Virus record (IMG/VR): IMGVR_UViG_3300027763_000027
Location: 62,001-126,000 of that record
Reading direction: 5' to 3' (one strand)
From: a virus
Length of the DNA: 64,000 nucleotides
The position numbers and the translations under genes were made by a program. Numbering within the stretch: position 1 is the stretch's first letter; each line of letters begins with the position of its first letter. The notes beneath the pieces are model-generated. The model had not been told where the DNA came from. It worked only from the letters and a program-made list of their open reading frames with translations, and did not search any database. Below, piece after piece: positions 1 through 64,000 of the stretch.

Positions 1-1342
1 TCCCAGTGCTATCAACTATTAAGTTTCCTGCGTTAGCAGTTATACTACCAGCTGAACCTTTAACTCTTAAGGTACCACCTGATATTATAGCAGCACTAGA
101 AGCAATAGAACCAGCAGTATCAACTATAAATGTACCATCTTGTATAGTAGTATCACCATTGTAAGAATTGACTGCTTGAAAAATTGCTGTTCCAGTTCCT
201 GACTTAGTTAAGCCTCTAATAGCTCCTCCAGTATTGAGTAGAGAACCTTTAAATATAAAGTCACCTACACCACCTACAACACTTGTATCTGCAACTGTTC
301 CTCCAATGTCCAATGAACCATCAAACTGCACAGTTAAATTAGTACTGTTGTTAAAAAGTCTTCTGCCACCACTAGAACCTGAAGATACAGTGAGCGTATT
401 GGCACTATTAGTAAACTGCAGTAATGTCTTGTATCCTCCATGATTGGTAAAGTTCATATTATTACCTTGATATTGATTCATAACATAAGTAGTAACAGCA
501 GCAGAATTAGATCCTGCTAGATCCAATGTTCCCATAGTAGATAAACTAGTAGAACCTTTCAAACTATTAGAAGCAGATAAACCGTTAGCCGTATTAACTA
601 TAAGCTTGGGCATATTAGTTGTACCACTTGCTCCTCCAAGTGTTATTGCACCAGTACCCATTCCAGTAGCACCATTAACAATCACAGTGCCACCTCCTGT
701 CATATCAAATCCTCCACCCAGTGTATTGTTACCATTGAATGTGACGCTACCGTTACCTGTGTATATAACTTTACCAGCAGTTGATAGAGGTCCTTGTCTG
801 AGTTCATTGTTGAATGTGAATGAACCATCTCCTGCAAGAGTAAGAGTTCTAGATGTACTTGAAGAAGCGGTCGTAAGTGAAGCTATATTATTAAACACCA
901 ATCCACCACCTGCTGTTTGAAACCAAGTATTGCTGGCGTTAGCATTTTCTACTAATATATTAAATGTCTGAATAGCAGTAGAATTATTACTAATGCCTCT
1001 GCTAACAGATAGAGTTTGCGTACCATTGAAGCTATTAATGTTGTATGCATTTGCATTTGTTAAAAACGTCATGCTCTGTGCAGCTCTAGTAGAAGTAAGT
1101 ATGACTGTATTGTTGCTTACTCCATAATTACCAAACTGAATTTCATCTGTGGTAGTACTAGAACTAGTTGATGAAGGTTGTATTCCATTTGTCCAGCTAG
1201 TTGGTGATGTCCAATTTGTTCCAGTATTATTCCACAAGAATACTACTGCTTGAGATTCTTGGACAGCTCCAGACATTAAAAAAGCCGCAATTAATTTTGC
1301 GGCTGTGCTTTTTAGTAACCTTTTTAGTAGGTTTATTTTCAT
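1..1342 (-). CDS. Secreted beta-strand-repeat (autotransporter passenger-like) protein, C-terminus outside window
   Basis: Open from the start codon at 1342 to the window edge (at least 447 codons), so the end is missing. The first 33 residues form a signal peptide: basic start (MKINLLKRLLK), hydrophobic stretch (LIAAFLMSGA), and an ESQA cleavage-like end followed by VVFLWNN. The rest is rich in Gly, Asn, Thr and Ser and shows repeated patterns such as GDGSFTFNN, GNGSVTFNGNNTLGGG and SGTGTAIFQ, typical of the autotransporter-associated beta strand repeat that folds as a beta-solenoid. An AAGGAG site lies 12 bases before the ATG, inside the end of the upstream gene. Probably a surface adhesin or fibre-like protein; a signal peptide is unusual for a virion protein. 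Family assignment is by eye. Confidence 0.72.
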   Translation of the reverse strand, partial: MKINLLKRLLKSTAAKLIAAFLMSGAVQESQAVVFLWNNTGTNWTSPTSWTNGIQPSSTSSSTTTDEIQFGNYGVSNNTVILTSTRAAQSMTFLTNANAYNINSFNGTQTLSVSRGISNNSTAIQTFNILVENANASNTWFQTAGGGLVFNNIASLTTASSSTSRTLTLAGDGSFTFNNELRQGPLSTAGKVIYTGNGSVTFNGNNTLGGGFDMTGGGTVIVNGATGMGTGAITLGGASGTTNMPKLIVNTANGLSASNSLKGSTSLSTMGTLDLAGSNSAAVTTYVMNQYQGNNMNFTNHGGYKTLLQFTNSANTLTVSSGSSGGRRLFNNSTNLTVQFDGSLDIGGTVADTSVVGGVGDFIFKGSLLNTGGAIRGLTKSGTGTAIFQAVNSYNGDTTIQDGTFIVDTAGSIASSAAIISGGTLRVKGSAGSITANAGNLIVDSTG

Positions 1343-1351
1343 GATATTAGT

Positions 1352-1882
1352 TTACTCCTTCTTGTTTTCATCTAAATGTATAGACACCTCTTTATAGATT
1401 TTGTTCATTTTATTTTTCTTTGTTTTTTGAACGTATGTCCAATCATTTAGCATGAAATCCTCTACTACTATTATAGGATAATATTGATTAATATACAATC
1501 TTATTTTTTCTCTATATTCTTTTTTCTTTCCTATTTTGCATATTGGTGATGTGCCCCAATTAGGGTCATACATCCATAAATTGTTATTATATTCAAAAAT
1601 GCAAATTGCATGACCAAGCATATTTTGTACATCGTCTTTATAGTAAAATGTAAAACCATAAACACTATTCCAAACTTCTCCAGATGTTTCTAAAAGAAGA
1701 TTGCATCTAGAAGCATATATCATTGAGTCAACAAAACAAGAATTAGGAAGATTTGTTATTGAATAATGTTTTTTTAATTCAAAACCAATTTTTAACCAAA
1801 AGATCCAAGATATGACAATTGCTAACCCAACTAATACTGTTTTCGATTTCCAGTTCCAAAGTTTATTTAATATTTTTTTCAC
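1352..1882 (-). CDS. Membrane-anchored cysteine-peptidase/transglutaminase-like protein
   Basis: 176 residues with one N-terminal membrane helix (about residues 14-31, LVGLAIVISWIFWL), then a soluble domain. The order NSCFVDSM (Cys near 48), GHAICIF (His near 90) and YDPNWG (Asp near 105) fits the Cys-His-Asp/Asn triad of papain-fold or C39-type peptidases and bacterial transglutaminases. The C-terminus is Lys-rich. It overlaps the 3' end of the upstream gene by 20 bases, and its end holds the ribosome site of the beta-strand-repeat gene, so the three are probably co-transcribed. Enzyme activity is inferred only from the triad order; an inactive homologue is possible. Confidence 0.5.
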   Translation of the reverse strand: MKKILNKLWNWKSKTVLVGLAIVISWIFWLKIGFELKKHYSITNLPNSCFVDSMIYASRCNLLLETSGEVWNSVYGFTFYYKDDVQNMLGHAICIFEYNNNLWMYDPNWGTSPICKIGKKKEYREKIRLYINQYYPIIVVEDFMLNDWTYVQKTKKNKMNKIYKEVSIHLDENKKE

Positions 1883-2711
1883 CTTCAGCTTGTTTGGCTT
1901 CAGTTTCTTGTCCTTTTTTGAACATTACATAGTTATGAATTGTAATCATATAATCTTCAGCAAGAGCAGCCATTTGTTGTAAAAATGGTTCTGTAAGATT
2001 TTCTTTGACCATTGGATCATTAATTTTATCCATCACATTTTTTGAATGTTGATAAATAGAATTAATTGAACCAACTATCATTTCATAAAAATCTTCTTTG
2101 TAATCTTCTAAGTCTTCAATTTCTTGTGCTTGAGATAGGGAAGCGTCAATTTTAAGAAGTTCAACTTGATCAAATTCTATTTCGCCATCCCATTCGTATT
2201 CTTCGTTTAGATAATCTGCTGCTTGGGCTTTTTTTAATGCTTCTTGCGTTGGCCGATCTTTCGATCCTGGTTTTGCTGGACGATAATTTTTGCCCATTCT
2301 TTTTTTCTTTTGTTGAATATTATACCAGAGACCTTTATTCTTGGCTTGAACATCTGCTTCTAAAGTAATTTCTTCTTCATTAACTGATCCACAATTTGGT
2401 TTTCCACATGAACTTGTAATTTTGCTAACTGGCTTGGCACTCCACATTTTACAAGACCAGTAGTTAGCTTTATATTTTGGACCAGGATTATCGCAACCAT
2501 GTCTGGCTCTGTATGCTTTTCTTCTTTCTGGATTATCTCTTTTAATAGACATATTTGGATCGCCGAAAGTAACTTTTACAATATTACCTTTATCATTTTT
2601 AACATAAACGCCAAATTTCTTTTTGCTTCCAGAAGGAAGACGAAATGGTTTATTAAGTGGGGCTTTGCCTTTTTTGGCTGCTAATATATCTTTTGAAAAA
2701 TCGATTTCCAT
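1863..2711 (-). CDS. Conserved phage protein with RARHGCDNPGP motif
   Basis: 282 residues. The N-terminal half carries KKFGVYVKNDKGNIVKVTFG, NPERRKAYRARHGCDNPGP and YWSCKMW, a block I know from T4-like and marine phage proteins, often as a domain next to head or prohead functions; its exact role is not known to me. Cysteines in CDNPGP, WSC and CGKPNCG could bind metal. The C-terminal half is acidic and helical (residues about 170-270). A GTGTAAC element sits 13 bp before the start, a variant of the putative late promoter that precedes neighbouring structural genes, which supports late expression. Virion or assembly role is inference. Confidence 0.55.
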   Translation of the reverse strand: MEIDFSKDILAAKKGKAPLNKPFRLPSGSKKKFGVYVKNDKGNIVKVTFGDPNMSIKRDNPERRKAYRARHGCDNPGPKYKANYWSCKMWSAKPVSKITSSCGKPNCGSVNEEEITLEADVQAKNKGLWYNIQQKKKRMGKNYRPAKPGSKDRPTQEALKKAQAADYLNEEYEWDGEIEFDQVELLKIDASLSQAQEIEDLEDYKEDFYEMIVGSINSIYQHSKNVMDKINDPMVKENLTEPFLQQMAALAEDYMITIHNYVMFKKGQETEAKQAEGEKNIK

Positions 2712-2724
2712 ATTATTTAATATA

Positions 2725-2731
2725 GTTACAC
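2725..2731 (-). promoter_or_regulatory. Putative late promoter element GTGTAAC
   Basis: GTGTAAC on the minus strand, 13 bp before the ATG at 2711. It is the weakest member of the GTGTAAT set (last base changed, longer spacing). Confidence 0.35.
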
Positions 2732-2736
2732 TATTT

Positions 2737-5700
2737 TTATGCGGCGGTGATGGTGATGGATGGAGACCAACCAGTGGTAGGGATGTAATCTGCAGATTGG
2801 CTACTTGAAGTATTTACAGAAAATTCATCAGGAATTGGAGGGATGCTTCCTTCGTCATAATTGCCAGCGGAGAATTTTATTAGATACCAAGTATTCGGAG
2901 ATAGTGTTACATTAGGGGCCGCGTTTGGCTGATTAGAGACATAGGTTGTTGCGGATGTGTTGAAGAACAGAATTGCTCTGCTTCCAGTTCCAGTATCATA
3001 ATCCCACACACTGTATCCATAGTAGTTTGCTGGTCTTGGTGGTGTGGTTTGAGATTCATCAAATGAATATAAAAGATTTCCATCTCCATTATCATTTTCT
3101 TTTGTAAGTGTAAATCCAAGGTAGTCGCTTGTTATTGATGCTGTGCTTGCGTAAGGAATCCCAGGGGGTGTAGGTGTAATAGAATATTTATTAGATAGAT
3201 AACTTTCTACTTCTTGTCTTTCTGATGTATCTAAGACTCGATTGTAAATAATTACTTCTGCTATATTTGAAGATCCATCTCCTCCACCAATAAATAGATT
3301 ATATCCACCATTTGCACTGCCAAGAGAAGCAGTTCCAACAGGAATCCCATTATAATATAAACGTGCTGTATCTGCATTAAATGTTGTTTCAAGTATATAA
3401 TTTGTATTGGCATTTAATGTATTGCTTGAAGTCAAAACGGAATTCCCATCAAACGTTAAATTTAAAGTATTTGAGGTATCTCTAAGAAATTTAAACTCAC
3501 TTTCATGATAAACCAAGAATGAATTAACGATATTTTCAGTAAATCTAGCAACACAAAAAATTGTCCCAATAAATTGACTTTCATACCATATTGTTGGACA
3601 AGTTAGATTTGTATTTGCAGGAAAATTTACAAATGACTTTCCACCAATTGTTACATAAGATGATGGTATGTAAGATGATAATGAGGCGTTTCTAGCGTTC
3701 TCGCTTTGATCTTCCCAAGAATTTACATGGTTTGTATTTACGGTTTCCGTTGTTGCGTTTCCGATAATAGAGCCAGATGGAATAGACACTGCAGTAGAAG
3801 TTGGTGATCCAATTGACCTTAAAAATGGTGAAACTGAAACACTATCACTAGGATTTGGAGAAATATTACTTCCATTTAGGGTATAATAGGTAAAAAATTC
3901 GTACTCATTATTCCAAATCTGCTCACCATTCACAGTGATTAATTTTTTTCGAGTCTCTTTCACATACCATGGGGAATTTTGCTCTTCTTGACCAATATAT
4001 TTATCTATAGTTGGATACTGGAAGCTTATACCGAAACCTGCAGGTTCTAGAGACTCTAGTCTTGTATACGTTCCATTTCCAGCCGTTTCTGGCCCACTTA
4101 TAGTTATTGAGAGTGGATAAGATGCTGGATCCCAAGATACATAATTATTTGTTGTCGCAATAGGAAGAGACCAGTAGCCGTCGTTACTGATACGAGAAAG
4201 AGTATTTCCTTCAATACGATACTGACCTTTACTAAAGATAAAATCGCTTAAATTATAAATATCCCTATTATAGGTTCCATTTGCGTCTGTATATATCCCA
4301 GTAAATCCATTAATAATAAATTGTGAAATGTAAGAATTATATGTGCTCCAATTTATTCCATCGAAGGATTGATATCCTATGTCCGTGCCCCCTACGTTTT
4401 CTGTTATTATTCTATAATCATAATCACCATCACCATTGATACTATAACTTATATTTCCAAGGCTATAATCATTTAATCTGTTATCTTCAAAATTATAAGT
4501 TGGAATACTTGATGCATTATATGTGCCAGTAACACTTGGATTTCCGCTAAGTACTATTTGTGAAATATAATTATAACTAAATTTATTTATTCCAGTACTT
4601 GCATCTAACCAAAGGCTAGGAAAGAACATGTTATCTATATTAGGAAATCTATCTTTTTCGCCGCTATATAAATTAGCTACTTGAATTTCTGTTAAACCTG
4701 TATTGTAAACTTGGAAACTACCAACAGATCCTTTGCCAAAACCACCCTCTCCCATGTTGGTACTATCACCTCCACATATTGCATAATATAAATTAGTTGG
4801 ACCATTCATTCTTTGGCAATTACTGTCAGCAATTTTTTCTCCATTTATATAAGCACTCAAAACTCCAGAAAAATAAGTTAATCCAAGATGATACCATCTA
4901 TCAAAATTTATTGATCCAGTAGATTGAATTTTGAATGTTGAATTTGTTCTATAGTCTCCCCATATTCCAAAATTAACTTTGCCATCTTGCGTTACTTCTA
5001 GTTGACTATCATGCCATCCTCCAAATAATCCAGGTTGACCTAATTCGTCAACAACTACTCCAGCGCCAGTTGGTTTAAACCATATAAAATAAGAAATTGA
5101 TCCATCAGTTGATTGAGGAACTTCTTGAGTCATTGCATATTGATCTACTCCATTAAAAGAATATATTCCACTATAATCAGAGCTATAAGTTGGATTATTA
5201 ACTAAAGTAACGTGTTTATTACCAGTATAAATTACTCCACTATTATTGAAACCAGAAATTGAATCTAGCCAAACATGAGAATAAACTGCATTTGGCGCAG
5301 GGTTATATCCTGTGTTTGTTGATTGCCACTCTCCTAATGTGAAATCGTAAACATAATCATTTGAATTTGTTGCAATTCCATCTCCAGTAGAATTAAAAAA
5401 TAATCCACTAAAATCATAAGTATCGCCTTGTGCTCCATTACGATAACTTAAACTTAAACCAGCAGTAGTTGGATTCGCTGGATGACCCCATTGTAATCTA
5501 ACTGGATAATAAGTTCCAGAAGTTAAAGGTAAATTTATAATATTTGTTGAATTGTATGCAATTGAATACATATCTGCATTTCCAGTAGTATATCCATTAA
5601 GAGCTTTATTTCCTATCCAGAAATAAGCATCTTCATCGGCATTTATATAAAAATTATGATTTGAAGTATCATTTGCTCTAAAGTATCCAACCCATTGCCA

Positions 5701-7815
5701 TGAAGTATCATTTGAAAGAGCACGAGTAGTTCCAAAATTTGTGCTATTTTCAAAATTTTGAGTTTGTGTTATAGTAGTTGTTGGGGCTCCTTCATCGCCA
5801 TATTCTTCTATTGCTTCTGGAGTCATTGTCCATGTTATTAAATCATTTGATTTACTATGAATCGGGCCAATATTTGCTTGCAAGTACCAATAAGATTCTG
5901 ATGTTGAAAATGCAGAATGATAATAAATTGCCCATCCATCATTTCCTTGGGTACCTTGGAAATAGGATGTACCTTGATTATTTTGATCTCCAACTTTTAT
6001 ATATGGCCCTACCATATCGCTAGTTGGATGATTTAAAAATAATTCATTTATTATTGGTTTTACAGAAGCTGTATTAAACCATGTTGGGTCACTATCAAAA
6101 TAACCGCTATATTGAATTCCTAATAATCCATCTGTTTTGTTTCTAGGATAAACTCTTGTTGTAGAAGTTAACCCTACTGGGTCTGGACTTTCTCCTAAAC
6201 AGTTTCCTACAACGTACCAGCTTGAAAAATTTTCAGTAAGATATGTAATCCCACCATTTTCTTCATTGTCTGGATTATATACTTGACTATCCCACAATGA
6301 AAATTCGATTGCTCCGTCTTTGGATATATAATTTCCATTTGGCCCAGTAAATGTTGTATCTCCACCAGCTGATCTAGTGTATGTTCCATTACTAGTTGCT
6401 GTTCCTGCGTTGCTAATTATTATTGAGCTAACAAAATCATAATACCAACCATTTGGATCTAAATTAACATCATCATTAGTATATCTAGTAATATTATCAT
6501 CATCTTGTAAATCCCATCCGCTATTTTGATTTTTTGTTATGCGCCTTCCATTTTGCGAAAGACTATTAAATGTATTATCTCCAGAATTTGTTCTAGTATA
6601 TATATCATCTATAGCCCCTTGTATTTCTACTCTATTAACAAAAGGAATATTTCCAGTATTAAAATAAGTCCAATCATTTTCTATCCAATCTCCAACAAAA
6701 TATCCAGTTTTTCCATACTGAACATCAAACTCAACAAAATTATTTTTACCAGATACTACTGGTCCATAAAATCCAGTATTATGAAACATGCTTCCAGAAA
6801 TTGGTGCCCCAGTTTGTGTATAAACATAAACTCCATCTACTGTTGATACTCCTGCGCCATCAAATGATATTTGATTTGGATTCTCATTGTAAGAAACTGC
6901 ATCAAGAGATAATACTCTACCAAAGTACGCAGAAGGAGGAGCACATACTCTATGGCCTTTGCTATCAACATCATAAAATAATTTGCCAGCTAAATCTGAA
7001 GTCCAAGTATTTGATCCTGGGGGCATATAATCAAAGATTAAAACTCCTTCACCTGCTGGTCCGTTACCAAATTCTACTGTTAATGGATAATAAGAATTTG
7101 CAACCATTGTGAATGTGCCAGGTGGATCTGTGTGATAAGGTCCATGAATTCCAGGTAATGATACTACAGAATTAGAAATTGTTCTATTTCCATCAAGAGC
7201 ATTATTTCCTACCCATAAGTAACTAGCATCATCTGAATACAATCTAAATTTATATACGCCATTTACTGTAGGTTTAAAATAACCTTTTATAATAAGACTT
7301 TTATTGTTTTGTCCTTGAGCTTGAGAATAAGAATCATCAATTTGAGAACTAACTGATTCAGAAACTAAGACTGGTCCTAAGTTTGCAGTTCCTGCATTTT
7401 CAATTGGACCTCCACCGAAATAACTAACACCTTTGCCTATTGATGGAAACGGTAAACCTAAAGCTTCTGGTGTACTGTATTGAGGTGATTCTACGAATCC
7501 CCAGTTATACCAATCTTGTTGAGTTGTAGTTCCAATATCTAATATTTGATATGATTTACCTATATCTCCTATACTAATTGCGCTGACTAATTTAGTATCA
7601 AAAAATTCATTAACATCATCAAAATAACCTTCATATTTTTTCTTATATAATCCAGGCGCTAAATTTAAACATGCTGTATTACTATCTTCTGGAGTTGGGG
7701 GCGGTGGAGTTGGAGTACTATTAATTTTTCTTTTAGGATTAGTTACAATATTTCTGCCTTGATTGTTACGTTGGCTTTTGCCTAGTACTATAGAATTTCT
7801 ATTTTTAACAATCAT
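2737..7815 (-). CDS. Giant PA14/LamG adhesin (tail or surface fibre candidate)
   Basis: 1692 residues, the largest gene here. From N to C: a Pro/Thr linker (PTPPPPTP, near 33-41); a PA14/GLEYA-like domain (about 130-290) with GVYKFRLYSDDASYLWVG; two small repeats around NGTY-type motifs (about 310-540); a second PA14-like domain (about 690-840) with NADEDAYFWIGNKALNG; a LamG/concanavalin-like domain (about 890-1080) with YSFNGVDQYAMT and WYHLGLTYFSG; further NGTYNR and NGTYTR repeats (about 1150-1330); and a second LamG-like domain (about 1420-1600) ending IAEVIIYNRVLDTSERQEVE. PA14 and LamG domains bind glycans or proteins, so this is a likely receptor-binding fibre or adhesin. A GTGTAAT element 7 bp before the ATG suggests late expression. 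No signal peptide was seen, fitting a virion rather than a secreted protein. Confidence 0.72.
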   Translation of the reverse strand: MIVKNRNSIVLGKSQRNNQGRNIVTNPKRKINSTPTPPPPTPEDSNTACLNLAPGLYKKKYEGYFDDVNEFFDTKLVSAISIGDIGKSYQILDIGTTTQQDWYNWGFVESPQYSTPEALGLPFPSIGKGVSYFGGGPIENAGTANLGPVLVSESVSSQIDDSYSQAQGQNNKSLIIKGYFKPTVNGVYKFRLYSDDASYLWVGNNALDGNRTISNSVVSLPGIHGPYHTDPPGTFTMVANSYYPLTVEFGNGPAGEGVLIFDYMPPGSNTWTSDLAGKLFYDVDSKGHRVCAPPSAYFGRVLSLDAVSYNENPNQISFDGAGVSTVDGVYVYTQTGAPISGSMFHNTGFYGPVVSGKNNFVEFDVQYGKTGYFVGDWIENDWTYFNTGNIPFVNRVEIQGAIDDIYTRTNSGDNTFNSLSQNGRRITKNQNSGWDLQDDDNITRYTNDDVNLDPNGWYYDFVSSIIISNAGTATSNGTYTRSAGGDTTFTGPNGNYISKDGAIEFSLWDSQVYNPDNEENGGITYLTENFSSWYVVGNCLGESPDPVGLTSTTRVYPRNKTDGLLGIQYSGYFDSDPTWFNTASVKPIINELFLNHPTSDMVGPYIKVGDQNNQGTSYFQGTQGNDGWAIYYHSAFSTSESYWYLQANIGPIHSKSNDLITWTMTPEAIEEYGDEGAPTTTITQTQNFENSTNFGTTRALSNDTSWQWVGYFRANDTSNHNFYINADEDAYFWIGNKALNGYTTGNADMYSIAYNSTNIINLPLTSGTYYPVRLQWGHPANPTTAGLSLSYRNGAQGDTYDFSGLFFNSTGDGIATNSNDYVYDFTLGEWQSTNTGYNPAPNAVYSHVWLDSISGFNNSGVIYTGNKHVTLVNNPTYSSDYSGIYSFNGVDQYAMTQEVPQSTDGSISYFIWFKPTGAGVVVDELGQPGLFGGWHDSQLEVTQDGKVNFGIWGDYRTNSTFKIQSTGSINFDRWYHLGLTYFSGVLSAYINGEKIADSNCQRMNGPTNLYYAICGGDSTNMGEGGFGKGSVGSFQVYNTGLTEIQVANLYSGEKDRFPNIDNMFFPSLWLDASTGINKFSYNYISQIVLSGNPSVTGTYNASSIPTYNFEDNRLNDYSLGNISYSINGDGDYDYRIITENVGGTDIGYQSFDGINWSTYNSYISQFIINGFTGIYTDANGTYNRDIYNLSDFIFSKGQYRIEGNTLSRISNDGYWSLPIATTNNYVSWDPASYPLSITISGPETAGNGTYTRLESLEPAGFGISFQYPTIDKYIGQEEQNSPWYVKETRKKLITVNGEQIWNNEYEFFTYYTLNGSNISPNPSDSVSVSPFLRSIGSPTSTAVSIPSGSIIGNATTETVNTNHVNSWEDQSENARNASLSSYIPSSYVTIGGKSFVNFPANTNLTCPTIWYESQFIGTIFCVARFTENIVNSFLVYHESEFKFLRDTSNTLNLTFDGNSVLTSSNTLNANTNYILETTFNADTARLYYNGIPVGTASLGSANGGYNLFIGGGDGSSNIAEVIIYNRVLDTSERQEVESYLSNKYSITPTPPGIPYASTASITSDYLGFTLTKENDNGDGNLLYSFDESQTTPPRPANYYGYSVWDYDTGTGSRAILFFNTSATTYVSNQPNAAPNVTLSPNTWYLIKFSAGNYDEGSIPPIPDEFSVNTSSSQSADYIPTTGWSPSITITAA

Positions 7816-7822
7816 ATTAAAT

Positions 7823-7829
7823 ATTACAC
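7823..7829 (-). promoter_or_regulatory. Putative late promoter GTGTAAT
   Basis: GTGTAAT on the minus strand with exactly 7 bp to the ATG at 7815. No TTGACA-type -35 is present upstream. Confidence 0.5.
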
Positions 7830-7868
7830 ATTTAAATTATTTTAAATGTATTTTAAATTAATATAAAA

Positions 7869-8270
7869 TTAACTTCTTTCCCAAGAAATAAAATTGGGAG
7901 TTGATTCGTTTGCGCCAAGAACGCTAACGGCTCCAGTATAATTAAGATCACTTAAAATACCACCGTCTGCAGCAAAATTGGCTGATCCACTTATTAGAAT
8001 AAAATTAAAACTATTACTCGAAGCATTTTCTCCATATTTAACGAAAAGATTGTTTGTTCCTAAATTTTGAATAAAAAGTTCTTCTCGATCAGCGTTTGCT
8101 TGTAAAGCTATACCATTTGTTGTATTTGGTGTGAAATTAGATATATTTGATCCTTTTGAGGTTAAGTCGTCTACGGAGATAGCTTCTTGAGCTTTGTAAG
8201 AATCTGTAGTTGGATCATAAACTAAAGATATTCTTTTTTCTCCAGGATCATTTGATTTAATATTAGCCAT
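7869..8270 (-). CDS. Small virion/fibre-like protein
   Basis: 133 residues, no signal peptide and no membrane segment. The middle and C-terminal parts (REELFIQNLGTNNLFVKYG, then ILISGSANFAADGG and GAVSVLGANESTPNFISWE) are a beta-rich pattern that I associate with small phage capsid-fibre, decoration or tail-tip proteins. It is the first gene of the minus-strand adhesin group and has its own GTGTAAT element 10 bp before the ATG, so it is probably made late with the giant adhesin. Function is inferred from pattern and context. Confidence 0.5.
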   Translation of the reverse strand: MANIKSNDPGEKRISLVYDPTTDSYKAQEAISVDDLTSKGSNISNFTPNTTNGIALQANADREELFIQNLGTNNLFVKYGENASSNSFNFILISGSANFAADGGILSDLNYTGAVSVLGANESTPNFISWERS

Positions 8271-8280
8271 AGTAAATACT

Positions 8281-8287
8281 ATTACAC
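8281..8287 (-). promoter_or_regulatory. Putative late promoter GTGTAAT
   Basis: GTGTAAT on the minus strand, 10 bp before the ATG at 8270, in the same context (AATGTGTAATA) as the copy in front of the 1692-residue adhesin. Confidence 0.45.
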
Positions 8288-8337
8288 ATTAAATATAAAA
8301 AATGATATTATAAATTATTAATCTTTGTATTATATCT

Positions 8338-8725
8338 TGGACCCGAGAGGAGTTGAACCTCTGTCTTTTAAAAATCTAAATTAAAATACTACAAGTTTAG
8401 TTCATTTTAATATTTAGCTTCATATAGATAAATAAACAAACATATTCAGCGTATTCTATCTTGAGTATTGCTATCTAAAGAATAGAAAAACTATTAAATA
8501 GCAAACATCTAATTACGCAATATTCCAGTAGATGTGTCGTGGATATCACGCTGTAACTTAAGCTACAGAAGCGGTCTCTTCTACAAGAGAAACTCTTGCA
8601 GAAATATGACCTTTATATTTTGCTGTTTTGGCAGTTAATATAATTGAAACTTTTTAAGGAGTCCTCGATTCAACCTCCACTTGCATTTCAATTTATTTCT
8701 TTAAAATCGAAACCAGTACGGGCCC
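8338..8725 (-). ncRNA. ssrA: tmRNA (transfer-messenger RNA)
   Basis: About 388 bases. The 5' end GGGCCCG pairs with the 3' end CGGGTCC to form a 7-bp acceptor stem (one G-U), followed by the typical CTGGTTTCGA start of tmRNA. The 3' part has a T-arm, GAGG-TTCAACT-CCTC. The discriminator is A and CCA is not encoded. In the middle is a short open frame that resumes at GCC and ends in TAA (8558-8632), giving a 24-residue tag. tmRNA rescues stalled ribosomes and tags the broken product for proteolysis. A phage copy could keep this working, or alter its outcome, during infection. A sigma-70 promoter lies just upstream. The 5' boundary is set by the acceptor stem; the transcript probably starts about 15 bases earlier and is trimmed. 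Confidence 0.9.
8558..8632 (-). other. tmRNA tag-peptide reading frame
   Basis: Reads 24 codons then TAA. The tag begins AKTAKYKGHI and ends VEETASVA. Most bacterial tags end in ALAA or LAA; this one ends SVA, so it may be recognised differently by ClpXP-type proteases. The resume codon GCC follows TTAACT, a usual context, but one codon of uncertainty remains. Confidence 0.75.
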
Positions 8726-8746
8726 AATGAGAATGAACTATACTAT

Positions 8747-8774
8747 ATTATACATTTTATTTGAATTTTGGCAA
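8747..8774 (-). promoter_or_regulatory. tmRNA promoter (sigma-70 type)
   Basis: TTGCCA (8769-8774), 16 bp spacer, TATAAT (8747-8752) on the minus strand. Expected start near 8740, giving a short 5' leader before the tmRNA. It overlaps the opposite-facing promoter of the small gene at 8795. Confidence 0.7.
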
Positions 8775-8789
8775 TATTTTTATTAAGAT
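8761..8789 (+). promoter_or_regulatory. Putative promoter for the gene at 8795
   Basis: TTGAAT, 17 bp spacer, TAAGAT, then 5 bp to the ATG. Weaker than the other leaderless-type promoters, and it overlaps the tmRNA promoter on the other strand. Confidence 0.4.
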
Positions 8790-8794
8790 TAAAT

Positions 8795-8986
8795 ATGGTA
8801 CTACAAGATAAAATATTAAACCTATTAGATCAAATTATTGAAAAGAATATATTGGAAGATTCAATTAATAAAAAGCCAATTGAATCTGGAGATAATTGGA
8901 ACGTATTTTATTTAAAAGTTTTAAAAAATTTGTTACAAGAATTATTTGACAAAAAACAAAATAAAGAGTATTATAAGATCACATAG
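8795..8986 (+). CDS. Small helical protein of unknown function
   Basis: 63 residues from the ATG (MVLQDKILNLLDQIIEKNIL...), predicted mainly helical and acidic/Leu-rich, no recognisable family. An in-frame TTG at 8768 would add nine residues but lies within the promoter. It stands alone on the plus strand between the tmRNA and a candidate structured RNA, and its stop codon falls inside the first pairing element of that RNA. Confidence 0.45.
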   Translation: MVLQDKILNLLDQIIEKNILEDSINKKPIESGDNWNVFYLKVLKNLLQELFDKKQNKEYYKIT

Positions 8987-9268
8987 TCCCCTATTAGGAC
9001 AGTTTATTGATACCAAAAAATCAATTATCAATCCCTGAGATAGCAATGTCCCAAGGGCTGACAACTATTAAAACCTTCATTTGTACATAACATGGCTAAA
9101 GAAGGAAATGTAGCTATAGGCATCGCAGAATGTAGTGATCGAAGCTACCTCTGATCCGTAAGTGCGATGGCCCTTTGTTGCTGAGATCGCAACAAATTTG
9201 GAGTTAAAAGAAAAGTTGGATTGATAATACTCAACCTCAGACTATAATAATCTAGAGGTAAAGCCCTT
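8983..9268 (+). ncRNA. Candidate structured RNA with pseudoknot
   Basis: A 329-base stretch without a gene that holds many exact complementary segments. Long-range pairs: 8983-8988 with 9240-9245 (ATAGTC/GACTAT) and 9024-9034 with 9218-9228 (11 bp, ATTATCAATCC/GGATTGATAAT). Local hairpins: 9121-9127 with 9163-9169 (CATCGCA/TGCGATG) and 9174-9181 with 9189-9196 (TTTGTTGC/GCAACAAA). A crossing pair, 9053-9059 with 9262-9268 (AAGGGCT/AGCCCTT), makes a pseudoknot. I do not recognise the family. The strand is a guess (pairs are symmetrical); plus is chosen because it follows the plus-strand gene. Confidence 0.5.
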
Positions 9269-9315
9269 TTGGATATTAAAGAAAAGTTAAATAATTCAGA
9301 GAAGGACACTAGATA

Positions 9316-10221
9316 TCACTTATCTAATATAGAATATAATTGATTCTTAATTTCTTGAGATTTTGTTTTCGCTATAATTAGACTCGATTCAATATTTTCT
9401 GTATACTTGCCTTCTAGAATTTTTTTTATTTCTAAAGATATATTTTCTGCTGTAGCATTTTCTCCGATCAATAAAGCTGGCCAATTTATTGATTCAGTTT
9501 GTCTTCTAACTTTATGTCCACCACCAATAGGATCGATTGCTAATACTGGAATTTTATTTTTCAATGAATAAACGATTCCATGTAATCTAGTGCTTATTAT
9601 TGCATCACATTTACATATAAGTGATTCTAAGATATCAGAAGAATAAACTCTTGTTCTGTTTTTATTTTTTTCTGTTGTTATAGTTGTGTCTATGTCTATT
9701 CTTGCAAATTTTTCTTTATCAAAAAAATTCCATACTTCTTTTTTAATGTTTTCATGATATCTTATACCTCCCGAGCAGCGACCATTTAGATGAACTAGTA
9801 AAACACCTATGACGGGAACTTTTTTATTTTTTATGTTAAAAACTAAATCTGGATTTTTTATAGTAGTTGAATCTCTTGCTACGATATAATCCACATAACC
9901 ATTATAAGTACTAATGTCGTCTCTAGAAATCGTAGTGTTTATAGCAATTTTTTTACAATGCGAAAAGTCATTAATAATATCTAATGGGCGAAAAGAGCTA
10001 GTACCAAATGGCCCACATACATAAAATAATATATTGTATATTTTTGGATTAATTTCATTAAATTTTATACTTTTTTTAGAACAACTCACTTCATTAACGA
10101 TATCATATTCTATATTTTTTTCAGTAAGCCAAGAAGCTACTACTTGTGCTGCTTGAACGTCTCCAAATGTACAAGCTCTATCTCTTACTCCAAAAGGCCC
10201 AAATATTAAAGCTCTATTCAT
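9316..10221 (-). CDS. Polysaccharide pyruvyl transferase family protein (WcaK/CsaB-like)
   Basis: 301 residues. The C-terminal half has the family signature CDAIISTRLHGIVYSL (about 207-222) followed by IPVLAIDPIGGGHKV. The N-terminal half has the VCGPFGTSSFRPLD and DYIVARDSTT pattern of the first Rossmann-like domain. This family moves pyruvate from PEP to sugars on cell-surface polysaccharides, and some members act in other glycan steps. It overlaps the stop of the upstream membrane protein by one base (10221). In a phage it may modify a host or virion glycan, in line with the other sugar enzymes here. Substrate unknown. Confidence 0.72.
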   Translation of the reverse strand: MNRALIFGPFGVRDRACTFGDVQAAQVVASWLTEKNIEYDIVNEVSCSKKSIKFNEINPKIYNILFYVCGPFGTSSFRPLDIINDFSHCKKIAINTTISRDDISTYNGYVDYIVARDSTTIKNPDLVFNIKNKKVPVIGVLLVHLNGRCSGGIRYHENIKKEVWNFFDKEKFARIDIDTTITTEKNKNRTRVYSSDILESLICKCDAIISTRLHGIVYSLKNKIPVLAIDPIGGGHKVRRQTESINWPALLIGENATAENISLEIKKILEGKYTENIESSLIIAKTKSQEIKNQLYSILDK

Positions 10222-10553
10222 TATTTTTTATTTATTAAATGCTGTTGTATTATATCAAAATTACGATCTAATTTAGATTCAATTCTATCAAAATAATCAT
10301 CGAAAGACTCTTTTGTAACATATGTTGTGCTAATTTTTAAAGCTAAATCGGCTATTTCTTGTTGATGCTTTCTTCCTTCTAATTCCATTTCTTTTCTTAA
10401 AGTTATGAAATCGCTAAATGTTTTATCATTGATCTCTTTCATTAAGTTCTCTTGCTTATCGAAAAGAGAGAATACCCTAGTAAACAACCATCCTCCTAAA
10501 AAAGAAAGTGCTCCCAAGACTAAATTAAATAATAATGAAATATCTAAATTCAC
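10221..10553 (-). CDS. Small membrane protein with coiled coil
   Basis: 110 residues from a GTG start (MNLDISLLFNLVLG...). One membrane helix at about residues 8-27, then a charged coiled coil (about 33-105). This layout is seen in phage spanin- or holin-associated proteins and in DUF-type coiled-coil membrane proteins, but none is diagnostic. A GTGTAAT element lies 7 bp before the GTG, so it is probably a late gene, and it is coupled to the pyruvyl transferase gene by a one-base overlap. Confidence 0.55.
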   Translation of the reverse strand: MNLDISLLFNLVLGALSFLGGWLFTRVFSLFDKQENLMKEINDKTFSDFITLRKEMELEGRKHQQEIADLALKISTTYVTKESFDDYFDRIESKLDRNFDIIQQHLINKK

Positions 10554-10560
10554 ATAGATA

Positions 10561-10567
10561 ATTACAC
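10561..10567 (-). promoter_or_regulatory. Putative late promoter GTGTAAT
   Basis: GTGTAAT on the minus strand with 7 bp to the GTG start at 10553. The fixed spacing supports the GTG start. Confidence 0.5.
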
Positions 10568-10592
10568 TTTTTAATTAAAATTATATAGTAAA

Positions 10593-11672
10593 TTATACTT
10601 TACAAGTAAAGGGAGGTCGTCTCGGTAGGTTCTTATTCTGGAGGCGGAAAATATCTGATTCGCTTGTGCAAGGAAATTGTTCGCTACCTACTTCTTTCAT
10701 ATTCTCATTATAGATACATCTTTCATTTAACCACACATGATAATGAAAAATATCATTTTCTAAAATTATTTGACTTTTATGTTCATGCGAAGTAAGCATG
10801 AACTCATTGTCTTCTATCGTATTTGTATTTAAAATTACTTTGCCATGTGTGTCTTGAAGTCTAACAAAATATTTAGCTAATTTCAAAACATTATTATTTA
10901 TAATATCATTGTTATTCCTATTTGTAATTAAATGGCTTTTTGAAAGTATTGTAGAATTATTAAAATTTAAAAAATTTTCTATATGGGTTTTACTAGGTAA
11001 AAATATAAATTCATCTGCATCAATTAATGCAATATATTTACATTTATTTTTAAATGCATTTACTCCAATAGTAAGTGTTAATCTTTGTAAAATATTCCAA
11101 TGGCCGAGGGATCCTTTATCAGTCATAATATTTTTATAAGGGAAATCTATTAAAATAACTTTTTCTTTAAATTTATTGCATATTTCTTGAGTAGTTTTAT
11201 TGCTAATAGTATAGTCTAAGCTTTCGTGTAAGCCATTTTGATCATTTTCATTATTATTAAAAATAACAATTCCAGAAAAACCTAATTTTATATTATATTC
11301 TATCCATTCTTCAAGTCTATGTGAATAATCTTTACACATAGTACTTATAATTGCTGATGTATTTTTATTTAAATTTAATTGACATTTTTCAAATGGAAAT
11401 TCTAATTCTAAATTTTTAAAATGAATAACCTGATCGTTACTTAAGATAAAATTAATGTTCGATATATTATATTTAAAATTTTCAATTTCATCTTCTATTA
11501 TGACGTAGAATTGACAATCTTTAACAAAAAAACTATATTTTTTATCAGTGTTAATTTTTAATCTTTTGATTATTAAATTAACATATGGATTTATTAATCC
11601 ATATATTATAATTTTTTTTTCTTTGATTAAAGATGTTTTAGTAAAAAAAAATAAAATTTCAGAATCTATCAT
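10593..11672 (-). CDS. Glycosyltransferase, GT92 / GT2-4-like
   Basis: 359 residues. From about residue 110: TSAIISTMCKDYSHRLEEWI (acceptor-side start of the GT-A domain), GFSGIVIFNNNENDQ, then the metal-binding ALIDADEFIF (Asp-x-Asp near 215-217), and near the end the HYHVWLNERC motif seen in GT92-like enzymes. The first 105 residues form a separate beta-rich part of unknown role. The start overlaps the nrdB stop by 4 bases (ATGA), so it is translated after nrdB. Likely transfers a hexose to a surface glycan; donor and acceptor unknown. Confidence 0.7.
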   Translation of the reverse strand: MIDSEILFFFTKTSLIKEKKIIIYGLINPYVNLIIKRLKINTDKKYSFFVKDCQFYVIIEDEIENFKYNISNINFILSNDQVIHFKNLELEFPFEKCQLNLNKNTSAIISTMCKDYSHRLEEWIEYNIKLGFSGIVIFNNNENDQNGLHESLDYTISNKTTQEICNKFKEKVILIDFPYKNIMTDKGSLGHWNILQRLTLTIGVNAFKNKCKYIALIDADEFIFLPSKTHIENFLNFNNSTILSKSHLITNRNNNDIINNNVLKLAKYFVRLQDTHGKVILNTNTIEDNEFMLTSHEHKSQIILENDIFHYHVWLNERCIYNENMKEVGSEQFPCTSESDIFRLQNKNLPRRPPFTCKV

Positions 11673-12733
11673 AGTCTTAAATCACCAAAATCATCATCAG
11701 AGATATCAGTTTTCCTTGCGCCAACTTTATAGCTGGATATCTCTGTTTCTTGTGGTGCGACTTGCACTTTACTACTATCTAAATAACTATCATGCCATCC
11801 AGCGATAGGGTTATCTTTTTGATTAAATATCTTCTTATAGCCCAAGCTCCTTAATCGACTATCGCAAAGCCACTTAGAGTAACCGTCTAGAACCTCAGCA
11901 TTTAATCCAAGTAAGCTCCCTTTACTAAAGAGATACTTAGACCATTCACTTTCGTTCTTTGCGGCTTGTTCATAAAAAGCATAAATCTTATCTTCATTTT
12001 TTTTTACAATAGATGTAAAACCTTCTTTATCTTCCTCACGAAGTATCTTTAACAAATTTTGAGAGGTGGCGAAATGCAATGCTTCATCTCTTTGAATGAA
12101 TTTAATAATTTTAGAATTGCCTTCCATCTTACCACGATATCCAAAATAAAAAGAACAAGCAAAAGAAACATAAAATACAAGACCTTCCATTACATTAATA
12201 GAAAGAATAGCGTCAAAAATCTTTTGTTTAGGATCTTTCTTTTCATCATCACCAAGAATTTTATCAAAGTTATTTCTAATTAATTCAGCGCGGCTTGTTA
12301 TTTCTTTATCCTCCATAATACTATCAAAAAATTTAGTTGCATCTGGATATACATTATTTAAAAGATAAGAGTAAGAATAACTATGAATGCCTTCAAATTG
12401 AGCCCAAGTATTCATGCAAATTTCAAGTTCTGGATTACTAACGTAATCTTTTAAGGAGTGAATACTCCTAGAGAGCATGCTATCACCAAGCGTTTGGAAT
12501 CTTAAATTACTATCAAATACAAATCTTTCTGTATCAGTTAAATTTTTATAATCACTTCTATCTTTTCCTAGTGCTATTTCGTGAGGCCACCAAAAATTTT
12601 CATTTTGCTTTTTAAACAATTCAAAAAATATTGGATATTTAAATCTATCATATCTTTGAAGGTTAAGGTCTTCGCCAAGAAACAATGGCTGTTTAGTGGT
12701 ATCTATGTTTTTAAAATTTAATACTGTTTTCAT
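11669..12733 (-). CDS. nrdB: Ribonucleoside-diphosphate reductase, beta subunit (class Ia)
   Basis: 354 residues, close to the usual length. It holds the di-iron centre and tyrosyl radical that start ribonucleotide reduction. All six expected metal ligands can be placed: Asp in FVFDSN, Glu and His in FEGIHSYSY, Glu in NVMEGLVFYVSF, Glu and His in RDEALHF. The radical Tyr is four residues after the first ligand His. The C-terminal tail ISDDDFGDLRL resembles the peptide that docks to the alpha subunit. It follows nrdA with a 3-base gap. Supplies dNDPs for phage DNA synthesis. Confidence 0.95.
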   Translation of the reverse strand: MKTVLNFKNIDTTKQPLFLGEDLNLQRYDRFKYPIFFELFKKQNENFWWPHEIALGKDRSDYKNLTDTERFVFDSNLRFQTLGDSMLSRSIHSLKDYVSNPELEICMNTWAQFEGIHSYSYSYLLNNVYPDATKFFDSIMEDKEITSRAELIRNNFDKILGDDEKKDPKQKIFDAILSINVMEGLVFYVSFACSFYFGYRGKMEGNSKIIKFIQRDEALHFATSQNLLKILREEDKEGFTSIVKKNEDKIYAFYEQAAKNESEWSKYLFSKGSLLGLNAEVLDGYSKWLCDSRLRSLGYKKIFNQKDNPIAGWHDSYLDSSKVQVAPQETEISSYKVGARKTDISDDDFGDLRL

Positions 12734-12736
12734 GGA

Positions 12737-14992
12737 CTATAGTTTACACGCTCCACTAGAACAATCTCTATCTTCTTTTTGATTTAATGATTGCTCTTTA
12801 TCTCCGTCATCTGTGTTATTGTAATACAAACTAATCAAACCTAAACTATAAGCATAAATCAATTCTTTCATAACTTTTGCGTCTGGAAGAATATTATTTT
12901 CATAATGACTATAATTGTAGTATACATTAGTTGATATAGCCATGTCAATATATTTTTGAATTACTGCATTAATTTTAAGTAATCCGCTATTATCTTTTAA
13001 ATCATATGCTAATTCATAATTTTCGTCATACTTTCCAATCCCTGGAACCATAACTGGAAGTTTACCCATTTTACTAGTTTTATATGTTATAAGGCTACGA
13101 ATAGGCTCTACTCCATTTGTTGAGCATTGAATTACAGAACTGCTTTCGCATGGCATACAAGAAGATAATGTAGAATGTCTTAATCCAAATTCTTTGATAT
13201 CTTTTCTTAGTTTCTCCCAATCAAGCGATAGTTTTCTTTTAACTAGCTCATCCACTTTATCTTTGTAAGTATCAATAGGAAGTATGCCTTTGGAGTATTT
13301 AGTTCTATCAAACTTCTCGCACTTGCCTTTTTCTTTAGCTATTTCAATACTACTTTTTAATAAATAATATTGAAAATGCTCCATCCATTCGTCAACAGCT
13401 AGTAATGATTTATCAGAACTATATTTTAATTCATTTTTAGCAAGAAAAGCTGCGAGATTAGTAATTCCAACACCAAGGCTTCTACGTTTTTTAGCAAAAT
13501 TTTCAGCAGCAACATTAAAGTAATCTTGAAGCTCAATGATTTCATCAAGAAATCTTACGATAAGATCGCAAGTCTTTTCAAGATCTTGCCAGTTTTTTAT
13601 TTCTAGCATATTTACTGCCGAAAGAATACACATTCCAATTTCCCCATCCTTGTCATTGTAATCATTCAATGGAATAGTTGGATGGATAACTTCAGTACAA
13701 AGATTACTCATAGTAACTTTATCTAACCAAGCTCCATGATTATTCGCGTGATCAACATTTAATATATAGATACGGCCAGTTTCAACTCTTTCTTTTATTA
13801 TAAGAGAGAACAATTTACGAGCAGATATTTTCTTTTTAATCTTTAATTTTTTAGATTCACACTCTTTATATACTTTATCAAAGTCTTTAGTTCCCCATGC
13901 TTCGTAAAGCTCTGGAACTTCTGAATTGTTAAATAGAGTGATATCTTCATCTTTTAATACTCTATCATAAAATAGCTTACTCATTCCAATTGTATAGTCA
14001 AGTTTACGAACTCTATTATCGTCTGTTCCAGCATTATTCTTCAACACTACGACATCTTCAATTTCATAATGCCACCATTGAATATTACAAGTTGCACTTC
14101 CACCTCTTAATCCATTTTGTTGCCATGCTTTTACGCTACTCTCATAAATTTTTAAGAATGGAATTAACCCAGTATGAACAACTTCTCCATTTTTGATAGG
14201 AGAACCAATTGCTCTTATTTTACTTACATCAATACCAATTCCACATCTATTAGCAGTAGCCATACTCACAGCCGTGGCACTAGCTGTAATACTTTCTCTA
14301 GTATCATCAACACCGATCAAACAACAACTAGCATAATTTCTGCTAGAAGTTCTAACTCCTGCCATAACTGGAGTTGGTAAATTGATCTTATGCTTACTTA
14401 CAGCATCATAAAATCTTCTTACATAATTAAGTCTTGTTTCAACTGGATATTTGGCAAACGCATAAGCTGCAATTAATACATAAGCGAATTGTGGAGTTTC
14501 ATAAATTTTTCCAGTAGTTCTATTTTTGATTAAATATTTATCACAAAGCTGTTTAATTCCAGCGTAAGTAAAGATGTAATCTCTTTCATGATCAATGAAT
14601 TCTCCAATCTTATTAATTTCATCCTCAGAATATGAATTGAAAATGCTATCATCATAAATCTTATTTTTAATACTTTCTTTTAAAAATTCTAATAACCTTG
14701 GAGCATGCTTACCTTTCCAAACATCTTTTCTTAATTGATAATTCAACAATCTTCCAGCTACAAATTGATAATTTGGTTTTTTAATAGAAATTAAATTCGC
14801 AGCACTTTCAATTAAAAGGTTATGTATCTCTTTTGAAGTAATACCTTCGTGGATATTTATTTTAGCATTGATTTCGATATCAGTAAGACTTACTTCACTT
14901 AAACCATTAACAGCCCATGCAATTACTTTATTTATCTTTTCTATGTTAAATTTTTCAAATGTTCCATTTCTTTTTTTGATTTTAATATTCAT
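12737..14992 (-). CDS. nrdA: Ribonucleoside-diphosphate reductase, alpha subunit (class Ia)
   Basis: 751 residues, full length for a class Ia large subunit. N-terminal ATP-cone (residues about 1-90; IKKRNGTFEKFNIEKINKVI) for allosteric control of activity. Catalytic barrel with Cys in NYASCCLIG, the Asn-x-Cys-x-Glu active site in MSNLCTEVIHP, Cys in MCILSAVNML, and the phosphate-binding LSSCMPCESSSV. The C-terminal CSSGACKL carries the redox-shuttle cysteines that take electrons from thioredoxin or glutaredoxin. No intron or split, unlike many large phages. Forms the enzyme with the adjacent nrdB product. Confidence 0.96.
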   Translation of the reverse strand: MNIKIKKRNGTFEKFNIEKINKVIAWAVNGLSEVSLTDIEINAKINIHEGITSKEIHNLLIESAANLISIKKPNYQFVAGRLLNYQLRKDVWKGKHAPRLLEFLKESIKNKIYDDSIFNSYSEDEINKIGEFIDHERDYIFTYAGIKQLCDKYLIKNRTTGKIYETPQFAYVLIAAYAFAKYPVETRLNYVRRFYDAVSKHKINLPTPVMAGVRTSSRNYASCCLIGVDDTRESITASATAVSMATANRCGIGIDVSKIRAIGSPIKNGEVVHTGLIPFLKIYESSVKAWQQNGLRGGSATCNIQWWHYEIEDVVVLKNNAGTDDNRVRKLDYTIGMSKLFYDRVLKDEDITLFNNSEVPELYEAWGTKDFDKVYKECESKKLKIKKKISARKLFSLIIKERVETGRIYILNVDHANNHGAWLDKVTMSNLCTEVIHPTIPLNDYNDKDGEIGMCILSAVNMLEIKNWQDLEKTCDLIVRFLDEIIELQDYFNVAAENFAKKRRSLGVGITNLAAFLAKNELKYSSDKSLLAVDEWMEHFQYYLLKSSIEIAKEKGKCEKFDRTKYSKGILPIDTYKDKVDELVKRKLSLDWEKLRKDIKEFGLRHSTLSSCMPCESSSVIQCSTNGVEPIRSLITYKTSKMGKLPVMVPGIGKYDENYELAYDLKDNSGLLKINAVIQKYIDMAISTNVYYNYSHYENNILPDAKVMKELIYAYSLGLISLYYNNTDDGDKEQSLNQKEDRDCSSGACKL

Positions 14993-15070
14993 AGTTTACA
15001 AGAAGCTTGAATATTATATTACATCATATTTAAGTATATAGAAAGAAAAAACCAAGAAGTTGTAAACAAT

Positions 15071-15418
15071 TTAATCTAAGTGACTTTTTGGGTGTACTTT
15101 ACCTTTTCTTTTTTTAGACCAATCATCGAAATATTTTTTCTTAATGGGATCTTTGCCGTAAACTTTTTTTCTTTTTTCAGATAATTCTTGACTTCTCTCC
15201 CAAAGATCACCTACTGTACCTTTTTGATTTTTTGTTACTCTTGCGAAATCTTTTTCATTTGAATTTACAGACAATTTTTCTTGGGTATTGACTTGAGGAG
15301 ACGTAAAAACCCTATCCCATAAAATACCATCTTCATAATACTCATGCTTATCATGAATACTTTGGATTATTTCTTTTACCTGTTTAGTCTTAGGATTTTG
15401 ATAGATATATACTGGCAT
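15071..15418 (-). CDS. Small FmdB-like phage protein of unknown function
   Basis: 115 residues. The start MPVYIYQNPKTKQVKEIIQS followed by a short gap and WDRVFTSPQ resembles the first part of FmdB-type regulatory proteins, but the zinc cysteines are absent. Similar small proteins occur in T4-like marine phages. The rest is Lys-rich and likely disordered. A possible leaderless-type promoter (TTGTGA, 17 bp, TATAAT, 8 bp, ATG) overlaps the end of the upstream gene. Confidence 0.45.
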   Translation of the reverse strand: MPVYIYQNPKTKQVKEIIQSIHDKHEYYEDGILWDRVFTSPQVNTQEKLSVNSNEKDFARVTKNQKGTVGDLWERSQELSEKRKKVYGKDPIKKKYFDDWSKKRKGKVHPKSHLD

Positions 15419-15427
15419 TATAATATA

Positions 15428-16510
15428 TTATAGCTCTTTTAATATATTATCACAAAACTTTTCAGAAGAAAAGTCGTCTTGTAGTTTTAAACCATTTTTA
15501 TTAACTTTATTTGATTCTACTTTTTGTATAGTTTTATCACAAGCATCAATGAATTCATTTTCATCAAAATCAAATATATTACCTTGATTGTACTGCTGAC
15601 CCTTATGAAAGAAAACTCCATCATAAGCTTCAATTTTACCATTAGACTTTACTAAAGTAGAATTATCTTTGTTAGCCCAACTTTTATATCCATGCTCATT
15701 CATTATTACTCCGTGTTTACCTAACGCAACAGAATGAAACTCTGGTAAACCCCATCCTTCTCCGCCACTCATTCCTAAAACTATATCTGCACTATTCAGT
15801 AAATCATTATATTCAGCATTTTTTTGAATAAAATTTAAAAATGATATATTAAAATAATTTTTACCTTCCAAAATAACATTTCTTATTAAATGCTCTTGAT
15901 CTTCTTGTTTCAGAAAAGGATTAAAAATAGAACATTGCAAATGATACCTACGATCATTGCCATATTTTTTAACCCATGATTGTATAACTTTTTTATGATT
16001 TTTTCTTTTTTCTAGTTTGCCCAAAAGATTAAAAACTATTCTATCAGAAAAATATTGCTTATCTAAAGTTTTAAAATTATATTTATCAAAGCATAAAGGC
16101 ACATATTTAACATTTTTGCATCCAGCTTTACTAAAAGTATCAACTGTGTATTGAGATGTAAATAAAACTTTATGATTATTGCTTACAATATTTAATTCAG
16201 CATTAGTAGGATTATCTAGTTCATAGAATGATAGTAGTATTTGTTTTTCTGACATACTTTCCATGGCACCATTGATGTGCCATAGTTTAAAAACGTTATT
16301 CTTCCTATTATGTTTTAAATAAAAAGAATTTATATTATTGCTTAAATAATCAATAAATCCCTGATCGAGGTCTTGTGTTGAAAGATCAACATTTTGACCT
16401 ATTGGACAAATTGGAATATTTATACTCTTAGAGTACAATTCTCTAAGAAGAATAGTCGAAATTTGACCAAACGATACAGGGTTTATTGGTAGATTTAAAC
16501 TAAAATCCAT
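15428..16510 (-). CDS. Glycosyltransferase, GT4-like (GT-B fold)
   Basis: 360 residues. The C-terminal half has the GT4 nucleotide-sugar site GMSGGEGWGLPEFHSVALGK with the E-x7-E spacing (GEGWGLPEFH), preceded by VFNLLGKLEKRKNHKKVIQS, the usual start of the second Rossmann domain. The N-terminal domain includes NNHKVLFTSQYTVDTFSKAG. Its start overlaps the stop of the upstream gene at 16510 by one base. Retaining sugar transfer to a phage or host glycan is likely; the sugar is unknown. Confidence 0.78.
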   Translation of the reverse strand: MDFSLNLPINPVSFGQISTILLRELYSKSINIPICPIGQNVDLSTQDLDQGFIDYLSNNINSFYLKHNRKNNVFKLWHINGAMESMSEKQILLSFYELDNPTNAELNIVSNNHKVLFTSQYTVDTFSKAGCKNVKYVPLCFDKYNFKTLDKQYFSDRIVFNLLGKLEKRKNHKKVIQSWVKKYGNDRRYHLQCSIFNPFLKQEDQEHLIRNVILEGKNYFNISFLNFIQKNAEYNDLLNSADIVLGMSGGEGWGLPEFHSVALGKHGVIMNEHGYKSWANKDNSTLVKSNGKIEAYDGVFFHKGQQYNQGNIFDFDENEFIDACDKTIQKVESNKVNKNGLKLQDDFSSEKFCDNILKEL

Positions 16511-16833
16511 TATAGGATATCTTCGTCAGAATCTTCGACTACTTGCTTCTTAACTTCTTTAACAGGAGTTTTTGCTACTGCTTTAGGTTGTTGAATAGCT
16601 GATTCTGATTGAGTAGATCCTGAATCTAGAGGTTTAGAGACATAGATTCTATAATCTGGAGCGTTATCCTTAGACTTGTTATTATTAGCAAATACTACTA
16701 CTTTAATTTCTTTCTCTAGACCTAGATCATCAACCTTGACATATCCAGATAGAAATGACATACCAGATTTGCTTTTCTTTTTCCAAAGAGCACCGAGCTC
16801 TGTATTTTTATTTTGTGTTTTATTGTTTTCCAT
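16510..16833 (-). CDS. DUF736-like small protein
   Basis: 107 residues. The N-terminal 75 residues (LGALWKKKSKSGMSFLSGYV, then VVVFANNNKSKDNAPDYRIY) match the pattern of DUF736-type proteins found on phages and plasmids, which tend to lie near DNA-processing genes. The C-terminal 35 residues are Lys/Val/Glu-rich and end in an acidic tail (VVEDSDEDIL), like phage single-strand DNA-binding proteins. A nucleic-acid role is inference. Confidence 0.5.
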   Translation of the reverse strand: MENNKTQNKNTELGALWKKKSKSGMSFLSGYVKVDDLGLEKEIKVVVFANNNKSKDNAPDYRIYVSKPLDSGSTQSESAIQQPKAVAKTPVKEVKKQVVEDSDEDIL

Positions 16834-16836
16834 AAA

Positions 16837-17436
16837 CTATATAATATCATTATTTTGTAAACTTGTCAACTTATTTTTCAATAAAAGTTTACCTTTATCA
16901 TGTAAGTTGATTGCTGTTTGAGTGCTGATATTAAGAGTTTTACTTATTTTACTCCAAGAAGTTACTTTCTTACCATTAAAATATCTTAATTTAAATACTT
17001 TACATATTCTTTTGTCTTTTACTCTGTCTAAAATTGAAAATACTAAATCGGAGTTTTCTTTATTTATAATTAAATTATTTTCATATTTTATTTGATTATT
17101 TTCTATAATATGATTTATATTCTCGTTGTCCATGCTAATAGTATTGTTTTGTTTGTTTATACAGTTCAAGCAATAATATCTAGCTTGATTACCTAGCCAA
17201 GTCGAAAATTTTACATTCTTATCTGGATTAAAATTTAAAGCCGATTTATATATTACAAAAAGTTTATCATTAATAATATCATCTGGATTAGCCCCAAAAT
17301 CAATTAAATGTTTATAGTATTTTTTAACCATTTGATTAAAAATACCAGTATGACGATTCTCTAGTTCTTTTAATGCATCACTATTTGATTCTTTTTTTAC
17401 TTTATTTATTAGATCTATGTCTGGTATATAATTCAT
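16837..17436 (-). CDS. Sigma-70 family RNA polymerase sigma factor (phage, region 2 + region 4)
   Basis: 199 residues. Region 2 (about 25-95) includes DFGANPDDIINDKLFVIYKS and NVKFSTWLGNQARYY, the core-binding and -10 contact helices. Region 4 (about 140-190) is a helix-turn-helix with YFNGKKVTSWSKISKTLNIS. Regions 1 and 3 are missing, as in ECF and phage late sigma factors. It should redirect host RNA polymerase. The repeated GTGTAAT element in front of structural genes is a good candidate target. Its start overlaps the end of the kinase gene by 35 bases. Confidence 0.75.
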   Translation of the reverse strand: MNYIPDIDLINKVKKESNSDALKELENRHTGIFNQMVKKYYKHLIDFGANPDDIINDKLFVIYKSALNFNPDKNVKFSTWLGNQARYYCLNCINKQNNTISMDNENINHIIENNQIKYENNLIINKENSDLVFSILDRVKDKRICKVFKLRYFNGKKVTSWSKISKTLNISTQTAINLHDKGKLLLKNKLTSLQNNDII

Positions 17437-17995
17437 ATATTTTTTCTAAATTTTTTTCCATTAGTTCGTATAAGAAGTTTGTATCTTGACAAGTTTCCCA
17501 GCAAACAGAAAAATCAGCAACAGCTTTTAACTTATTATCATTTGCTTTTTCTTCAATATTAGCTGGTGGCACAAGGTTACCATTATCTAGTTTTCTAGAT
17601 ATATGTATTAGAATACCATTATTATTTTTCAACCAAGAGTATTCATCTTCCTTATATTCTATATATCGAACATCTGTAATTATAGGTATAATATTTTGTT
17701 TATTAAAATTTTTAATTTTCATATCTAATAATGAAGTCCAGTATTTGCCTTCTGTTTGAGATCTTCTGCATTTACCATAAGAAACCATTAAAGGTCTAAT
17801 AACTTCTTTTTCTTCATTTGTACATTTTGTTAAATCAATCTTAAATTTTTCAATTGTAAATGGATTTAATTCTTTTTTAAGATCATCAGCAAAAGCAAGC
17901 CTATCAGCTTTTAAGCCTTTATTTTCAAAATATTTAGCAAGAATACTATAGAATGTATCCTTACCAGATCGAGCTACACCTGTGATGCCTATCAT
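17402..17995 (-). CDS. Deoxynucleoside monophosphate kinase (T4 gp1-like)
   Basis: 197 residues. P-loop GVARSGKDT (residues 6-14) followed by RLAFADDLKKEL, MVSYGKCRRSQ and IITDVRYIEY, the order seen in T4 gene 1 kinase and related phage dNMP kinases. It phosphorylates dNMPs to dNDPs, feeding phage DNA synthesis, and lies next to other nucleotide genes. A promoter (TTTACT, 16 bp, TATACT, 7 bp, ATG) drives it on the minus strand, divergent from the dCMP deaminase. Confidence 0.78.
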   Translation of the reverse strand: MIGITGVARSGKDTFYSILAKYFENKGLKADRLAFADDLKKELNPFTIEKFKIDLTKCTNEEKEVIRPLMVSYGKCRRSQTEGKYWTSLLDMKIKNFNKQNIIPIITDVRYIEYKEDEYSWLKNNNGILIHISRKLDNGNLVPPANIEEKANDNKLKAVADFSVCWETCQDTNFLYELMEKNLEKIYELYTRHRSNK

Positions 17996-18002
17996 AATTA
18001 CA

Positions 18003-18030
18003 AGTATACATGTTTATTAAAAAAAGTAAA
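18003..18030 (-). promoter_or_regulatory. Leaderless-type promoter for the dNMP kinase
   Basis: TTTACT (18025-18030), 16 bp, TATACT (18003-18008), then 7 bp to the ATG at 17995. Back to back with the dCMP deaminase promoter. Confidence 0.55.
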
Positions 18031-18037
18031 GTTAAAA

Positions 18038-18065
18038 TTGACTTAATTTAAAATTAATATATAAT
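18038..18065 (+). promoter_or_regulatory. Leaderless-type promoter for dCMP deaminase
   Basis: TTGACT, 16 bp, TATAAT, then 6 bp to the ATG at 18072. The expected transcription start is the A of ATG. Confidence 0.75.
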
Positions 18066-18071
18066 TTATAA

Positions 18072-18488
18072 ATGAAAAGAGTATCGTTTAAAGACATGGC
18101 AATCAATTTTGCCATCAATGCTTCTTTAAGGTCAGAAGATAAGTATAAAAAAGTAGGATGTGCGATTTTAAATAAAGAAGGAAGATTATTAAGTATAGGA
18201 TATAATGGGCTACTACCAAAACAAAAAATAAAAAATAACTTTTGGAATGATAGAGATTATAGGAGAAAATACATAATACATGCAGAAACTAACGCTTTAT
18301 CATGTATAACTCGATACGATAACCCTTATCTTTTAGCTTGTACTTTATTACCATGCTCTAATTGCGCTTCTAATATTGCATCTAATGGGATTAAAGAGGT
18401 CTTATATATAGATGAGTATGTTCCTGACCAAAATGCACACGATATATTTGATTTTTATAAAATAAAATTAACTAAATTTAATAAATGA
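18072..18488 (+). CDS. Deoxycytidylate (dCMP) deaminase
   Basis: 138 residues. Zinc and catalytic motifs are HAETNAL (His, Glu) and PCSNCA (two Cys); KKVGCAILNKEGRLLSIGYN is the usual first strand pair of the family. Converts dCMP to dUMP, the precursor of dTMP. First gene of a plus-strand nucleotide operon and read from a leaderless-type promoter. Together with the next genes it moves pools from C/G towards T/A. A second, more diverged deaminase lies at 49159. Confidence 0.85.
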   Translation: MKRVSFKDMAINFAINASLRSEDKYKKVGCAILNKEGRLLSIGYNGLLPKQKIKNNFWNDRDYRRKYIIHAETNALSCITRYDNPYLLACTLLPCSNCASNIASNGIKEVLYIDEYVPDQNAHDIFDFYKIKLTKFNK

Positions 18489-18517
18489 TTGACACTAGTT
18501 TAAATATAATTTAATAT
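18489..18517 (+). promoter_or_regulatory. Leaderless-type promoter for the GMPR/IMPDH gene
   Basis: TTGACA, 17 bp, TAATAT, then 7 bp to the ATG at 18525. The -35 overlaps the end of the dCMP deaminase gene. Confidence 0.7.
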
Positions 18518-18524
18518 AAGGATT

Positions 18525-19625
18525 ATGGAATTTAAACAAGGTTTAGGTTACGATGATATACAATTATTACCAAATTTTTCGGACATAACTTCAAGAAAAG
18601 AAATAGATACTACCACAAAAATATCAAGAAATTTTAAGATAAAACTTCCAATTATATTATCTCCTATGGATACAGTATCATCTGTAAAATCATGCATTAA
18701 AATGAATCAAATAGGTGCAGCAGGAGTTCTTCATAGATTCATGTCTCCACAAGATCAAAGAAGTAAATCAAAGATAATAAAAGATGAAAGTAATTTTTGT
18801 ATTACTGCAATAGGATTAAAAGATGCAGAAGAAAGAATTAGACTAACTTCTACATATACAGATATATATTTTCTTGATACAGCTAATGGTTTATGTAAAA
18901 ATGTCGAAGATTTTTTAAGATGGTTTAAAACTTCTAATTTTTCTCAAGATATTATAGTAGGAAACACCTTAACAAAAGAAAGCGTTTACAGATTAGCAAA
19001 TCTTAAAGCTGATGGATTCAGACACTTAATTGGGCCAGGAAGCATGTGCTTGACGCAAATGAAAACTGGCATAGGATGCCCAAGCGTCACTGGTAATTAT
19101 TACGCTTGGAAATCTGTTAGAAATTGGGAGTTATCACAAGTAGATTTATTCAAATACGATAAACCAGATCCATCTAATAGACCAAGCGTTTTAACGGATG
19201 GAGGGATAAGATATCCAAAAGATCTTGTAAAAGCTATTGCTAGTGGATGTGATGCCGTAATCTGTGGTAGGATTTTTGCAGGTCTTTTTGATGTTATAGA
19301 CGAAGAAAATATCATAGAAAAAGACGGAAAAACATACGCTAAATATAGAGGTATGGCAAGCAAAGATGTAGTAGAAGATTACGAATTATATGATGGAACA
19401 AAAAAGAACTTATTTGTAGAAGGAGATTCTACATTAATTGAACTTAATAAAGTTGACACAATTGAAAGTATAGTGTATGATTTTGTTAATGGACTTAGAA
19501 GCGCAATGAGTTACTTAGGATTTAGATCAATAGATGAAATGAGAGGTGGTCTTTGGACTAATAAAATACAAGCGATTCTAAACTCCGCAAACAATATATA
19601 TGAGGGATTTGCACATGGAAAATAA
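18525..19625 (+). CDS. GMP reductase / IMP dehydrogenase family protein, GMP reductase favoured
   Basis: 366 residues, a TIM barrel without CBS domains. Catalytic loop GPGSMCLTQMKTGIGCPSV has the active Cys (near 183); phosphate site LTDGGIRYPKDLVKA; FAG and KYRGMAS near 250-280. From GMAS to the VEGD motif there are only about 24 residues, with no Arg-Tyr flap, as in GMP reductase and unlike the longer flap of IMPDH. GMP reductase turns GMP into IMP; the neighbouring adenylosuccinate synthetase would then take IMP towards AMP. If instead an IMPDH, it would make XMP for GTP supply. The end overlaps the next region without a gap. Confidence 0.72.
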   Translation: MEFKQGLGYDDIQLLPNFSDITSRKEIDTTTKISRNFKIKLPIILSPMDTVSSVKSCIKMNQIGAAGVLHRFMSPQDQRSKSKIIKDESNFCITAIGLKDAEERIRLTSTYTDIYFLDTANGLCKNVEDFLRWFKTSNFSQDIIVGNTLTKESVYRLANLKADGFRHLIGPGSMCLTQMKTGIGCPSVTGNYYAWKSVRNWELSQVDLFKYDKPDPSNRPSVLTDGGIRYPKDLVKAIASGCDAVICGRIFAGLFDVIDEENIIEKDGKTYAKYRGMASKDVVEDYELYDGTKKNLFVEGDSTLIELNKVDTIESIVYDFVNGLRSAMSYLGFRSIDEMRGGLWTNKIQAILNSANNIYEGFAHGK

Positions 19626-19626
19626 T

Positions 19627-20103
19627 ATGAACTATAAGATTATGAAATATACAATTTTTGCATTATTTGCTTTTTGGTTAATCAGCAGCAAATCAAACGC
19701 GCAAGTCGCATACGGAAAATATGATCAACAAACTACTTGCTATGAGAAAAGTCTTATAGACTCTCAAATTAAAGCCAATGAAAAAACTATAAATCTTTTA
19801 AAATACCAGCAAGGTAATAATTCATTATTTACATCTCAAGGTTCTATAATGAGGTCAAGAATTCAGGCTACGGTAAATGCTAAAGAGCAAGAAAACTTTA
19901 GATTAAATCAAAAAACATTTGCCCTAAGTGATTCTAAAGTTATAAACGATAAAGAAAGACTTAATTCATTCAGGAGACAATATCCACTTTATAAAATTAG
20001 CCCCAACGATGGAACATCTCGCGGATCATATAGAATTAGTAAAACTTTCAATGAATTTAATAGCGCTCAAGGACAAGCAGTATTTGCTCCAGAGTTAAAA
20101 TGA
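19627..20103 (+). CDS. Secreted protein of unknown function
   Basis: 158 residues from the ATG at 19627, one base after the stop of the upstream gene. Earlier in-frame starts lie inside that gene. Signal peptide at about 1-24 (MKYTIFALFAFWLISS, cleavage near SNA-QVAYG). The mature part is helical and Gln/Asn/Ser-rich (LIDSQIKANEKTINLLKYQQ). No family recognised. Placement between nucleotide genes may be only by co-transcription. Confidence 0.55.
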   Translation: MNYKIMKYTIFALFAFWLISSKSNAQVAYGKYDQQTTCYEKSLIDSQIKANEKTINLLKYQQGNNSLFTSQGSIMRSRIQATVNAKEQENFRLNQKTFALSDSKVINDKERLNSFRRQYPLYKISPNDGTSRGSYRISKTFNEFNSAQGQAVFAPELK

Positions 20104-20321
20104 ACGAAGAAAAATTTCAATTACCAAATACTCCATATGCTAGAGGTACGGATTTTAGTCCAGTAGTTAGAGTATTAGCAAAAATTTCTAGAAATGCTAT
20201 GTGTCCATTGTTAAATAAGAAATTTAAAAAATGTTGCGGAAGTACTGGTCAAAATTATTGTAATAAAGCTAAAGAAAATCTAGAAACATATCTCAATGAA
20301 TTAAAGAATAAAAATGATTAA
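20100..20321 (+). CDS. Small SEC-C-like cysteine motif protein
   Basis: 73 residues. NAMCPLLNKKFKKCCG is close to the SEC-C metal-binding motif (CPCGSGKKYKKCCG) with one Cys replaced, and a fourth Cys follows in QNYC. Its start overlaps the upstream stop by 4 bases and its end overlaps purA by 8. A zinc-binding protein or adaptor is possible; role unknown. Confidence 0.5.
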   Translation: MNEEKFQLPNTPYARGTDFSPVVRVLAKISRNAMCPLLNKKFKKCCGSTGQNYCNKAKENLETYLNELKNKND

Positions 20322-21306
20322 ACATGTAGATATTATATTCGGATTAGCTTGGGGAGACGAAGGCAAAGGCAAAATTAGTTTTAATTTAACCGAAGATTAT
20401 GATTATGTATGTAGATGGAATGGTGGGCCAAACGCTGGACATACAGTTTATATTAATGATAAGAAACTAAAAACACATATTATTCCATGTGGAATTTTCA
20501 AAAATAAAAAAAGCATCATTGGTCCTAATTGCGTTATCAACATAGATAAATTTTATGATGAAATTGAATATTTACAAAAAGAAGGTTTTGATACATCATT
20601 AATAAAAGTTAGCCCAAGAGCTCATATCATTACCGAAAAGCATATACAATATGATTTACAATATTTAAAACCTAAACTTGGAACTACTGGACAAGGTATA
20701 GCTCCAGCGTATTCGGATAAAATGCTCAGAGTAGGAAAACAAGCAGGAAACTACTTAGACAAAAAATACATTTGGGATGGCAAATTAGAAGGAAGAGTAT
20801 TATGTGAAGGTGCTCAAAGCTTTTGGTTAGATATTAATTATGGAGATTATCCTTATGTTACAAGTAGCGAAACTTTACCTTATTCAGCTTGCTCATTAGG
20901 TTTTAGTCCAAAGTTAATAAGAAGTATAATTGGTGTTGCTAAAATTTATGATACCAAAAGTGGAGTAGATCCATTATTTCCAGAATCTTTATTTGAAGAT
21001 CAAGATTTGAATAAAATAATAGAAGAAGGCCAAGAGTTCGGAACCACAACTGGAAGAAAGCGTTTAGTAAATTGGTTAAGATTAGATAAATTAACCGAAG
21101 CCACAATCATTTCTGGTTGCACAAAATTAATTATAAATAAATGTGATATTTTACAAAAACTAGACTTATATAAAGTTTATATTGATAAAGAGCTTTTATC
21201 TTTTAAGACTTTTGATGAATTACACCAAGTTGTATTAAATTATATATATGGGAAAAACAAGCACATTACTCAAATCTTATTTTCTGGAAATAAGAATTAT
21301 ATTTAA
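20314..21306 (+). CDS. purA: Adenylosuccinate synthetase, short (archaeal/PurZ-sized) form
   Basis: 330 residues against about 430 for bacterial PurA; archaeal PurA and phage PurZ enzymes are about 340. Motifs: GLAWGDEGKGK P-loop with the catalytic Asp kept; NGGPNAGHTV; KLGTTGQGIAPAYSDK; LCEGAQSFWLDINYG; YPYVTSSETLPYSA; and TTTGRKRLVNW for IMP binding. It joins IMP and Asp to adenylosuccinate using GTP. Phage PurZ, which acts on dGMP to make 2-aminoadenine DNA, usually has Ser or Gly in place of this Asp, so PurA activity is favoured. Linked with the GMP reductase-like gene it would complete G-to-A conversion, with host PurB for the last step. Confidence 0.85.
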   Translation: MIKHVDIIFGLAWGDEGKGKISFNLTEDYDYVCRWNGGPNAGHTVYINDKKLKTHIIPCGIFKNKKSIIGPNCVINIDKFYDEIEYLQKEGFDTSLIKVSPRAHIITEKHIQYDLQYLKPKLGTTGQGIAPAYSDKMLRVGKQAGNYLDKKYIWDGKLEGRVLCEGAQSFWLDINYGDYPYVTSSETLPYSACSLGFSPKLIRSIIGVAKIYDTKSGVDPLFPESLFEDQDLNKIIEEGQEFGTTTGRKRLVNWLRLDKLTEATIISGCTKLIINKCDILQKLDLYKVYIDKELLSFKTFDELHQVVLNYIYGKNKHITQILFSGNKNYI

Positions 21307-21596
21307 AATTGAGAAGTTTTTTCTTTTAGAATGTGTCTAACAAAAAGATAGTTAATAAAAAATCCACAAAAAGCACTTAATATATTACTAATATAAGGTA
21401 AAGTAATTAAATCTAATGGATTCAAGAAAATACTTAATCCCAAAGATATCCAAAAGCTAGAGCATTCATGACATAATAATGGTTTTCTTATATATGGAAT
21501 TTTTGCGATAAAATTCCTAAAAGGTCTAGAAACTTCTGTATCCGACCACGCATAAGTCAAAGCTAAACTAGTGAATAAATATATTATAAATATCAT
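21303..21596 (-). CDS. DUF1360-like small membrane protein
   Basis: 97 residues with two or three membrane helices (about 2-17, 47-62, 66-85) and a CHECSSFWISLG motif, a pattern known from short phage and bacterial membrane proteins (DUF1360-like). Its stop overlaps the purA stop tail to tail, and it abuts the next minus-strand gene. Function unknown. Confidence 0.5.
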   Translation of the reverse strand: MIFIIYLFTSLALTYAWSDTEVSRPFRNFIAKIPYIRKPLLCHECSSFWISLGLSIFLNPLDLITLPYISNILSAFCGFFINYLFVRHILKEKTSQF

Positions 21597-22019
21597 TTAC
21601 AAGAAATAAACATCAACAGAATCACCCCTATCCACTATAGAAAAAGACCTAAACATTTTGCCAAAAGTTGTTTTCGTAAATTCTTCCCAGTAATTATCTT
21701 TTTTCATAAGAGTAAAAATTTTACCACTTAAGGTGTTGGTGATTGTTTCTTGATTTTGCTTGATTTGATTAGACGCATTATTAATAGTTTTTTCTTTGGA
21801 AAAAATTCCATCCAAGAAAACTCTTTCAGTATCTGTCTTATATTTTTGAGTTATGTAAGATACCACTCTTCCTCTACAAGAACAATTAGAATTAGATTTC
21901 GCGCTTACGAGATCGGCTAAAATATCGGGATATCTGTCTTTTAATAACGAAAAAGATGTATCGTCTTCTAAGGCAGCGAATATATAAGCATACAAAAGAT
22001 GTTCTGGGATTGTGTTCAT
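21597..22019 (-). CDS. Phage protein of unknown function
   Basis: 140 residues, soluble, mainly helical at the N-terminus (MNTIPEHLLYAYIFAALEDD), with a CSCRG element near residue 47 and a beta-rich end (VDRGDSVDVYFL). One base separates it from the membrane-protein gene downstream. No family recognised. Confidence 0.45.
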   Translation of the reverse strand: MNTIPEHLLYAYIFAALEDDTSFSLLKDRYPDILADLVSAKSNSNCSCRGRVVSYITQKYKTDTERVFLDGIFSKEKTINNASNQIKQNQETITNTLSGKIFTLMKKDNYWEEFTKTTFGKMFRSFSIVDRGDSVDVYFL

Positions 22020-22061
22020 AATAATAATTATATATTTATAATATTATAAATTCTAATTTTT

Positions 22062-23006
22062 TTACCAATAATATGTTTTATTTTTTGACCAATCAGGTAA
22101 AGGCACCGAACTCACTGGTATATTTGCTTCTGACCACCAAAGATATGAATCTTGATATAAAGGATAAGACGTATAAGTTAATCTATTTGTAAATCTATTT
22201 GTTGTAGTGCTTAATAAAGGAAGAAAAAGAGCATCAGTTAACTGCCCATCTAAGACCTTCCACCTTACAATACCAATACATCCAGGAATACCAGGTAAAG
22301 CTTGTGGTTGTACGTATTCAGGATATGCTCCAAAAATGGGGGTTCCATTTTCTTCATAGTCTATAATAAGATACTTTGTGCATTGTTTAGCGCCGTACCA
22401 ATCTCTATATGCATATAAGTCCAGAGTATTAGCTACATCCATAGAAATAGAAGTGTTAGGCGTAGTGGAGATATCTCCTCTTATTTGATTAATTTGATAT
22501 GGTGAAACTCCACCTAATCGGGTATTTGCTCCATTCCATCTTGCTCCTTTTGGTTCTGATTGGCTCCTTGGCCATGTATTTTGGCTAAAATTTATATTGA
22601 AATAATTATTGGAGAATACCCAAAGCCTATCCACATTCCTTCCACACAAATCATATATAAGCATATTATTATAATTAGACGCAATTTGATATGCTGATGG
22701 ATTATAATCAGGATCACCTATCGTAGGACAGCCATCGCCTTCGTCGGTGGTGCAATATGCACACTTGAATGGTGCTCCGTAGGACTCAATTCTTGGACAT
22801 ATTATTTGTTCATTAAAAGTAGGAGTTCCATAACTATACTGATTTCTCCATTCGGATCTTGGCCTACTCCCCATAAAATCTCCAATATATGTTCCATTTA
22901 CAACAACTTGAAAATTATTTGTGTAATCATAACCACAACGGCTCATATATAAACCATATACTGAACAACCATCAAGATAAGTCGCAAAGTTTGGGTTATA
23001 TGGCAT
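22062..23006 (-). CDS. Virion-like protein of unknown function, late promoter
   Basis: 314 residues, rich in Tyr, Asn, Pro and Trp with scattered Cys pairs (LDGCSVYGLYMSRCGYDY; FKCAYCTTDEGDGC). No signal peptide or membrane helix. The composition is like that of extracellular or fibre proteins. A GTGTAAT element 7 bp before the ATG faces away from an identical element serving the mucin-like gene on the other strand, so both are probably late genes. Structural role is inferred. Confidence 0.5.
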   Translation of the reverse strand: MPYNPNFATYLDGCSVYGLYMSRCGYDYTNNFQVVVNGTYIGDFMGSRPRSEWRNQYSYGTPTFNEQIICPRIESYGAPFKCAYCTTDEGDGCPTIGDPDYNPSAYQIASNYNNMLIYDLCGRNVDRLWVFSNNYFNINFSQNTWPRSQSEPKGARWNGANTRLGGVSPYQINQIRGDISTTPNTSISMDVANTLDLYAYRDWYGAKQCTKYLIIDYEENGTPIFGAYPEYVQPQALPGIPGCIGIVRWKVLDGQLTDALFLPLLSTTTNRFTNRLTYTSYPLYQDSYLWWSEANIPVSSVPLPDWSKNKTYYW

Positions 23007-23013
23007 TTAATTG

Positions 23014-23020
23014 ATTACAC
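23014..23020 (-). promoter_or_regulatory. Putative late promoter GTGTAAT (leftward)
   Basis: GTGTAAT on the minus strand, 7 bp before the ATG at 23006. Paired with the rightward copy at 23034 in a 43-bp divergent intergenic region. Confidence 0.55.
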
Positions 23021-23033
23021 TCTTTTATTTCTT

Positions 23034-23040
23034 GTGTAAT
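23034..23040 (+). promoter_or_regulatory. Putative late promoter GTGTAAT (rightward)
   Basis: GTGTAAT, 9 bp before the ATG of the mucin-like gene at 23050. Confidence 0.55.
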
Positions 23041-23049
23041 ACATAAATA

Positions 23050-25368
23050 ATGGACAATTACAACTGGGATAAAGATTTTGATAATTTTTTAGTAGGCTTG
23101 GAGTTTACTTGTGATGATTCGGCTTTTGCTGCCGCTGCCGCTCAATGGCGAAGTGACGAAAGATATGCCAAAAACCAACAATATAAATGCGGCGCTACCT
23201 TTTGGATATGCAACAATGGATCTTGTTGTACAGTGTGGTTTTGGCCATTTGCATGCTGCACACAAAAAGATGGAAGTAATATGCAACAGTCATGTACTAC
23301 TCTATCCCATTGTGATGGTACGTCAGAGCAAGTATGCATAGATTATGATGCTTGTGGTTGCGGAAGTTCAAATGCATGTTGCGGTAGAACGGATCCTCCA
23401 CTTAATACGGCTGCTCCAGTCAGGACGTTCGGGCCTATTAAACACGACACAGCTGGCCCAACAACATCTGGTCCAGTAGAGCCTCCAATTGGACCAACTC
23501 AACCTCCAGCAAACACAAGTGCTCCAGGATCTACAGGTGCTCCAGGATCTACAGGTGCTCCAGCTGCTACGGGTGCTCCAGCTGCTACGAGTGCTCCAAC
23601 TGGTACGAGTGCTCCAGTAAACACTACTTCTGCTCCAGTAAACACTACTTCTGCTCCAGTAAAGACTACTTCTGCTCCAGTAAACACTACTTCTGCTCCA
23701 GTAAAGACTACTTCTGCTCCAGTAAAGACTACTTCTGCTCCAGTAAAGACTACTTCTGCTCCAACTACCACAAACGCTCCTATTTTTATTCCAACTCCAG
23801 TTCAACCTCCAGTTGCTACTCTTGCTCCAGTCAGGACGTTTGCTCCAGTAAAGACTTCTGCTCCAGTTGTTACGAGTGCTCCAGTTGTTACTAGTGCTCC
23901 AGTTGTTACTAGTGCTCCAGTTGTTACAAGTGCTCCAGTAAAGACTTCTGCTCCAGTTGTTACAAGTGCTCCAGTAAAGACTTCTGCTCCAGTTGTTACG
24001 AGTGCTCCAGTTGTTACGAGTGCTCCAGTTGTTACGAGTGCTCCAGTTGTTACAAGTGCTCCAGTTGTTACTAGTGCTCCAGTAAAGACTTCTGCTCCAG
24101 TTGTTACAAGTGCTCCAGTTGTTACGAGTGCTCCAGGAACAAGTGCTCCAGGAACAGGTGCTCCAGTTGTTACGAGTGCTCCAGTTGTTACGAGTGCTCC
24201 AGTTGTTACTAGTGCTCCAGTTGTTACGAGTGCTCCAGTTGTTACAAGTGCTCCAGTTGTTACAAGTGCTCCAGTTGTTACTAGTGCTCCAGTTGTTACA
24301 AGTGCTCCAGTTGTTACAAGTGCTCCAGTTGTTACTAGTGCTCCAGTTGTTACGAGTGCTCCAGTTGTTACGAGTGCTCCAGTTGTTACAAGTGCTCCAG
24401 TTGTTACAAGTGCTCCAGTTGTTACTAGTGCTCCAGTTGTTACGAGTGCTCCAGTTGTTACAAGTGCTCCAGTTGTTACAAGTGCTCCAGTTGTTACTAG
24501 TGCTCCAGTTGTTACAAGTGCTCCAGTTGTTACAAGTGCTCCAGTTGTTACTAGTGCTCCAGTTGTTACGAGTGCTCCAGTTGTTACGAGTGCTCCAGTT
24601 GTTACGAGTGCTCCAGTAAAGACTTCTGCTCCAGTTGTTACAAGTGCTCCAGTTGTTACGAGTGCTCCAGGAACAAGTGCTCCAGGAACAGGTGCTCCAG
24701 GAACAAGTGCTCCAGGAACAAGTGCTCCAGGAACAGGCGCTCCAGGAACAGGAAGTGGATCAGGAACAGGCGCTCCAGGAACAGGAACAGGCGCTCCAGG
24801 AACAACAACAGGCGCTCCAGGAGGAGGAACAGGGGCTCCAGGAGGAACAGGTGCTCCAGGATCAGGAACAGGCGCTCCAGGAACAGGAACAGGCGCTCCA
24901 GGAGGAACAGGTGCTCCAGGAACAAGCGCTCCAAATACAAGTGCTCCAACAAGTGCGCCAACTTGCGCGCCAATTGATCCAAACACTTGTACCTGTGCTA
25001 GTAAGGGCGCATATGATGATATTATAAGTGCAGTAGCAGCATGTATTAATAGCGCGGGTAATATACTATGTCCATCATGCACAGGGTATAAGACTAATTT
25101 TTCATGCGGAGGTGGTCCAGGATGTCCTCCAAAAATAATAACCTGTTTTACTAAAGGATACCCTCAAGCTGGCCCTACCTGTTATGGAACGAGGTGTGTA
25201 TTTGCAGGTGGAAAATGCCGAGAGCAAAATACAGGGCAAACATGCTGTAAAAAAGCACAAACTCAAGATTGTCATTGCGCTCAAGGCTGCCCACAAGACC
25301 CACCTTGTGGGGATTGGGAAGTAATAACGGTAGATACTAATCTTCGAGATGGAGGATTTACGGCTTAA
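23050..25368 (+). CDS. Mucin-like Thr/Ser-Ala-Pro repeat protein with Cys-rich ends
   Basis: 772 residues. The N-terminal part (about 45-115) is Cys-rich (CGATFWICNNGSCCTVWFWP; CDGTSEQVCIDYDACGCG). Residues about 157-635 are low-complexity repeats of VVTSAP, VNTTSAP, VKTSAP and GTGAPGTSAP, hundreds of Thr and Ser next to Pro, as in mucin-type O-glycosylated proteins. The end (about 640-760) is again Cys-rich (CTCASKGAYDD, CPSCTGYKTNFSCGGGPGCP, CHCAQGCPQDPPCGDWE), likely disulphide-bonded. No signal peptide. A late promoter precedes it and a cluster of glycosyltransferase genes starts 4 bases after it. Likely a long extended fibre or surface protein carrying O-linked sugars; this is inference. 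Confidence 0.75.
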   Translation: MDNYNWDKDFDNFLVGLEFTCDDSAFAAAAAQWRSDERYAKNQQYKCGATFWICNNGSCCTVWFWPFACCTQKDGSNMQQSCTTLSHCDGTSEQVCIDYDACGCGSSNACCGRTDPPLNTAAPVRTFGPIKHDTAGPTTSGPVEPPIGPTQPPANTSAPGSTGAPGSTGAPAATGAPAATSAPTGTSAPVNTTSAPVNTTSAPVKTTSAPVNTTSAPVKTTSAPVKTTSAPVKTTSAPTTTNAPIFIPTPVQPPVATLAPVRTFAPVKTSAPVVTSAPVVTSAPVVTSAPVVTSAPVKTSAPVVTSAPVKTSAPVVTSAPVVTSAPVVTSAPVVTSAPVVTSAPVKTSAPVVTSAPVVTSAPGTSAPGTGAPVVTSAPVVTSAPVVTSAPVVTSAPVVTSAPVVTSAPVVTSAPVVTSAPVVTSAPVVTSAPVVTSAPVVTSAPVVTSAPVVTSAPVVTSAPVVTSAPVVTSAPVVTSAPVVTSAPVVTSAPVVTSAPVVTSAPVVTSAPVVTSAPVVTSAPVKTSAPVVTSAPVVTSAPGTSAPGTGAPGTSAPGTSAPGTGAPGTGSGSGTGAPGTGTGAPGTTTGAPGGGTGAPGGTGAPGSGTGAPGTGTGAPGGTGAPGTSAPNTSAPTSAPTCAPIDPNTCTCASKGAYDDIISAVAACINSAGNILCPSCTGYKTNFSCGGGPGCPPKIITCFTKGYPQAGPTCYGTRCVFAGGKCREQNTGQTCCKKAQTQDCHCAQGCPQDPPCGDWEVITVDTNLRDGGFTA
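23511..24950 (+). repeat. Coding tandem repeat, 18-bp unit (SAPVVT) with variants
   Basis: The core unit is AGTGCTCCAGTTGTTACN, where N, the third base of the Thr codon, is A, G or T. Variants with AAG for the second Val-Thr pair (VKTSAP) and GGAACA units (PGTSAPGTGAP) are interspersed. A block at 24073-24162 recurs almost exactly at 24607-24696, a 534-bp shift, pointing to expansion by unequal recombination or slippage. The reverse strand also stays open through the array; this is a by-product of the repeat. Confidence 0.9.
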
Positions 25369-25372
25369 TAAT

Positions 25373-25969
25373 ATGGAATATTTTTTTTTGATTGCAAATT
25401 CTAAAACATCCGATTCTGAAAAAATAATAGAAAAAATAAAAAAATTAAATACTCAAGAAAATTATAGTTTTGTTTTTTTTAATAGATTTATTAGAGATTT
25501 AAAAAATCCATTTTGGTTAAATTTTATAAAAACAAATACAAAATTTAAATTTTGGTTTGTTTCAAGAATGACCAATATTACTGATAATGGTTATCCAAAT
25601 AATAAAAAAAGCGCCTTGTGGGGTTTATATGGCGAAGAATGTATATGCTCAGGGAAACATAAATTAGATAAATATTTTGAAAAAATTTTAATTTTTGCCA
25701 GTGGACAATCAAATATATTCTACCATAACTGTCCAAATAATTTTTTTAAGAAAACTATTCATATAAATGACTATCAAAAAATAAATAATACAAATTTCAA
25801 AAATCCTTCTACTGGATTATTAACGTATTTATTTATCAAAAAATATTACCTAGAAAGTAGATTGCATTTAGTAGGTTTTGAGCATATAGGTTTAAAAGAC
25901 CACGAATTTGAGCTTGAAAAAGTTTATTTTGAATTAGAAAAACAAAATAATCCTAATTTAATTTTTTAA
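25373..25969 (+). CDS. Sialyltransferase-like glycosyltransferase (GT29/GT42-like), putative
   Basis: 198 residues from the ATG at 25373. The C-terminal part NPSTGLLTYLFIKKYY, LHLVGFEHIG, then HEFELEKVYFE resembles the nucleotide-sugar and His motifs of bacterial sialyltransferase-like proteins (a P-S-T-G loop followed by a G-F-[DE]-H strand and His-Glu). It starts 4 bases after the mucin-like gene ends and overlaps the next gene tail to tail. The family is inferred from a few motifs; a different glycan enzyme is possible. Confidence 0.5.
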   Translation: MEYFFLIANSKTSDSEKIIEKIKKLNTQENYSFVFFNRFIRDLKNPFWLNFIKTNTKFKFWFVSRMTNITDNGYPNNKKSALWGLYGEECICSGKHKLDKYFEKILIFASGQSNIFYHNCPNNFFKKTIHINDYQKINNTNFKNPSTGLLTYLFIKKYYLESRLHLVGFEHIGLKDHEFELEKVYFELEKQNNPNLIF

Positions 25970-26979
25970 AAAATACTATTTATAGTTTTAATGAAGTAAG
26001 TTTTTTTAAATTTTCTTAAATTTGAAATCATCCAAGACAAATTGCCAGGATATCCAACAAATGTATCGACTTTAGATGCTATATATATAATCGCCATAAT
26101 TGTTAAAACATGATACTTTTCATCATGAGTATTTGTCTCTTTTAAAAATTCATGATGCTGTCCTCCATCAGCATTTGCACATAAAGGTAATTCTTCAAGT
26201 ACTTTAATATTTTTTTGTTTTTTTAATTCTAAAAATATTTCTTGATCGTCTGTTTGAGCAATTGTATTATTTTTATTATCTTTTAATATTTCAATTGCTT
26301 CTGATAATTCAGGGTACTTTAGCCCACAATAAGCCAATTCATAAGGATGATCTGTTCTTCTCCAATATATAAAATTAGAATTATTTAAGTTTATATTATA
26401 TTTTTTTATTATTTTATTTGCTCTATTTTTAACAGAATCAGTAAAGTTAAAATAACTTTTTAAAATAACTCTTATTAAATTAAAATCTAAATTATTTTTA
26501 TCACTCCCAATACCCCAGCAACCTAGTTGATTTTTTTCTAAAAATGAAAGAAGATATTTATTATCTATTTTTTTAAAATTATTGATCTGTTCTTTATTTA
26601 TATAAAGAATATTATCATATAAATTATAATTTTTATATAAATATAATTTCGTAGATATATTTTCTGGCACAATATTATAATAAGCTTTTAATTCTATCAA
26701 AAAATAAATTATAACAGAGCAATTTGATCCTATTCCAGCCCAACGGTGTAATGTAAATGTTTTATTTTTCTTTTCATATATATAATTATCAGTTGGATTT
26801 TTTGACACTTTAAATGTTATAGTGTCATTATCTTCAATTATTTCCTTAGTCATACCTTTGGGTAAAAGATTCATTTTATTGAAATTATTAATATTTTTTG
26901 AAGTTGATACCTTTTTTGGATGATTGTTTAATTTTTGCTCATACAAAATACGACGTTTTTCATTAAAATTATTTTTCAT
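25966..26979 (-). CDS. Fucosyltransferase-like protein (GT23/GT65 fold), putative
   Basis: 337 residues. FIYWRRTDHPYELAY holds the R-R-T-D element of protein O- and alpha-1,6-fucosyltransferase-like enzymes; NNTIAQTDDQEIFLEL and FVGYPGNLSWMISNLRK fit their later peptide motifs (T-D-D and the S/N loop). The Trp-Arg-Trp-Ala-Gly-Ile-Gly-Ser element (HRWAGIGSNCSV) lies at the start of the first domain. It is the only cluster gene on the minus strand. It would transfer fucose from GDP-fucose; substrate unknown, perhaps the neighbouring repeat protein. Confidence 0.6.
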   Translation of the reverse strand: MKNNFNEKRRILYEQKLNNHPKKVSTSKNINNFNKMNLLPKGMTKEIIEDNDTITFKVSKNPTDNYIYEKKNKTFTLHRWAGIGSNCSVIIYFLIELKAYYNIVPENISTKLYLYKNYNLYDNILYINKEQINNFKKIDNKYLLSFLEKNQLGCWGIGSDKNNLDFNLIRVILKSYFNFTDSVKNRANKIIKKYNINLNNSNFIYWRRTDHPYELAYCGLKYPELSEAIEILKDNKNNTIAQTDDQEIFLELKKQKNIKVLEELPLCANADGGQHHEFLKETNTHDEKYHVLTIMAIIYIASKVDTFVGYPGNLSWMISNLRKFKKTYFIKTINSIF

Positions 26980-27073
26980 TTATATTTGGCTAATTGCAGT
27001 TATACTTATATAATATAAAAAATATGCATAAATATCTAATTCTTTCTGGCATATTTGAATATAATGTATTATT

Positions 27074-28048
27074 ATGAAAAAAATTCGTATAACAACAAAC
27101 TGGAAGATTATACCAAATGATGAAGAGCTAATTAAAATAATAAAAAATTCATTTATTACAAAAAATAATTTTAATGAAAAATATATCTTGACTCACAAAA
27201 ATGATTTTGATTATTTAGTTATATTGAACAAATATCATCCTGATATTTTAAAATCCGACATAAAACCATATAAGACTATATTGTATTACAATGAACCATC
27301 TTGGCACGCATATATAACTGATAATATCAAAAAAAATTTAAAAATCGCTAAATATATTTGTTATCATGATTGTGATTTATTTAAAGTTTGGGATAGAAAT
27401 ATAGGCGATAAAGCTCTTTGTAAATTAGACATTAAAAATTATAAAAATAATTTCTTAAATATATCTGGACACTTGCCTCATTGGGTCGTAGATATAGAAA
27501 AAAATATAAATTTAGATTATTTAATTAAAAATAAATTTAAAAAAACAAAAAAATGCAGTTTTATAGTTTCTTCGAAAACTATGATAAAATCATTTGCAAT
27601 TAAAACTAACTCGGTCTACGAAGAAAGATTGCTCTTGGTAAAAGACATTTTAGATTCCAAGTTAGATATAGATGTGTATGGTAAAGGACTCATTGAAATT
27701 TTCGGGGAACACCCCAAGTTAAAGGGCGAAATAGATAATAAGCTAGAAGCTTTAAAAGACTATCAATTTTCAATTTGTATAGAAAATACTCAAGAAAATA
27801 ACTATTTTACAGAAAAGCTAACGGACTGTATACTAACGGACTCAACACCAATTTATATAGGCTGCCCGAATATAGATGATTATTTTAATAATATACATAA
27901 AGTAAACTTTGAAAATGCTATACAGAAAATTGAGAAAATTTTAAATAATAATTTAATTCTAGATCAAACAGAAAATAAAAAATTATTTGAATTTAAATAT
28001 AATCTATATACTCAAATTATTGATATAATAGAAAAATATAAAATATGA
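27074..28048 (+). CDS. GT10-like alpha-1,3/4-fucosyltransferase, copy 1
   Basis: 324 residues. The C-terminal FSICIENTQENNYFTEKLTD followed by TPIYIGCPNIDDYF is the GT10 signature (E-N, Y-x-T-E-K-L, P-I-Y-x-G), which binds GDP-fucose. The N-terminal part KKIRITTNWKIIPNDEELIK is shared with the copy at 28982. ATG overlaps the stop of this gene with the next gene's start by 4 bases. A TATAAT lies 8 bp before the ATG, with a poor -35. Predicted to add fucose to a glycan. Confidence 0.78.
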   Translation: MKKIRITTNWKIIPNDEELIKIIKNSFITKNNFNEKYILTHKNDFDYLVILNKYHPDILKSDIKPYKTILYYNEPSWHAYITDNIKKNLKIAKYICYHDCDLFKVWDRNIGDKALCKLDIKNYKNNFLNISGHLPHWVVDIEKNINLDYLIKNKFKKTKKCSFIVSSKTMIKSFAIKTNSVYEERLLLVKDILDSKLDIDVYGKGLIEIFGEHPKLKGEIDNKLEALKDYQFSICIENTQENNYFTEKLTDCILTDSTPIYIGCPNIDDYFNNIHKVNFENAIQKIEKILNNNLILDQTENKKLFEFKYNLYTQIIDIIEKYKI

Positions 28049-28956
28049 ATGATATTTTATACATAATTGTCCCATATTTTAATTTTTTAGATTGGGAATC
28101 TAATAAATTTAATTTAAACAATTTCTTGATAAAAAATAATTTTCCACCCAATGCTAGAGTAGTTTTAGTAGAAGGATATATTAATAATAAATTACCAGAT
28201 TATTCTGATAAGGTTTATAAACATCTTAAATTTAAGCTTAAAAATATGTTTTGGGCTAAGGAGAATTTAATTAATATAGCTATTAATAATCTACCAAAAG
28301 ACTGGAAATTTGTTGTGTGGATAGATAGAGATGTGGTTTTTCAAACCAAAACTTGGGTGAATGAAAGCATAGAAAAATTAAAAATTTCAGATGTGATACA
28401 GCCATGGAATAAATTATTTTATTTAGATAAAGCTAATAAAATACTATACCCAGATTATCCAAATTTAAGCATTTTCTATACAAAATTGAGCCCAGATTTT
28501 TACAACAGAAAGGGTCATTCTGGAATGGGATGGGGAATTAATAAAAATTTTTATAATAAAATTGGCAAAATCATAGATTGGCATATTATTGGTGGTGGAG
28601 ATGTATCTTTTGCATTTTGTTGTGGAATGCAAAATAAAGAAAGATTAAAAGAAATGCCATCAATTAGAACAGAAGGAATGCAAAGAGGAATTGTCAATTA
28701 TGCAAAACTTTTTGAAAACACAAATTACGATTATGTAAACGCAACAATTTATCATTATCCTCATGGTATCCAAGAAAATAGACAATATAAAACAAGATGG
28801 GATATTTTACATAATAACAACTTTGACCCATCTCAAGATATTTTTTATAATTCCGAAGGAGTATTAGAATTTTCTGAAGACTGGGCAAAAAAAGCCTCAA
28901 AACAGATAGAAGATTTTTTTACTCACAGAAAAGAAGACGATTACGAAACAATTTAA
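28045..28956 (+). CDS. GT-A glycosyltransferase, copy 1
   Basis: 303 residues. Opens MNDILYIIVPYFNF, a strand typical of GT-A enzymes; WKFVVWIDRDVVFQ has the metal-binding Asp-x-Asp; HSGMGWGINKNFY and DWHIIGGGDVSFAF form the acceptor and catalytic part with a GGGD motif like that of GT7/GT2 galactosyltransferases. It starts within the stop of the GT10 gene. A paralogue lies at 30651. Donor sugar unknown, perhaps galactose or GalNAc. Confidence 0.7.
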   Translation: MNDILYIIVPYFNFLDWESNKFNLNNFLIKNNFPPNARVVLVEGYINNKLPDYSDKVYKHLKFKLKNMFWAKENLINIAINNLPKDWKFVVWIDRDVVFQTKTWVNESIEKLKISDVIQPWNKLFYLDKANKILYPDYPNLSIFYTKLSPDFYNRKGHSGMGWGINKNFYNKIGKIIDWHIIGGGDVSFAFCCGMQNKERLKEMPSIRTEGMQRGIVNYAKLFENTNYDYVNATIYHYPHGIQENRQYKTRWDILHNNNFDPSQDIFYNSEGVLEFSEDWAKKASKQIEDFFTHRKEDDYETI

Positions 28957-28967
28957 GCTCCAATTTA

Positions 28968-28974
28968 GTGTAAA
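28968..28974 (+). promoter_or_regulatory. Putative late promoter GTGTAAA
   Basis: GTGTAAA with exactly 7 bp to the ATG at 28982; last base differs from GTGTAAT. Confidence 0.4.
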
Positions 28975-28981
28975 TTGTAAG

Positions 28982-29914
28982 ATGAAAAATAAAGCAAAAA
29001 AAATACGAATCACTTGTAATTGGCAATCTATACCCAACGACAATTTATTAGTAAAGCTATTTAATAGTACTTATATTACAAATAATAATTTAAATAAAAA
29101 TTATATTATAACATCAGAAAATGAATTTGATTATTTAGTCATATTGGGCGGAACCAAAGATAGTTCTTTATATGAAAAAATAAATCCTTCAAAAATAATA
29201 AAAGCCTACATGGAGCCATCATGGAACCCATTAATAGAATTAGAATGCGCCTCAAATTTATTTAGAGCAAAATGGGTGCTCTATCACAAACCCGAATTAC
29301 TCGAAAAGCATTTAAAAGAAAACGTCCAAAAAAAAGAAATTTATTTTAAAAAAAACCCAGGAATGCTACCCCATAGCTTAGAAGATTTAAATTTTCATTT
29401 AAATAATAAATATCAAAAAAATAAAAAATGCAGCTTAATCCTTTCAACGAAATTAATAAAAGATAAATCGGAAACAATTTATAAAGAAAGAGTATCAATT
29501 TTATCAAAAATTTTAAAAAGCGATTTAGACATAGATATATACGGTCAAGGACTAGATAGGTTCAAACATAAGGATTCAAGAATAAAAGGCTATATACCAT
29601 TAAAATTAAACGCTTTAAAAGACTATCAATTTTCTATAGCAATGGAAAACACGATAGAAGATGGGTATTTCACAGAAAAATTAACGGATTGTATTCTATC
29701 TGACACAACTCCAATATATCTTGGTTGCAAAGATGTATTTAATTATTTTAATAATATACATGCGTTCGATCTAAACTCAAACCCAGTAGAGTATATAAAA
29801 AATATACTTGATAATAATTTAATTCTAGATCAAACAGAAAATAAAAAATTACTAGAATATAAATATAATTTTTATATTCAATTAATTAGTTTAATAGAAG
29901 AATATAATATATGA
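28982..29914 (+). CDS. GT10-like alpha-1,3/4-fucosyltransferase, copy 2
   Basis: 310 residues, paralogous along its length to the gene at 27074 (KKIRITCNWQSIPNDNLLVK start; LKDYQFSIAMENTIEDGYFT and KLTDCILSDTTPIYLGC near the end; even DNNLILDQTENKKLLEYKYN is nearly the same). The GT10 donor-site residues are kept in both, so both are probably active. It overlaps the next gene by 4 bases and has its own GTGTAAA element. Confidence 0.78.
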   Translation: MKNKAKKIRITCNWQSIPNDNLLVKLFNSTYITNNNLNKNYIITSENEFDYLVILGGTKDSSLYEKINPSKIIKAYMEPSWNPLIELECASNLFRAKWVLYHKPELLEKHLKENVQKKEIYFKKNPGMLPHSLEDLNFHLNNKYQKNKKCSLILSTKLIKDKSETIYKERVSILSKILKSDLDIDIYGQGLDRFKHKDSRIKGYIPLKLNALKDYQFSIAMENTIEDGYFTEKLTDCILSDTTPIYLGCKDVFNYFNNIHAFDLNSNPVEYIKNILDNNLILDQTENKKLLEYKYNFYIQLISLIEEYNI

Positions 29915-30645
29915 TATCCGCAATTATAAGCTGCATGAATCGAACGGATAGATTAATTCCAATGTTACCCACTTGGACTGAAGTAGATAAAATTAAAGAT
30001 ATAGTAGTTTTAGATTGGAGTTCAAGAGAGCCAATTTCAGAAAATAAAGAAATACAAAAAATATTAAAAAATTCGAATAAAATCAAAATAGTAAGAGTTG
30101 ACGGACAAAAACACTTTCATTTAGGTAAATCCAATAATCTCGCTTACACATTTACAGATCCAAAAAATAAAATTTTATTGAAATTAGATGTGGATTACAT
30201 GAACATAAATAGCAAATGGATAGATTCTCTCGTTTACATTAATGGGTATTTAAAAAAATATTTTATTGTAGGTTCATATAAATTCTACAAAAGCTCCAAT
30301 GGTTTTTTATTAGTAAATAAACCTGAATTTGCAAAAGTTAAAGGGTATAATGAAAATCTATTATCGGCTTGGGGTTGGGATGATGTTGATTTACATAAAA
30401 GATTATCAGATCTTTTTTCTCACGATCCCTCTCATAGAAAAATAGAATTTTTTAATATTAAAGACTATATCTACCATATACCTCATGACGACGATTTGAG
30501 ATTAGAGAATTACCCAATAAAAATTAAAAGCGATCTTTTGAATAAATCTGAGGCAGATAAAGATAAAAACAAAAATTGGGTTTTTAAAAAAGTGAAAGTG
30601 CTCGAATCACGCGAATCATATCAAAGAATAATTCTAGAGGACTAA
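29911..30645 (+). CDS. Galactosyltransferase-like GT2/GT7 enzyme
   Basis: 244 residues. ISAIISCMNRTDRL start of a GT-A domain; LLKLDVDYMN with Asp-x-Asp; the C-terminal LLSAWGWDDVDLHKRL is the W-G-W-D-D/E-x-D signature of Glyco_transf_7C galactosyl/GalNAc transferases. It lies between a GT10 gene and a GT-A gene and overlaps the first by 4 bases. Likely extends a glycan with a hexose. Confidence 0.75.
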   Translation: MISAIISCMNRTDRLIPMLPTWTEVDKIKDIVVLDWSSREPISENKEIQKILKNSNKIKIVRVDGQKHFHLGKSNNLAYTFTDPKNKILLKLDVDYMNINSKWIDSLVYINGYLKKYFIVGSYKFYKSSNGFLLVNKPEFAKVKGYNENLLSAWGWDDVDLHKRLSDLFSHDPSHRKIEFFNIKDYIYHIPHDDDLRLENYPIKIKSDLLNKSEADKDKNKNWVFKKVKVLESRESYQRIILED

Positions 30646-30650
30646 ATTAT

Positions 30651-31709
30651 ATGAACGATAATTTATATGTTATAATTCCTTATTTTAATTTTTATAAAAA
30701 TATTTACAGAATTTCAAATTTACTTAAAGTTTTGAGTTCTTTTAAAAATTCTAAAAATTTCTTAAAATGCAAAGTCTTCATCGCGGAAGCGTGCCACGAA
30801 GAAGTTCCAATAAATAAAAACGTTAAATGGAATGAAGATGATTCTTTTTTTGAGCTGGACGAAACAAACGCTCACGTCCCTCAAGTTATGGATTTTACTA
30901 GAAACTTAATGGATAAAAATTATGAAAAATTAAATAATATTTTTTTACAATTCATAGATAACAAAAATTATTTTCATGTAAAATACCAAATACCCCAAAA
31001 AATTTGGATTAAAGAAAATTTAATTAATCTAACAATTAAAGAACACTTACCTAAAGATTGGGAATATTTTTGCTGGATAGACGGAGATGTTATTTTTGAT
31101 AATGAAAATTGGATAAACGAAACAAAAGAGCTATTAAATCAGTTTGATATTATACAAATGTTTTCTACATGCTTTAACCAAATGAATTATAACAAAAAAA
31201 ACTATGTAGGGCACAATGGATATATCTATACCGAACGCAAAAAAGAAAACAATAATGATTCATTATTAAATAGTATGTTTATTACGCATATGGGATACGC
31301 ATGGGCCATGAATAGAAAATTGTATGAAAAAATAGAAAAACTATGGGAAGTTAATATCGTTGGCGCTGCAGATAGTGTTATCGCTAGATGCGCTATTCAA
31401 AAATTATCAGAAGAACAAATTTTAAACACTGAAGCATTAAATGTAATTTATTCTCCGAATTATGGTAAAAAACTTTTGGAATACTATTCAAAGTTTAAAG
31501 ATTGTAAATACGGCTTCTTAAATAATAACTTATTTCATATATATCATGGACAAATACAGAAAAGACAATATATGGTAAGACATAAAATTCTTCAAAAACA
31601 TGAATATGATGATTCTTTTCTAGAGCGTAATGAATTTGGAGTTTTATATTTAAAAAATGAGAGCCTTGAAAAAGAAATAGAGCAGTACTTAATACACAGA
31701 GAAAATTAA
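30651..31709 (+). CDS. GT-A glycosyltransferase, copy 2
   Basis: 352 residues, paralogue of the gene at 28045: MNDNLYVIIPYFNFYKN start, WIKENLINLTIKEHLPKDWE and FCWIDGDVIFDNENW (Asp-x-Asp), THMGYAWAMNRKLYEKI and VNIVGAADSVIARCA. The GGGD of copy 1 is GAAD here. The longer middle part (residues about 60-115) is an insertion. Last gene of the cluster; the 99-base gap after it contains an operator-like palindrome. Confidence 0.68.
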   Translation: MNDNLYVIIPYFNFYKNIYRISNLLKVLSSFKNSKNFLKCKVFIAEACHEEVPINKNVKWNEDDSFFELDETNAHVPQVMDFTRNLMDKNYEKLNNIFLQFIDNKNYFHVKYQIPQKIWIKENLINLTIKEHLPKDWEYFCWIDGDVIFDNENWINETKELLNQFDIIQMFSTCFNQMNYNKKNYVGHNGYIYTERKKENNNDSLLNSMFITHMGYAWAMNRKLYEKIEKLWEVNIVGAADSVIARCAIQKLSEEQILNTEALNVIYSPNYGKKLLEYYSKFKDCKYGFLNNNLFHIYHGQIQKRQYMVRHKILQKHEYDDSFLERNEFGVLYLKNESLEKEIEQYLIHREN

Positions 31710-31756
31710 AACATTTTTTAATTCTAAATTAAAATATCCATTTACTAAAAGCAAAA

Positions 31757-31776
31757 CGTCAAATATATACTTGACG
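31757..31776 (+). promoter_or_regulatory. Operator-like palindrome overlapping the -35
   Basis: CGTCAA, 8 bp, TTGACG: exact 6-bp inverted repeat. The right arm is the -35 of the promoter for the gene at 31808, so a bound dimer would block it. Confidence 0.4.
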
Positions 31777-31799
31777 AAACTAATTTGGTTATATATAAT
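31771..31799 (+). promoter_or_regulatory. Promoter for the gene at 31808
   Basis: TTGACG, 17 bp, TATAAT, 8 bp to ATG; transcript expected to start one or two bases before the ATG. Confidence 0.65.
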
Positions 31800-31807
31800 A
31801 TAATAAT

Positions 31808-32128
31808 ATGAATAAAATTAAAATACTATTATCGATTGGACTAATTTTTGGTTCTTTAACGTTTGCTGACACAGGCTCAACAGTAGACCCGAATTTTATA
31901 GGTCCTCGTCTTGAGTCTAACTCAGTAGCAGATGGTTTTCTAGCTGCTGGAGATTTAGTATTTGTACGTCCAATCTCGACCGCGGCAACCATTGGTGCTT
32001 TTGGAATTTTTGCGATAGTGGCCCCATTCACAGAAATGGCTGGATGCACAGAGGAAACTTACGAAGGTCTTGTAGAAAAGACTGGAAAGTTTTCTTTTGA
32101 TCGTGATCTTGGCGACTTTAAAAAGTAA
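31808..32128 (+). CDS. Small secreted or membrane protein
   Basis: 106 residues. Signal peptide at about 1-20 (MNKIKILLSIGLIFGSLTFA-DTG), then LAAGDLVFVRPIS and a second hydrophobic stretch (about 60-78, ATIGAFGIFAIVAPF), and a charged tail (KTGKFSFDRDLGDFKK). The F-V-R-P-x-S-x-A-A-T-I-G pattern is seen in small bacterial envelope proteins. Own promoter with an operator-like site. Function unknown. Confidence 0.55.
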   Translation: MNKIKILLSIGLIFGSLTFADTGSTVDPNFIGPRLESNSVADGFLAAGDLVFVRPISTAATIGAFGIFAIVAPFTEMAGCTEETYEGLVEKTGKFSFDRDLGDFKK

Positions 32129-32153
32129 TATTTACTAATAATATTTAGCCAAA

Positions 32154-32178
32154 TATATCCTTATTTCCTAATAGGATA
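32154..32178 (+). terminator. Hairpin after the gene at 31808, possible terminator
   Basis: ATATCCT and AGGATAT (7 bp) separated by about 11 bases; no strong T-run follows, so termination is uncertain. Confidence 0.3.
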
Positions 32179-32224
32179 TTCACAAATATATAACTATATT
32201 TGCTAATAGAAAAAAGCCAAATAT

Positions 32225-32422
32225 ATGAACAAAAAATGTCCAAATATGAACGAATGTCGGCCAAATATAGGGGCTGGAAAAGGGGATAAGCCAAGAAATT
32301 GTTTCTCTGATAGATTTAAACAAAACTATGATAGTATAAACTGGTCAGATGAAAAAGATAAGTCGTTGATTAAAAAAGAATTAAAAAAGCAAAACAACTC
32401 ATCTACATACATTTACAAATAA
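32225..32422 (+). CDS. Small conserved phage protein (GKGDKPRN motif)
   Basis: 65 residues. GAGKGDKPRNCFSDRFKQNY is a short motif that recurs in small proteins of T4-like phages; N-terminal KKCPNMNECRPN has two Cys. The C-terminal third is Lys-rich. Just upstream and within its start, GCCAAATATA occurs three times (32148, 32216, 32260), perhaps a regulatory repeat. Confidence 0.5.
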   Translation: MNKKCPNMNECRPNIGAGKGDKPRNCFSDRFKQNYDSINWSDEKDKSLIKKELKKQNNSSTYIYK

Positions 32423-32433
32423 TATATAGAGTA

Positions 32434-32462
32434 TTGACAGATTTGACAAAAAGTAATATACT
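32434..32462 (+). promoter_or_regulatory. Leaderless-type promoter for uvsE
   Basis: TTGACA, 17 bp, TATACT, 6 bp to ATG at 32469. Confidence 0.72.
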
Positions 32463-32468
32463 CTTACT

Positions 32469-33368
32469 ATGAGAAAAGGAGTTTGCTGTATTGTATTAAG
32501 TCTAACTGAACAAGATAATCCTATCAAGTTCAATACTATGACTTATGCTCGTTTTTCTGCGATGGATAGGAAAGAAGCTCTTTCTACCCTATCCTCTAGA
32601 ATATTAAACAATATGCTAACTACATATCACTATATCAAATATTGTGCAGACCATAATCATACATACAGAATTTCTTCTGATCTATTTCCTCTTATTACTT
32701 ATGATAAAGCAGATGTTAAGCTCGAATATTTACCAGATTATACCCGAATACTAGCATCATTTGATAGTATCAAGAAACTAATACAATCTAGAAATGTTAG
32801 AGTATCTTGCCATCCTAGTGAATTTAATGTTCTTGCAAGTGATAATGAAAACGCAATCACTAAAACAATCAAAGAATTAAATCACTATGGTTGGTTTATG
32901 ACGCAAATCGGTTGTCCTCTTAACTATGATTCTCCTATGAATATGCACATACATAATTCTAAAGGTGATTTAAATAACATAGTAAAGAAGTTTATGAGTA
33001 ACTTTGAAAAACTATCAGAAGATGTTAAGTCTAGATTAGTTATTGAGAATGACGATAAAGATACTTGCTGGTCAGTTAAAAAACTTATGAAGTATTTTCA
33101 TTCTGTTTCTAATATCCCTATTACCTTCGATTATCTTCATCACAAATGCCATCCAGATAATCTATCAGAGGAGCAAGCATTTCATCTTGCACGAATTACT
33201 TGGGGCAATCATACTCCACTATTTCATTATTCTGAAAGTATTGATGGTCATAAGAATCCACGCAAACACGCAGATTACGCAAAAAACTTGCCAAACACTT
33301 ATAATTATGATAATATAGATATTGACTTTGAGTTAAAAATGAAAGAACAATCTTTTGCAAATTTATGA
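32469..33368 (+). CDS. uvsE: UV damage endonuclease (UVDE family)
   Basis: 299 residues, TIM-barrel UV endonuclease. Recognisable order: MRKGVCCIVLSL, MTYARFSAMDRKEAL, FPLITYDKAD, VRVSCHPSEFNVLAS, MNMHIHNSKGD, RLVIENDDKD, PITFDYLHHKCHP and FHYSES, which carry the His/Glu/Asp metal ligands. It nicks 5' to UV photoproducts, starting repair. Same family in other large phages. Read from a leaderless-type promoter; a downstream HNH gene overlaps its stop by 4 bases. Confidence 0.88.
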   Translation: MRKGVCCIVLSLTEQDNPIKFNTMTYARFSAMDRKEALSTLSSRILNNMLTTYHYIKYCADHNHTYRISSDLFPLITYDKADVKLEYLPDYTRILASFDSIKKLIQSRNVRVSCHPSEFNVLASDNENAITKTIKELNHYGWFMTQIGCPLNYDSPMNMHIHNSKGDLNNIVKKFMSNFEKLSEDVKSRLVIENDDKDTCWSVKKLMKYFHSVSNIPITFDYLHHKCHPDNLSEEQAFHLARITWGNHTPLFHYSESIDGHKNPRKHADYAKNLPNTYNYDNIDIDFELKMKEQSFANL

Positions 33369-33877
33369 AAGAAAGAACATTAATCAAACATTTTCCAAAA
33401 GGAAAAGAAGATATTGACAAGTATTTTATTGTAGACGAAGAAAATCAAAAGGTTTGGAATCGTAAAACTGGAAACGAATTAAAATTTTATCCTAACAGCG
33501 ATAATTACCCAAGATTTAGCATAAGAATAAATGGAAAGCAAATTCATATTAAAGTCCATCAATTTTTTTGGTATTATAGATATAATGATCTTCCAGTAGA
33601 ATTAGATCATATAGATAGAAATAGACAAAATTATAAATTAGAAAATTTAAGACCCGCAACAAAAAGACAAAATAATCTTAATTCTGATTACGATAAAAAA
33701 ACAAACAAGCATCTTCCAAAACATATTTATAAAGTAAAAAATAAAAATACTTTATTCGTAAAAATAGACGGAAAATATCTAGGTTGCTCTACGGACTTAC
33801 AAAAAGCTATCGAAATCAGAAATAAGGCTTATGAAATTATATTTTCCGAGGAAGATAAAAAGTTTTTATCAATCTAA
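33365..33877 (+). CDS. HNH endonuclease with AP2-like DNA-binding tail (homing type)
   Basis: 170 residues. HNH core: VHQFFWYYRY, LPVELDHIDRNRQNYKLENL, RPATKRQNN (His-Asn-His residues near 75-110). The C-terminal KHIYKVKNKNTLFVKIDGKY and LQKAIEIRNKAYE resemble an AP2-type domain that binds DNA. Free-standing HNH genes of this kind are mobile in large phages and sit between essential genes, here between uvsE and endonuclease VII. Confidence 0.8.
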   Translation: MKERTLIKHFPKGKEDIDKYFIVDEENQKVWNRKTGNELKFYPNSDNYPRFSIRINGKQIHIKVHQFFWYYRYNDLPVELDHIDRNRQNYKLENLRPATKRQNNLNSDYDKKTNKHLPKHIYKVKNKNTLFVKIDGKYLGCSTDLQKAIEIRNKAYEIIFSEEDKKFLSI

Positions 33878-34228
33878 ATGAAAGTATGCGTAAAATGTAA
33901 AGTCTTAAAACCTATTACAGATTTTAGACTTCATTCTAAAGGAGAAGGAATTAATTATCGTAGACCAGAATGTATAGAGTGTGAAAAAAGCTATCAAAAG
34001 AAAAGAACTGCTAGTAAATTCAGAGAAAAAGAAAGACCACAAATAGGAACTCCTTGTGATTGTTGTAGTAGAACAGATAAAAAATTGATATTAGATCATT
34101 GTCATATTACTGACGCTTTTCGTGGTTGGTTATGTCAAAATTGCAATTTAGGTATTGGAAGATTAAATGATTCTTTACAAGGAGTAAAAAATGCTTTAAA
34201 ATATTTGGAGAAATTTTATGACTCATAA
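33878..34228 (+). CDS. Recombination endonuclease VII-like
   Basis: 116 residues. N-terminal CVKCKVLKPITDF zinc knuckle and ECIECEKSYQKK; then TPCDCCSRTDKKLILDHCHI and RGWLCQNCNLGIGRLND, the endonuclease VII signature (D-H-C-H then C-x-x-C-N). Resolves branched DNA such as Holliday junctions in phage recombination and packaging. It directly follows the HNH gene. A short membrane peptide gene overlaps its stop. Confidence 0.85.
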   Translation: MKVCVKCKVLKPITDFRLHSKGEGINYRRPECIECEKSYQKKRTASKFREKERPQIGTPCDCCSRTDKKLILDHCHITDAFRGWLCQNCNLGIGRLNDSLQGVKNALKYLEKFYDS

Positions 34229-34307
34229 GTTATATGAAATGTTTATTGTTATATTAGGTGTGATAGCTAATATTGTGCTTATTATAAATGCAATTCATCA
34301 TTGGTAA
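34218..34307 (+). CDS. Single-helix membrane peptide
   Basis: 29 residues, MTHKLYEMFIVILGVIANIV then a short hydrophobic tail ending HHW. One membrane helix. It overlaps the endonuclease VII stop by 11 bases and its stop shares bases with the next ATG (TAATG). Coding is supported by the exact coupling; function unknown. Confidence 0.5.
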   Translation: MTHKLYEMFIVILGVIANIVLIINAIHHW

Positions 34308-34969
34308 TGAATAAATATTTAATTGTATCAGATATTCACCTTGGAGATAAAGATTGCAAGGCTGAAATTTTATTAAAAGTTTTTAAACAAAACAAAGCAA
34401 AAACAATTATAATTGCTGGCGATCTTTTTGACCACCACAATCTTCATAGGTTAAATAAAACTCATTGGAAGGTATTATCTAAACTACGAAAACTTTCTAA
34501 AAAATGCAAGATAATTTATCTGATTGGCAATCATTGTTTTCTTAAAGCAGAGTTTATGAGTATTCTTCTTGGTTTTAATTGCAAAGACGAACATATTATA
34601 GAATTAAAAAATAGTAAAGTATTAGTTGTTCACGGAGATGTTTTCGACATTTATTTTACAAAATATAAATGGATTACTAATTTTATTGTTAAAGCCTATT
34701 ACTTTATTAGACATTATACTCCATTTGCAGATGATTTCTTTAGATTATTTAAACATCATACAAACGATTTTGTAGAGAAAAGCTCGGATATTAAACAAAA
34801 CGCTTTGAATTACATCAATATGAATAGATATGATAAGATAATTTGCGGTCATACCCATCTTCCAGAATATAGCGATAAATACATAAATACTGGAAGTTTT
34901 TGTGAAAAAGAATGTAGCTATGTTATTATAGATAAAAAAGACAAGATAACATTGACAAATATTAAATAA
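34307..34969 (+). CDS. Metallophosphoesterase (LpxH/UDP-diacylglucosamine hydrolase-like)
   Basis: 221 residues. All metallophosphoesterase motifs are present: SDIHLGD (7-13), AGDLFDHHN, IGNHC (GNH with Cys where Asp is usual), VVHGDVFD and CGHTHLPE. The order and spacing most resemble LpxH-type enzymes of the lipid A pathway and their phage relatives. Substrate could be a lipid, a nucleotide or phosphoprotein. Starts in the stop codon of the preceding peptide gene. Confidence 0.75.
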   Translation: MNKYLIVSDIHLGDKDCKAEILLKVFKQNKAKTIIIAGDLFDHHNLHRLNKTHWKVLSKLRKLSKKCKIIYLIGNHCFLKAEFMSILLGFNCKDEHIIELKNSKVLVVHGDVFDIYFTKYKWITNFIVKAYYFIRHYTPFADDFFRLFKHHTNDFVEKSSDIKQNALNYINMNRYDKIICGHTHLPEYSDKYINTGSFCEKECSYVIIDKKDKITLTNIK

Positions 34970-34979
34970 AAGGTATCAT
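34952..34979 (+). promoter_or_regulatory. Leaderless-type promoter for the gene at 34987
   Basis: TTGACA, 16 bp, TATCAT, 7 bp to ATG. The -35 lies in the 3' end of the phosphoesterase gene. Confidence 0.65.
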
Positions 34980-34986
34980 ATAGTAT

Positions 34987-35634
34987 ATGGGTTTATTTAA
35001 TTATATCAAAGTTGAGCAAGATTTACCTCTTAACGAGGAATTAAAAGCTCTTAATATTGACTTTAAGAAAGAAGAATTTCAAACAAAAGAACTAGAAGAA
35101 AGCCTTATGTCTACCTATATTATCCGTGATTATAGATTATTTGAATTAAAAATAAATAGTCATTGGGAAGATAATCCAGACTATGCAAAAGATGGCAGTA
35201 GATTTGGTGAATTTTTTAATAAGAATAAATTGGTAGAAGATAGTAGAGAAGAAGTTTTTAGAGATGATTATACTGGCACATTTACTTTTGGTGCTTATAT
35301 CTCTGGTAAAACTAAAGAAAGCTATGATTACTTTCCAGACTGGAAATGTGTCGTAGTCCAAGGTTTATTAACAGAAATATCCTTAATTAAGCCAATAGAA
35401 AAAAATTCATCTAGACAAAGAATAGAATCTCTAGAAGCCTTTAAAAAAGAATTAGACGATCACGAAAGAAAAATGAGATGTCCAGTTTATAGTTTTTATT
35501 TTAAATATTATGTTAAGGCTATGAATGTTATTGAATGGAAACTTGATGCTGGAATAAATACTATCATAAGATTCTTCAACTGGTTGCGATGGAAAGGTAT
35601 TAGAAAAATAATAAGGATTTTAACACCAAGATGA
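34987..35634 (+). CDS. Phage protein of unknown function
   Basis: 215 residues. Opens MGLFNYIKVEQDLPLNEELK, like small T4-like phage proteins that begin GLFD/GLFN; the middle has IRDYRLFELKINSHWEDNPD and FGAYISGKTKESY. The C-terminal 45 residues are basic and amphipathic (IIRFFNWLRWKGIRKIIRIL). It overlaps the downstream HNH gene by 4 bases. No enzyme motif seen. Confidence 0.5.
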   Translation: MGLFNYIKVEQDLPLNEELKALNIDFKKEEFQTKELEESLMSTYIIRDYRLFELKINSHWEDNPDYAKDGSRFGEFFNKNKLVEDSREEVFRDDYTGTFTFGAYISGKTKESYDYFPDWKCVVVQGLLTEISLIKPIEKNSSRQRIESLEAFKKELDDHERKMRCPVYSFYFKYYVKAMNVIEWKLDAGINTIIRFFNWLRWKGIRKIIRILTPR

Positions 35635-36293
35635 AAAAGAGCAAAAGAAATAAAAATACTTTTAAGAAAATCTTTCCTACGAAAGAGATACTAGAAAAAC
35701 ATCTTTTTATTGATATAGAAAAACAAGAAATTACAAAACTTTCTACTGGAAACAAATTAACTTTTCGTTTAGCTGGTAGAAAGAACAATCATTATCATAC
35801 AATTAATTTTTGTTTAAAAGGAAAATCGTATAATTTTTTGGTGCATCGTTTATTTTTTTATTGGCATTATGGATATTTGCCATATCAAATAGATCACATA
35901 GACGGAAATAGTCTTAATAATAAAATTAATAACTTAAGAGAGACAAACGACTCTAATAATCAAAGGAACAAAAAGAAAAATAATATTAGACTTGGTAAAA
36001 AGACATCTTCTAGACATAAAAATGTAACTTGGGATAAAAGAGGAAAAAAATGGATTGCCAGAGTCAATCTCAATAAAAAGAAGCAAGGGTTAGGAAGCTA
36101 TGAAAATGAAGATGATGCTGGCGAAGCCGTTAATCAATTTTATATAAAAAATAATTTGATAGATTACGCACACTTTAATGATACTCCTCAACAAAGAATA
36201 AGAGAGAATAATCAATTTGACCCCTTACCACCAGAGATGAATCATCTTAAAGATTTATTTTTAAATATTGAGCCTTTGGTAGATTTTAAATGA
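35631..36293 (+). CDS. HNH endonuclease with AP2-like domain (homing type)
   Basis: 220 residues. HNH: LVHRLFFYWHYGYLPYQIDH then IDGNSLNNKINNLRE and SNNQRNKKK. AP2-like tail: RHKNVTWDKRGKKWIARVNL then KKQGLGSYENEDDAGEA. Second mobile-type HNH nuclease in a 3-kb stretch. The C-terminal 35 residues are an extra segment (PLPPEMNHLKDLF). Confidence 0.8.
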   Translation: MKKSKRNKNTFKKIFPTKEILEKHLFIDIEKQEITKLSTGNKLTFRLAGRKNNHYHTINFCLKGKSYNFLVHRLFFYWHYGYLPYQIDHIDGNSLNNKINNLRETNDSNNQRNKKKNNIRLGKKTSSRHKNVTWDKRGKKWIARVNLNKKKQGLGSYENEDDAGEAVNQFYIKNNLIDYAHFNDTPQQRIRENNQFDPLPPEMNHLKDLFLNIEPLVDFK

Positions 36294-36481
36294 AGAAAAA
36301 CACTCATATTTTAGAAGTTAAAGAACAAGACGGATATCAATACATTGAGTTGCCAGATTCTTTGATGAAAAAAATGGGATGGAAAATCGGTGATACGATT
36401 GATTGGCAAGATAACAAAGATGGTAGTTGGAGTTTGTTGAAAGTTGTAAGTCCTTCTAAATCAAAAAAAAACAAAATTTGA
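36290..36481 (+). CDS. AbrB/MazE-like small DNA-binding protein
   Basis: 63 residues. YQYIELPDSLMKKMGWKIGD then TIDWQDNKDGSWSLLKV is the swapped-hairpin AbrB/MazE pattern (beta strand, P-x-S/E-L helix, W-x-x-G-D). Likely a dimeric DNA-binding regulator. Overlaps the HNH gene by 4 bases; no toxin gene adjoins it. Confidence 0.55.
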   Translation: MKKNTHILEVKEQDGYQYIELPDSLMKKMGWKIGDTIDWQDNKDGSWSLLKVVSPSKSKKNKI

Positions 36482-36504
36482 CAGCTTGGATAATCCAGTA
36501 TAAA
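36478..36504 (+). promoter_or_regulatory. Promoter for the DNA ligase gene
   Basis: TTGACA, 15 bp, TATAAA, 8 bp to ATG at 36513. Confidence 0.6.
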
Positions 36505-36512
36505 CTGGAAGT

Positions 36513-37625
36513 ATGAAGTTACCTACAATTTATAAAAAGACTAAAACTGGCAAAGTCCAAGAGTGGACTATTGAAGTTAAAGGGAATCAATACCGCACAA
36601 TTTCTGGTCAAACAGATGGCGAAAAGATCACTAACAAATGGACAGATTGCGATATAAAAAACGAAGGTAGATCAAATGCTACTACTCCAGAAGAACAAGC
36701 AATCAAAGAAGCAGAAGCAAAACGCAAAAAGAAATTAGAATCTGGATACTTTGAATCTGTCAAAGATATTAACAAGGTTCAATACTTTGAGCCAATGCTT
36801 GCACAAAAGTATGAAGATCACGAAATTAATTATCCAGTTTATAGCCAACCTAAACTAGATGGTATTCGTTGTATTGTAACAAAAGATGGAATGTTTAGTA
36901 GAAATGGCAAGAAGATTATTTCTGCACCGCACATTCGCCAAAATTTAGATTTATTCTTTAAAGATTATCCTAATGCAATTCTTGATGGTGAGTTATATTG
37001 TGATAAGTTTGCAAATGACTTTAATAAAATTTGTTCCCTTGTCAAGAGAACTAAACCTACTGATGAAGAACTAGAAGAAAGTGCTGATAGTATTCAGTAT
37101 TGGGTTTATGATGCTCCTAAAATTGGAATAATGAATGAGAAAGATTCTTTTTATCAAAGATATGAATTAGTATCTGATGCTCTTACTAAAAGAAAATATA
37201 CAAGCATAGTTGTTGTAACTACTTTAAAAGTAAATAACGAAAAAGAACTTACTCAAGCATACGAAATGTATGTAGAGCAAGGCTATGAAGGTCAAATGGT
37301 TAGATTAGACCGACCTTATGAGAATAAGCGTAGCAAGTTTCTTCTTAAAAGAAAAGAGTTTATGGATGCCGAATTTGAGATTAAAGGAGTCCAAGAAGGC
37401 GAAGGCAATCGCAAAGGAACTGCTGGATATATGGAGTTTGTGAACGCTCAAGGAAAATACTTTAAGAGTAATATCAAAGGTGATTTTGGTTATCTTAAAG
37501 AAGTATATAAAGAAAGAAATGAATTAGTAGGCAAGAAAGCTACAATAAAGTTTTTTAATTACACACCAGATGAAGTGCCAAGGTTTCCTTATGTTGTTGC
37601 TATTGATAGAGATAGCTACGAATAA
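36513..37625 (+). CDS. ATP-dependent DNA ligase
   Basis: 370 residues. Motif I SQPKLDGIRCI (catalytic Lys near 114), motif III AILDGELYCD, motif IV EGQMVRLDRPYENKRS, motif V FLLKRKEF, then an OB-fold C-terminal part (ATIKFFNYTPDEVPRFPY). The N-terminal 90 residues include a WGR-like beta region (TIEVKGNQYRTISGQ, TNKWTDCDIKNEGR). Joins nicks in DNA during phage replication and repair. Monocistronic with its own promoter. Confidence 0.88.
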   Translation: MKLPTIYKKTKTGKVQEWTIEVKGNQYRTISGQTDGEKITNKWTDCDIKNEGRSNATTPEEQAIKEAEAKRKKKLESGYFESVKDINKVQYFEPMLAQKYEDHEINYPVYSQPKLDGIRCIVTKDGMFSRNGKKIISAPHIRQNLDLFFKDYPNAILDGELYCDKFANDFNKICSLVKRTKPTDEELEESADSIQYWVYDAPKIGIMNEKDSFYQRYELVSDALTKRKYTSIVVVTTLKVNNEKELTQAYEMYVEQGYEGQMVRLDRPYENKRSKFLLKRKEFMDAEFEIKGVQEGEGNRKGTAGYMEFVNAQGKYFKSNIKGDFGYLKEVYKERNELVGKKATIKFFNYTPDEVPRFPYVVAIDRDSYE

Positions 37626-37633
37626 AATATTAT

Positions 37634-37662
37634 TTGACATCATTTTAAATTTAATTTAAATT
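37634..37662 (+). promoter_or_regulatory. Leaderless-type promoter for rIIA
   Basis: TTGACA, 17 bp, TAAATT, 6 bp to ATG at 37669. Confidence 0.7.
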
Positions 37663-37668
37663 CAATAT

Positions 37669-39867
37669 ATGAAATTACTAGAAAAACCAATCAATGTAGT
37701 CGAGTCCGATAGTTTTGAATCCGTAAGTTTTGGAATCAAGCAATCTGGACTTCCTTATATCTTCAACATCCTTCGCAATCAGTTGTATTCCAACAAACCT
37801 CTCGCAGTTTTGCGTGAGATTACTTGTAATGCACAAGACGCTAATATCGAAGCAAAGAGCAAGCGTCCTATTGAGATTAAACTTCCTACGAAGCTAGAAC
37901 CTACCTTAACTATCAGAGATTTTGGTAATGGTCTTTCTGCTGATGATATTAAGAATCTTTATTGTTATTATGGTGAATCTACCAAACGCAATAACAATTC
38001 TGCTATTGGATATTACGGCATCGGTAAATTCGCACCATTCAGTTATGGTGATAACTTTGTTTTGATTTCTTATCACGATGGCAAGAAAACTACTTACAAT
38101 GCTTTTATTGATGAAACTAAAATTGGTAAGATCGTTAAGCTCAAGGATGAAAAATCTTCCGAGCCTACTGGCGTTTTGATTTCTGTGCCAATCAAAGAAG
38201 AAGATACAGAAACCTTTTTGTCTACTGCTCAAGAATTATTTAAGTATTTCAAGAACAAGCCAATTATCAAAGGTGCAAGAAAAGAAGATTTGTCAGAAAT
38301 CTATGATCGCACACCAGTATTTAAAGGTAATGGTTGGGCTTATTATAATAACTCTGGCTATGGTAGAGAATCTGTTGCGATTATGGGAGTTGGTTATCCT
38401 ATCGAAACTAGCGATGTGCAATTCAAAGAAGATTCTGACGAGCAAAGTATTTGCTCTCAAGGATTTGAAGTAGAGTTTGAACTTGGCGAACTAGATATTA
38501 CTGCAAGCCGAGAGAATCTAGAATATACTGAAAAGACTAGAAAAGCTATTAGAGATAAATTCCGTAAAATCAAGAAAGAGATGGCAGAGTGCATCTCTCA
38601 ACAATTTAAAGATTCTACAAACATCTATGATGCCAAAGCTCTTTATAACGAAGTCTTTGGGACTTATGGCAGTTTGGGTTATATTGTTCGTAACGCTTTA
38701 AGCAACAAAGTGACTTGGAATAGCAAAACTATTACTGATAATCATATTGATTTCAATGATAAGATTGCGAAGATGATTGAGAATGGCAAATTGACTTCAA
38801 AGTTTTATCAGAAGTCTCGCAGAAGCACAAAATTAAATTCAGAGAATGAAGCCAAAAGGATTCTTTGCGAAAAGACACATAAAGTCCTAGTCAATGATAC
38901 TGGTTCAGCTATGGGAGTAACTCATCGTCTTGCTACTCTTTGGAATGAATTAGGAGACAAGATTGATGGTGCTTATGTATTTACATTCGTAGATCAAGCA
39001 ACGAAAGATACCTTTAACAAAGAACTTGGTATTGTTAATGAGAATTATTTGAATCTTTCTGATTATGAGAAGATTACTATTCAGAAGATCAACTCTGGAA
39101 CTAGCGTTGTAACCAGTAAGAATCCAAAACATTCTTCTCAAATCTTTAAGTTTAAGCGTAAAGACGCTACGAATTGGGGAACAAATTCTAATAATTGGGA
39201 GACTATGGCTATGGATTTAGCTAATGATACTGCTATCTATGTGGAGATCAGTAACTTCCAAGCCCAAGGCAAGGAACACGAATTTAGAAATGGGACTCTA
39301 AAAGATATTCTTGAGAAGTATGAAGAACTTACTGGCGAGAAACTTCCAGAGATTTATGGAATCAAATCTAAAACTTTTGAAGCCAAGAAAAAGATTATTA
39401 CTAAAAATAAAAATCTTACAAGCCTCTGGAAATATCTTGAAGATGGAATCCGCAAGGAGTATTCTAAACTATCACAGCAAATCACAGACAAGAACCATTG
39501 GGATAAGCACAATGGAGAAGATAATGGTTTTGCTGATCTTGTTCAAAATCTCCACAAGAAAGAACTACACGAACTTATTGAAAATCAAAATTCAGAGTTT
39601 GCACAATACTTGAGTGCGATTATGTTCTATGCGAAATCGAACTTTAAGAAGGTTGGCGAAGCTCTTGGGTTTTTAAAATTGGCTGAAATTGATATTAAAT
39701 TCGATCAAGTCAATCCAACTTATAATTTGGATACTCTCTTAAAGAATATCCAAAGCAAATATGAAATACTCGATGTATTTATGCCTCATACTTCTATGTG
39801 GCAGATTAGCGAGAAGAAACAAATGACAAGGATTGTAAATTACATAAATGTCATTGACAAAAACTAA
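37669..39867 (+). CDS. rIIA: rIIA-like GHKL ATPase
   Basis: 732 residues, similar in size to T4 rIIA (725). N-terminal GHKL ATPase domain: LREITCNAQDANIEA (N-box), LTIRDFGNGLSADDI (Asp-Gly-Gly box) and SAIGYYGIGKFAPFSYGD (lid). Followed by a middle domain (VEFELGELDITASRENLEYT) and a long helical C-terminus. In T4, rIIA with rIIB affects lysis timing and exclusion by lambda Rex; the molecular role is not settled. rIIB follows, as in T4. Confidence 0.82.
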   Translation: MKLLEKPINVVESDSFESVSFGIKQSGLPYIFNILRNQLYSNKPLAVLREITCNAQDANIEAKSKRPIEIKLPTKLEPTLTIRDFGNGLSADDIKNLYCYYGESTKRNNNSAIGYYGIGKFAPFSYGDNFVLISYHDGKKTTYNAFIDETKIGKIVKLKDEKSSEPTGVLISVPIKEEDTETFLSTAQELFKYFKNKPIIKGARKEDLSEIYDRTPVFKGNGWAYYNNSGYGRESVAIMGVGYPIETSDVQFKEDSDEQSICSQGFEVEFELGELDITASRENLEYTEKTRKAIRDKFRKIKKEMAECISQQFKDSTNIYDAKALYNEVFGTYGSLGYIVRNALSNKVTWNSKTITDNHIDFNDKIAKMIENGKLTSKFYQKSRRSTKLNSENEAKRILCEKTHKVLVNDTGSAMGVTHRLATLWNELGDKIDGAYVFTFVDQATKDTFNKELGIVNENYLNLSDYEKITIQKINSGTSVVTSKNPKHSSQIFKFKRKDATNWGTNSNNWETMAMDLANDTAIYVEISNFQAQGKEHEFRNGTLKDILEKYEELTGEKLPEIYGIKSKTFEAKKKIITKNKNLTSLWKYLEDGIRKEYSKLSQQITDKNHWDKHNGEDNGFADLVQNLHKKELHELIENQNSEFAQYLSAIMFYAKSNFKKVGEALGFLKLAEIDIKFDQVNPTYNLDTLLKNIQSKYEILDVFMPHTSMWQISEKKQMTRIVNYINVIDKN

Positions 39868-39882
39868 AAAAAGAGAGAAAAT
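39854..39882 (+). promoter_or_regulatory. Weak leaderless-type promoter for rIIB
   Basis: TTGACA, 17 bp, GAAAAT, 7 bp to the ATG at 39890. Overlaps the end of rIIA. The -10 is weak. Confidence 0.4.
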
Positions 39883-39889
39883 ACAAAAA

Positions 39890-40807
39890 ATGAAAATACC
39901 ATATATATTAACAGATCGTAGTCTTACTATCGTTCTTAACGATGAGCCAAAGACTATCACTAGCGAAAATCCAGTTTGGAATGACGCTATCACCGCAATC
40001 AGAGAAGGAAGGTTTAGCGATCTTCCAGATATTCTCGACAAGAGCAAAGCTATTGCACGATTCTCTCACGGCAAGATTGAAGTCCGTGATGGTCTTGTGA
40101 CTTATGCTGGCGAAGAAATTCATAATATTGTTGTAGATAGAATCTTAAACTTTATTAAGAATGGTTTGCCTTATGAGCCTCTTGTTAAGTTTCTTGATAA
40201 GCTAATGGCAAATCCTTCTCGTAGAGCAGTTAATGAACTCTACAAATTCTTGGAGCATAAAAAAATGCCTCTCACACCAGATGGCGATTTCCTTGCATAT
40301 AAGAGTGTTAGAGCAGATTTTACTGATTGGTATAGTGGCAAACATAATTTTGCTATCGGCCAAGTCCGTGAGATGGCAAGAAATCAAGTTTGCGATAATG
40401 CAGATGTTGGTTGTTCTGCTGGTTATCACGCTGGCTCAGAAGAATATGCAAAAAGTTTTAATGGTGGTGGTAATCTTGTGATAGTTAAGATTAACCCTGC
40501 TGATGTTGTATCTGTTCCAACAGATTGTGAATGTCAGAAACTTCGTGCATCTAAACTAGAAGTTGTTGCACTATATCGTAAATCTCTTGACAAAGAACTT
40601 TATGATATTGCTTATGGAAACTTTATTCATCCATATAGTCCAGAAGCTCAAGAAGCTATGCAAGAAATGTATGATGTAGACCCCGATGGCGAATACGATG
40701 ATGAAGATGAGGAAGATGATGTTCCTAGTTGGGGAACTGATGGCACACTTAAAGCGAATTATCACAATAAGCGTGACCCTCATACTGGAAGGTTTATTAA
40801 GGGATAA
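39890..40807 (+). CDS. rIIB: rIIB-like protein
   Basis: 305 residues from the ATG at 39890; an in-frame ATG at 39848 would overlap rIIA and lie in its promoter. Diagnostic rIIB-type stretch FLEHKKMPLTPDGDFLAYKS (about 125-144), then DWYSGKHNFAIGQV and CSAGYHAGSEEYAKSFNGGG. Acidic C-terminal linker (DDEDEEDDVP) and GRFIKG end. Pairs with rIIA. The next gene starts on its stop codon. Confidence 0.78.
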   Translation: MKIPYILTDRSLTIVLNDEPKTITSENPVWNDAITAIREGRFSDLPDILDKSKAIARFSHGKIEVRDGLVTYAGEEIHNIVVDRILNFIKNGLPYEPLVKFLDKLMANPSRRAVNELYKFLEHKKMPLTPDGDFLAYKSVRADFTDWYSGKHNFAIGQVREMARNQVCDNADVGCSAGYHAGSEEYAKSFNGGGNLVIVKINPADVVSVPTDCECQKLRASKLEVVALYRKSLDKELYDIAYGNFIHPYSPEAQEAMQEMYDVDPDGEYDDEDEEDDVPSWGTDGTLKANYHNKRDPHTGRFIKG

Positions 40808-41049
40808 TGAAGTTAGGTTTGCACATTGATTGGTGCATAGGGAGATGGTTTGGTAGGAACAATAATCTTGAGATTAGAGTTACCCTACCGACCATCTCTC
40901 TCGGTTATAAACAAGAAGATGATGATAAATGGTTTGGATTTAAATTCAATTTAAGGACAGACATATCATTTGAATCATACGAATATGGAAAAATATTTAC
41001 CTTGATTTTATTTGGATTTGGAGTTAAAGTAAGCAAGTTTAATTTATGA
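40807..41049 (+). CDS. Small protein of unknown function
   Basis: 80 residues, beta-rich with many aromatic residues (LHIDWCIGRWFGRNNNLEIR; KWFGFKFNLRTDISFE). One-base overlap with rIIB (TAATG) and 4-base overlap with the next gene. Similar in style to the gene at 44495. Confidence 0.45.
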   Translation: MKLGLHIDWCIGRWFGRNNNLEIRVTLPTISLGYKQEDDDKWFGFKFNLRTDISFESYEYGKIFTLILFGFGVKVSKFNL

Positions 41050-41240
41050 GTGAAGAAGATAATTTTAATTGTAAAGCTGGAAATCAGTTGAGAGATACTT
41101 TATATAAAGATATATTAAGATATGCTCACGAAAGCGATATGACAGCTTATCAAGTAATTGGCGTTTTAGAATCATTGAAATTTGATTTATTAAATGCTAT
41201 GAGAAATGTTGATGAAGGAGGAGATGAAGATGAAATCTAA
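41046..41240 (+). CDS. Small acidic protein of unknown function
   Basis: 64 residues; helical (LRDTLYKDILRYAHESDMTA, YQVIGVLESLKFDLL) with a charged end (DEGGDEDEI). Its 3' end holds an AAGGAGG site that serves the next gene. Confidence 0.45.
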   Translation: MSEEDNFNCKAGNQLRDTLYKDILRYAHESDMTAYQVIGVLESLKFDLLNAMRNVDEGGDEDEI

Positions 41241-41436
41241 TCGTGGTCGTAAAAAAGGTTCGTTTTGTTTTTCAATGGTAACATTGAGTGAACTTAATAA
41301 AGTATTGAAGCAAGATGCAGTAGTTATCGTATCAAAGAAATTCCTCGACAATTTAAATATAAAAGGAATTGAAAAGGAAGTCAATACTAAAACCTATAAT
41401 AGTTTAGAGCAACCTATTGATTTTCAAGTAGTTTAA
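41230..41436 (+). CDS. Small basic protein of unknown function
   Basis: 68 residues from the ATG at 41230 (MKSNRGRKKGSFCFSMVTLS), chosen because AAGGAGG lies 9 bases upstream. Basic start then VVIVSKKFLDNLNI. Clear example of Shine-Dalgarno use inside an operon. Confidence 0.5.
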   Translation: MKSNRGRKKGSFCFSMVTLSELNKVLKQDAVVIVSKKFLDNLNIKGIEKEVNTKTYNSLEQPIDFQVV

Positions 41437-41445
41437 ACAAACTTC

Positions 41446-41474
41446 TTGATTAGAATTTAAAACCCATATATAAA
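41446..41474 (+). promoter_or_regulatory. Leaderless-type promoter for the RuvB-like gene
   Basis: TTGATT, 17 bp, TATAAA, 6 bp to ATG at 41481. Confidence 0.6.
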
Positions 41475-41480
41475 GGTTCT

Positions 41481-42416
41481 ATGGCAAAAGAAAATTATTC
41501 AGAAATAGTTGGACAAGAAAAAACAAAAGGAAAGTTAAACTTTCTACTTGAGGGATTTGAGCAAACAAAAATTATGCCTCATCTTCTTTTTGTTGCTCCA
41601 AGAGGTTGCGGTAAAACTATGATCGCTCAAGAGACAGCGAAGATTATGAATAGAGAAAGGAATGTTATTGTTAATTGCTCTACAATCAAAAATGTTAAGA
41701 GTTTCTTTAATCAAATTATGCTTCCTTATGTTTATGATAAGAATACTACAATTATCTTTGATGAAGCAAGTGAATTGCCTAGAGATGTGACTATGGCACT
41801 TCTTACTATTTTAAATCCTAATACTAATAATCAAAATGAATTTACTTTTGAAGATGGGACTTATACTTTCAGATTCAATCAAAACTCTTTTATCTTTTGC
41901 ACAACAGAAGCTCAAAAGATTTTTCACGCTCTTGCCGATAGACTTTATAGAATTGATATGGAAGATTATTCTTATATTAGTCTTGGTAAGATTATTCAGA
42001 ATAACTTGAAATCTAAAAGTCAATTCATAGAATTAGATGTTATTGATGAAGTCGCTAGTGTTTGCCGTGGTAATGCTAGACAAGCTCAATCCTTGGCGAA
42101 TCAAATCTCATCTTATTTGATGAGTAAAAAATCTAATAAACTCACTATTGGAGGTTGGAGTGAGATTAAAGGCAAATTATCCATCTACCCTCTCGGTCTT
42201 TCAGAAATTGAACTTAATATAATTAAAATTCTAAAAGAACACGGAGAAGTTAGATTAACCAATCTTTCAGCTAAAACTAATCTTACCAAAGATATGTTGC
42301 AAAAGAATGTTGAAATGTATTTGATGAGAAATAATCTTATTGAGATTCGTCCAACTGGTCGTGCTTTAACTAAAAAAGGTCACGATTATCATAAGGAGCA
42401 TCTTGAAAAGCGTTAA
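41481..42416 (+). CDS. RuvB-like AAA+ ATPase (branch-migration helicase)
   Basis: 311 residues. YSEIVGQEKTKGKLNFLLE start; Walker A VAPRGCGKTMIAQE (51-64); Walker B TTIIFDEASELPRD; sensor FIFCTTEAQKIF; RuvB-like Arg element CRGNARQAQSLANQ; and a C-terminal winged-helix (LGLSEIELNIIKILKEHGEV). RuvB drives Holliday-junction branch migration; the same window encodes endonuclease VII that could cut the junctions. No RuvA or RuvC seen. A clamp-loader relative is an alternative. Confidence 0.78.
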   Translation: MAKENYSEIVGQEKTKGKLNFLLEGFEQTKIMPHLLFVAPRGCGKTMIAQETAKIMNRERNVIVNCSTIKNVKSFFNQIMLPYVYDKNTTIIFDEASELPRDVTMALLTILNPNTNNQNEFTFEDGTYTFRFNQNSFIFCTTEAQKIFHALADRLYRIDMEDYSYISLGKIIQNNLKSKSQFIELDVIDEVASVCRGNARQAQSLANQISSYLMSKKSNKLTIGGWSEIKGKLSIYPLGLSEIELNIIKILKEHGEVRLTNLSAKTNLTKDMLQKNVEMYLMRNNLIEIRPTGRALTKKGHDYHKEHLEKR

Positions 42417-42612
42417 AATTAAAAGCAAAAAATACGGCACAATTAGCGAAGTTAAATACTATAATAGTAAAATTAAAATGTTTTATTGCTATATCCCTCA
42501 TCTTGATATGAATATGCACATACATCCTTCTGCTTTTTTGCTTGATATTGGAGAAAAAGAGCTAGATAATCTAAAAATGGAGATGTTACTAAATGAACAA
42601 GAAAATAATTGA
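42403..42612 (+). CDS. Small protein, TTG start with strong ribosome site
   Basis: 69 residues; starts at TTG with AAGGAG five bases before it, within the end of the RuvB-like gene. Beta-rich (YGTISEVKYYNSKIKMFYCY) then MHIHPSAFLLDIGE. Function unknown. Confidence 0.5.
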   Translation: MKSVKIKSKKYGTISEVKYYNSKIKMFYCYIPHLDMNMHIHPSAFLLDIGEKELDNLKMEMLLNEQENN

Positions 42613-42787
42613 TAAAATTGATTTAGTTATAGAAGATATTTTTAATCTTCAAGAATTAATAGACTTCGACACATCTGATTCTAGCGAATACGATTTGGAT
42701 TCAGTAGTGACTCTACTAGCTAAAATTCGTGGTAGAGTAGCGAATCAAGAGGATGAAGTAGAAAAAATTGATCTTAAACAGCTATGA
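42593..42787 (+). CDS. Small acidic protein of unknown function
   Basis: 64 residues, helical and acidic (KIDLVIEDIFNLQELIDFDT; ANQEDEVEKIDLKQL). Overlaps its neighbours on both sides (20 and 4 bases). Confidence 0.42.
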   Translation: MNKKIIDKIDLVIEDIFNLQELIDFDTSDSSEYDLDSVVTLLAKIRGRVANQEDEVEKIDLKQL

Positions 42788-43032
42788 CATTACATCCTAA
42801 AATTAAAATGATTGCAGAGGAGTTTGGTGAATCCTATGAATGGATTGCTGGTGATGAGAGCTTGTTTATTAAGGTCGGTAATCATTTCATAGATATTGTA
42901 AAAGAAAGATTAAAAACTTGCAAGCTAGAACTTGTAGAAACTCAAGAAAAAAACGATCATACCTATCTTTGGTTTCGTTCTCCAGAGGAAAACGAACCAG
43001 TTTATGATTTTGAGGATGAGGATGAGGAATGA
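42784..43032 (+). CDS. Small acidic protein of unknown function
   Basis: 82 residues; MIAEEFGESYEWIAGDESLF then a very acidic tail (YDFEDEDEE). ATGA overlaps at both ends. No family recognised. Confidence 0.42.
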   Translation: MTLHPKIKMIAEEFGESYEWIAGDESLFIKVGNHFIDIVKERLKTCKLELVETQEKNDHTYLWFRSPEENEPVYDFEDEDEE

Positions 43033-43361
43033 ATATTTATGTTACTGGACATAATTGGCTTGCTAAAGTAGATATTAATACTAATTTAATAGATAAATCT
43101 GATTGGTACAATGAGGCTTGCACAAGAGCAATAGAAAGCGTTCTAGATCAAGAAGAAAAAGATGGAGTAGAATTAAAAATTCAAGATTATGATGATTTTG
43201 GTCTTGGAATTATTACCTTGACTTACGATGAAAAAGACATTAAAAATGAGGGAGAACATCGAGTAATGCTTACAAGTAATATTCTAGCCAACGCTGGGCG
43301 TTGGGAGCAATATAAATTCTTGAAGGATTATGAGGAAAAATGTAAGGAGCAAGGATTATGA
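43029..43361 (+). CDS. Phage protein of unknown function
   Basis: 110 residues, soluble, acidic; MNIYVTGHNWLAKVDINTNL, LKIQDYDDFGLGIITLTYDE. GAGGATGAGGA lies just before the start. Its 3' end contains AAGGAG for the next gene. Confidence 0.45.
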   Translation: MNIYVTGHNWLAKVDINTNLIDKSDWYNEACTRAIESVLDQEEKDGVELKIQDYDDFGLGIITLTYDEKDIKNEGEHRVMLTSNILANAGRWEQYKFLKDYEEKCKEQGL

Positions 43362-43705
43362 AACATAAAATATTTTGGGAAAAGAATAGCAGAGTTAAGG
43401 GTGTTGTCCCATCTGCACAAATTATCAATAAAACATCCACGGATAAATTTCCTTGTGATGCAGTAACTATTCGTATGTATAATCTTAATGATAAAAACCC
43501 AACGGCAACCGCATATTTTTATGGGAAAGAAGCTCAAGGAAGCTCTTGGAATGGAAGCAATTATACTTATGCCGAAACTAAATTAATGGTTACCTTTGAT
43601 AAAGATAAAGAAGGTTATAGCTTTAATGGTGGAGCTAAATCATTCTCTTTACAAGACATTAAAGAAGTGTTAGATTCAGTAAGGGAAACATTAAACAAAT
43701 TATGA
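43358..43705 (+). CDS. Phage protein of unknown function
   Basis: 115 residues, beta-rich N-terminus (PCDAVTIRMYNLNDKNPTAT, WNGSNYTYAETKLMVTFD) and a helical end (LQDIKEVLDSVRETLNKL). Good AAGGAG/AGGA ribosome site; ATGA overlaps on both sides. Confidence 0.48.
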   Translation: MKHKIFWEKNSRVKGVVPSAQIINKTSTDKFPCDAVTIRMYNLNDKNPTATAYFYGKEAQGSSWNGSNYTYAETKLMVTFDKDKEGYSFNGGAKSFSLQDIKEVLDSVRETLNKL

Positions 43706-44376
43706 GTCAAAAACAAACATTTGAAGAATTGATGCGATCTTTTAGATTTCACAAGAATCCTATTTTAAACTGGTTTCTAGGTGAACTCAGTTATTACTCT
43801 CATACTTATCTTAATGTTAAGTGGGGATTAAAAAATAAACTTCAAAAATTAATTCGTGGATATTCTGATAGTGATTGCTGGAATCTTCCTCAATCTACTG
43901 CGAAGTTTATGCTTCCAAGAATCAAGCATCTTCGACAAAACTATCATAGCCTTGCTAATCGTCACCATTTAATTATTGATGATAAGATTGTTCCTTATGT
44001 TGGTAAAGAAGATGATTTTGTATTTAATACAACTCTTGGATGCCACATTGATAAAACAACTGGCTTGGAAATTTCCCTAGATCAAAAAGAATATGAATAT
44101 GTATTAGATGAAATTATTTTTGCACTCCAAACTATTGTTGATGAAGATGATATTAATGTAAGTCTAGAAGAAGTTTATGAGGTTTATCCAAAAGGATTTG
44201 ACCCAATTAAAGATAGACAAATGTTCTTGACTCGTCAAGAAGATGGCACAAGTTTGGTAGAATTTGAAACAAAGGACAATATTCAACCAGATTACTCAAA
44301 ATTAAATAAAGCCTATGAGCGTCAAAGAAATGGATTGATGCTCCTTGGCCTTTACTTTAAGGACTTATGGGATTAA
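43702..44376 (+). CDS. Phage protein of unknown function
   Basis: 224 residues, soluble. QTFEELMRSFRFHKNPILNW, FMLPRIKHLRQNYHSLANRH, then EDDINVSLEEVYEVYPKGFD. Reminiscent of small conserved proteins in T4-like phages, but no family is certain. Part of the tight early-type operon. Confidence 0.5.
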   Translation: MSQKQTFEELMRSFRFHKNPILNWFLGELSYYSHTYLNVKWGLKNKLQKLIRGYSDSDCWNLPQSTAKFMLPRIKHLRQNYHSLANRHHLIIDDKIVPYVGKEDDFVFNTTLGCHIDKTTGLEISLDQKEYEYVLDEIIFALQTIVDEDDINVSLEEVYEVYPKGFDPIKDRQMFLTRQEDGTSLVEFETKDNIQPDYSKLNKAYERQRNGLMLLGLYFKDLWD

Positions 44377-44379
44377 ATT

Positions 44380-44535
44380 ATGAACAACGATAGAATACTA
44401 TTAGACATTAAAAGAAGTTTGGTTGATATATCTCAATCACTCTATAATTTATCACTTGATATTAACAAGATTACAAGGAAAATAATTGAAGAAGATGAAA
44501 AAGAAGAAAAAAAGAATGACAAGCGAAGAATTTGA
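44380..44535 (+). CDS. Small helical protein
   Basis: 51 residues: MNNDRILLDIKRSLVDISQS then LYNLSLDINKITRKIIEE and a very charged end. Predicted coiled-coil-like helix. Starts 3 bases after the previous stop; overlaps the next gene in another frame. Confidence 0.42.
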   Translation: MNNDRILLDIKRSLVDISQSLYNLSLDINKITRKIIEEDEKEEKKNDKRRI

Positions 44536-44731
44536 GAAAGCTATGAAAGCTCAAGGTAGATTGGTAAGCAAAGTCTACTATCGTATCACATTTAAAGGTG
44601 TGGGGCTTTATATTTTAAATTCATTTAAGTTTAAATTGTTTCCTAAATTTTTTTATATGAATGGTAAATACTTTACTGAATGTGGATTTAATTGGTTGGG
44701 ATGGATTTTTGAGTTTCAATGGAATAGATAA
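44495..44731 (+). CDS. Small basic protein of unknown function
   Basis: 78 residues from ATG 44495 (MKKKKKRMTSEEFEKAMKAQ); ATG 44516 is an alternative start. Aromatic beta-rich second half (FKFKLFPKFFYMNGKYFTEC, GWIFEFQWNR). Stop overlaps the next ATG by one base. Confidence 0.45.
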   Translation: MKKKKKRMTSEEFEKAMKAQGRLVSKVYYRITFKGVGLYILNSFKFKLFPKFFYMNGKYFTECGFNWLGWIFEFQWNR

Positions 44732-45033
44732 TGAAACCTAGATACGACTTTACTAAAGGAAAATTAATTTCATACGATGGTGAAATTATCGAGTTTGCTG
44801 GTTCAGCAGGAGTGGACAAGTATCCAGATCAAGTGCAAGAAATAATGGATTTATTTGATTTTAAAAAAGGCGAATACCTTGTGACTGATGAAAGCTCTGT
44901 TGGGGATTTTGAAAAACAGAATATGAATCCTAAAAAACTTGCAAAATTTAAGAAAAAATACGGATTCAGTTTGACAAATAAATCAAACATAAGTAAGATA
45001 GCTGAAAGGATGTATAACTTTAGACCATTTTAA
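44731..45033 (+). CDS. Phage protein of unknown function
   Basis: 100 residues; KLISYDGEIIEFAGSAGVDK, FDFKKGEYLVTDESSVGDF, KKLAKFKKKYGFSL. Soluble. No family recognised. Confidence 0.45.
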   Translation: MKPRYDFTKGKLISYDGEIIEFAGSAGVDKYPDQVQEIMDLFDFKKGEYLVTDESSVGDFEKQNMNPKKLAKFKKKYGFSLTNKSNISKIAERMYNFRPF

Positions 45034-45039
45034 AAATGT

Positions 45040-45330
45040 ATGAAATACACAATAACATCGCAAGACAAAGAAGCACTAACTGAATTTGACCAGATAAAAG
45101 AAGGAGAAGTTTTTTCTTTCTTTGACCCCGAATCGGTTCAGCGAGGCAATCACGCAATCTATATGAAGATTAAAGTTCCTAATACAACAAGCGTAAATAT
45201 TCTAGATTTAGGAGATGGCAAGGCTTATGACTTTTCTAATAAAAAGCGTAACACACTAAATGACCCCGATGAGCAACAAGGCAATCGAGTTTATAAATTA
45301 AACGCAAAAATTAATATTGTTGTTTTATGA
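45040..45330 (+). CDS. Phage protein of unknown function
   Basis: 96 residues; beta-rich (GEVFSFFDPESVQRGNHAIY, VNILDLGDGKAYDFSN). ATGA overlap with the short gene that follows. Confidence 0.45.
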   Translation: MKYTITSQDKEALTEFDQIKEGEVFSFFDPESVQRGNHAIYMKIKVPNTTSVNILDLGDGKAYDFSNKKRNTLNDPDEQQGNRVYKLNAKINIVVL

Positions 45331-45497
45331 GTAAAATCAAATATACATATTATATAGAGCAAGACAAGGATAAAGATGGAAACCTTGTGCAAGGTTGGTC
45401 AATTTATAAAACTCCATTAGTTAAAACTATTAAACTTAAAACATTTAAAAAGCTAAAAGATGCAGATACTTTTCTAGATAAATATGAAAGTAATTAG
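45327..45497 (+). CDS. Small protein of unknown function
   Basis: 56 residues: MSKIKYTYYIEQDKDKDGNL, GWSIYKTPLVKTIKLKTFKK. Linked by ATGA to the gene before and overlapping the next by 14 bases. Reads like a small strand-strand-helix domain. Confidence 0.48.
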   Translation: MSKIKYTYYIEQDKDKDGNLVQGWSIYKTPLVKTIKLKTFKKLKDADTFLDKYESN

Positions 45498-45675
45498 ATA
45501 CATAAAACAATTAGAAGATGAGTTTGGAAATGACCTTGAATTATGGGGAGCTTACGAGGAAACTCGTAAAGACAATTACCCCAATGTTGATTTCATTGAT
45601 GCTAAATTGTTAAAAACCTTTCCAAGTCCTTATCACGCAAGGAATTGGATGGAAAATGATGGTAAGAACAATTAA
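45484..45675 (+). CDS. Small protein of unknown function
   Basis: 63 residues: MKVIRYIKQLEDEFGNDLEL, WGAYEETRKDNYPNVDFIDA. Last gene before a new promoter. No family recognised. Confidence 0.45.
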   Translation: MKVIRYIKQLEDEFGNDLELWGAYEETRKDNYPNVDFIDAKLLKTFPSPYHARNWMENDGKNN

Positions 45676-45679
45676 TTCT

Positions 45680-45707
45680 TTGACTTAAATTAAATTTAAA
45701 TTATATT
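45680..45707 (+). promoter_or_regulatory. Leaderless-type promoter for the gene at 45714
   Basis: TTGACT, 16 bp, TATATT, 6 bp to ATG. Confidence 0.75.
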
Positions 45708-45713
45708 TGAGTT

Positions 45714-46388
45714 ATGGATACAACTAAACCAGATCAGTTTTTCGCCAGCTTTAACGAGCTTCATAGTCACAAGGTAGAAGCCTATAAGCAGTATTGGGAA
45801 ACCCTTAAACCTTTAACCAATGAAGATATTTTTAGGCGTTATCTTTTTGCTTTCTGCTCGGTTCATACTACTTGGGAAGGCAACATCAAGGGTTATCTTG
45901 CTATTCGTGATTTTATTTATTGGAGATACAACCGCAAAGAATTGTTGAAGCGTCTTACTCGTTCTGGTGTTGGTTGTCAGAATGAACGCACAGATTATAT
46001 TTGGGATTTTGCAAAAGATTTCTGGCAGAATCCCAAAGACTTTGTTTGCTATAACAAGAAGCACTATATCAAGGTTCGTGATAGTCTTGTTGAGCGTATT
46101 CGTGGATTGAGCTATGCTAAAGTTAGCTTTGCTCTTGAGATGATTAATCCCAATCACACCAAAGTTGTATGCGGTGATGTTCACCATCTTCGATTCTATG
46201 GTATGGAGAATTTAAAATATACAAAGTCAAAGGTTGGTGCGTTAAAATATAAAGCGATGGAAAAGCATTGGATTGATAATTGCGATAAATTAGGTGTGCC
46301 ATCTTATATTGTTCGTTGCCTTATGTGGGACGATATTCAAAAACAAGCCGATAGTGATTATTGGGGATATGTTCTCAAGCCATTTTAA
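45714..46388 (+). CDS. Possible HhH-GPD-like DNA glycosylase
   Basis: 224 residues. VERIRGLSYAKVSFALEMIN followed by KVVCGDVHHLRFYG is like the helix-hairpin-helix and catalytic Asp region of HhH-GPD DNA glycosylases (G-x-x-x-K then a D-x-H-x-x-R-x-x-G strand). The helical N-terminus (YLFAFCSVHTTWEGNIKGYL) also fits. If correct it would excise damaged bases, alongside UvsE. Evidence is limited to this region, so it may be another conserved phage protein. Confidence 0.45.
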   Translation: MDTTKPDQFFASFNELHSHKVEAYKQYWETLKPLTNEDIFRRYLFAFCSVHTTWEGNIKGYLAIRDFIYWRYNRKELLKRLTRSGVGCQNERTDYIWDFAKDFWQNPKDFVCYNKKHYIKVRDSLVERIRGLSYAKVSFALEMINPNHTKVVCGDVHHLRFYGMENLKYTKSKVGALKYKAMEKHWIDNCDKLGVPSYIVRCLMWDDIQKQADSDYWGYVLKPF

Positions 46389-46389
46389 T

Positions 46390-46587
46390 ATGAAAGCATC
46401 ATCTTATTTTACTGATGGAGAGATTGAATTAGCTATGGGAATCCTTGGAGATTTATTATCTAATAAAGATTTTTTAGATGAAATTTCAATATCTCACGAT
46501 GCTACCGATAAGTATTATAAATTAGTAGACAAGATAGATGTTTATTTTAATGATTTTAATTTACATAACGAAACTCCACAAGAATGA
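46390..46587 (+). CDS. Small acidic protein of unknown function
   Basis: 65 residues from ATG 46390 (MKASSYFTDGEIELAMGILG), helical. One base after the previous stop; ATGA overlap with the next gene. Confidence 0.45.
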   Translation: MKASSYFTDGEIELAMGILGDLLSNKDFLDEISISHDATDKYYKLVDKIDVYFNDFNLHNETPQE

Positions 46588-46814
46588 ACCTAGAAGATTT
46601 AATTGATCGTAAAATTCTTTACTTGAATTACCCTATCAATAAGTATTTAATTCAAGAGGGAAAAGTAACAGAAATTTCTCCCGCCAAAAAATGTATTAAA
46701 ATAAATGCTGATTGGCATTTGAAGGATAACATTCGTATCATAGAATTATTTAGCGAAGATGAAAGGCCAAAGTTAGGATTTGGTTTGACAAAAAATGAAA
46801 AACAAGCAAAATAA
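46584..46814 (+). CDS. Small SH3-like protein of unknown function
   Basis: 76 residues; LIDRKILYLNYPINKYLIQE then GKVTEISPAKKCIKINADWH, an SH3/KOW-like strand pattern, and a charged tail. Function unknown. Confidence 0.45.
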   Translation: MNLEDLIDRKILYLNYPINKYLIQEGKVTEISPAKKCIKINADWHLKDNIRIIELFSEDERPKLGFGLTKNEKQAK

Positions 46815-46959
46815 AGATATGGAAAAAGCAATTAAACTTTTAGAGGAGCTTGTTAATCAAGCTGACGAAGATTGTCCTCAAGATTGTAGAACAATGCACT
46901 TCACTAATGCTCTTGAGGAAGCTAGTGAATTTATAATGGAGTATAAAAACACAAAATGA
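46795..46959 (+). CDS. Small acidic protein of unknown function
   Basis: 54 residues from ATG 46795, or 46 from ATG 46819. MEKAIKLLEELVNQADEDCP then MHFTNALEEASEFIMEYK; two helices with a CPQDC element. ATGA overlap with the next gene supports the frame. Confidence 0.45.
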   Translation: MKNKQNKDMEKAIKLLEELVNQADEDCPQDCRTMHFTNALEEASEFIMEYKNTK

Positions 46960-47165
46960 AAATGGGACGAGTTTGTTTGGATTTAAATTATATTGTAGAT
47001 ATGGACAATCAAGAAATGGTTGAACGAGCTATTGAATGTCTTTATGAAGATTTGATGCAAGGCGTAAAATATGGTAACATCACTAACTGGATTGATGTTA
47101 TCGAAGATAAAAACGCAAAAAAAAATATGATTCCAGAGTTCTTATTGGAGAAAGAGAATGACTAA
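46956..47165 (+). CDS. Small protein of unknown function
   Basis: 69 residues; MKMGRVCLDLNYIVDMDNQE, MVERAIECLYEDLMQGVKYG. A GGAG ribosome site for the next gene lies in its 3' end. Confidence 0.45.
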   Translation: MKMGRVCLDLNYIVDMDNQEMVERAIECLYEDLMQGVKYGNITNWIDVIEDKNAKKNMIPEFLLEKEND

Positions 47166-47349
47166 TCCAAGATCAAAGATTCTATCAGACCTTAAAAGAG
47201 CATATCTCAAAGAACATTCTATAACTCTTGTGGATAGGATTCTTGGTTATTTAAATAATCTAACAGATTTTCAACTTTGTCAATTATATTCTGAAAAGTA
47301 TGAAACTAACCCAAAATATATAGCAGAGCAGTTTGAGTTTAAATTTTAA
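47158..47349 (+). CDS. Small helical protein of unknown function
   Basis: 63 residues; MTNPRSKILSDLKRAYLKEH, ILGYLNNLTDFQLCQLYSEK. Preceded by GGAG at a good distance. No family recognised. Confidence 0.45.
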   Translation: MTNPRSKILSDLKRAYLKEHSITLVDRILGYLNNLTDFQLCQLYSEKYETNPKYIAEQFEFKF

Positions 47350-47367
47350 TATTTAATTAGAATTACT

Positions 47368-48108
47368 ATGATTTATATAGCGTATAGGGGAAGATTAGGC
47401 AATAGATTAATTCAATATTGTTTAGCGAGAATACTTTCCAAAAAATTCAACGAACAAATTTCGCATCCCGAAATAAAATTTTTCAAACCACGATATATAA
47501 CAAATTATAAAATTCATAAAAAAAATATTTTAGTTGATGATAATAATTTTTTAGAGATTTTACAATTAGAAAATTTAGAACCAGCAAATCTTGTTTTAAG
47601 TGGATATTTTCAAGATAAGTTGTTTTTATCAGAATATCGTAAAGAAATATTACAATTAATTAAATTTACTTGGGAAGAAAAAGAGGGTATATTTATACAT
47701 TATAGGCTAGGGGATTGTTTGACCAACAATAACGGAAGTATAAGGCTAATTCCAGCCCAAGAATATTATATGTATTGTTTAGATGAAATTTTAAAAACCT
47801 CAAATCAACAAGTTTATATATCTAGCGATTCGCCAAACCACGATAGAGTTACAAGTTTAAGCAAAAAATATAAAGCAAATATAATTAATTTTGAAAACCC
47901 GATAATCGCTATGTTTTATGGTTCTCAATTTAAAAATAAAATTTTAAGTTTAGGAACTTTTAGTTGGTGGATTGGTTTCTTGGGTAATCAAAACAATATA
48001 TATTATCCCGATGGTAAAGAATGTGGATATAACAGAAATATATTTAACCTAGAAGAATGGAAGTCTGTAAAAAGAAAAAAATATTTATTGAAAAAAGAAC
48101 AAAATTAG
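47368..48108 (+). CDS. GT11-like alpha-1,2-fucosyltransferase
   Basis: 246 residues. MIYIAYRGRLGNRLIQYCLA is the G-x-L-G-N-x-x-F/I-Q-Y motif of GT11; GIFIHYRLGDCL is the H-x-R-x-G-D donor-binding motif; VYISSDSPNHDRV and ILSLGTFSWWIGFLG complete the family order. Transfers fucose from GDP-fucose. It lies 16 kb from the main sugar cluster among early-type genes and has no clear promoter of its own, which suggests a separate role or separate acquisition. Confidence 0.8.
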   Translation: MIYIAYRGRLGNRLIQYCLARILSKKFNEQISHPEIKFFKPRYITNYKIHKKNILVDDNNFLEILQLENLEPANLVLSGYFQDKLFLSEYRKEILQLIKFTWEEKEGIFIHYRLGDCLTNNNGSIRLIPAQEYYMYCLDEILKTSNQQVYISSDSPNHDRVTSLSKKYKANIINFENPIIAMFYGSQFKNKILSLGTFSWWIGFLGNQNNIYYPDGKECGYNRNIFNLEEWKSVKRKKYLLKKEQN

Positions 48109-48123
48109 AATATTATATATTAT

Positions 48124-48312
48124 ATGGAAGAAGAAGTTAAAGCGATTCGCACAATAAAAGAGTTTATCTCTTGGTATGAAGCAAAAGAAAATATTAATAC
48201 TGAACAGAGTTTGCAGGGAGATTTAGAGCTTCACAAGTTTTATATTAAATTTAAATACATTCTTGAACAAGAAAAAGAAGAAAACAAAAGAATGGGTAAT
48301 TTTTTAGGATAA
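48124..48312 (+). CDS. Small helical protein of unknown function
   Basis: 62 residues; MEEEVKAIRTIKEFISWYEA, KYILEQEKEENKRMGNFLG. AGGA near the end serves the next gene. Confidence 0.42.
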   Translation: MEEEVKAIRTIKEFISWYEAKENINTEQSLQGDLELHKFYIKFKYILEQEKEENKRMGNFLG

Positions 48313-48316
48313 ATCC

Positions 48317-48499
48317 TTGAAAGATCAAACCACATTAGTTAGCAGAGTAAATAAAGAGCTTCAAGAGCTAGAGAATGATATTACAGCTTTAGTTGAATGG
48401 CACGATAACAACTATAAAGATATTTCTGGAATCAAATGGCAAGAATTAGACGAGGCTCAACTCCTTGTTCAAAAAATTAAAAAATATATAAAAAAATAA
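48317..48499 (+). CDS. Small helical protein, TTG start
   Basis: 60 residues starting at TTG, with TTAGGATAA about ten bases upstream. VSRVNKELQELENDITALVE and LDEAQLLVQKIKKYIKK suggest a helical hairpin. Confidence 0.42.
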   Translation: MKDQTTLVSRVNKELQELENDITALVEWHDNNYKDISGIKWQELDEAQLLVQKIKKYIKK

Positions 48500-48502
48500 T
48501 AC

Positions 48503-48531
48503 TTGCTTCTGTATTAAAATACAAGTATAAG
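48503..48531 (+). promoter_or_regulatory. Promoter for the gene at 48539
   Basis: TTGCTT, 17 bp, TATAAG, 7 bp to ATG. The -35 is imperfect. Confidence 0.5.
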
Positions 48532-48538
48532 TTTATAT

Positions 48539-48835
48539 ATGGCAACCGCAAAAATTACTAAAACAAGGAAATCAATAAAATCATTTATTGAAATGAATTA
48601 TAGTGATTATGCAGACAAGATTCTTCTTGCAGATGGATTCGATAATTGTCTCATAGGTTTTACGCCTAATGATAAAGGGAATCCAGTAGCAGTTTATGAT
48701 AAGTGGAAAATGATTAAACAATTATCTAAAGACTTGAAAAGTGATGATGGTGAAGCTCTTGAGTATTTTGAATTTAATATTGAAGGTGCTTATGTGGGAG
48801 AATTTACTCCTAAATATTTGGATAAATATGAATAA
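48539..48835 (+). CDS. Phage protein of unknown function
   Basis: 98 residues; SIKSFIEMNYSDYADKILLA, FDNCLIGFTPNDKGNPVAVY, MIKQLSKDLKSDDGEALEYF. A compact alpha/beta protein of a type common in large phages. The next gene starts within its last codons. Confidence 0.48.
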   Translation: MATAKITKTRKSIKSFIEMNYSDYADKILLADGFDNCLIGFTPNDKGNPVAVYDKWKMIKQLSKDLKSDDGEALEYFEFNIEGAYVGEFTPKYLDKYE

Positions 48836-49157
48836 AAAAATTAATTGGGTTAATCTAGTTTCTTCTTACGCATTATTTTCTTTTGGTTATAGTGCGGTTA
48901 TTTATATTATCTGGAATTATCTTTTCGCACCAGTTTTTGATAATTTGACTTTATCTTATTTACAAATTATTGGTGCTTATACGATTTGTAGAATTTTATT
49001 TGGTAATACTAACACAAATTATATTAGTAATTTTTATAGTCCACCAACTCCAGACCTAGATAAGATTGATGGCTACTTAAAAGAAATACAAGCAGATTTA
49101 GACAAAGAAGCAGACGAAGTTGAAAGACAATACGAAGATTTAGATAAAAAAGATTAG
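48828..49157 (+). CDS. Two-helix membrane protein with coiled-coil tail
   Basis: 109 residues from ATG 48828. Two membrane helices (about 7-30 and 38-60) and a charged, Asp/Glu-rich tail (KIDGYLKEIQADLDKEADEV) predicted as coiled coil. Could take part in membrane or lysis functions; unproven. Confidence 0.52.
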   Translation: MNKKINWVNLVSSYALFSFGYSAVIYIIWNYLFAPVFDNLTLSYLQIIGAYTICRILFGNTNTNYISNFYSPPTPDLDKIDGYLKEIQADLDKEADEVERQYEDLDKKD

Positions 49158-49158
49158 T

Positions 49159-49572
49159 ATGAACTTCAATAAGATTATTGAGGTTACTTATGCCTTGATT
49201 AATAAGCATAATGCAGATTTAAGATGCCGACATTTTTCTTTTATTCTTGACCGCAATCGTATTATTAGTATTGGAATGAACTCTACCAAGACTCATCCAA
49301 TGAATTTAAAATACAATTATGTAAATAAAAATAAAGAAAAGATTAGCAATATTGTTGGAACTCATAGCGAATTAAATGCAGTTATTAAACTTGGAGAGGA
49401 AGATTGTTCTAAATTAACCCTAGTTAATACTAGAATCAATAGAAATAATGTCTTAGATAATTCTTCTCCTTGCTCTGGATGTGCTGATATGATTAATCAG
49501 TTAAATTTTAAAAATGTATATTTTAGTAATCTTAAAGGTGGATTTGATAAATTTAATTTGACAAATAGTTAA
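49159..49572 (+). CDS. Cytidine/dCMP deaminase superfamily protein
   Basis: 137 residues. THSELNAVIKLG (His-x-Glu) and SSPCSGCADMINQL (Pro-Cys-x-x-Cys) give the zinc site, with HFSFILDRNRIISIGMNSTK as the first strands. More diverged than the dCMP deaminase at 18072 and with a different active-site spacing, so the substrate may differ (for instance a modified base or a tRNA/DNA target). Starts one base after the previous stop. Confidence 0.68.
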   Translation: MNFNKIIEVTYALINKHNADLRCRHFSFILDRNRIISIGMNSTKTHPMNLKYNYVNKNKEKISNIVGTHSELNAVIKLGEEDCSKLTLVNTRINRNNVLDNSSPCSGCADMINQLNFKNVYFSNLKGGFDKFNLTNS

Positions 49573-49586
49573 AATATATATAATAT
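49558..49586 (+). promoter_or_regulatory. Promoter for the gene at 49595
   Basis: TTGACA, 17 bp, TAATAT, 8 bp to ATG; TATAAT at 15 bp spacing is an overlapping alternative. Confidence 0.62.
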
Positions 49587-49594
49587 TAATCATT

Positions 49595-49771
49595 ATGGCA
49601 AACAGACCCAAAACATACTTTGTTAAAATGACAGACAACATTAATGGAACATTTACCATTAGTGAGGCAAAGGTTCTTGATAAGGTTAATCAACACACTC
49701 GTCATTGGCGTTCCTTTGATAAGCGTAAATTGACTAGCAAGCTCCGAGTTGCTGACATTCTTACAAAGTAA
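49595..49771 (+). CDS. Small basic protein
   Basis: 58 residues: MANRPKTYFVKMTDNINGTF, TISEAKVLDKVNQHTRHWRS, FDKRKLTSKLRVADILTK. Basic, with better codon use than its neighbours; might bind nucleic acid. Own promoter upstream and a long hairpin downstream, so monocistronic. Confidence 0.52.
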   Translation: MANRPKTYFVKMTDNINGTFTISEAKVLDKVNQHTRHWRSFDKRKLTSKLRVADILTK

Positions 49772-49780
49772 TACTATTAT

Positions 49781-49823
49781 AGGATACATTCATAGGGATT
49801 AAATGCCCCTATGGGTGTAATCT
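49781..49823 (+). terminator. Long imperfect hairpin after the gene at 49595
   Basis: A 17-bp stem with G-U pairs; core CATAGGG/CCCTATG, loop of 9. No T-run follows, so it may protect the 3' end or act as a factor-assisted terminator. It also contains a GTGTAAT on its 3' arm. Confidence 0.45.
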
Positions 49824-49887
49824 ATATTATTATGAAGTCTATAAATCATAAGGAATTATTTAGTCGCTAGAAGAAGTTAATCTAGCT

Positions 49888-49916
49888 TGACATTTTAATC
49901 AATTTAAATTAATCTC
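49888..49916 (+). promoter_or_regulatory. Promoter with a true leader for the gene at 49937
   Basis: TTGACA, 17 bp, TAATCT, then about 20 bp to the ATG including GAGGA eight bases before it. An exception to the leaderless spacing. Confidence 0.55.
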
Positions 49917-49936
49917 AAATAAGTCGAGGACAAGTT

Positions 49937-50404
49937 ATGAAAATACTATGTAGAATATCCGTTTTGTTGTTAGCCTCTTGTATATTATTCAAGAGCGAAA
50001 TAACATCATCTTCAAAGAAACCTATTATCTTTAATAAAGATCAAATGGTTGATAATTTTATTAAAACTAATACTCCCAAGAAAGAAATCAAGGTTCGCTT
50101 AACTGCTTATTGGGCAAGAGGTTCTGATACGGATTCTTGGAGTGCAAAGAGACAAAGCTCTACTGGTGCGACTCTTAAACCTAATAAGAGCGTTGCAGTA
50201 GACCCTAGAATTATACCTTACTTCTCAAGACTTTATATTCCTAATCTTGGATTTAGATTTGCTCACGATACTGGCACAGATGTTATTAGAAAGAAAGCTA
50301 GTCACGGCAAGTATCCAGTTGTTGATATTTTCTTTATGACAGAAAAAGAAGCTATGAGGTTTGTTAATAATAATCCTAAAATAGTTAAAGTTGCTGTATA
50401 TTAA
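49937..50404 (+). CDS. 3D-domain (MltA/RlpA-like) lipoprotein, possible cell-wall enzyme
   Basis: 155 residues. Lipoprotein signal with a lipobox (VLLLASC, Cys at about 15). The mature part has the three-Asp 3D domain: SVAVDPRIIPYFSRL, FRFAHDTGTDV, VVDIFFMTEKEAM, the fold of the MltA catalytic domain and related lytic transglycosylases. It may weaken peptidoglycan during infection or lysis from the outer membrane. Unusual among early-type genes in having a leader with a Shine-Dalgarno site, which fits an exported protein. Confidence 0.68.
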   Translation: MKILCRISVLLLASCILFKSEITSSSKKPIIFNKDQMVDNFIKTNTPKKEIKVRLTAYWARGSDTDSWSAKRQSSTGATLKPNKSVAVDPRIIPYFSRLYIPNLGFRFAHDTGTDVIRKKASHGKYPVVDIFFMTEKEAMRFVNNNPKIVKVAVY

Positions 50405-50405
50405 A

Positions 50406-50780
50406 ATGATTATTGATGATAGCGTAACTTTTTTTGGTGTTTATTTTTATAACTGCACATTAAACTTAAATACCATAAAAGCATTACAAAAGATAATGGA
50501 TAATTACAAATACAACAATTTAATTCTTTGTCAAAAAGATCAGTTTGGTGGGTATCTTTTGACTCATAATGTATTTAATGATAAGAAAATGAGAGATGTG
50601 CAAAGTCATTATTTTAAAACAAAAGATTCTTTAAAGCAATCATATAAAGATATGCTTAATAAATTTTCTAATATAGAAAAAACTTTTTATTTGATTTGTT
50701 CTGAATATAATGATATAAATGAAACAGAAGGTTTATTATCAAAATGGAGAGAAGGAATCCAAGAAGCGTGTAATACATAA
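50406..50780 (+). CDS. Phage protein of unknown function
   Basis: 124 residues from ATG 50406 (MIIDDSVTFFGVYFYNCTLN). DNYKYNNLILCQKDQFGGYL and YKDMLNKFSNIEKTFYLICS suggest an alpha/beta domain. One base after the previous stop. Confidence 0.45.
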   Translation: MIIDDSVTFFGVYFYNCTLNLNTIKALQKIMDNYKYNNLILCQKDQFGGYLLTHNVFNDKKMRDVQSHYFKTKDSLKQSYKDMLNKFSNIEKTFYLICSEYNDINETEGLLSKWREGIQEACNT

Positions 50781-50781
50781 T

Positions 50782-50991
50782 ATGCCTTCTAAAGAGAAAA
50801 AAATGACACTTTTAACAGATCATTTAGAAAGTTTAAATTATTGGAGAGATCAATTATTGGGTTTAGAGAAATCGTATTATAGTAAAGACCCCGAAAAAGA
50901 AAGAACTTGCCGTAATATGATTAATAAATATTTAGATGATGTTTTAGATCATAATAAAAAAATCAAGGAAAAGTCTAAAAACAAGGTGTAA
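50782..50991 (+). CDS. Small charged helical protein
   Basis: 69 residues from ATG 50782 (MPSKEKKMTLLTDHLESLNY); Lys-rich end. One base after the previous stop. Function unknown. Confidence 0.45.
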   Translation: MPSKEKKMTLLTDHLESLNYWRDQLLGLEKSYYSKDPEKERTCRNMINKYLDDVLDHNKKIKEKSKNKV

Positions 50992-51010
50992 TAGTTGATA
51001 GAACAAATTT

Positions 51011-51073
51011 ATGGAAATCGCAATTTTATCAGCTTGTTTTATTTTAGGTGGAATTTTTGGAGTCCGTATATGA
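51011..51073 (+). CDS. Single-helix membrane peptide
   Basis: 20 residues, MEIAILSACFILGGIFGVRI; its stop overlaps the next ATG (ATGA). One of several such micropeptides in the window. Confidence 0.45.
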   Translation: MEIAILSACFILGGIFGVRI

Positions 51074-51300
51074 ACTGGCTTACCGACCTTTATTGGAATA
51101 TTCGTCTTAAAATTGAAGATAAAATTTATGAATGGCAATCTAATCGTGAATTAGCTAGACTTGAAAAAGAAGATGTTGCTTTTGCTGATGAAGATAATAA
51201 CGAAATTATAGCTAGTTGGGAAGATGAAGAAGTAGAAGTTAAACCAAAGAAAAAGAAAGCCAAAAAGAAAAGTGTTAAGAAAGTTAAAAAAAGTAATTAA
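51070..51300 (+). CDS. Small charged protein with Lys-rich tail
   Basis: 76 residues from ATG 51070 (MNWLTDLYWNIRLKIEDKIY); acidic middle and a tail of Lys repeats (KPKKKKAKKKSVKKVKKSN), likely nucleic-acid binding. The ATGA link with the membrane peptide fixes the start. Confidence 0.48.
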   Translation: MNWLTDLYWNIRLKIEDKIYEWQSNRELARLEKEDVAFADEDNNEIIASWEDEEVEVKPKKKKAKKKSVKKVKKSN

Positions 51301-51418
51301 TTTTATTTTAAACCTCAAATTAGAGTGTGGTTGTAGAGGTTGTAAGCCAAGGTATAAAGCACCAGTCAAGAAAAAATGCGATGGAAAATGTGTTTCTTGT
51401 AAATGTAAAAAAGATTAA
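51272..51418 (+). CDS. Small Cys-rich (metal-binding-like) protein, GTG start
   Basis: 48 residues from GTG 51272, overlapping the upstream gene in another frame. Ends with ECGCRGCKP, KKCDGKCVSCKCKKD: eight Cys in 30 residues, resembling a metallothionein or zinc knuckle. The start is uncertain. Confidence 0.4.
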   Translation: MLRKLKKVINFILNLKLECGCRGCKPRYKAPVKKKCDGKCVSCKCKKD

Positions 51419-51438
51419 AAGATTCATTTAAAATTTTC

Positions 51439-51467
51439 TTGCTTTTTTATTAAATTCTTTGTATAAA
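51439..51467 (+). promoter_or_regulatory. Promoter for the gene at 51476
   Basis: TTGCTT, 17 bp, TATAAA, 8 bp to ATG; AGAGGA lies just before the start too. Confidence 0.55.
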
Positions 51468-51475
51468 AGAGGACT

Positions 51476-51673
51476 ATGGCATTAACAAAACAAGACTTAA
51501 AAGAAATCAGAGCATTTCAAGCTAATCTAAAAAACTCTGGTATGAATCCTTGGGGTAATCTCAAGCGTGGTAAAGATATGAAAGTGACAAATATGGGCAG
51601 ACCCAAGAGGGCTATCTACAATAAAGAAGATGTGAACGAACAGCCCAAAGAAGAAAAGTTTAAAAATAAATAA
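51476..51673 (+). CDS. Small basic protein of unknown function
   Basis: 65 residues; ALTKQDLKEIRAFQANLKNS, MNPWGNLKRGKDMKVTNMGR. Basic and probably partly disordered. Own promoter. Confidence 0.48.
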   Translation: MALTKQDLKEIRAFQANLKNSGMNPWGNLKRGKDMKVTNMGRPKRAIYNKEDVNEQPKEEKFKNK

Positions 51674-51679
51674 TATATA

Positions 51680-51708
51680 TTGACATTATCTCAAATATAT
51701 ACTAATAT
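51680..51708 (+). promoter_or_regulatory. Leaderless-type promoter for the gene at 51716
   Basis: TTGACA, 17 bp, TAATAT, 7 bp to ATG at 51716. Confidence 0.7.
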
Positions 51709-51715
51709 TAACATT

Positions 51716-51877
51716 ATGAATACAACTCAAACTCAATATACTTGGCAAGTCAAAGCTACGACTGGTCAGCTTGTTGTTGCTCCCAAGAGTTACCCAACTC
51801 TCCGTGGTGCAAAGATCGCTAGTAAGCGATTTGCCAACAAGACTGGTGGTGCGGTAGTTTCTGTCTCGGTCAAGTAA
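51716..51877 (+). CDS. Small protein of unknown function
   Basis: 53 residues from the ATG that the promoter points to: MNTTQTQYTWQVKATTGQLV, YPTLRGAKIASKRFANKTGG. Basic; the strand-helix-strand pattern resembles small RNA/DNA-binding folds. Better codon use than its neighbours suggests high expression. Confidence 0.52.
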   Translation: MNTTQTQYTWQVKATTGQLVVAPKSYPTLRGAKIASKRFANKTGGAVVSVSVK

Positions 51878-51883
51878 TGTAAT

Positions 51884-51917
51884 GGTAGGATAGATGGTTC
51901 AATCCCACTATCCTATC
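51884..51917 (+). terminator. Strong hairpin after the gene at 51716
   Basis: A 10-bp stem (GGTAGGATAG/CTATCCTATC) with a 14-base loop. No T-run. The loop reads TTCAATC inside a short TGG/CCA stem, like a tRNA T-arm. Confidence 0.5.
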
Positions 51918-51927
51918 ATATAATTTT

Positions 51928-52080
51928 ATGTGGACTCCAGTAGAAATTTTTCTTTTAACATTACTTTTGAATCATTCGCCAACAAAAAGCGAAAGACTTT
52001 CAGTAAAAGAAGTTATTCAAAATCGTGAAGCTCAATTAGTAATAGAAAGCGTATCGTTAAGAAATGACTTTCAGTATTAA
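51928..52080 (+). CDS. Small protein with hydrophobic N-terminus
   Basis: 50 residues: MWTPVEIFLLTLLLNHSPTK, then a charged helix (SVKEVIQNREAQLVIESVSL). Possibly exported or membrane-inserted. Overlaps the next gene by 17 bases. Confidence 0.45.
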   Translation: MWTPVEIFLLTLLLNHSPTKSERLSVKEVIQNREAQLVIESVSLRNDFQY

Positions 52081-52288
52081 AAGAATAATAGGTTTTGTAT
52101 TATATTGTTTATTTTGGATACTTTTGGCATACTTGTTTATTGGTTGTGTAAATACATCCTATAAGACGATTCCTAGTGCGATGAGTGAAGATGCTCAAGA
52201 TTATCCTACAAAATATAATATGATGGATAGTCAAGATGGTCGCAGAAATCCTAATGCTCAAGTAAATATTTTTGGTGCGACCTATTGA
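52064..52288 (+). CDS. Small lipoprotein-like envelope protein
   Basis: 74 residues with one N-terminal membrane helix or signal (about 7-27, IIGFVLYCLFWILLAYLF) and a lipobox-like FIGC at about 28, followed by a short polar part. With the preceding overlapping gene it resembles the layout of overlapping spanin genes, but the pairing is speculative. Confidence 0.45.
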   Translation: MTFSIKRIIGFVLYCLFWILLAYLFIGCVNTSYKTIPSAMSEDAQDYPTKYNMMDSQDGRRNPNAQVNIFGATY

Positions 52289-52312
52289 CGATTTTTAAAT
52301 TTGCAGTATATT
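52285..52312 (+). promoter_or_regulatory. Leaderless-type promoter for the gene at 52319
   Basis: TTGACG, 16 bp, TATATT, 6 bp to ATG. Confidence 0.68.
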
Positions 52313-52318
52313 GAATAT

Positions 52319-52480
52319 ATGAGCAAAACTAAAACGAAGAAAACTAATATAGTAAGAATTGAAATCAACAGAGGTATGGCAGAAGTTGTGTCTAAACCAG
52401 CAGGGGTAGTTGTTGAGATTGCTGACTTTGACAATGAAGATCATATTGAAACATACGGAGTTAGGCAAGTTATCAAATGA
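52319..52480 (+). CDS. Small protein of unknown function
   Basis: 53 residues: MSKTKTKKTNIVRIEINRGM, AEVVSKPAGVVVEIADFDNE. A short beta protein; ATGA overlap with the next gene. Confidence 0.5.
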   Translation: MSKTKTKKTNIVRIEINRGMAEVVSKPAGVVVEIADFDNEDHIETYGVRQVIK

Positions 52481-53019
52481 AAAAGAAATTCAAGAACGCA
52501 TTAAAGTTTTACAATAGTCTTTCGGGAGATGAGAGAGAAGTTGTTACTCGTAATTATGTTGAGATGAGTAAAATGGATTTAATTGAGCTTGTCTTTCAAA
52601 ATAGACCTTATTATGATGATCTTGAGAAGATTGTAAATTCTCATAGAAAAGAGTTGGCTCATATTCAAAAAGAAATACTTGCAACCAAGAAAGATCAAAA
52701 GAAGAAGTTAGCAGAATTTAAAAGTGGCGTAAGATATAAAGTAACAATCTATACTATCACAGATGATATTAGTAACAAACACGGCTCAAGCTCCCAGCAT
52801 ATTCTTGAATCTTATGCAGACGAAGCAGAGAATGATGCTCACGGATGCGTTACAAGAGAAGAAGATGAGGAATATCTGACAGATGCAGAATTAGACGATT
52901 GGGCTGAATTTAACGGAGCAAAAGAAGAATTAGCAGAGTGGAGAAAAGAAAGAGAGTTAGAACAATTTGATATGAAAGGTGAGGAAGTTGTCAAGAGAAA
53001 GTCTAGAAGGTGTTCCTAG
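52477..53019 (+). CDS. Coiled-coil phage protein, family A
   Basis: 180 residues. N-terminal KKKFKNALKFYNSLSGDERE and KMDLIELVFQNRPYYDDLEK are shared with the gene at 53199. Middle coiled coil (HRKELAHIQKEILATKKDQK), then a separate acidic part (about 85-180) starting YKVTIYTITDD. Function unknown; the shared N-terminal domain points to local duplication. Confidence 0.5.
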   Translation: MKKKFKNALKFYNSLSGDEREVVTRNYVEMSKMDLIELVFQNRPYYDDLEKIVNSHRKELAHIQKEILATKKDQKKKLAEFKSGVRYKVTIYTITDDISNKHGSSSQHILESYADEAENDAHGCVTREEDEEYLTDAELDDWAEFNGAKEELAEWRKERELEQFDMKGEEVVKRKSRRCS

Positions 53020-53020
53020 A

Positions 53021-53230
53021 ATGAAGAAAATTAAAAAAGATAAATACACCTTTCAGTATGAATATGCTGATGAAATTGGCAGAGAAACGAATCATAAGAT
53101 TACTTTTAATGCAACAACTATTGATGAAATTTGCTGTAAGTTAAGAGATTTTCTTAAAGGATGCGGATTTTCATTTGACGAAATAGGAGTAATAGATTAT
53201 GACAAAGAAGATGAAGATGAAAAAGTTTAA
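53021..53230 (+). CDS. Small protein of unknown function
   Basis: 69 residues from ATG 53021: MKKIKKDKYTFQYEYADEIG, ITFNATTIDEICCKLRDFLK, an SprT-unrelated alpha/beta pattern common in small phage proteins. AGGAG in its 3' part serves the next gene. Confidence 0.45.
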   Translation: MKKIKKDKYTFQYEYADEIGRETNHKITFNATTIDEICCKLRDFLKGCGFSFDEIGVIDYDKEDEDEKV

Positions 53231-53474
53231 AAATATCAAAGAGTTTCTTGAGACTTGTTCCGAGGGTGAAAAAGAGTATGTCTATGATTTGTATAATAAT
53301 GCTTCAGTAGCAGATTTAATTGATTTACTTTTTGAACATTTGCCAGCAGATGAGACTATAAAAGAAATTGAAGAATACAGAGAAGAACTAGAATGGGACG
53401 ATAACGAAGCTAAAAAATCAAATAAACTCAATAGAAAGTGCGATTGTGACTTTGTTGGATGCCAAGGTTGTTAA
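53199..53474 (+). CDS. Phage protein, family A paralogue with Cys-rich tail
   Basis: 91 residues. KKFKNIKEFLETCSEGEKEY and VADLIDLLFEHLPADETIKE align with the N-terminus of the gene at 52477. The end RKCDCDFVGCQGC could bind a metal. AGGAG nine bases before the ATG supports the start. Confidence 0.5.
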   Translation: MTKKMKMKKFKNIKEFLETCSEGEKEYVYDLYNNASVADLIDLLFEHLPADETIKEIEEYREELEWDDNEAKKSNKLNRKCDCDFVGCQGC

Positions 53475-53708
53475 ATGAAAAAACAGATTCCACAGATTAA
53501 ATATAGCAATCTTAAATCTATTACATCTTATGTTGCAGATTTACAAGGAGACGAGAAAGCATTTAAAATACTAAAGAATGTTGGCAAGAAGGTTATCACA
53601 GAAGAAGAATATATTATGATTGGTTTTAGGCATATATTCTCAAATTCAAAAAATAATAAATTTGAATTGACTTCTCTTAATAAAAAGTTAAAATCTAAAA
53701 AGAGATGA
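53475..53708 (+). CDS. Small basic protein, family B
   Basis: 77 residues. ILKNVGKKVITEEEYIMIGF is shared in pattern with the next gene (FFLGLGRRVITEDEFINIGF). Lys-rich tail. Immediately follows the previous stop. Confidence 0.48.
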   Translation: MKKQIPQIKYSNLKSITSYVADLQGDEKAFKILKNVGKKVITEEEYIMIGFRHIFSNSKNNKFELTSLNKKLKSKKR

Positions 53709-53947
53709 AAAATAAAACAATATCTAAAAACGACCCTTACCATCTTAAAGTAGGTAAATTCAAGAAAAAGAATGTATTTGATACTCAAGTAGATATGGGA
53801 GATCGTATGAGAGATTTTTTCCTTGGCTTGGGCAGAAGGGTAATTACAGAAGATGAGTTTATTAATATTGGTTTTAACTATGCACTAATTAAAGGCTTGG
53901 GCGAAGCGAAAAAAACTAATAAAAAATCAAAGAAAGGTCGAAATTAA
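53705..53947 (+). CDS. Small basic protein, family B paralogue
   Basis: 80 residues; RRVITEDEFINIGFNYALIK and a Lys-rich tail. Tandem duplicate of the preceding gene, with a 4-base overlap. Confidence 0.48.
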   Translation: MKNKTISKNDPYHLKVGKFKKKNVFDTQVDMGDRMRDFFLGLGRRVITEDEFINIGFNYALIKGLGEAKKTNKKSKKGRN

Positions 53948-53970
53948 AGGCGAAATGATTTTTTTATATT

Positions 53971-54393
53971 ATGGATAAAGAATTAGCTTTAATTTGGGAA
54001 AATTTAAAACAATTTGGCTATTTTTCTCCTTATATTTATCTAAAAAGTGCTGGACATAAAGGTTTAGGAGTTTTTGCGAAAACTGATATTCCGCAAGGTG
54101 TTATTATAGAATATTGTCATTCTTTTGTTTTAAATAATGCAATTAAAGATATGCAAGATAATAAATTAAATCAATATATTTATACTTTTCATTCGGGCAA
54201 AAGGGGAATTATACCAATGGGATTTGGTATGATATATAATAGTGCTGATAGTCAAGAAGAAGCAAATGCAGAATATGTTGCTTTTGATCAAGAAAATCTT
54301 GTAATTTATAAAGCTAAAAAAAATATTGACAAAGATGCTGAAATTCTGTTATGGTGGGGAGAGGATTATTACAACTATTGGTGCAAAAAATAA
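53971..54393 (+). CDS. SET-domain protein (lysine methyltransferase-like)
   Basis: 140 residues, a minimal SET domain: GHKGLGVFAKTDIPQGVIIE (first strands), GMIYNSADSQEEANAEYVAF (the N-S/H-x-x-x-x-N motif region), VIYKAKKNIDKDAEILLWWG and final YYNYWC with the Tyr-rich end. Such viral SET proteins transfer a methyl group from SAM to lysine. The usual NH(S/C) is NSA here, so activity or target is uncertain. Located just before the MazG-like gene. Confidence 0.72.
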   Translation: MDKELALIWENLKQFGYFSPYIYLKSAGHKGLGVFAKTDIPQGVIIEYCHSFVLNNAIKDMQDNKLNQYIYTFHSGKRGIIPMGFGMIYNSADSQEEANAEYVAFDQENLVIYKAKKNIDKDAEILLWWGEDYYNYWCKK

Positions 54394-54398
54394 ATAAA

Positions 54399-54734
54399 AT
54401 GACATTTAATAACTATCAAGCCAATGCTGGTCGAACTGCTTTTTATCCAAGAGATTTAGCGGGTGATGGGTTATACTATACTACTTTAGGGCTTGTTGGT
54501 GAAGCTGGTGAGATTGCTAATAAAGTTAAGAAGGTAATGAGAGATAACAATGGAAACCTCTCAAAAGAAAATAAAGCTAGTATTGCTGATGAACTTGGTG
54601 ATGTGCTTTGGTATTGTGCGAGTTTAGCAGATGAACTTGGTATGAATCTTGAAGATATTGCAGGAAATAATATAATTAAACTTGCAGATAGATTAAAAAG
54701 AGGTAAAATAAAAGGAAGTGGAGATAAAAGGTAA
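54399..54734 (+). CDS. MazG-like nucleotide pyrophosphohydrolase
   Basis: 111 residues from ATG 54399, after the SET gene's stop. GLVGEAGEIANKVKKVMRD is the first metal-binding helix (E-x-x-E) and ASIADELGDVLWYCASLADE the second (E-x-x-D), as in MazG. Cleaves NTPs or dNTPs to NMP and PPi, or affects ppGpp. In phages it may tune nucleotide pools; a related enzyme, MazZ, acts in 2-aminoadenine phages. Confidence 0.8.
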   Translation: MTFNNYQANAGRTAFYPRDLAGDGLYYTTLGLVGEAGEIANKVKKVMRDNNGNLSKENKASIADELGDVLWYCASLADELGMNLEDIAGNNIIKLADRLKRGKIKGSGDKR

Positions 54735-54737
54735 CAA

Positions 54738-54917
54738 ATGATAATTTCTAATAAAGAATTGACTTGTGTTAATTGTGGCAGAGTTGTTACACCAGAGCAA
54801 ATGAAAAAAGATGAAGTGCGTATGCACAGATATAAAGATGACTTTTATTGTGAGCTATGCTATGGAGACATAAGGGAGCAAATATATAAATCTATGAATG
54901 AGGGAGAAAATCTATGA
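54738..54917 (+). CDS. Small zinc-ribbon-like protein
   Basis: 59 residues: LTCVNCGRVVTPEQMKKDEV and YKDDFYCELCYGDIREQIY, two Cys-x-x-Cys pairs forming a likely zinc site. Three bases after the MazG-like gene, ATGA overlap with the next. Possibly a regulatory adaptor. Confidence 0.55.
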   Translation: MIISNKELTCVNCGRVVTPEQMKKDEVRMHRYKDDFYCELCYGDIREQIYKSMNEGENL

Positions 54918-55219
54918 CTCAATTTATTAACGCTAACCCATTAGATTATGACGCAAAGTATCCTCAAAGCGTTGATACTAGCGTAAATGAAGATGCTAAA
55001 ATGTTTCTTATGGAACGAAATGAAGGCAAAGAGGTAGCGTTTCAGATTGAAGATGGAACTCAATACTATGGTAAGATTAGCTATGTGCCAAATAGTGAGC
55101 ATTATTGTGTTGTTGTCGATAAGAATGGAACTCCTTGGGAATGGTATGTTAGGGAAGAAGCTGTAAGATTTGTAGAAAATACTATCAAAGAAAGCCTTTG
55201 GCAAAATCCTTTAGTATAA
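54914..55219 (+). CDS. Phage protein of unknown function
   Basis: 101 residues. FQIEDGTQYYGKISYVPNSE and YCVVVDKNGTPWEWYVREEA suggest a small SH3-like barrel. GAGG eleven bases before the start. Its stop shares bases with the next ATG (TAATG). Confidence 0.48.
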   Translation: MTQFINANPLDYDAKYPQSVDTSVNEDAKMFLMERNEGKEVAFQIEDGTQYYGKISYVPNSEHYCVVVDKNGTPWEWYVREEAVRFVENTIKESLWQNPLV

Positions 55220-55290
55220 TGAATTTGATAGTGCCATTATTAGCGGTATCGCTTGTGGGATGGTTTGTTTATCTATTAAATCAAAGATAA
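55219..55290 (+). CDS. Single-helix membrane peptide
   Basis: 23 residues, MNLIVPLLAVSLVGWFVYLL then NQR. TAATG coupling to the upstream gene. Confidence 0.48.
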   Translation: MNLIVPLLAVSLVGWFVYLLNQR

Positions 55291-55291
55291 T

Positions 55292-55462
55292 ATGTTCCTT
55301 ATAATTAATGATAATCTGACTTATACTGACCTAAACCTCACTATTAGCCTTGATCTTGCAATATTCTTATGCAGTTTCTTGGCACTATTCTTTTTGAACT
55401 GCTTTATTTTACTTGAAATAAAGGCTATTAGAAGGTATATTAAAAAGAGAGGTGAAAAGTAA
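55292..55462 (+). CDS. Small membrane protein
   Basis: 56 residues with one helix (about 22-42, AIFLCSFLALFFLNCFILLE) and a basic tail (IKAIRRYIKKRGEK), so inside-facing C-terminus is expected. One base after the previous stop. Confidence 0.5.
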   Translation: MFLIINDNLTYTDLNLTISLDLAIFLCSFLALFFLNCFILLEIKAIRRYIKKRGEK

Positions 55463-55466
55463 GATT

Positions 55467-55664
55467 ATGTCTTTATTAGGTATATATTTTGATATAGAAG
55501 GGTATGTATTCAAGCCCTTTTACCTACTACTAGGGGTATTATACTTTATTGTATTAATAACTTTATTAGGAACTTTGTATGTTGTGCTATACTTAAGAAA
55601 TACTCTAGAGAATGTGTTAAATAACATAGAAAACAATAGAAAGAAGTATAATAAGTTAAAATAG
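55467..55664 (+). CDS. Small membrane protein
   Basis: 65 residues from ATG 55467; GTG 55452 would add five. One long membrane helix (about 17-42) and a Lys/Asn-rich tail (NNIENNRKKYNKLK). Third membrane protein in a row. Confidence 0.48.
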   Translation: MSLLGIYFDIEGYVFKPFYLLLGVLYFIVLITLLGTLYVVLYLRNTLENVLNNIENNRKKYNKLK

Positions 55665-55751
55665 TATTGGTTATCCCGAAAATATATATTTACAAGCAAG
55701 TCAAGCATAAAATTATAAAAATATCTATTATTTATATAGTATATTACTTAA

Positions 55752-56174
55752 ATGAACCTAGATTTAGAGCAACAATTAAGTAAATATTATGAAACTATAA
55801 AGAATCCCTCTTATAGACTAGATAACTGGATAATAGCTAATAATGAACTATATAATATACTATATAATAACTTAACTATAAGTAATATAATATCAGTTAG
55901 TCAAACTACAATTAATGAATTAGTAATAGTATTTGATACTAAAAAAGAATACTATGTATTCAAATACAATAATAACTATATATGTTTGAAGATTAGTCCA
56001 ACAGAATATGGATTAATAACTCAAGATTATCAATTATTAGCAGTAGAACAAAATGCACTATATACTCTAATAAATAATAAAGAAACGGCAAGATTCAAAG
56101 AGCTATGCAAGTTATTGAAGTGGAAGATAAGCAAAAGAGCAAAGGATGATTTAAATTATTTTAAGAATATTTAA
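55752..56174 (+). CDS. Phage protein of unknown function
   Basis: 140 residues; MNLDLEQQLSKYYETIKNPS, SVSQTTINELVIVFDTKKEY, YLIQTIN-free alpha/beta pattern ending LCKLLKWKISKRAKDDLNYF. Very AT-rich codons even for this genome. No family recognised. Confidence 0.45.
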   Translation: MNLDLEQQLSKYYETIKNPSYRLDNWIIANNELYNILYNNLTISNIISVSQTTINELVIVFDTKKEYYVFKYNNNYICLKISPTEYGLITQDYQLLAVEQNALYTLINNKETARFKELCKLLKWKISKRAKDDLNYFKNI

Positions 56175-56191
56175 ATTAATTTAAAAAATTT

Positions 56192-56220
56192 TATTGACTT
56201 TTGATTATATTTGTTTTATT
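56192..56220 (+). promoter_or_regulatory. Promoter of a structured leader
   Basis: TTGACT, 17 bp, TATTAT; expected start near 56226, about 100 bases before the next ATG. Confidence 0.55.
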
Positions 56221-56221
56221 A

Positions 56222-56325
56222 TTAAATACTTGGAAGCCGTGACCCAAGGAAGCATAGGTTGGTGGTTATCCTAAGCTCATAAAAAACCACATTAACTAAA
56301 AGCAAATAACCAAATACTAAATAAT
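56222..56325 (+). ncRNA. Structured leader RNA with H-type pseudoknot
   Basis: Hairpin CTTGG/CCAAG (56229-56233 with 56244-56248), then AGCATAGG (56251-56258) with CCTAAGCT (56270-56277), one bulge. The loop GTGGTT (56262-56267) pairs exactly with AACCAC (56285-56290) past an A-rich linker, forming an H-type pseudoknot as in small riboswitches such as preQ1. It precedes a membrane peptide gene. A regulatory or small-RNA role is inferred. Confidence 0.5.
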
Positions 56326-56403
56326 ATGCCCGAAATAACACAAACAACACTACTCTTATTAAGCGGATTAGCAATCCTTCATTGGATGCAATTTGCCAAA
56401 TAA
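56326..56403 (+). CDS. Single-helix membrane peptide
   Basis: 25 residues: MPEITQTTLLLLSGLAILHW then MQFAK. Downstream of the structured leader; its TAA directly abuts the next ATG. Confidence 0.48.
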   Translation: MPEITQTTLLLLSGLAILHWMQFAK

Positions 56404-56640
56404 ATGATATCAAATAATCAAATAAGAGCTTTGTCAGAGGACGAGCTAACTTATCTTTTTTATTGCTGTAAAACTGAATGGGATAGTCTAAATATGGGTT
56501 ATGATTTTGATTGGTATGTGCTTAAAGCATTTAGAAATAATATGATACATAATTTATTAAATAAACATAGTGCGAACTTGACAGATGAAAATAAAGGTAT
56601 TATACTACAAATACTAAATAAATTGGAGGCAAATATATGA
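56404..56640 (+). CDS. Small protein of unknown function
   Basis: 78 residues: QIRALSEDELTYLFYCCKTE, WDSLNMGYDFDWYVLKAFRN, helical. Contains the GGAGG for the next gene and overlaps it by 4 bases. Confidence 0.48.
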   Translation: MISNNQIRALSEDELTYLFYCCKTEWDSLNMGYDFDWYVLKAFRNNMIHNLLNKHSANLTDENKGIILQILNKLEANI

Positions 56641-56873
56641 ATCATTTAATAGCTTGGGCAATTCTTGTAACAGCTTTCAGTTCGGGGCTATATCCAATTT
56701 ATAAATTTGTTAGATCTAAATATGTATCCTATGATACAAATCCGATTCGCTATTGGTCAAATAGAAAGCAAAGAGTAAAGAAAAGATATAAGACTCTTAG
56801 AAGGTATAAAGCTAAAAAGCGAAATAGCTATCTTGCAGTTATAAATAAATATAAATTGACATCTCGTAAATAA
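56637..56873 (+). CDS. Small membrane protein with strongly basic tail
   Basis: 78 residues: one helix (about 4-22) then a basic tail (RKQRVKKRYKTLRRYKAKKR). GGAGG ten bases upstream of the ATG. The tail could contact DNA or lipids at the inner face. Confidence 0.5.
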   Translation: MNHLIAWAILVTAFSSGLYPIYKFVRSKYVSYDTNPIRYWSNRKQRVKKRYKTLRRYKAKKRNSYLAVINKYKLTSRK

Positions 56874-56883
56874 AGGTTATATA
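56856..56883 (+). promoter_or_regulatory. Leaderless-type promoter for the methyltransferase gene
   Basis: TTGACA, 16 bp, TATATA, 7 bp to ATG at 56891. Confidence 0.68.
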
Positions 56884-56890
56884 TAGTTAT

Positions 56891-57442
56891 ATGATTAATT
56901 TTAATATCCCATCGGAAGATCCCATTGTTCATTGGCCTAATCTAAAAGTAAAAGATCAAAATGTTTTAGATCTTGGGTGTGGAAGGCATGGATCTGGTTG
57001 GGATTTAATTGATGATAATGGGATGCCAGCTGGAGCTTCGGGTGCAACACCTTTTTATTTTTTAAATAATTGTCAAGCAAATAAAGTAGTAGGCGTGGAT
57101 TTATCTAAAAGAGACATAGATTTTTATAATAAAATAAATTCTTCACCAAATATAATTTTTATAGAGCAAGATCTAAGCGTTCCTAATGCAGATGAAATAA
57201 TTAAAAATATAATCAAAGAACACCAAATAACATATATTAAATCTGATATAGAAGGATATGAATTATTCTTTTTAAATTTCAAAAAAGAAGATTATCAAAC
57301 AATAAATGGTATTGCGATTGAATATCATAACTTAGAGGGAAAGAGTTTATTACTATCACATTTTATTTCAATGGGATTTACTCTTGATGCCGAAGGAATT
57401 TATAATGATCAAGTTGGGGTTTTAGTCTTAAATAAGAATTGA
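56891..57442 (+). CDS. FkbM-like SAM-dependent methyltransferase
   Basis: 183 residues. QNVLDLGCGRHGSG is SAM motif I; VVGVDLSKRDIDFY follows as motif II; YIKSDIEGYELFFLN and INGIAIEYHN are the D-I/V-E-G-x-E motifs of FkbM-type methyltransferases, which often methylate sugars. It may methylate glycans made by the phage's sugar enzymes, or another target. Monocistronic with its own promoter. Confidence 0.72.
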   Translation: MINFNIPSEDPIVHWPNLKVKDQNVLDLGCGRHGSGWDLIDDNGMPAGASGATPFYFLNNCQANKVVGVDLSKRDIDFYNKINSSPNIIFIEQDLSVPNADEIIKNIIKEHQITYIKSDIEGYELFFLNFKKEDYQTINGIAIEYHNLEGKSLLLSHFISMGFTLDAEGIYNDQVGVLVLNKN

Positions 57443-57466
57443 CTATACTTAAATAAAGGTTATATT
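57439..57466 (+). promoter_or_regulatory. Leaderless-type promoter for the gene at 57473
   Basis: TTGACT, 16 bp, TATATT, 6 bp to ATG. Confidence 0.72.
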
Positions 57467-57472
57467 AATTAT

Positions 57473-57655
57473 ATGAGCCAATATACAGATGAAAATTTTA
57501 AAAGAGAAGATTGGGAATTAATTCAAGATGCTATTGTAGATCAAATCTCGTACCTTAAGCATAAGCAATCTTGGGGGTACGAGGAGCAGGTTGAGCGTCT
57601 AGAAGCCTTGCTGGAAAAAGCTAGAATTAGTAGATTAGTTGCAAATAAGGGATAA
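57473..57655 (+). CDS. Small helical protein of unknown function
   Basis: 60 residues: FKREDWELIQDAIVDQISYL, EEQVERLEALLEKARISRLV. Probably a helical hairpin. Own promoter. Confidence 0.5.
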   Translation: MSQYTDENFKREDWELIQDAIVDQISYLKHKQSWGYEEQVERLEALLEKARISRLVANKG

Positions 57656-57662
57656 TCAAATA

Positions 57663-57734
57663 ATGAATTACTATTATATTTTTGGTGTTATCCTAGTAGT
57701 ATATATTTTAAATATTTTCTTAAACAGGGATTGA
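57663..57734 (+). CDS. Single-helix membrane peptide
   Basis: 23 residues: MNYYYIFGVILVVYILNIFL then NRD. Its stop overlaps the -35 of the next promoter. Confidence 0.45.
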   Translation: MNYYYIFGVILVVYILNIFLNRD

Positions 57735-57758
57735 CAAAGTTTAAGTTTAGATTATATT
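57731..57758 (+). promoter_or_regulatory. Leaderless-type promoter for the DUF6878-like gene
   Basis: TTGACA, 16 bp, TATATT, 6 bp to ATG at 57765. Confidence 0.75.
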
Positions 57759-57764
57759 GGATGT

Positions 57765-58283
57765 ATGAGCAAAACATCTAAATCTAAAAAAATCAAAATG
57801 CCAAAGATGACAGACATCATGGCACAAATTAAAGCAGAGCAAATCAAAAAAGGAGATAGAGTAAAGTATCATTCTAATCTATTATTTGATACTCTAGCAC
57901 AAACAAAAGTATCTTCTATTGAAGTATCTTTTGAAGGTTGCGGAGACTCTGGACAAATCGAATCAGTAGATTATACAGATGCTAATGGCAAGGGCATAGA
58001 CGAAGCATATCTTGATAAGGTTATTGTTAAAGGTTCAGCTAAAACATCCTATCACAAATGGGACGAAAAGACAAAAAAGCTAGTCAAGACAGAAGCCACA
58101 GAAGGAAATGTCAGAGAGATTATCGAAGAGATATGTTATGATAAGTTAGGTGCAAGCCACGGAGGTTGGGAGATTAACGAAGGTAGCTATGGAACATTCT
58201 ACTTTGATGTCTCTACTCGCAAGGTGCGTCTCGAATACAACGAGAGGATAGAGGAGGTTCGGACTAGTGAGGAGAGTTTCTAA
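57765..58283 (+). CDS. DUF6878-like protein
   Basis: 172 residues. SSIEVSFEGCGDSGQIESVD, then CYDKLGASHGGWEINEGSYG and TFYFDVSTRKVRLEYNERIE follow the layout of DUF6878-type proteins known from plasmids and phages of Proteobacteria. Function of the family unknown to me. Less AT-rich codons than its neighbours. It overlaps the next gene by one base; the two families often travel together. Confidence 0.6.
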   Translation: MSKTSKSKKIKMPKMTDIMAQIKAEQIKKGDRVKYHSNLLFDTLAQTKVSSIEVSFEGCGDSGQIESVDYTDANGKGIDEAYLDKVIVKGSAKTSYHKWDEKTKKLVKTEATEGNVREIIEEICYDKLGASHGGWEINEGSYGTFYFDVSTRKVRLEYNERIEEVRTSEESF

Positions 58284-58633
58284 TGGCTAATCCATACCAT
58301 CATTCTGTCTCTTCGTCAAAGAAGTGGGGTGGAACTCCAGAAGATTATCAGAAGATTCACGACTGGTTCGATGAATCAAAGATGATGATGGCAGACTTTA
58401 GACATCGTGCTTTGCGACATCACGCCGAGGGTATCTTTATGTGTGAGAGGATATTTGGTCACACCATTACTTTAAGTAATGGAAAAAAGATTCCTACTCG
58501 TTGGGTTGGCGAACAGCATGTAGCAGAGGACTTGGGATTTATTCCATCTATGCAAGATTGGCTTAAACATATTATGCCAGAACCTTGGATGGGTAAGACA
58601 AAGAAACTTGACATAGAAAAGCAATTAGTATAA
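58283..58633 (+). CDS. DUF6915-like protein
   Basis: 116 residues. PYHHSVSSSKKWGGTPEDYQ, IHDWFDESKMMMADFRHRAL, RHHAEGIFMCERIFG, then PTRWVGEQHVAEDLGFIPS and DWLKHIMPEPWM. His-rich motifs (HH, RHHAEG, GEQH) conserved in DUF6915-type proteins could bind metal. Function unknown. Confidence 0.62.
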   Translation: MANPYHHSVSSSKKWGGTPEDYQKIHDWFDESKMMMADFRHRALRHHAEGIFMCERIFGHTITLSNGKKIPTRWVGEQHVAEDLGFIPSMQDWLKHIMPEPWMGKTKKLDIEKQLV

Positions 58634-58634
58634 T
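58610..58634 (+). promoter_or_regulatory. Promoter for the C39-like peptidase gene
   Basis: TTGACA (in the previous gene), 15 bp, TATAAT, about 9 bp to ATG at 58644. A leader of only a few bases is expected. Confidence 0.5.
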
Positions 58635-58643
58635 ATATTGTAT

Positions 58644-59300
58644 ATGAAAAAATTAAACTTAAGTTTATTTCTAATACTATTTGTTTCTAGTGTTTTTTCT
58701 CAAACACCTTACGATAGAGTTGCTATTGAGAAAACTATTAAACCTAACAAAGCAACAAAAAATATATATTTATTTGTTAATCCTCTTGTTCAAGATCCCC
58801 ACCAGTGCCAAACCACCTGTGTTTCAATGCTGTTAGGTTATGGTGGAATTAATATAACCCCAGCCAGTATCGAAATGGCATCTACTGGCAAGTTAGACGG
58901 AACTCCTACTATGTGGAAAATAGTAGAAACATTATTAAGGGAATGGAATATTCCATTAAAGGTTTCTAGATATGAGGCCAAGTATTCTAGCGTAGACCAT
59001 ATTGTTGAGTTCTTTAAGGAGTTGTTAGATCGTAATACGCCGTGCTATTTCTTGGCTAATTATCACGCAATCGTTGTTCAAGGTTACGACCAAGGTACGA
59101 GAAAAATATATTGCATTGACCCTAGCCGTTCGAACTCTATTGTTCTCGTATTTACCTACCAAGAGTTTATGAATTATATTCGTAACTCAATAGAGTACAA
59201 AAAGAATAAAGGTATATTAATCGCACACCAATCAACTAAATTAAACAATTTCTTTTATCTAGAAAATAATATCTTTATATTTAAAGGAGCTTTAAGATAA
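58644..59300 (+). CDS. Secreted C39-like cysteine peptidase
   Basis: 218 residues from ATG 58644. Signal peptide about 1-19 (LNLSLFLILFVSSVFSQ). Papain-like triad: PHQCQTTCVSMLLGYGG (Cys near 55), NYHAIVVQGYDQ (His near 140), YCIDPSRSN (Asp near 158), with Gln before the Cys as oxyanion residue. C39 peptidases usually process double-glycine leaders within ABC transporters; this is a free secreted form. It could degrade an envelope protein or bacteriocin-like substrate. A second such protein lies at 1352. Confidence 0.7.
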   Translation: MKKLNLSLFLILFVSSVFSQTPYDRVAIEKTIKPNKATKNIYLFVNPLVQDPHQCQTTCVSMLLGYGGINITPASIEMASTGKLDGTPTMWKIVETLLREWNIPLKVSRYEAKYSSVDHIVEFFKELLDRNTPCYFLANYHAIVVQGYDQGTRKIYCIDPSRSNSIVLVFTYQEFMNYIRNSIEYKKNKGILIAHQSTKLNNFFYLENNIFIFKGALR

Positions 59301-59374
59301 TTTGGTGAGGTGGTTTGGTCATCGGTAGTTGCTTCCGTTAATAGCAAATCGTTTGGGAATACCGAATAATTCTC

Positions 59375-59381
59375 GTGTAAT
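59375..59381 (+). promoter_or_regulatory. Putative late promoter GTGTAAT
   Basis: GTGTAAT with exactly 7 bp to the ATG at 59389; this supports that start over a TTG at 59329. Confidence 0.5.
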
Positions 59382-59388
59382 AACTATT

Positions 59389-59685
59389 ATGAATGATTTT
59401 AATATTTTAAACGAGATAAATGAATGTTTGATAATAGCAAACCAATTTCAGTTTGGACATAATACTTTTTCTAGAAATGTTAGATCTTATCTTTTGTACA
59501 AAAAAATAAGTTCTTTATATAGAAAAGTAGATAATTTTGAACTAGCAACTTATTATAGTTCACAAGCGGAAACTGCATTATCTCTAATAGAAGATGGTGA
59601 ATACAAAAACAAGCTAGCTCAAGTTGTATCAGACGATTTTCCTCCTTCATTATTTTTAAAAGAAGTAACTAATTCTACTGAATAA
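59389..59685 (+). CDS. Small helical protein of unknown function
   Basis: 98 residues from ATG 59389: MNDFNILNEINECLIIANQF, NVRSYLLYKKISSLYRKVDN, FELATYYSSQAETALSLIED. All-helical, perhaps TPR-like. Late-type promoter among early-type genes. Confidence 0.5.
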   Translation: MNDFNILNEINECLIIANQFQFGHNTFSRNVRSYLLYKKISSLYRKVDNFELATYYSSQAETALSLIEDGEYKNKLAQVVSDDFPPSLFLKEVTNSTE

Positions 59686-59731
59686 ATTTTTTTGTTCTAC
59701 TATTTGTTGTATTTGTGTTATAATAGATAGT

Positions 59732-59866
59732 ATGAGTAAAAAAGAAATGGAGAAAAATCTTAATTATGGTGATTGCAATAATATTTTCTGTTTTTTCAGT
59801 GATGTTCTTGAGAGCGCACTTCAGAGTGTAGAAAAAAGTATTGACCTAATCGTAAAAAAAGATTAA
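59732..59866 (+). CDS. Small protein of unknown function
   Basis: 44 residues: MSKKEMEKNLNYGDCNNIFC, FFSDVLESALQSVEKSIDLI. TATAAT lies 7 bp before the ATG, so leaderless; the -35 is poor. Followed by a structured RNA. Confidence 0.48.
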   Translation: MSKKEMEKNLNYGDCNNIFCFFSDVLESALQSVEKSIDLIVKKD

Positions 59867-59876
59867 AATATAAACA

Positions 59877-60040
59877 GTAGAAGGCACACTCTCATTTGCG
59901 AGAGGGTGCAAAGAAAGAGAGCGAGGCGCCCTATATTTCTTTCGTTCCTTCTACGTTGATTTCCGCACAGAAATCAAGGATTGGCTGTTGAGGTGATTGC
60001 GGGATTAACCTCAACCATATATCCCTTGAGCGTTTTTTGG
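59877..60040 (+). ncRNA. Candidate structured RNA with closing stem, hairpins and pseudoknot
   Basis: Outer stem GTAGAAGG/CCTTCTAC (59877-59884 with 59947-59954) encloses a hairpin (CACACTCTC/GAGAGGGTG, one mismatch) and an AAAGAA/TTCTTT pair. Then TTGATTTC/GAAATCAA (59956-59963 with 59970-59977). Last, TTGAGGT/ACCTCAA (59988-59994 with 60008-60014) whose loop GGGAT (60001-60005) pairs with ATCCC (60021-60025), a pseudoknot. GCG and six T's follow. Higher GC than the surroundings. Family not recognised. Confidence 0.55.
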
Positions 60041-60063
60041 TGTCGCAGAAACCATTTATTTTC

Positions 60064-60070
60064 GTGTAAT
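60064..60070 (+). promoter_or_regulatory. Putative late promoter GTGTAAT
   Basis: GTGTAAT with exactly 7 bp to the ATG at 60078. Confidence 0.5.
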
Positions 60071-60077
60071 TTGAGAT

Positions 60078-60278
60078 ATGAAATACAAACAATTAAAAGA
60101 ATACTTGAATACCCTAACTGAAGAACAATTAAACCAAGATGTGGTGGTTGTAGAAAAAACAGATTATGCTCCTTTAGTTTCTTATATAGATTCAGCTTTT
60201 GTGGTAGAAGATGGAGATACTTTATCTTACGAAAATCTTTTAAATAAAGTAGTATTGTACGTTCCTAGATTGAATTAA
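60078..60278 (+). CDS. Small protein of unknown function
   Basis: 66 residues: MKYKQLKEYLNTLTEEQLNQ, DVVVVEKTDYAPLVSYIDSA. The start (K-x-L-x-x-x-L-x-x-L-x-x-E-Q-L-x-x-x-V) is a pattern I know from many short phage and bacterial proteins. Late-type promoter. Confidence 0.52.
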   Translation: MKYKQLKEYLNTLTEEQLNQDVVVVEKTDYAPLVSYIDSAFVVEDGDTLSYENLLNKVVLYVPRLN

Positions 60279-60311
60279 TCATGTATATTATGAGTTATTT
60301 ATAAATAATCA

Positions 60312-60339
60312 TTGACTAAATAATAATTTAAGTTATATT
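60312..60339 (+). promoter_or_regulatory. Leaderless-type promoter for the gene at 60346
   Basis: TTGACT, 16 bp, TATATT, 6 bp to ATG. Confidence 0.75.
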
Positions 60340-60345
60340 TGGTAG

Positions 60346-60597
60346 ATGACCACATATAAATACATAGCAGACTATATAAATAAACCTACTATATTTTGTT
60401 ATATTGTAGATTGTGTGATAAATAACAATCCTTATTTGTTTGGTGGCGAGTATAATAAAAAATTACTAAACAAGAAAGTATGGATGGCTAAACAAGTATT
60501 TCCTCATTGTGAACCAACTCAATATACTTATTTCAAAACATTCAAAGAAGCAAAAGATACATTAAATAGATGGGGCGCAAAGTGGGAAAGGGTTTGA
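60346..60597 (+). CDS. Small protein of unknown function
   Basis: 83 residues: MTTYKYIADYINKPTIFCYI, KKVWMAKQVFPHCEPTQYTY, FKTFKEAKDTLNRWGAKWER. Soluble alpha/beta. Operon with the gene at 60615. Confidence 0.48.
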   Translation: MTTYKYIADYINKPTIFCYIVDCVINNNPYLFGGEYNKKLLNKKVWMAKQVFPHCEPTQYTYFKTFKEAKDTLNRWGAKWERV

Positions 60598-60614
60598 CAA
60601 AATAATAATTCAAT

Positions 60615-60815
60615 ATGAAAATACTTAATCAACAAGATAATATAGATTATTCTTCTTATACTATAGAAGATAATAATAACATATATAGTGTTGTTAAACC
60701 ATGTAAAGGAACTTGGGTAGCTTTTGCAGGAGTAAAATTATCTGTAAGAGATTCAGAAGGAAATATTGTTCGAGATAAGAATATTATTGAAAATATTAAC
60801 AATTTAATATTTTAA
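60615..60815 (+). CDS. Small protein of unknown function
   Basis: 66 residues: ILNQQDNIDYSSYTIEDNNN, VAFAGVKLSVRDSEGNIVRD. Beta-rich. A TTGACA lies 20 bp upstream but without a matching -10. Confidence 0.45.
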   Translation: MKILNQQDNIDYSSYTIEDNNNIYSVVKPCKGTWVAFAGVKLSVRDSEGNIVRDKNIIENINNLIF

Positions 60816-60823
60816 AAAAGAAA

Positions 60824-60851
60824 TTGACTAAATAATAATTTAGATTATATT
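60824..60851 (+). promoter_or_regulatory. Leaderless-type promoter for the gene at 60858
   Basis: TTGACT, 16 bp, TATATT, 6 bp to ATG; the spacer is nearly the same as at 60312. Confidence 0.75.
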
Positions 60852-60857
60852 CTATTT

Positions 60858-61118
60858 ATGACTAAAACATTCAAAATAGGTGAGTATGCAGTAGGAGGAA
60901 AGATCAAAGTATCTATTCCTAAAACCTTAACTAATATAAAGATAGATGTTATTGATTCTAATTTTGGCACAGGTCAATTAGTTAATCAGTATATCTATTA
61001 TAGCTTTGATAGGATTAGAATTGAAAGAGATTTGTTTCAAATAGTAAGTGGTTACTGGTCAGATCAAATACTAGCATGGATTAATAAAAGTTGGCAAAGT
61101 CAATTAGCCAAAATATAA
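60858..61118 (+). CDS. Small protein of unknown function
   Basis: 86 residues: FKIGEYAVGGKIKVSIPKTL, YYSFDRIRIERDLFQIVSGY, WSDQILAWINKSW. Beta-rich soluble domain. Monocistronic. Confidence 0.5.
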   Translation: MTKTFKIGEYAVGGKIKVSIPKTLTNIKIDVIDSNFGTGQLVNQYIYYSFDRIRIERDLFQIVSGYWSDQILAWINKSWQSQLAKI

Positions 61119-61119
61119 T

Positions 61120-61147
61120 TTGACAATAAATATAAAAGGAGTATATT
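61120..61147 (+). promoter_or_regulatory. Leaderless-type promoter for the gene at 61154
   Basis: TTGACA, 16 bp, TATATT, 6 bp to ATG. AAAGGAG lies in the spacer and would not be in the transcript. Confidence 0.75.
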
Positions 61148-61153
61148 AAAACT

Positions 61154-61390
61154 ATGAACAACACCGAAAAACCCCTAAAGAAATTCACGATTCGTATGCA
61201 ACGCAACCAAATCGCAGAAGTGGACATCGAGGTGGAGGCCACATCAGATGAGGAAGCGGTTGATAAGGCAACAGAGATGGCTGAAAATTGCACTGATGCT
61301 AATGGCTTTGCCCTTGAGTGGGATGAGGTTGATTATAACTTCGAAGCTATTGATGTCGAGGAAGAAGAGGAGGACGAAGATGAAGTCTAG
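61154..61390 (+). CDS. Small acidic protein
   Basis: 78 residues: LKKFTIRMQRNQIAEVDIEV, EATSDEEAVDKATEMAENCT and a very acidic tail (VEEEEEDEDEV). An alpha/beta-plait-like pattern. Codons less AT-rich than its neighbours. Its tail codons GAGGAGGA also act as the ribosome site of the next gene. Confidence 0.55.
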   Translation: MNNTEKPLKKFTIRMQRNQIAEVDIEVEATSDEEAVDKATEMAENCTDANGFALEWDEVDYNFEAIDVEEEEEDEDEV

Positions 61391-61535
61391 TGAACAAATT
61401 ACTAAAGAAATCAGTGATAGGATTGTAGAATACAAAGCTCTTATGATTGAGCATGATAATAATCAAAGTGCAGTAGATGAATTAGAAAGTGCAATTCATG
61501 AACTAGATCATCTATTAAGGTGGATTAATGAGTAA
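61380..61535 (+). CDS. Small helical protein of unknown function
   Basis: 51 residues from ATG 61380: MKSSEQITKEISDRIVEYKA, DELESAIHELDHLLRWINE. AGGAGGA seven bases upstream fixes the start. Coiled-coil-like. Confidence 0.52.
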   Translation: MKSSEQITKEISDRIVEYKALMIEHDNNQSAVDELESAIHELDHLLRWINE

Positions 61536-61608
61536 TACTCCTTTATTTTTCGCTATTGTATTAAGCATTGTTTTTGCTATTTATATATATTTTAGCTACA
61601 ATGAATAA
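61528..61608 (+). CDS. Single-helix membrane peptide
   Basis: 26 residues: MSNTPLFFAIVLSIVFAIYI then YFSYNE. Overlaps the neighbours by 8 bases on each side. Confidence 0.48.
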   Translation: MSNTPLFFAIVLSIVFAIYIYFSYNE

Positions 61609-61678
61609 GATAATTAATTATATTATATGGATAGCTTTTGGCCTTATTATATTTGGCTTATTAAGATTATTTTTATGA
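61601..61678 (+). CDS. Single-helix membrane peptide
   Basis: 25 residues: MNKIINYIIWIAFGLIIFGL then LRLFL. ATGA overlap with the next gene. Confidence 0.48.
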   Translation: MNKIINYIIWIAFGLIIFGLLRLFL

Positions 61679-61800
61679 GCTTTGCACGAGATATACTAAC
61701 AAATAAACCTGTAATATGCTTTGATGAATTGCTACTAGCTAAATATGAAATAGATAATAGTGTAATAAGAGATAGTGAAGATACTAAAGAGTCTAGTTAA
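61675..61800 (+). CDS. Small acidic peptide
   Basis: 41 residues: MSFARDILTNKPVICFDELL, AKYEIDNSVIRDSEDTKESS. ATGA coupling to the membrane peptide before it. Confidence 0.42.
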   Translation: MSFARDILTNKPVICFDELLLAKYEIDNSVIRDSEDTKESS

Positions 61801-61864
61801 TATAGTTTTGTTTTTCTTATTATTTCCTCTGATATTATTAAGTGATATGATAAATGATGATTGA
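61775..61864 (+). CDS. Single-helix membrane peptide, GTG start
   Basis: 29 residues: MKILKSLVNIVLFFLLFPLI then LLSDMINDD. Starts inside the previous gene; stop overlaps the next -35. Start codon uncertain. Confidence 0.35.
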   Translation: MKILKSLVNIVLFFLLFPLILLSDMINDD

Positions 61865-61888
61865 CATAATTTTAATTTGGGTTATAGT
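61861..61888 (+). promoter_or_regulatory. Leaderless-type promoter for the gene at 61895
   Basis: TTGACA, 16 bp, TATAGT, 6 bp to ATG. Confidence 0.75.
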
Positions 61889-61894
61889 TGGTTT

Positions 61895-62269
61895 ATGAAA
61901 TTCGAAGTAAAAGATACTACTCCAACTAATACAATTAAGCTTCATTATCCTCATATCTTATTAAAGATTATTTTTGGATTTCACGACTTTAATCTTGAAG
62001 CTAAAGCGTTTGTTAGATTAAACTCTATTCAGCGTGATGAAGTTGGGAAACTTATCATATCTAAAGAAGATAAAAATGATATTATATCTAAAGTCAAGAA
62101 AAAAATGTCAAAAAAGTTTAATGGCACTTTTCCTAAAGCATTAAAGTATTGTTCTATATATTCTAATAAAATACAAGATTATAGCACCCCTAATGGCACT
62201 CGTTATTTAGAAAGCTGGATTATATCTAAAACATATAATGATAAGAATCAATTAGTAGAGTGTTTTTGA
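61895..62269 (+). CDS. Phage protein of unknown function
   Basis: 124 residues from ATG 61895 (MKFEVKDTTPTNTIKLHYPH). ILLKIIFGFHDFNLEAKAFV, KVKKKMSKKFNGTFPKALKY, beta-rich. The promoter spacing excludes the TTG at 61877. Function unknown. Confidence 0.5.
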   Translation: MKFEVKDTTPTNTIKLHYPHILLKIIFGFHDFNLEAKAFVRLNSIQRDEVGKLIISKEDKNDIISKVKKKMSKKFNGTFPKALKYCSIYSNKIQDYSTPNGTRYLESWIISKTYNDKNQLVECF

Positions 62270-62270
62270 T

Positions 62271-62298
62271 TTGACATATATTTAATTTACTATATTAT
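62271..62298 (+). promoter_or_regulatory. Leaderless-type promoter for the gene at 62305
   Basis: TTGACA, 16 bp, TATTAT, 6 bp to ATG. Confidence 0.75.
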
Positions 62299-62304
62299 TA
62301 GCCT

Positions 62305-62757
62305 ATGAAGCTAATTAATACCACCTCATATTGTTCTGAAAAGTTAAAAGAAATTATCAAATGGTGTATGCCAGAAGGCGTATTCCTTAAAGACATTAGA
62401 AAGATAGATTTTGGTAATACTAAATTAAATTGGCATGGCAGGGCTTGGGGAAGCATGAGAGTGCATATTGGTGTGCCACGATACGGCAAGTATATTCGTC
62501 CTTATAATACAGGAGGCAGAAGAGGCTATTTAAGTGTTGAAACATATAGCTGGGAAGAAGGTTTAATTGAATTAATTGCTCATGAATTAAGACATATATA
62601 TCAATGGAAAAAAGGTAAGTATTATCATGGTATTAAAAAGATAAGAAAATATAACATGGGTACACGAGCTAAATTATGTGAAGTAGATGCTAGTTTATAT
62701 GCTAAGAGAAAAGTAAGAGAGTATAGAAAAAGTAATTTTAAATTAAATTTGGTTTGA
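62305..62757 (+). CDS. Zincin-like metallopeptidase (HExxH)
   Basis: 150 residues. GLIELIAHELRHIYQWKKGK has the His-Glu-x-x-His zinc site (near 93-97), and KLCEVDASLYAKRKVREY gives a downstream Glu as third ligand, the layout of SprT-like and other gluzincin-type small peptidases. The N-terminal part is basic and beta-rich (LNWHGRAWGSMRVHIGVPRY). May process a host or phage protein; substrate unknown. Confidence 0.65.
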   Translation: MKLINTTSYCSEKLKEIIKWCMPEGVFLKDIRKIDFGNTKLNWHGRAWGSMRVHIGVPRYGKYIRPYNTGGRRGYLSVETYSWEEGLIELIAHELRHIYQWKKGKYYHGIKKIRKYNMGTRAKLCEVDASLYAKRKVREYRKSNFKLNLV

Positions 62758-62808
62758 CATAAGTAGTTGATTATTATATAGTTACGTGGGCGGGCTCCCC
62801 GCGCGCGC

Positions 62809-62835
62809 AAGTCGTTGATAGGTAAGCATTTACAC
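62809..62835 (+). repeat. Dispersed repeat, copy A
   Basis: AAGTCGTT, 8 variable bases, AGCATTTACA. Shares both ends with copy B at 63872. A GC-rich hairpin (GCGGG/CCCGC) lies just upstream, near 62791. Confidence 0.55.
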
Positions 62836-62907
62836 AACAACAGTAAAAAACTTTAACAGGATTGGCAAGTGTCTGATAATCAGAATCTTATGATACGAAA
62901 AAAGTTC

Positions 62908-62935
62908 TTGTCATAGTTTAAAAGTGTGGTATGAT
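62908..62935 (+). promoter_or_regulatory. Leaderless-type promoter for the DUF932 gene
   Basis: TTGTCA, 16 bp, TATGAT, 6 bp to ATG at 62942. Confidence 0.65.
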
Positions 62936-62941
62936 TAACAT

Positions 62942-63799
62942 ATGGCTAGAACAACAAAACCCGCTCAAAGTGTATACGATTTCGATGTACACCAAGAGCC
63001 ACTCCTCACAACAGACGGCAAGAGGACAGGATACTTCGGGATGGTACGCCGTGATACCCCCGAACCCATGACGCTCGGAGTTTGCACCGAGCAGTATGGT
63101 GTGGTGAAGAATGCAGACCTCGTAACGATGGTCGAAGAGTCGCTAGCGCAGAACAGTATGCTCGCCAATCACAACTCCAAAAAGTTTGTGGTTCGTGATG
63201 GATCCCGTTTCTATGCTAGCTATGACTTCCCTGAGTTCAAAACTCAGTTGAAGCCAGTTGGCAAACGTGCGGTTGGTGATGTGCTTGGTTTGAGATTGAC
63301 TGTTAACAACAGTTATGATCGCTCCAGTCGCGTTTCCCTCTCGCTTGGCTTCCTCCGTTTGGTTTGTTTGAACGGAATGAAGTCGTTGACCAAAGAGTTC
63401 AGCATGACGAAGAGACACACTCTCGCCGTGAATCTGGATTTTATTGGTGATGCATTGGCAAACGCACTCTCCAGTGTTGATACCTCTGTAGCAATCTTCA
63501 ACAGGTTGGCGCAGAAGGCAATCACTGATGAGCAGGGTTTGACATTGCTCACTAAGCTGGAAGAGAAGGCTGTCATCTCTGCTAAGGTGCGCGAAGGCAT
63601 CGAAGCAGTTTGGCGGAATCCTTCTTACGAGGAGGATCATGATCGCAACCTGTACAACTTGTACAACGCCACTACGCAGTTTTTAACTCGTAATGTCGCT
63701 GACGAGCGGTACGAGTATAGCGAGAGGGTCAGCACCGACTTGCTCAAAGTCTTCAGCGGAAAAACCCGCGACGAAGAGCTCCTGAAGCTGGTCGCCTAA
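62942..63799 (+). CDS. DUF932 family protein, GC-rich and probably recently acquired
   Basis: 285 residues. GYFGMVRRDTPEPMTLGVCT, EQYGVVKNADLVTMVEESLA, then SRVSLSLGFLRLVCLNGMKS is the DUF932 order (R-D/N-T then Y-x-V-V/I-x-N, later R-x-V-C-x-N-G-M). DUF932 proteins are common on phages and plasmids; role unknown. Base use is roughly half G+C, far above its neighbours, with balanced codons. It has its own promoter, an ideal terminator and repeats on both sides, so it looks like a transferred cassette. Confidence 0.82.
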   Translation: MARTTKPAQSVYDFDVHQEPLLTTDGKRTGYFGMVRRDTPEPMTLGVCTEQYGVVKNADLVTMVEESLAQNSMLANHNSKKFVVRDGSRFYASYDFPEFKTQLKPVGKRAVGDVLGLRLTVNNSYDRSSRVSLSLGFLRLVCLNGMKSLTKEFSMTKRHTLAVNLDFIGDALANALSSVDTSVAIFNRLAQKAITDEQGLTLLTKLEEKAVISAKVREGIEAVWRNPSYEEDHDRNLYNLYNATTQFLTRNVADERYEYSERVSTDLLKVFSGKTRDEELLKLVA

Positions 63800-63822
63800 A
63801 CTAAAACGAAACTTTAACAGAG

Positions 63823-63859
63823 GCGGAGGGCAAAACCCTCCGCTTCTTTTTGCTTTTTT
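63823..63859 (+). terminator. Rho-independent terminator of the DUF932 gene
   Basis: Perfect 8-bp stem GCGGAGGG/CCCTCCGC, loop CAAAA, followed by TTCTTTTTGCTTTTTT. The only textbook terminator seen in the window. Confidence 0.9.
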
Positions 63860-63871
63860 ATTGACATGCAT

Positions 63872-63898
63872 AAGTCGTTATCTATCAAGTATTTACAG
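63872..63898 (+). repeat. Dispersed repeat, copy B
   Basis: AAGTCGTT, ATCTATCA, AGTATTTACA; matches copy A at both ends and copy C over TCGTTATCTATCA. Confidence 0.55.
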
Positions 63899-63917
63899 CG
63901 CGAGGGACCCTGCGTTT

Positions 63918-63946
63918 GTAACTCGTTATCTATCAGAGGCTTACAA
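63918..63946 (+). repeat. Dispersed repeat, copy C
   Basis: AACTCGTTATCTATCA then GAGGCTTACAA; shares 13 bases with copy B, 46 bp apart. Confidence 0.55.
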
Positions 63947-63949
63947 CAC

Positions 63950-63977
63950 TTGACATTTATATTATTTATGTTATAGT
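63950..63977 (+). promoter_or_regulatory. Leaderless-type promoter at the right edge
   Basis: TTGACA, 16 bp, TATAGT, 6 bp to an ATG at 63984. Confidence 0.72.
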
Positions 63978-63983
63978 TATGAG

Positions 63984-64000
63984 ATGAAAGCAAAGCATAA
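63984..64000 (+). CDS. Start of a gene cut by the window edge
   Basis: Only MKAKH is visible. Called because the promoter spacing matches the other leaderless genes. Confidence 0.45.

What the first reader, a model, noticed from the sequence alone, without database searches (positions are those of the whole stretch)
8338..8725. Phage-encoded tmRNA with an unusual tag
A complete one-piece tmRNA with acceptor stem, T-arm, tag frame and strong promoter. Phage tmRNAs are uncommon. The tag is long (24 residues), rich in Lys and hydrophobic residues, and ends SVA rather than LAA. It might divert tagged proteins from host proteases or supply ribosome rescue when host RNA is degraded. If leaderless messages are common, non-stop events from RNA cleavage may be frequent and rescue more useful.
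Basis: partly seen in the sequence, partly recalled or inferred. Interest (0 to 1): 0.75.

Follow-up and report, generated by a model that had tools for sequence, protein, structure and literature searches.

The report
Phage tmRNA with conserved unusual tag
A large uncultured aquatic phage carries its own ribosome-rescue RNA (tmRNA), whose 24-residue tag ends in SVA and is kept by selection across its relatives, and just upstream, pointing the other way, lies a second, undescribed structured RNA.

Summary
Window 8338-8725, minus strand, is a complete one-piece tmRNA (Rfam RF00023, 114 bits, E 8.5e-44) with encoded tag AKTAKYKGHISARVSLVEETASVA. It lies in a 172-kb IMG/VR phage contig and recurs in about 60 related contigs. 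All 51 distinct copies keep the G3.U70 pair that alanyl-tRNA synthetase reads, all five T-stem pairs show compensatory changes, and the tag frame is under purifying selection; tags found without the tag as bait agree. No SmpB, ClpP or Lon domain was found in the phages searched, so it probably works with host SmpB and proteases. Phage tmRNAs are already known (402 phages in one survey); this is a new variant, notable for its tag. The host is unknown, so diversion from host proteases is untested. The more novel result lies beside it: window 8981-9288 (plus strand), divergent from the tmRNA, encodes a ~308-nt pseudoknotted RNA with its own consensus promoter (38 of 39 relatives), 47 of 76 base pairs changing on both sides among divergent homologues, one copy per genome, no Rfam family. 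It shares the contig with the tmRNA in 35 of 38 cases of its main subfamily. Its function is unknown.

The parts
8338..8725 (-). one-piece tmRNA (ssrA), 388 nt including discriminator A; CCA not encoded
   Evidence: ARAGORN; RF00023 114 bits, E 8.5e-44, full model
8747..8774 (-). sigma-70-type promoter TTGCCA-16-TATAAT of the tmRNA
   Evidence: consensus scan; -35/-10-like boxes upstream of many relatives, not all
8719..8725 (-). 5' half of acceptor stem GGGCCCG, with G3
   Evidence: G3.U70 in 51 of 51 distinct relatives; pairs 5 and 6 change in step
8339..8345 (-). 3' half of acceptor stem CGGGTCC, with U70
8346..8362 (-). T-arm
   Evidence: 5 of 5 stem pairs with two-sided changes, 98% paired
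8644..8678 (-). pseudoknot 1 upstream of the tag
   Evidence: PK1a 100% paired; PK1b with a shifted pairing in part of the relatives, read by eye
8558..8632 (-). tag frame: resume codon GCC, 24 codons AKTAKYKGHISARVSLVEETASVA, stop TAA
   Evidence: purifying selection
8551..8568 (-). helix 5 around the tag stop codon
   Evidence: 100% paired in relatives
8397..8535 (-). pseudoknot 2-4 region (PK2b helix 8529-8535 with 8505-8511, 100% paired; PK3 and PK4 placed by the Rfam alignment and by eye)
   Evidence: the PK3 region aligned poorly across relatives
8946..8974 (+). promoter TTGACA-17-TATTAT of the neighbouring RNA-B
   Evidence: TTGACA-N17-TAnnnT-N6..8-ACATA in 38 of 39 relatives
8981..9288 (+). 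RNA-B: undescribed ~308-nt pseudoknotted structured RNA, divergent to the tmRNA; ends inferred from the promoter and from conservation
   Evidence: covariation, model R1 homologues, no Rfam family

Best explanation
The phage makes its own tmRNA from a sigma-70-type promoter. It folds into the one-piece tmRNA architecture, is (inferred) trimmed, given CCA and charged with alanine by host alanyl-tRNA synthetase through its G3.U70 pair, and works with host SmpB and EF-Tu to enter ribosomes stalled on messages without a stop codon. Translation resumes at the GCC codon and adds Ala plus AKTAKYKGHISARVSLVEETASVA. Ribosomes are freed for phage translation while infection degrades RNA. Selection on the peptide itself implies that the tag is read by something, most simply a host protease that accepts the SVA end (ClpXP-like, or Lon as for the long Mollicute tags), so the tag is probably a phage-customised degron rather than an inert tail. 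Shown: sequence, structure, conservation, selection on the frame. Inferred: expression, charging, use of host SmpB, rescue, degradation.
For: Full-length RF00023 match and ARAGORN; about 60 relatives with the same molecule; G3.U70 in 51 of 51 distinct copies with compensatory acceptor changes; 5 of 5 T-stem pairs with two-sided changes, and H2, PK1a, H5, PK2b 97-100% paired. Tag frame: dN/dS 0.14 over 24 codons, 0.33 outside the codons fixed by the search pattern, 0.08 when the variable codons 19-21 are also left out; the other two frames hold stops in every copy. Tags of copies found through the 3' part of the tmRNA (AKTGKYKGHISAKVSLVEETVSVA, AKTAKYKGHVSARVSLVEMTESVA) or through RNA-B (AKTAKYKGHLSTRVSLVEETTSVA, AKTAKYKGHLSARVSLVEEAVSVA) agree. 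No SmpB in this contig or in 17 relatives of 78-136 kb; no ClpP or Lon in 9. Literature: the tmRNA of mycobacteriophage Wildcat is its most highly expressed lytic gene (PMC7474061).
Against: No expression, charging, tagging or degradation data for this phage. Host unknown, so dependence on host SmpB cannot be checked; the contigs may be incomplete, so SmpB could lie outside the assembly. PK3 varies and aligned poorly (65% paired in the naive alignment). A degron role rests on resemblance of the last residues only. The sequences are related by descent, so counts of changes are not independent events.
Confidence: 0.75

Rival explanations
1. The molecule rescues ribosomes, but the tag stabilises or diverts tagged products away from the host's usual tmRNA protease.
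For: Ends SVA, not LAA; pelagiphage comparators keep LAA (GEDNFALAA, ANFNEYALAA); the peptide is under selection.
Against: VA endings are not inert by analogy (LVA variants are used as degradation tags, PMC9382460; phage G has QVA). No benefit of stable truncated proteins is evident.
Confidence: 0.15
2. A decoy or dominant-negative tmRNA that titrates host SmpB or blocks host trans-translation.
For: Mycobacteriophage DS6A carries little more than the tRNA-like domain, and a similar molecule inhibits tmRNA (PMC4131195).
Against: Here the tag frame and helix 5 are kept and the tag evolves under purifying selection, which a decoy would not need.
Confidence: 0.05
3. A remnant of a host ssrA picked up at an integration site, without function.
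For: ssrA is a common prophage attachment site (discussed in PMC9004378 and PMC12656738).
Against: Complete and conserved in about 60 contigs with compensatory changes; tag pattern absent from the GTDB genome contigs.
Confidence: 0.03

Closest known systems
Bacterial one-piece tmRNA (ssrA, Rfam RF00023)
   Same: Acceptor stem and T-arm, G3.U70, helix 2, pseudoknots, resume codon, tag and stop codon in helix 5
   Different: Encoded by a phage; 24-residue tag ending SVA; no matching tag pattern in GTDB genome contigs
Bacillus phage G tmRNA
   Same: One-piece, phage-encoded, tag begins AK and ends VA (AKLNITNNELQVA)
   Different: 13 residues; tag otherwise unrelated; no DNA similarity between the two tmRNAs found
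Pelagiphage tmRNAs and Melnitz (PMC9004378)
   Same: Aquatic phages that carry ssrA
   Different: Two-piece, permuted; canonical LAA tags in Mosig and HTVC008M
Mycobacteriophage tmRNAs (Bxz1, Wildcat; PMC4131195, PMC7474061)
   Same: tmRNA of a lytically growing phage; in Wildcat very highly expressed
   Different: Records not held here, so tags could not be compared
GOLLD and ROOL RNAs (PMC12286853), compared with RNA-B
   Same: Ornate structured RNAs, known from phages (own knowledge)
   Different: RNA-B is shorter (~308 nt) and matches neither model nor any other Rfam family

Membership tests
tmRNA (RF00023) | Full-length match to the covariance model above the gathering score | tested here: met
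   114 bits against 47
tmRNA (RF00023) | tRNA-like domain with acceptor stem, T-arm and G3.U70 alanine identity | tested here: met
tmRNA (RF00023) | Tag reading frame with resume codon and stop codon | tested here: met
   Frame open and under purifying selection; translation itself not tested
tmRNA (RF00023) | Four pseudoknots | tested here: inconclusive
   PK1a and PK2b well supported; PK1b, PK2a, PK3 and PK4 only partly resolved in the alignment
tmRNA (RF00023) | Partner protein SmpB available | tested here: inconclusive
   Not found in this contig or 17 relatives; expected from the host, which is unknown
tmRNA (RF00023) | Charging with alanine and trans-translation | not testable with these tools
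   needs biochemistry
Canonical SsrA degron (ClpXP) | C-terminal LAA | tested here: not met
   Ends SVA in every complete copy; whether SVA works as a degron in the host is unknown
Two-piece (permuted) tmRNA | Circularly permuted gene | tested here: not met
   ARAGORN and Rfam give the one-piece order
Any Rfam family, for RNA-B | Match to a covariance model | tested here: not met
   No match within RNA-B at E below 1, two subfamilies tried

The most novel reading that the evidence does not exclude
RNA-B is a new class of pseudoknotted phage RNA, and together with the tmRNA it forms an RNA module with which this widespread phage clade takes over translation quality control: the phage tmRNA replaces host tagging with its own tag, and RNA-B acts on the same machinery. 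That RNA-B is a real, uncatalogued structured RNA is by itself about 0.9 likely; the functional link to the tmRNA is only suggested by co-occurrence and neighbourhood.
Probability: 0.15. Interest if true: 0.8.

Novelty: new variant of a known kind. Interest (0 to 1): 0.55.

Why it matters
The tag is conserved as a peptide across a diverse phage clade, so it makes testable whether phages rewrite the degradation signal of trans-translation rather than only add rescue capacity. The neighbouring RNA-B adds a structured RNA with strong covariation and no known family, found once per genome in phages that are common in public aquatic metagenomes.

Tried and rejected
Host identification: tag pattern in GTDB genome contigs, no match; TerL in GTDB genome contigs, no relative; nearest named phages by TerL and DNA polymerase are distant, at most 32% identity; RNR alpha is 53% identical to pelagiphage Mosig, but such genes move between phages and do not name a host. 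Similarity of the tmRNA to named phages or plasmids: only short chance pieces. A MrMagoo piece suspected to be a tmRNA was not one. Records of Bxz1, Wildcat and Cali were not held. RNA-B pairing with the tmRNA: not better than shuffles, 43 of 200 reach it. RNA-B as a gene: longest open frame 72 residues. RNA-B on the minus strand: the window copy folds better there (z -3.4 against -1.7), but the alignment favours the plus strand (28 against 24 two-sided pairs) and the promoter is on the plus strand. My first PK1b helix was misplaced inside helix 2 and redone.

Full report
What is there. ARAGORN and Rfam agree on a one-piece tmRNA at 8338-8725, minus strand, the only gathering-level RNA family match in the window. 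The window is bases 62001-126000 of a 171,916-base virus record with terminase, DNA polymerase III alpha-like polymerase, helicase, RecA-like and ribonucleotide reductase genes, so this is a phage genome and not host DNA. A weak second RF00023 hit in the record is a tRNA.

Is it real and kept? A degenerate pattern for the tag core found 63 IMG/VR stretches; ARAGORN calls a tmRNA in 58 loci including the window, 51 distinct sequences. Acceptor stems change in step (GGGCCCG/CGGGTCC, GGGCGCG/CGCGTCC, GGGCCAG/CTGGTCC, GGGCCTG/CAGGTCC), with G3.U70 in all 51. All five T-stem pairs have two-sided changes. PK1a, helix 5 and PK2b are 100% paired. Pseudoknots 3 and 4 are placed by the Rfam alignment but vary and aligned poorly across relatives, so I do not claim them as tested.

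The tag. 39 distinct tag DNA sequences give pS 0.265 and pN 0.046. Because the search pattern fixed codons 5-12, I recomputed outside them: dN/dS 0.33, and 0.08 when the variable codons 19-21 are also left out; both other frames contain stops in all copies. Copies reached through the 3' part of the tmRNA or through the neighbouring RNA-B carry the same tag with mild changes, so the conservation is not an artefact of the bait. Every complete tag ends SVA. The tag pattern has no match in the GTDB genome contigs. Comparators read here: phage G AKLNITNNELQVA, Mosig GEDNFALAA, HTVC008M ANFNEYALAA.

Partners. SmpB was not found in this contig or 17 relatives, ClpP and Lon not in 9; the controls rang in the expected bacteria. 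The records may be fragments, so absence is not proven. The host is unknown: no GTDB relative of TerL, although 318 IMG/VR stretches encode one, and named phages are distant.

Distribution. Of 50 records tested, mostly short terminase contigs, 6 carry the tmRNA; of the five longer than 80 kb, four do. In this record it lies about 75 kb from the terminase, so short terminase contigs would miss it.

How it most likely works. By established knowledge of tmRNA: alanine charging through G3.U70, SmpB-guided entry into a stalled ribosome, resumption at the GCC codon and release at TAA. An A at -4 of the resume codon is present, as in E. coli (own knowledge). Selection at the peptide level argues that the tag has a reader. 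The most likely reader is a host protease; this is inference.

The neighbour. The divergent stretch 8981-9288 (plus strand) is 89% identical in two relatives, more than the tmRNA itself at 85%. Its alignment of 35 sequences supports 83 pairs in 13 helices including a pseudoknot (alignment columns 93-99 with 309-315): 98.5% of cells paired, 28 pairs with two-sided changes against 7.5 in shuffles and at most 6 in slid controls. A covariance model finds one copy per genome in relatives, including a GC-richer subfamily some 10-17 kb from the tmRNA. Across 19 divergent copies 47 of 76 pairs change on both sides, with 89.6% paired against at most 44% in slid controls (that alignment is fitted to the model, so its pairing leans towards it). 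TTGACA, 17 bases, a -10 box and 6-8 bases precede ACATA in 38 of 39 copies. It has no Rfam match, no long open frame and no hit in seven named phages. In 35 of the 38 contigs of the main subfamily the tmRNA or its tag lies on the same contig (my count); for the second subfamily it is 15 of 35, many of them short contigs.

Compared with what is known. Phage tmRNAs were found in mycobacteriophages and phage G (PMC4131195), in 402 of 18,146 phages (PMC9004378) and in huge phages, some of which also carry SmpB (PMC7162821). This one is a tmRNA by the features tested and a variant by its tag.

Noticed in passing
window 8981-9288 (+): RNA-B, a ~308-nt pseudoknotted structured RNA with its own promoter and no Rfam family, divergent to the tmRNA.
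   Followed up: yes
RNA-B, alignments A3 and A5: A short motif (TCAAAAGAAAAGT and TCAAAGAAAAGT; TCAATTGGGAAGT and TCATTGGGAAGT in the second subfamily) occurs twice in most copies (33 of 35 and 6 of 8), and the two copies differ together between the subfamilies.
   Followed up: partly
window, ORF starts: Sigma-70-like promoters often end within a few bases of the ATG and Shine-Dalgarno-like motifs are scarce, which suggests leaderless messages; loose patterns in AT-rich DNA, no control run.
   Followed up: partly
window 7822-7829, 8280-8287, 23034-23041 and others: GTGTAATA occurs 8 times against 2.55 expected, in several places just before an ORF; possible phage late promoter, with a sigma-factor-like gene at 16837-17436.
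   Followed up: partly
window 18525-19625 and 20314-21306: GMP reductase/IMP dehydrogenase-like and adenylosuccinate synthetase-like genes close together; the latter keeps WGDEGKGK and scores below the PurZ cut-off; perhaps guanine to adenine nucleotide conversion in an AT-rich phage.
   Followed up: partly
record G000, TerL at L012:671-2515: The terminase belongs to a family with 318 IMG/VR relatives and no relative found in GTDB genome contigs or close named phages.
   Followed up: partly
L253 (record G094): A GC-rich fragment matching the ends of the tmRNA model in an RNA-B contig, unlike the clade tmRNA and not confirmed by a second Rfam scan; possibly a chimeric assembly or chance.
   Followed up: no
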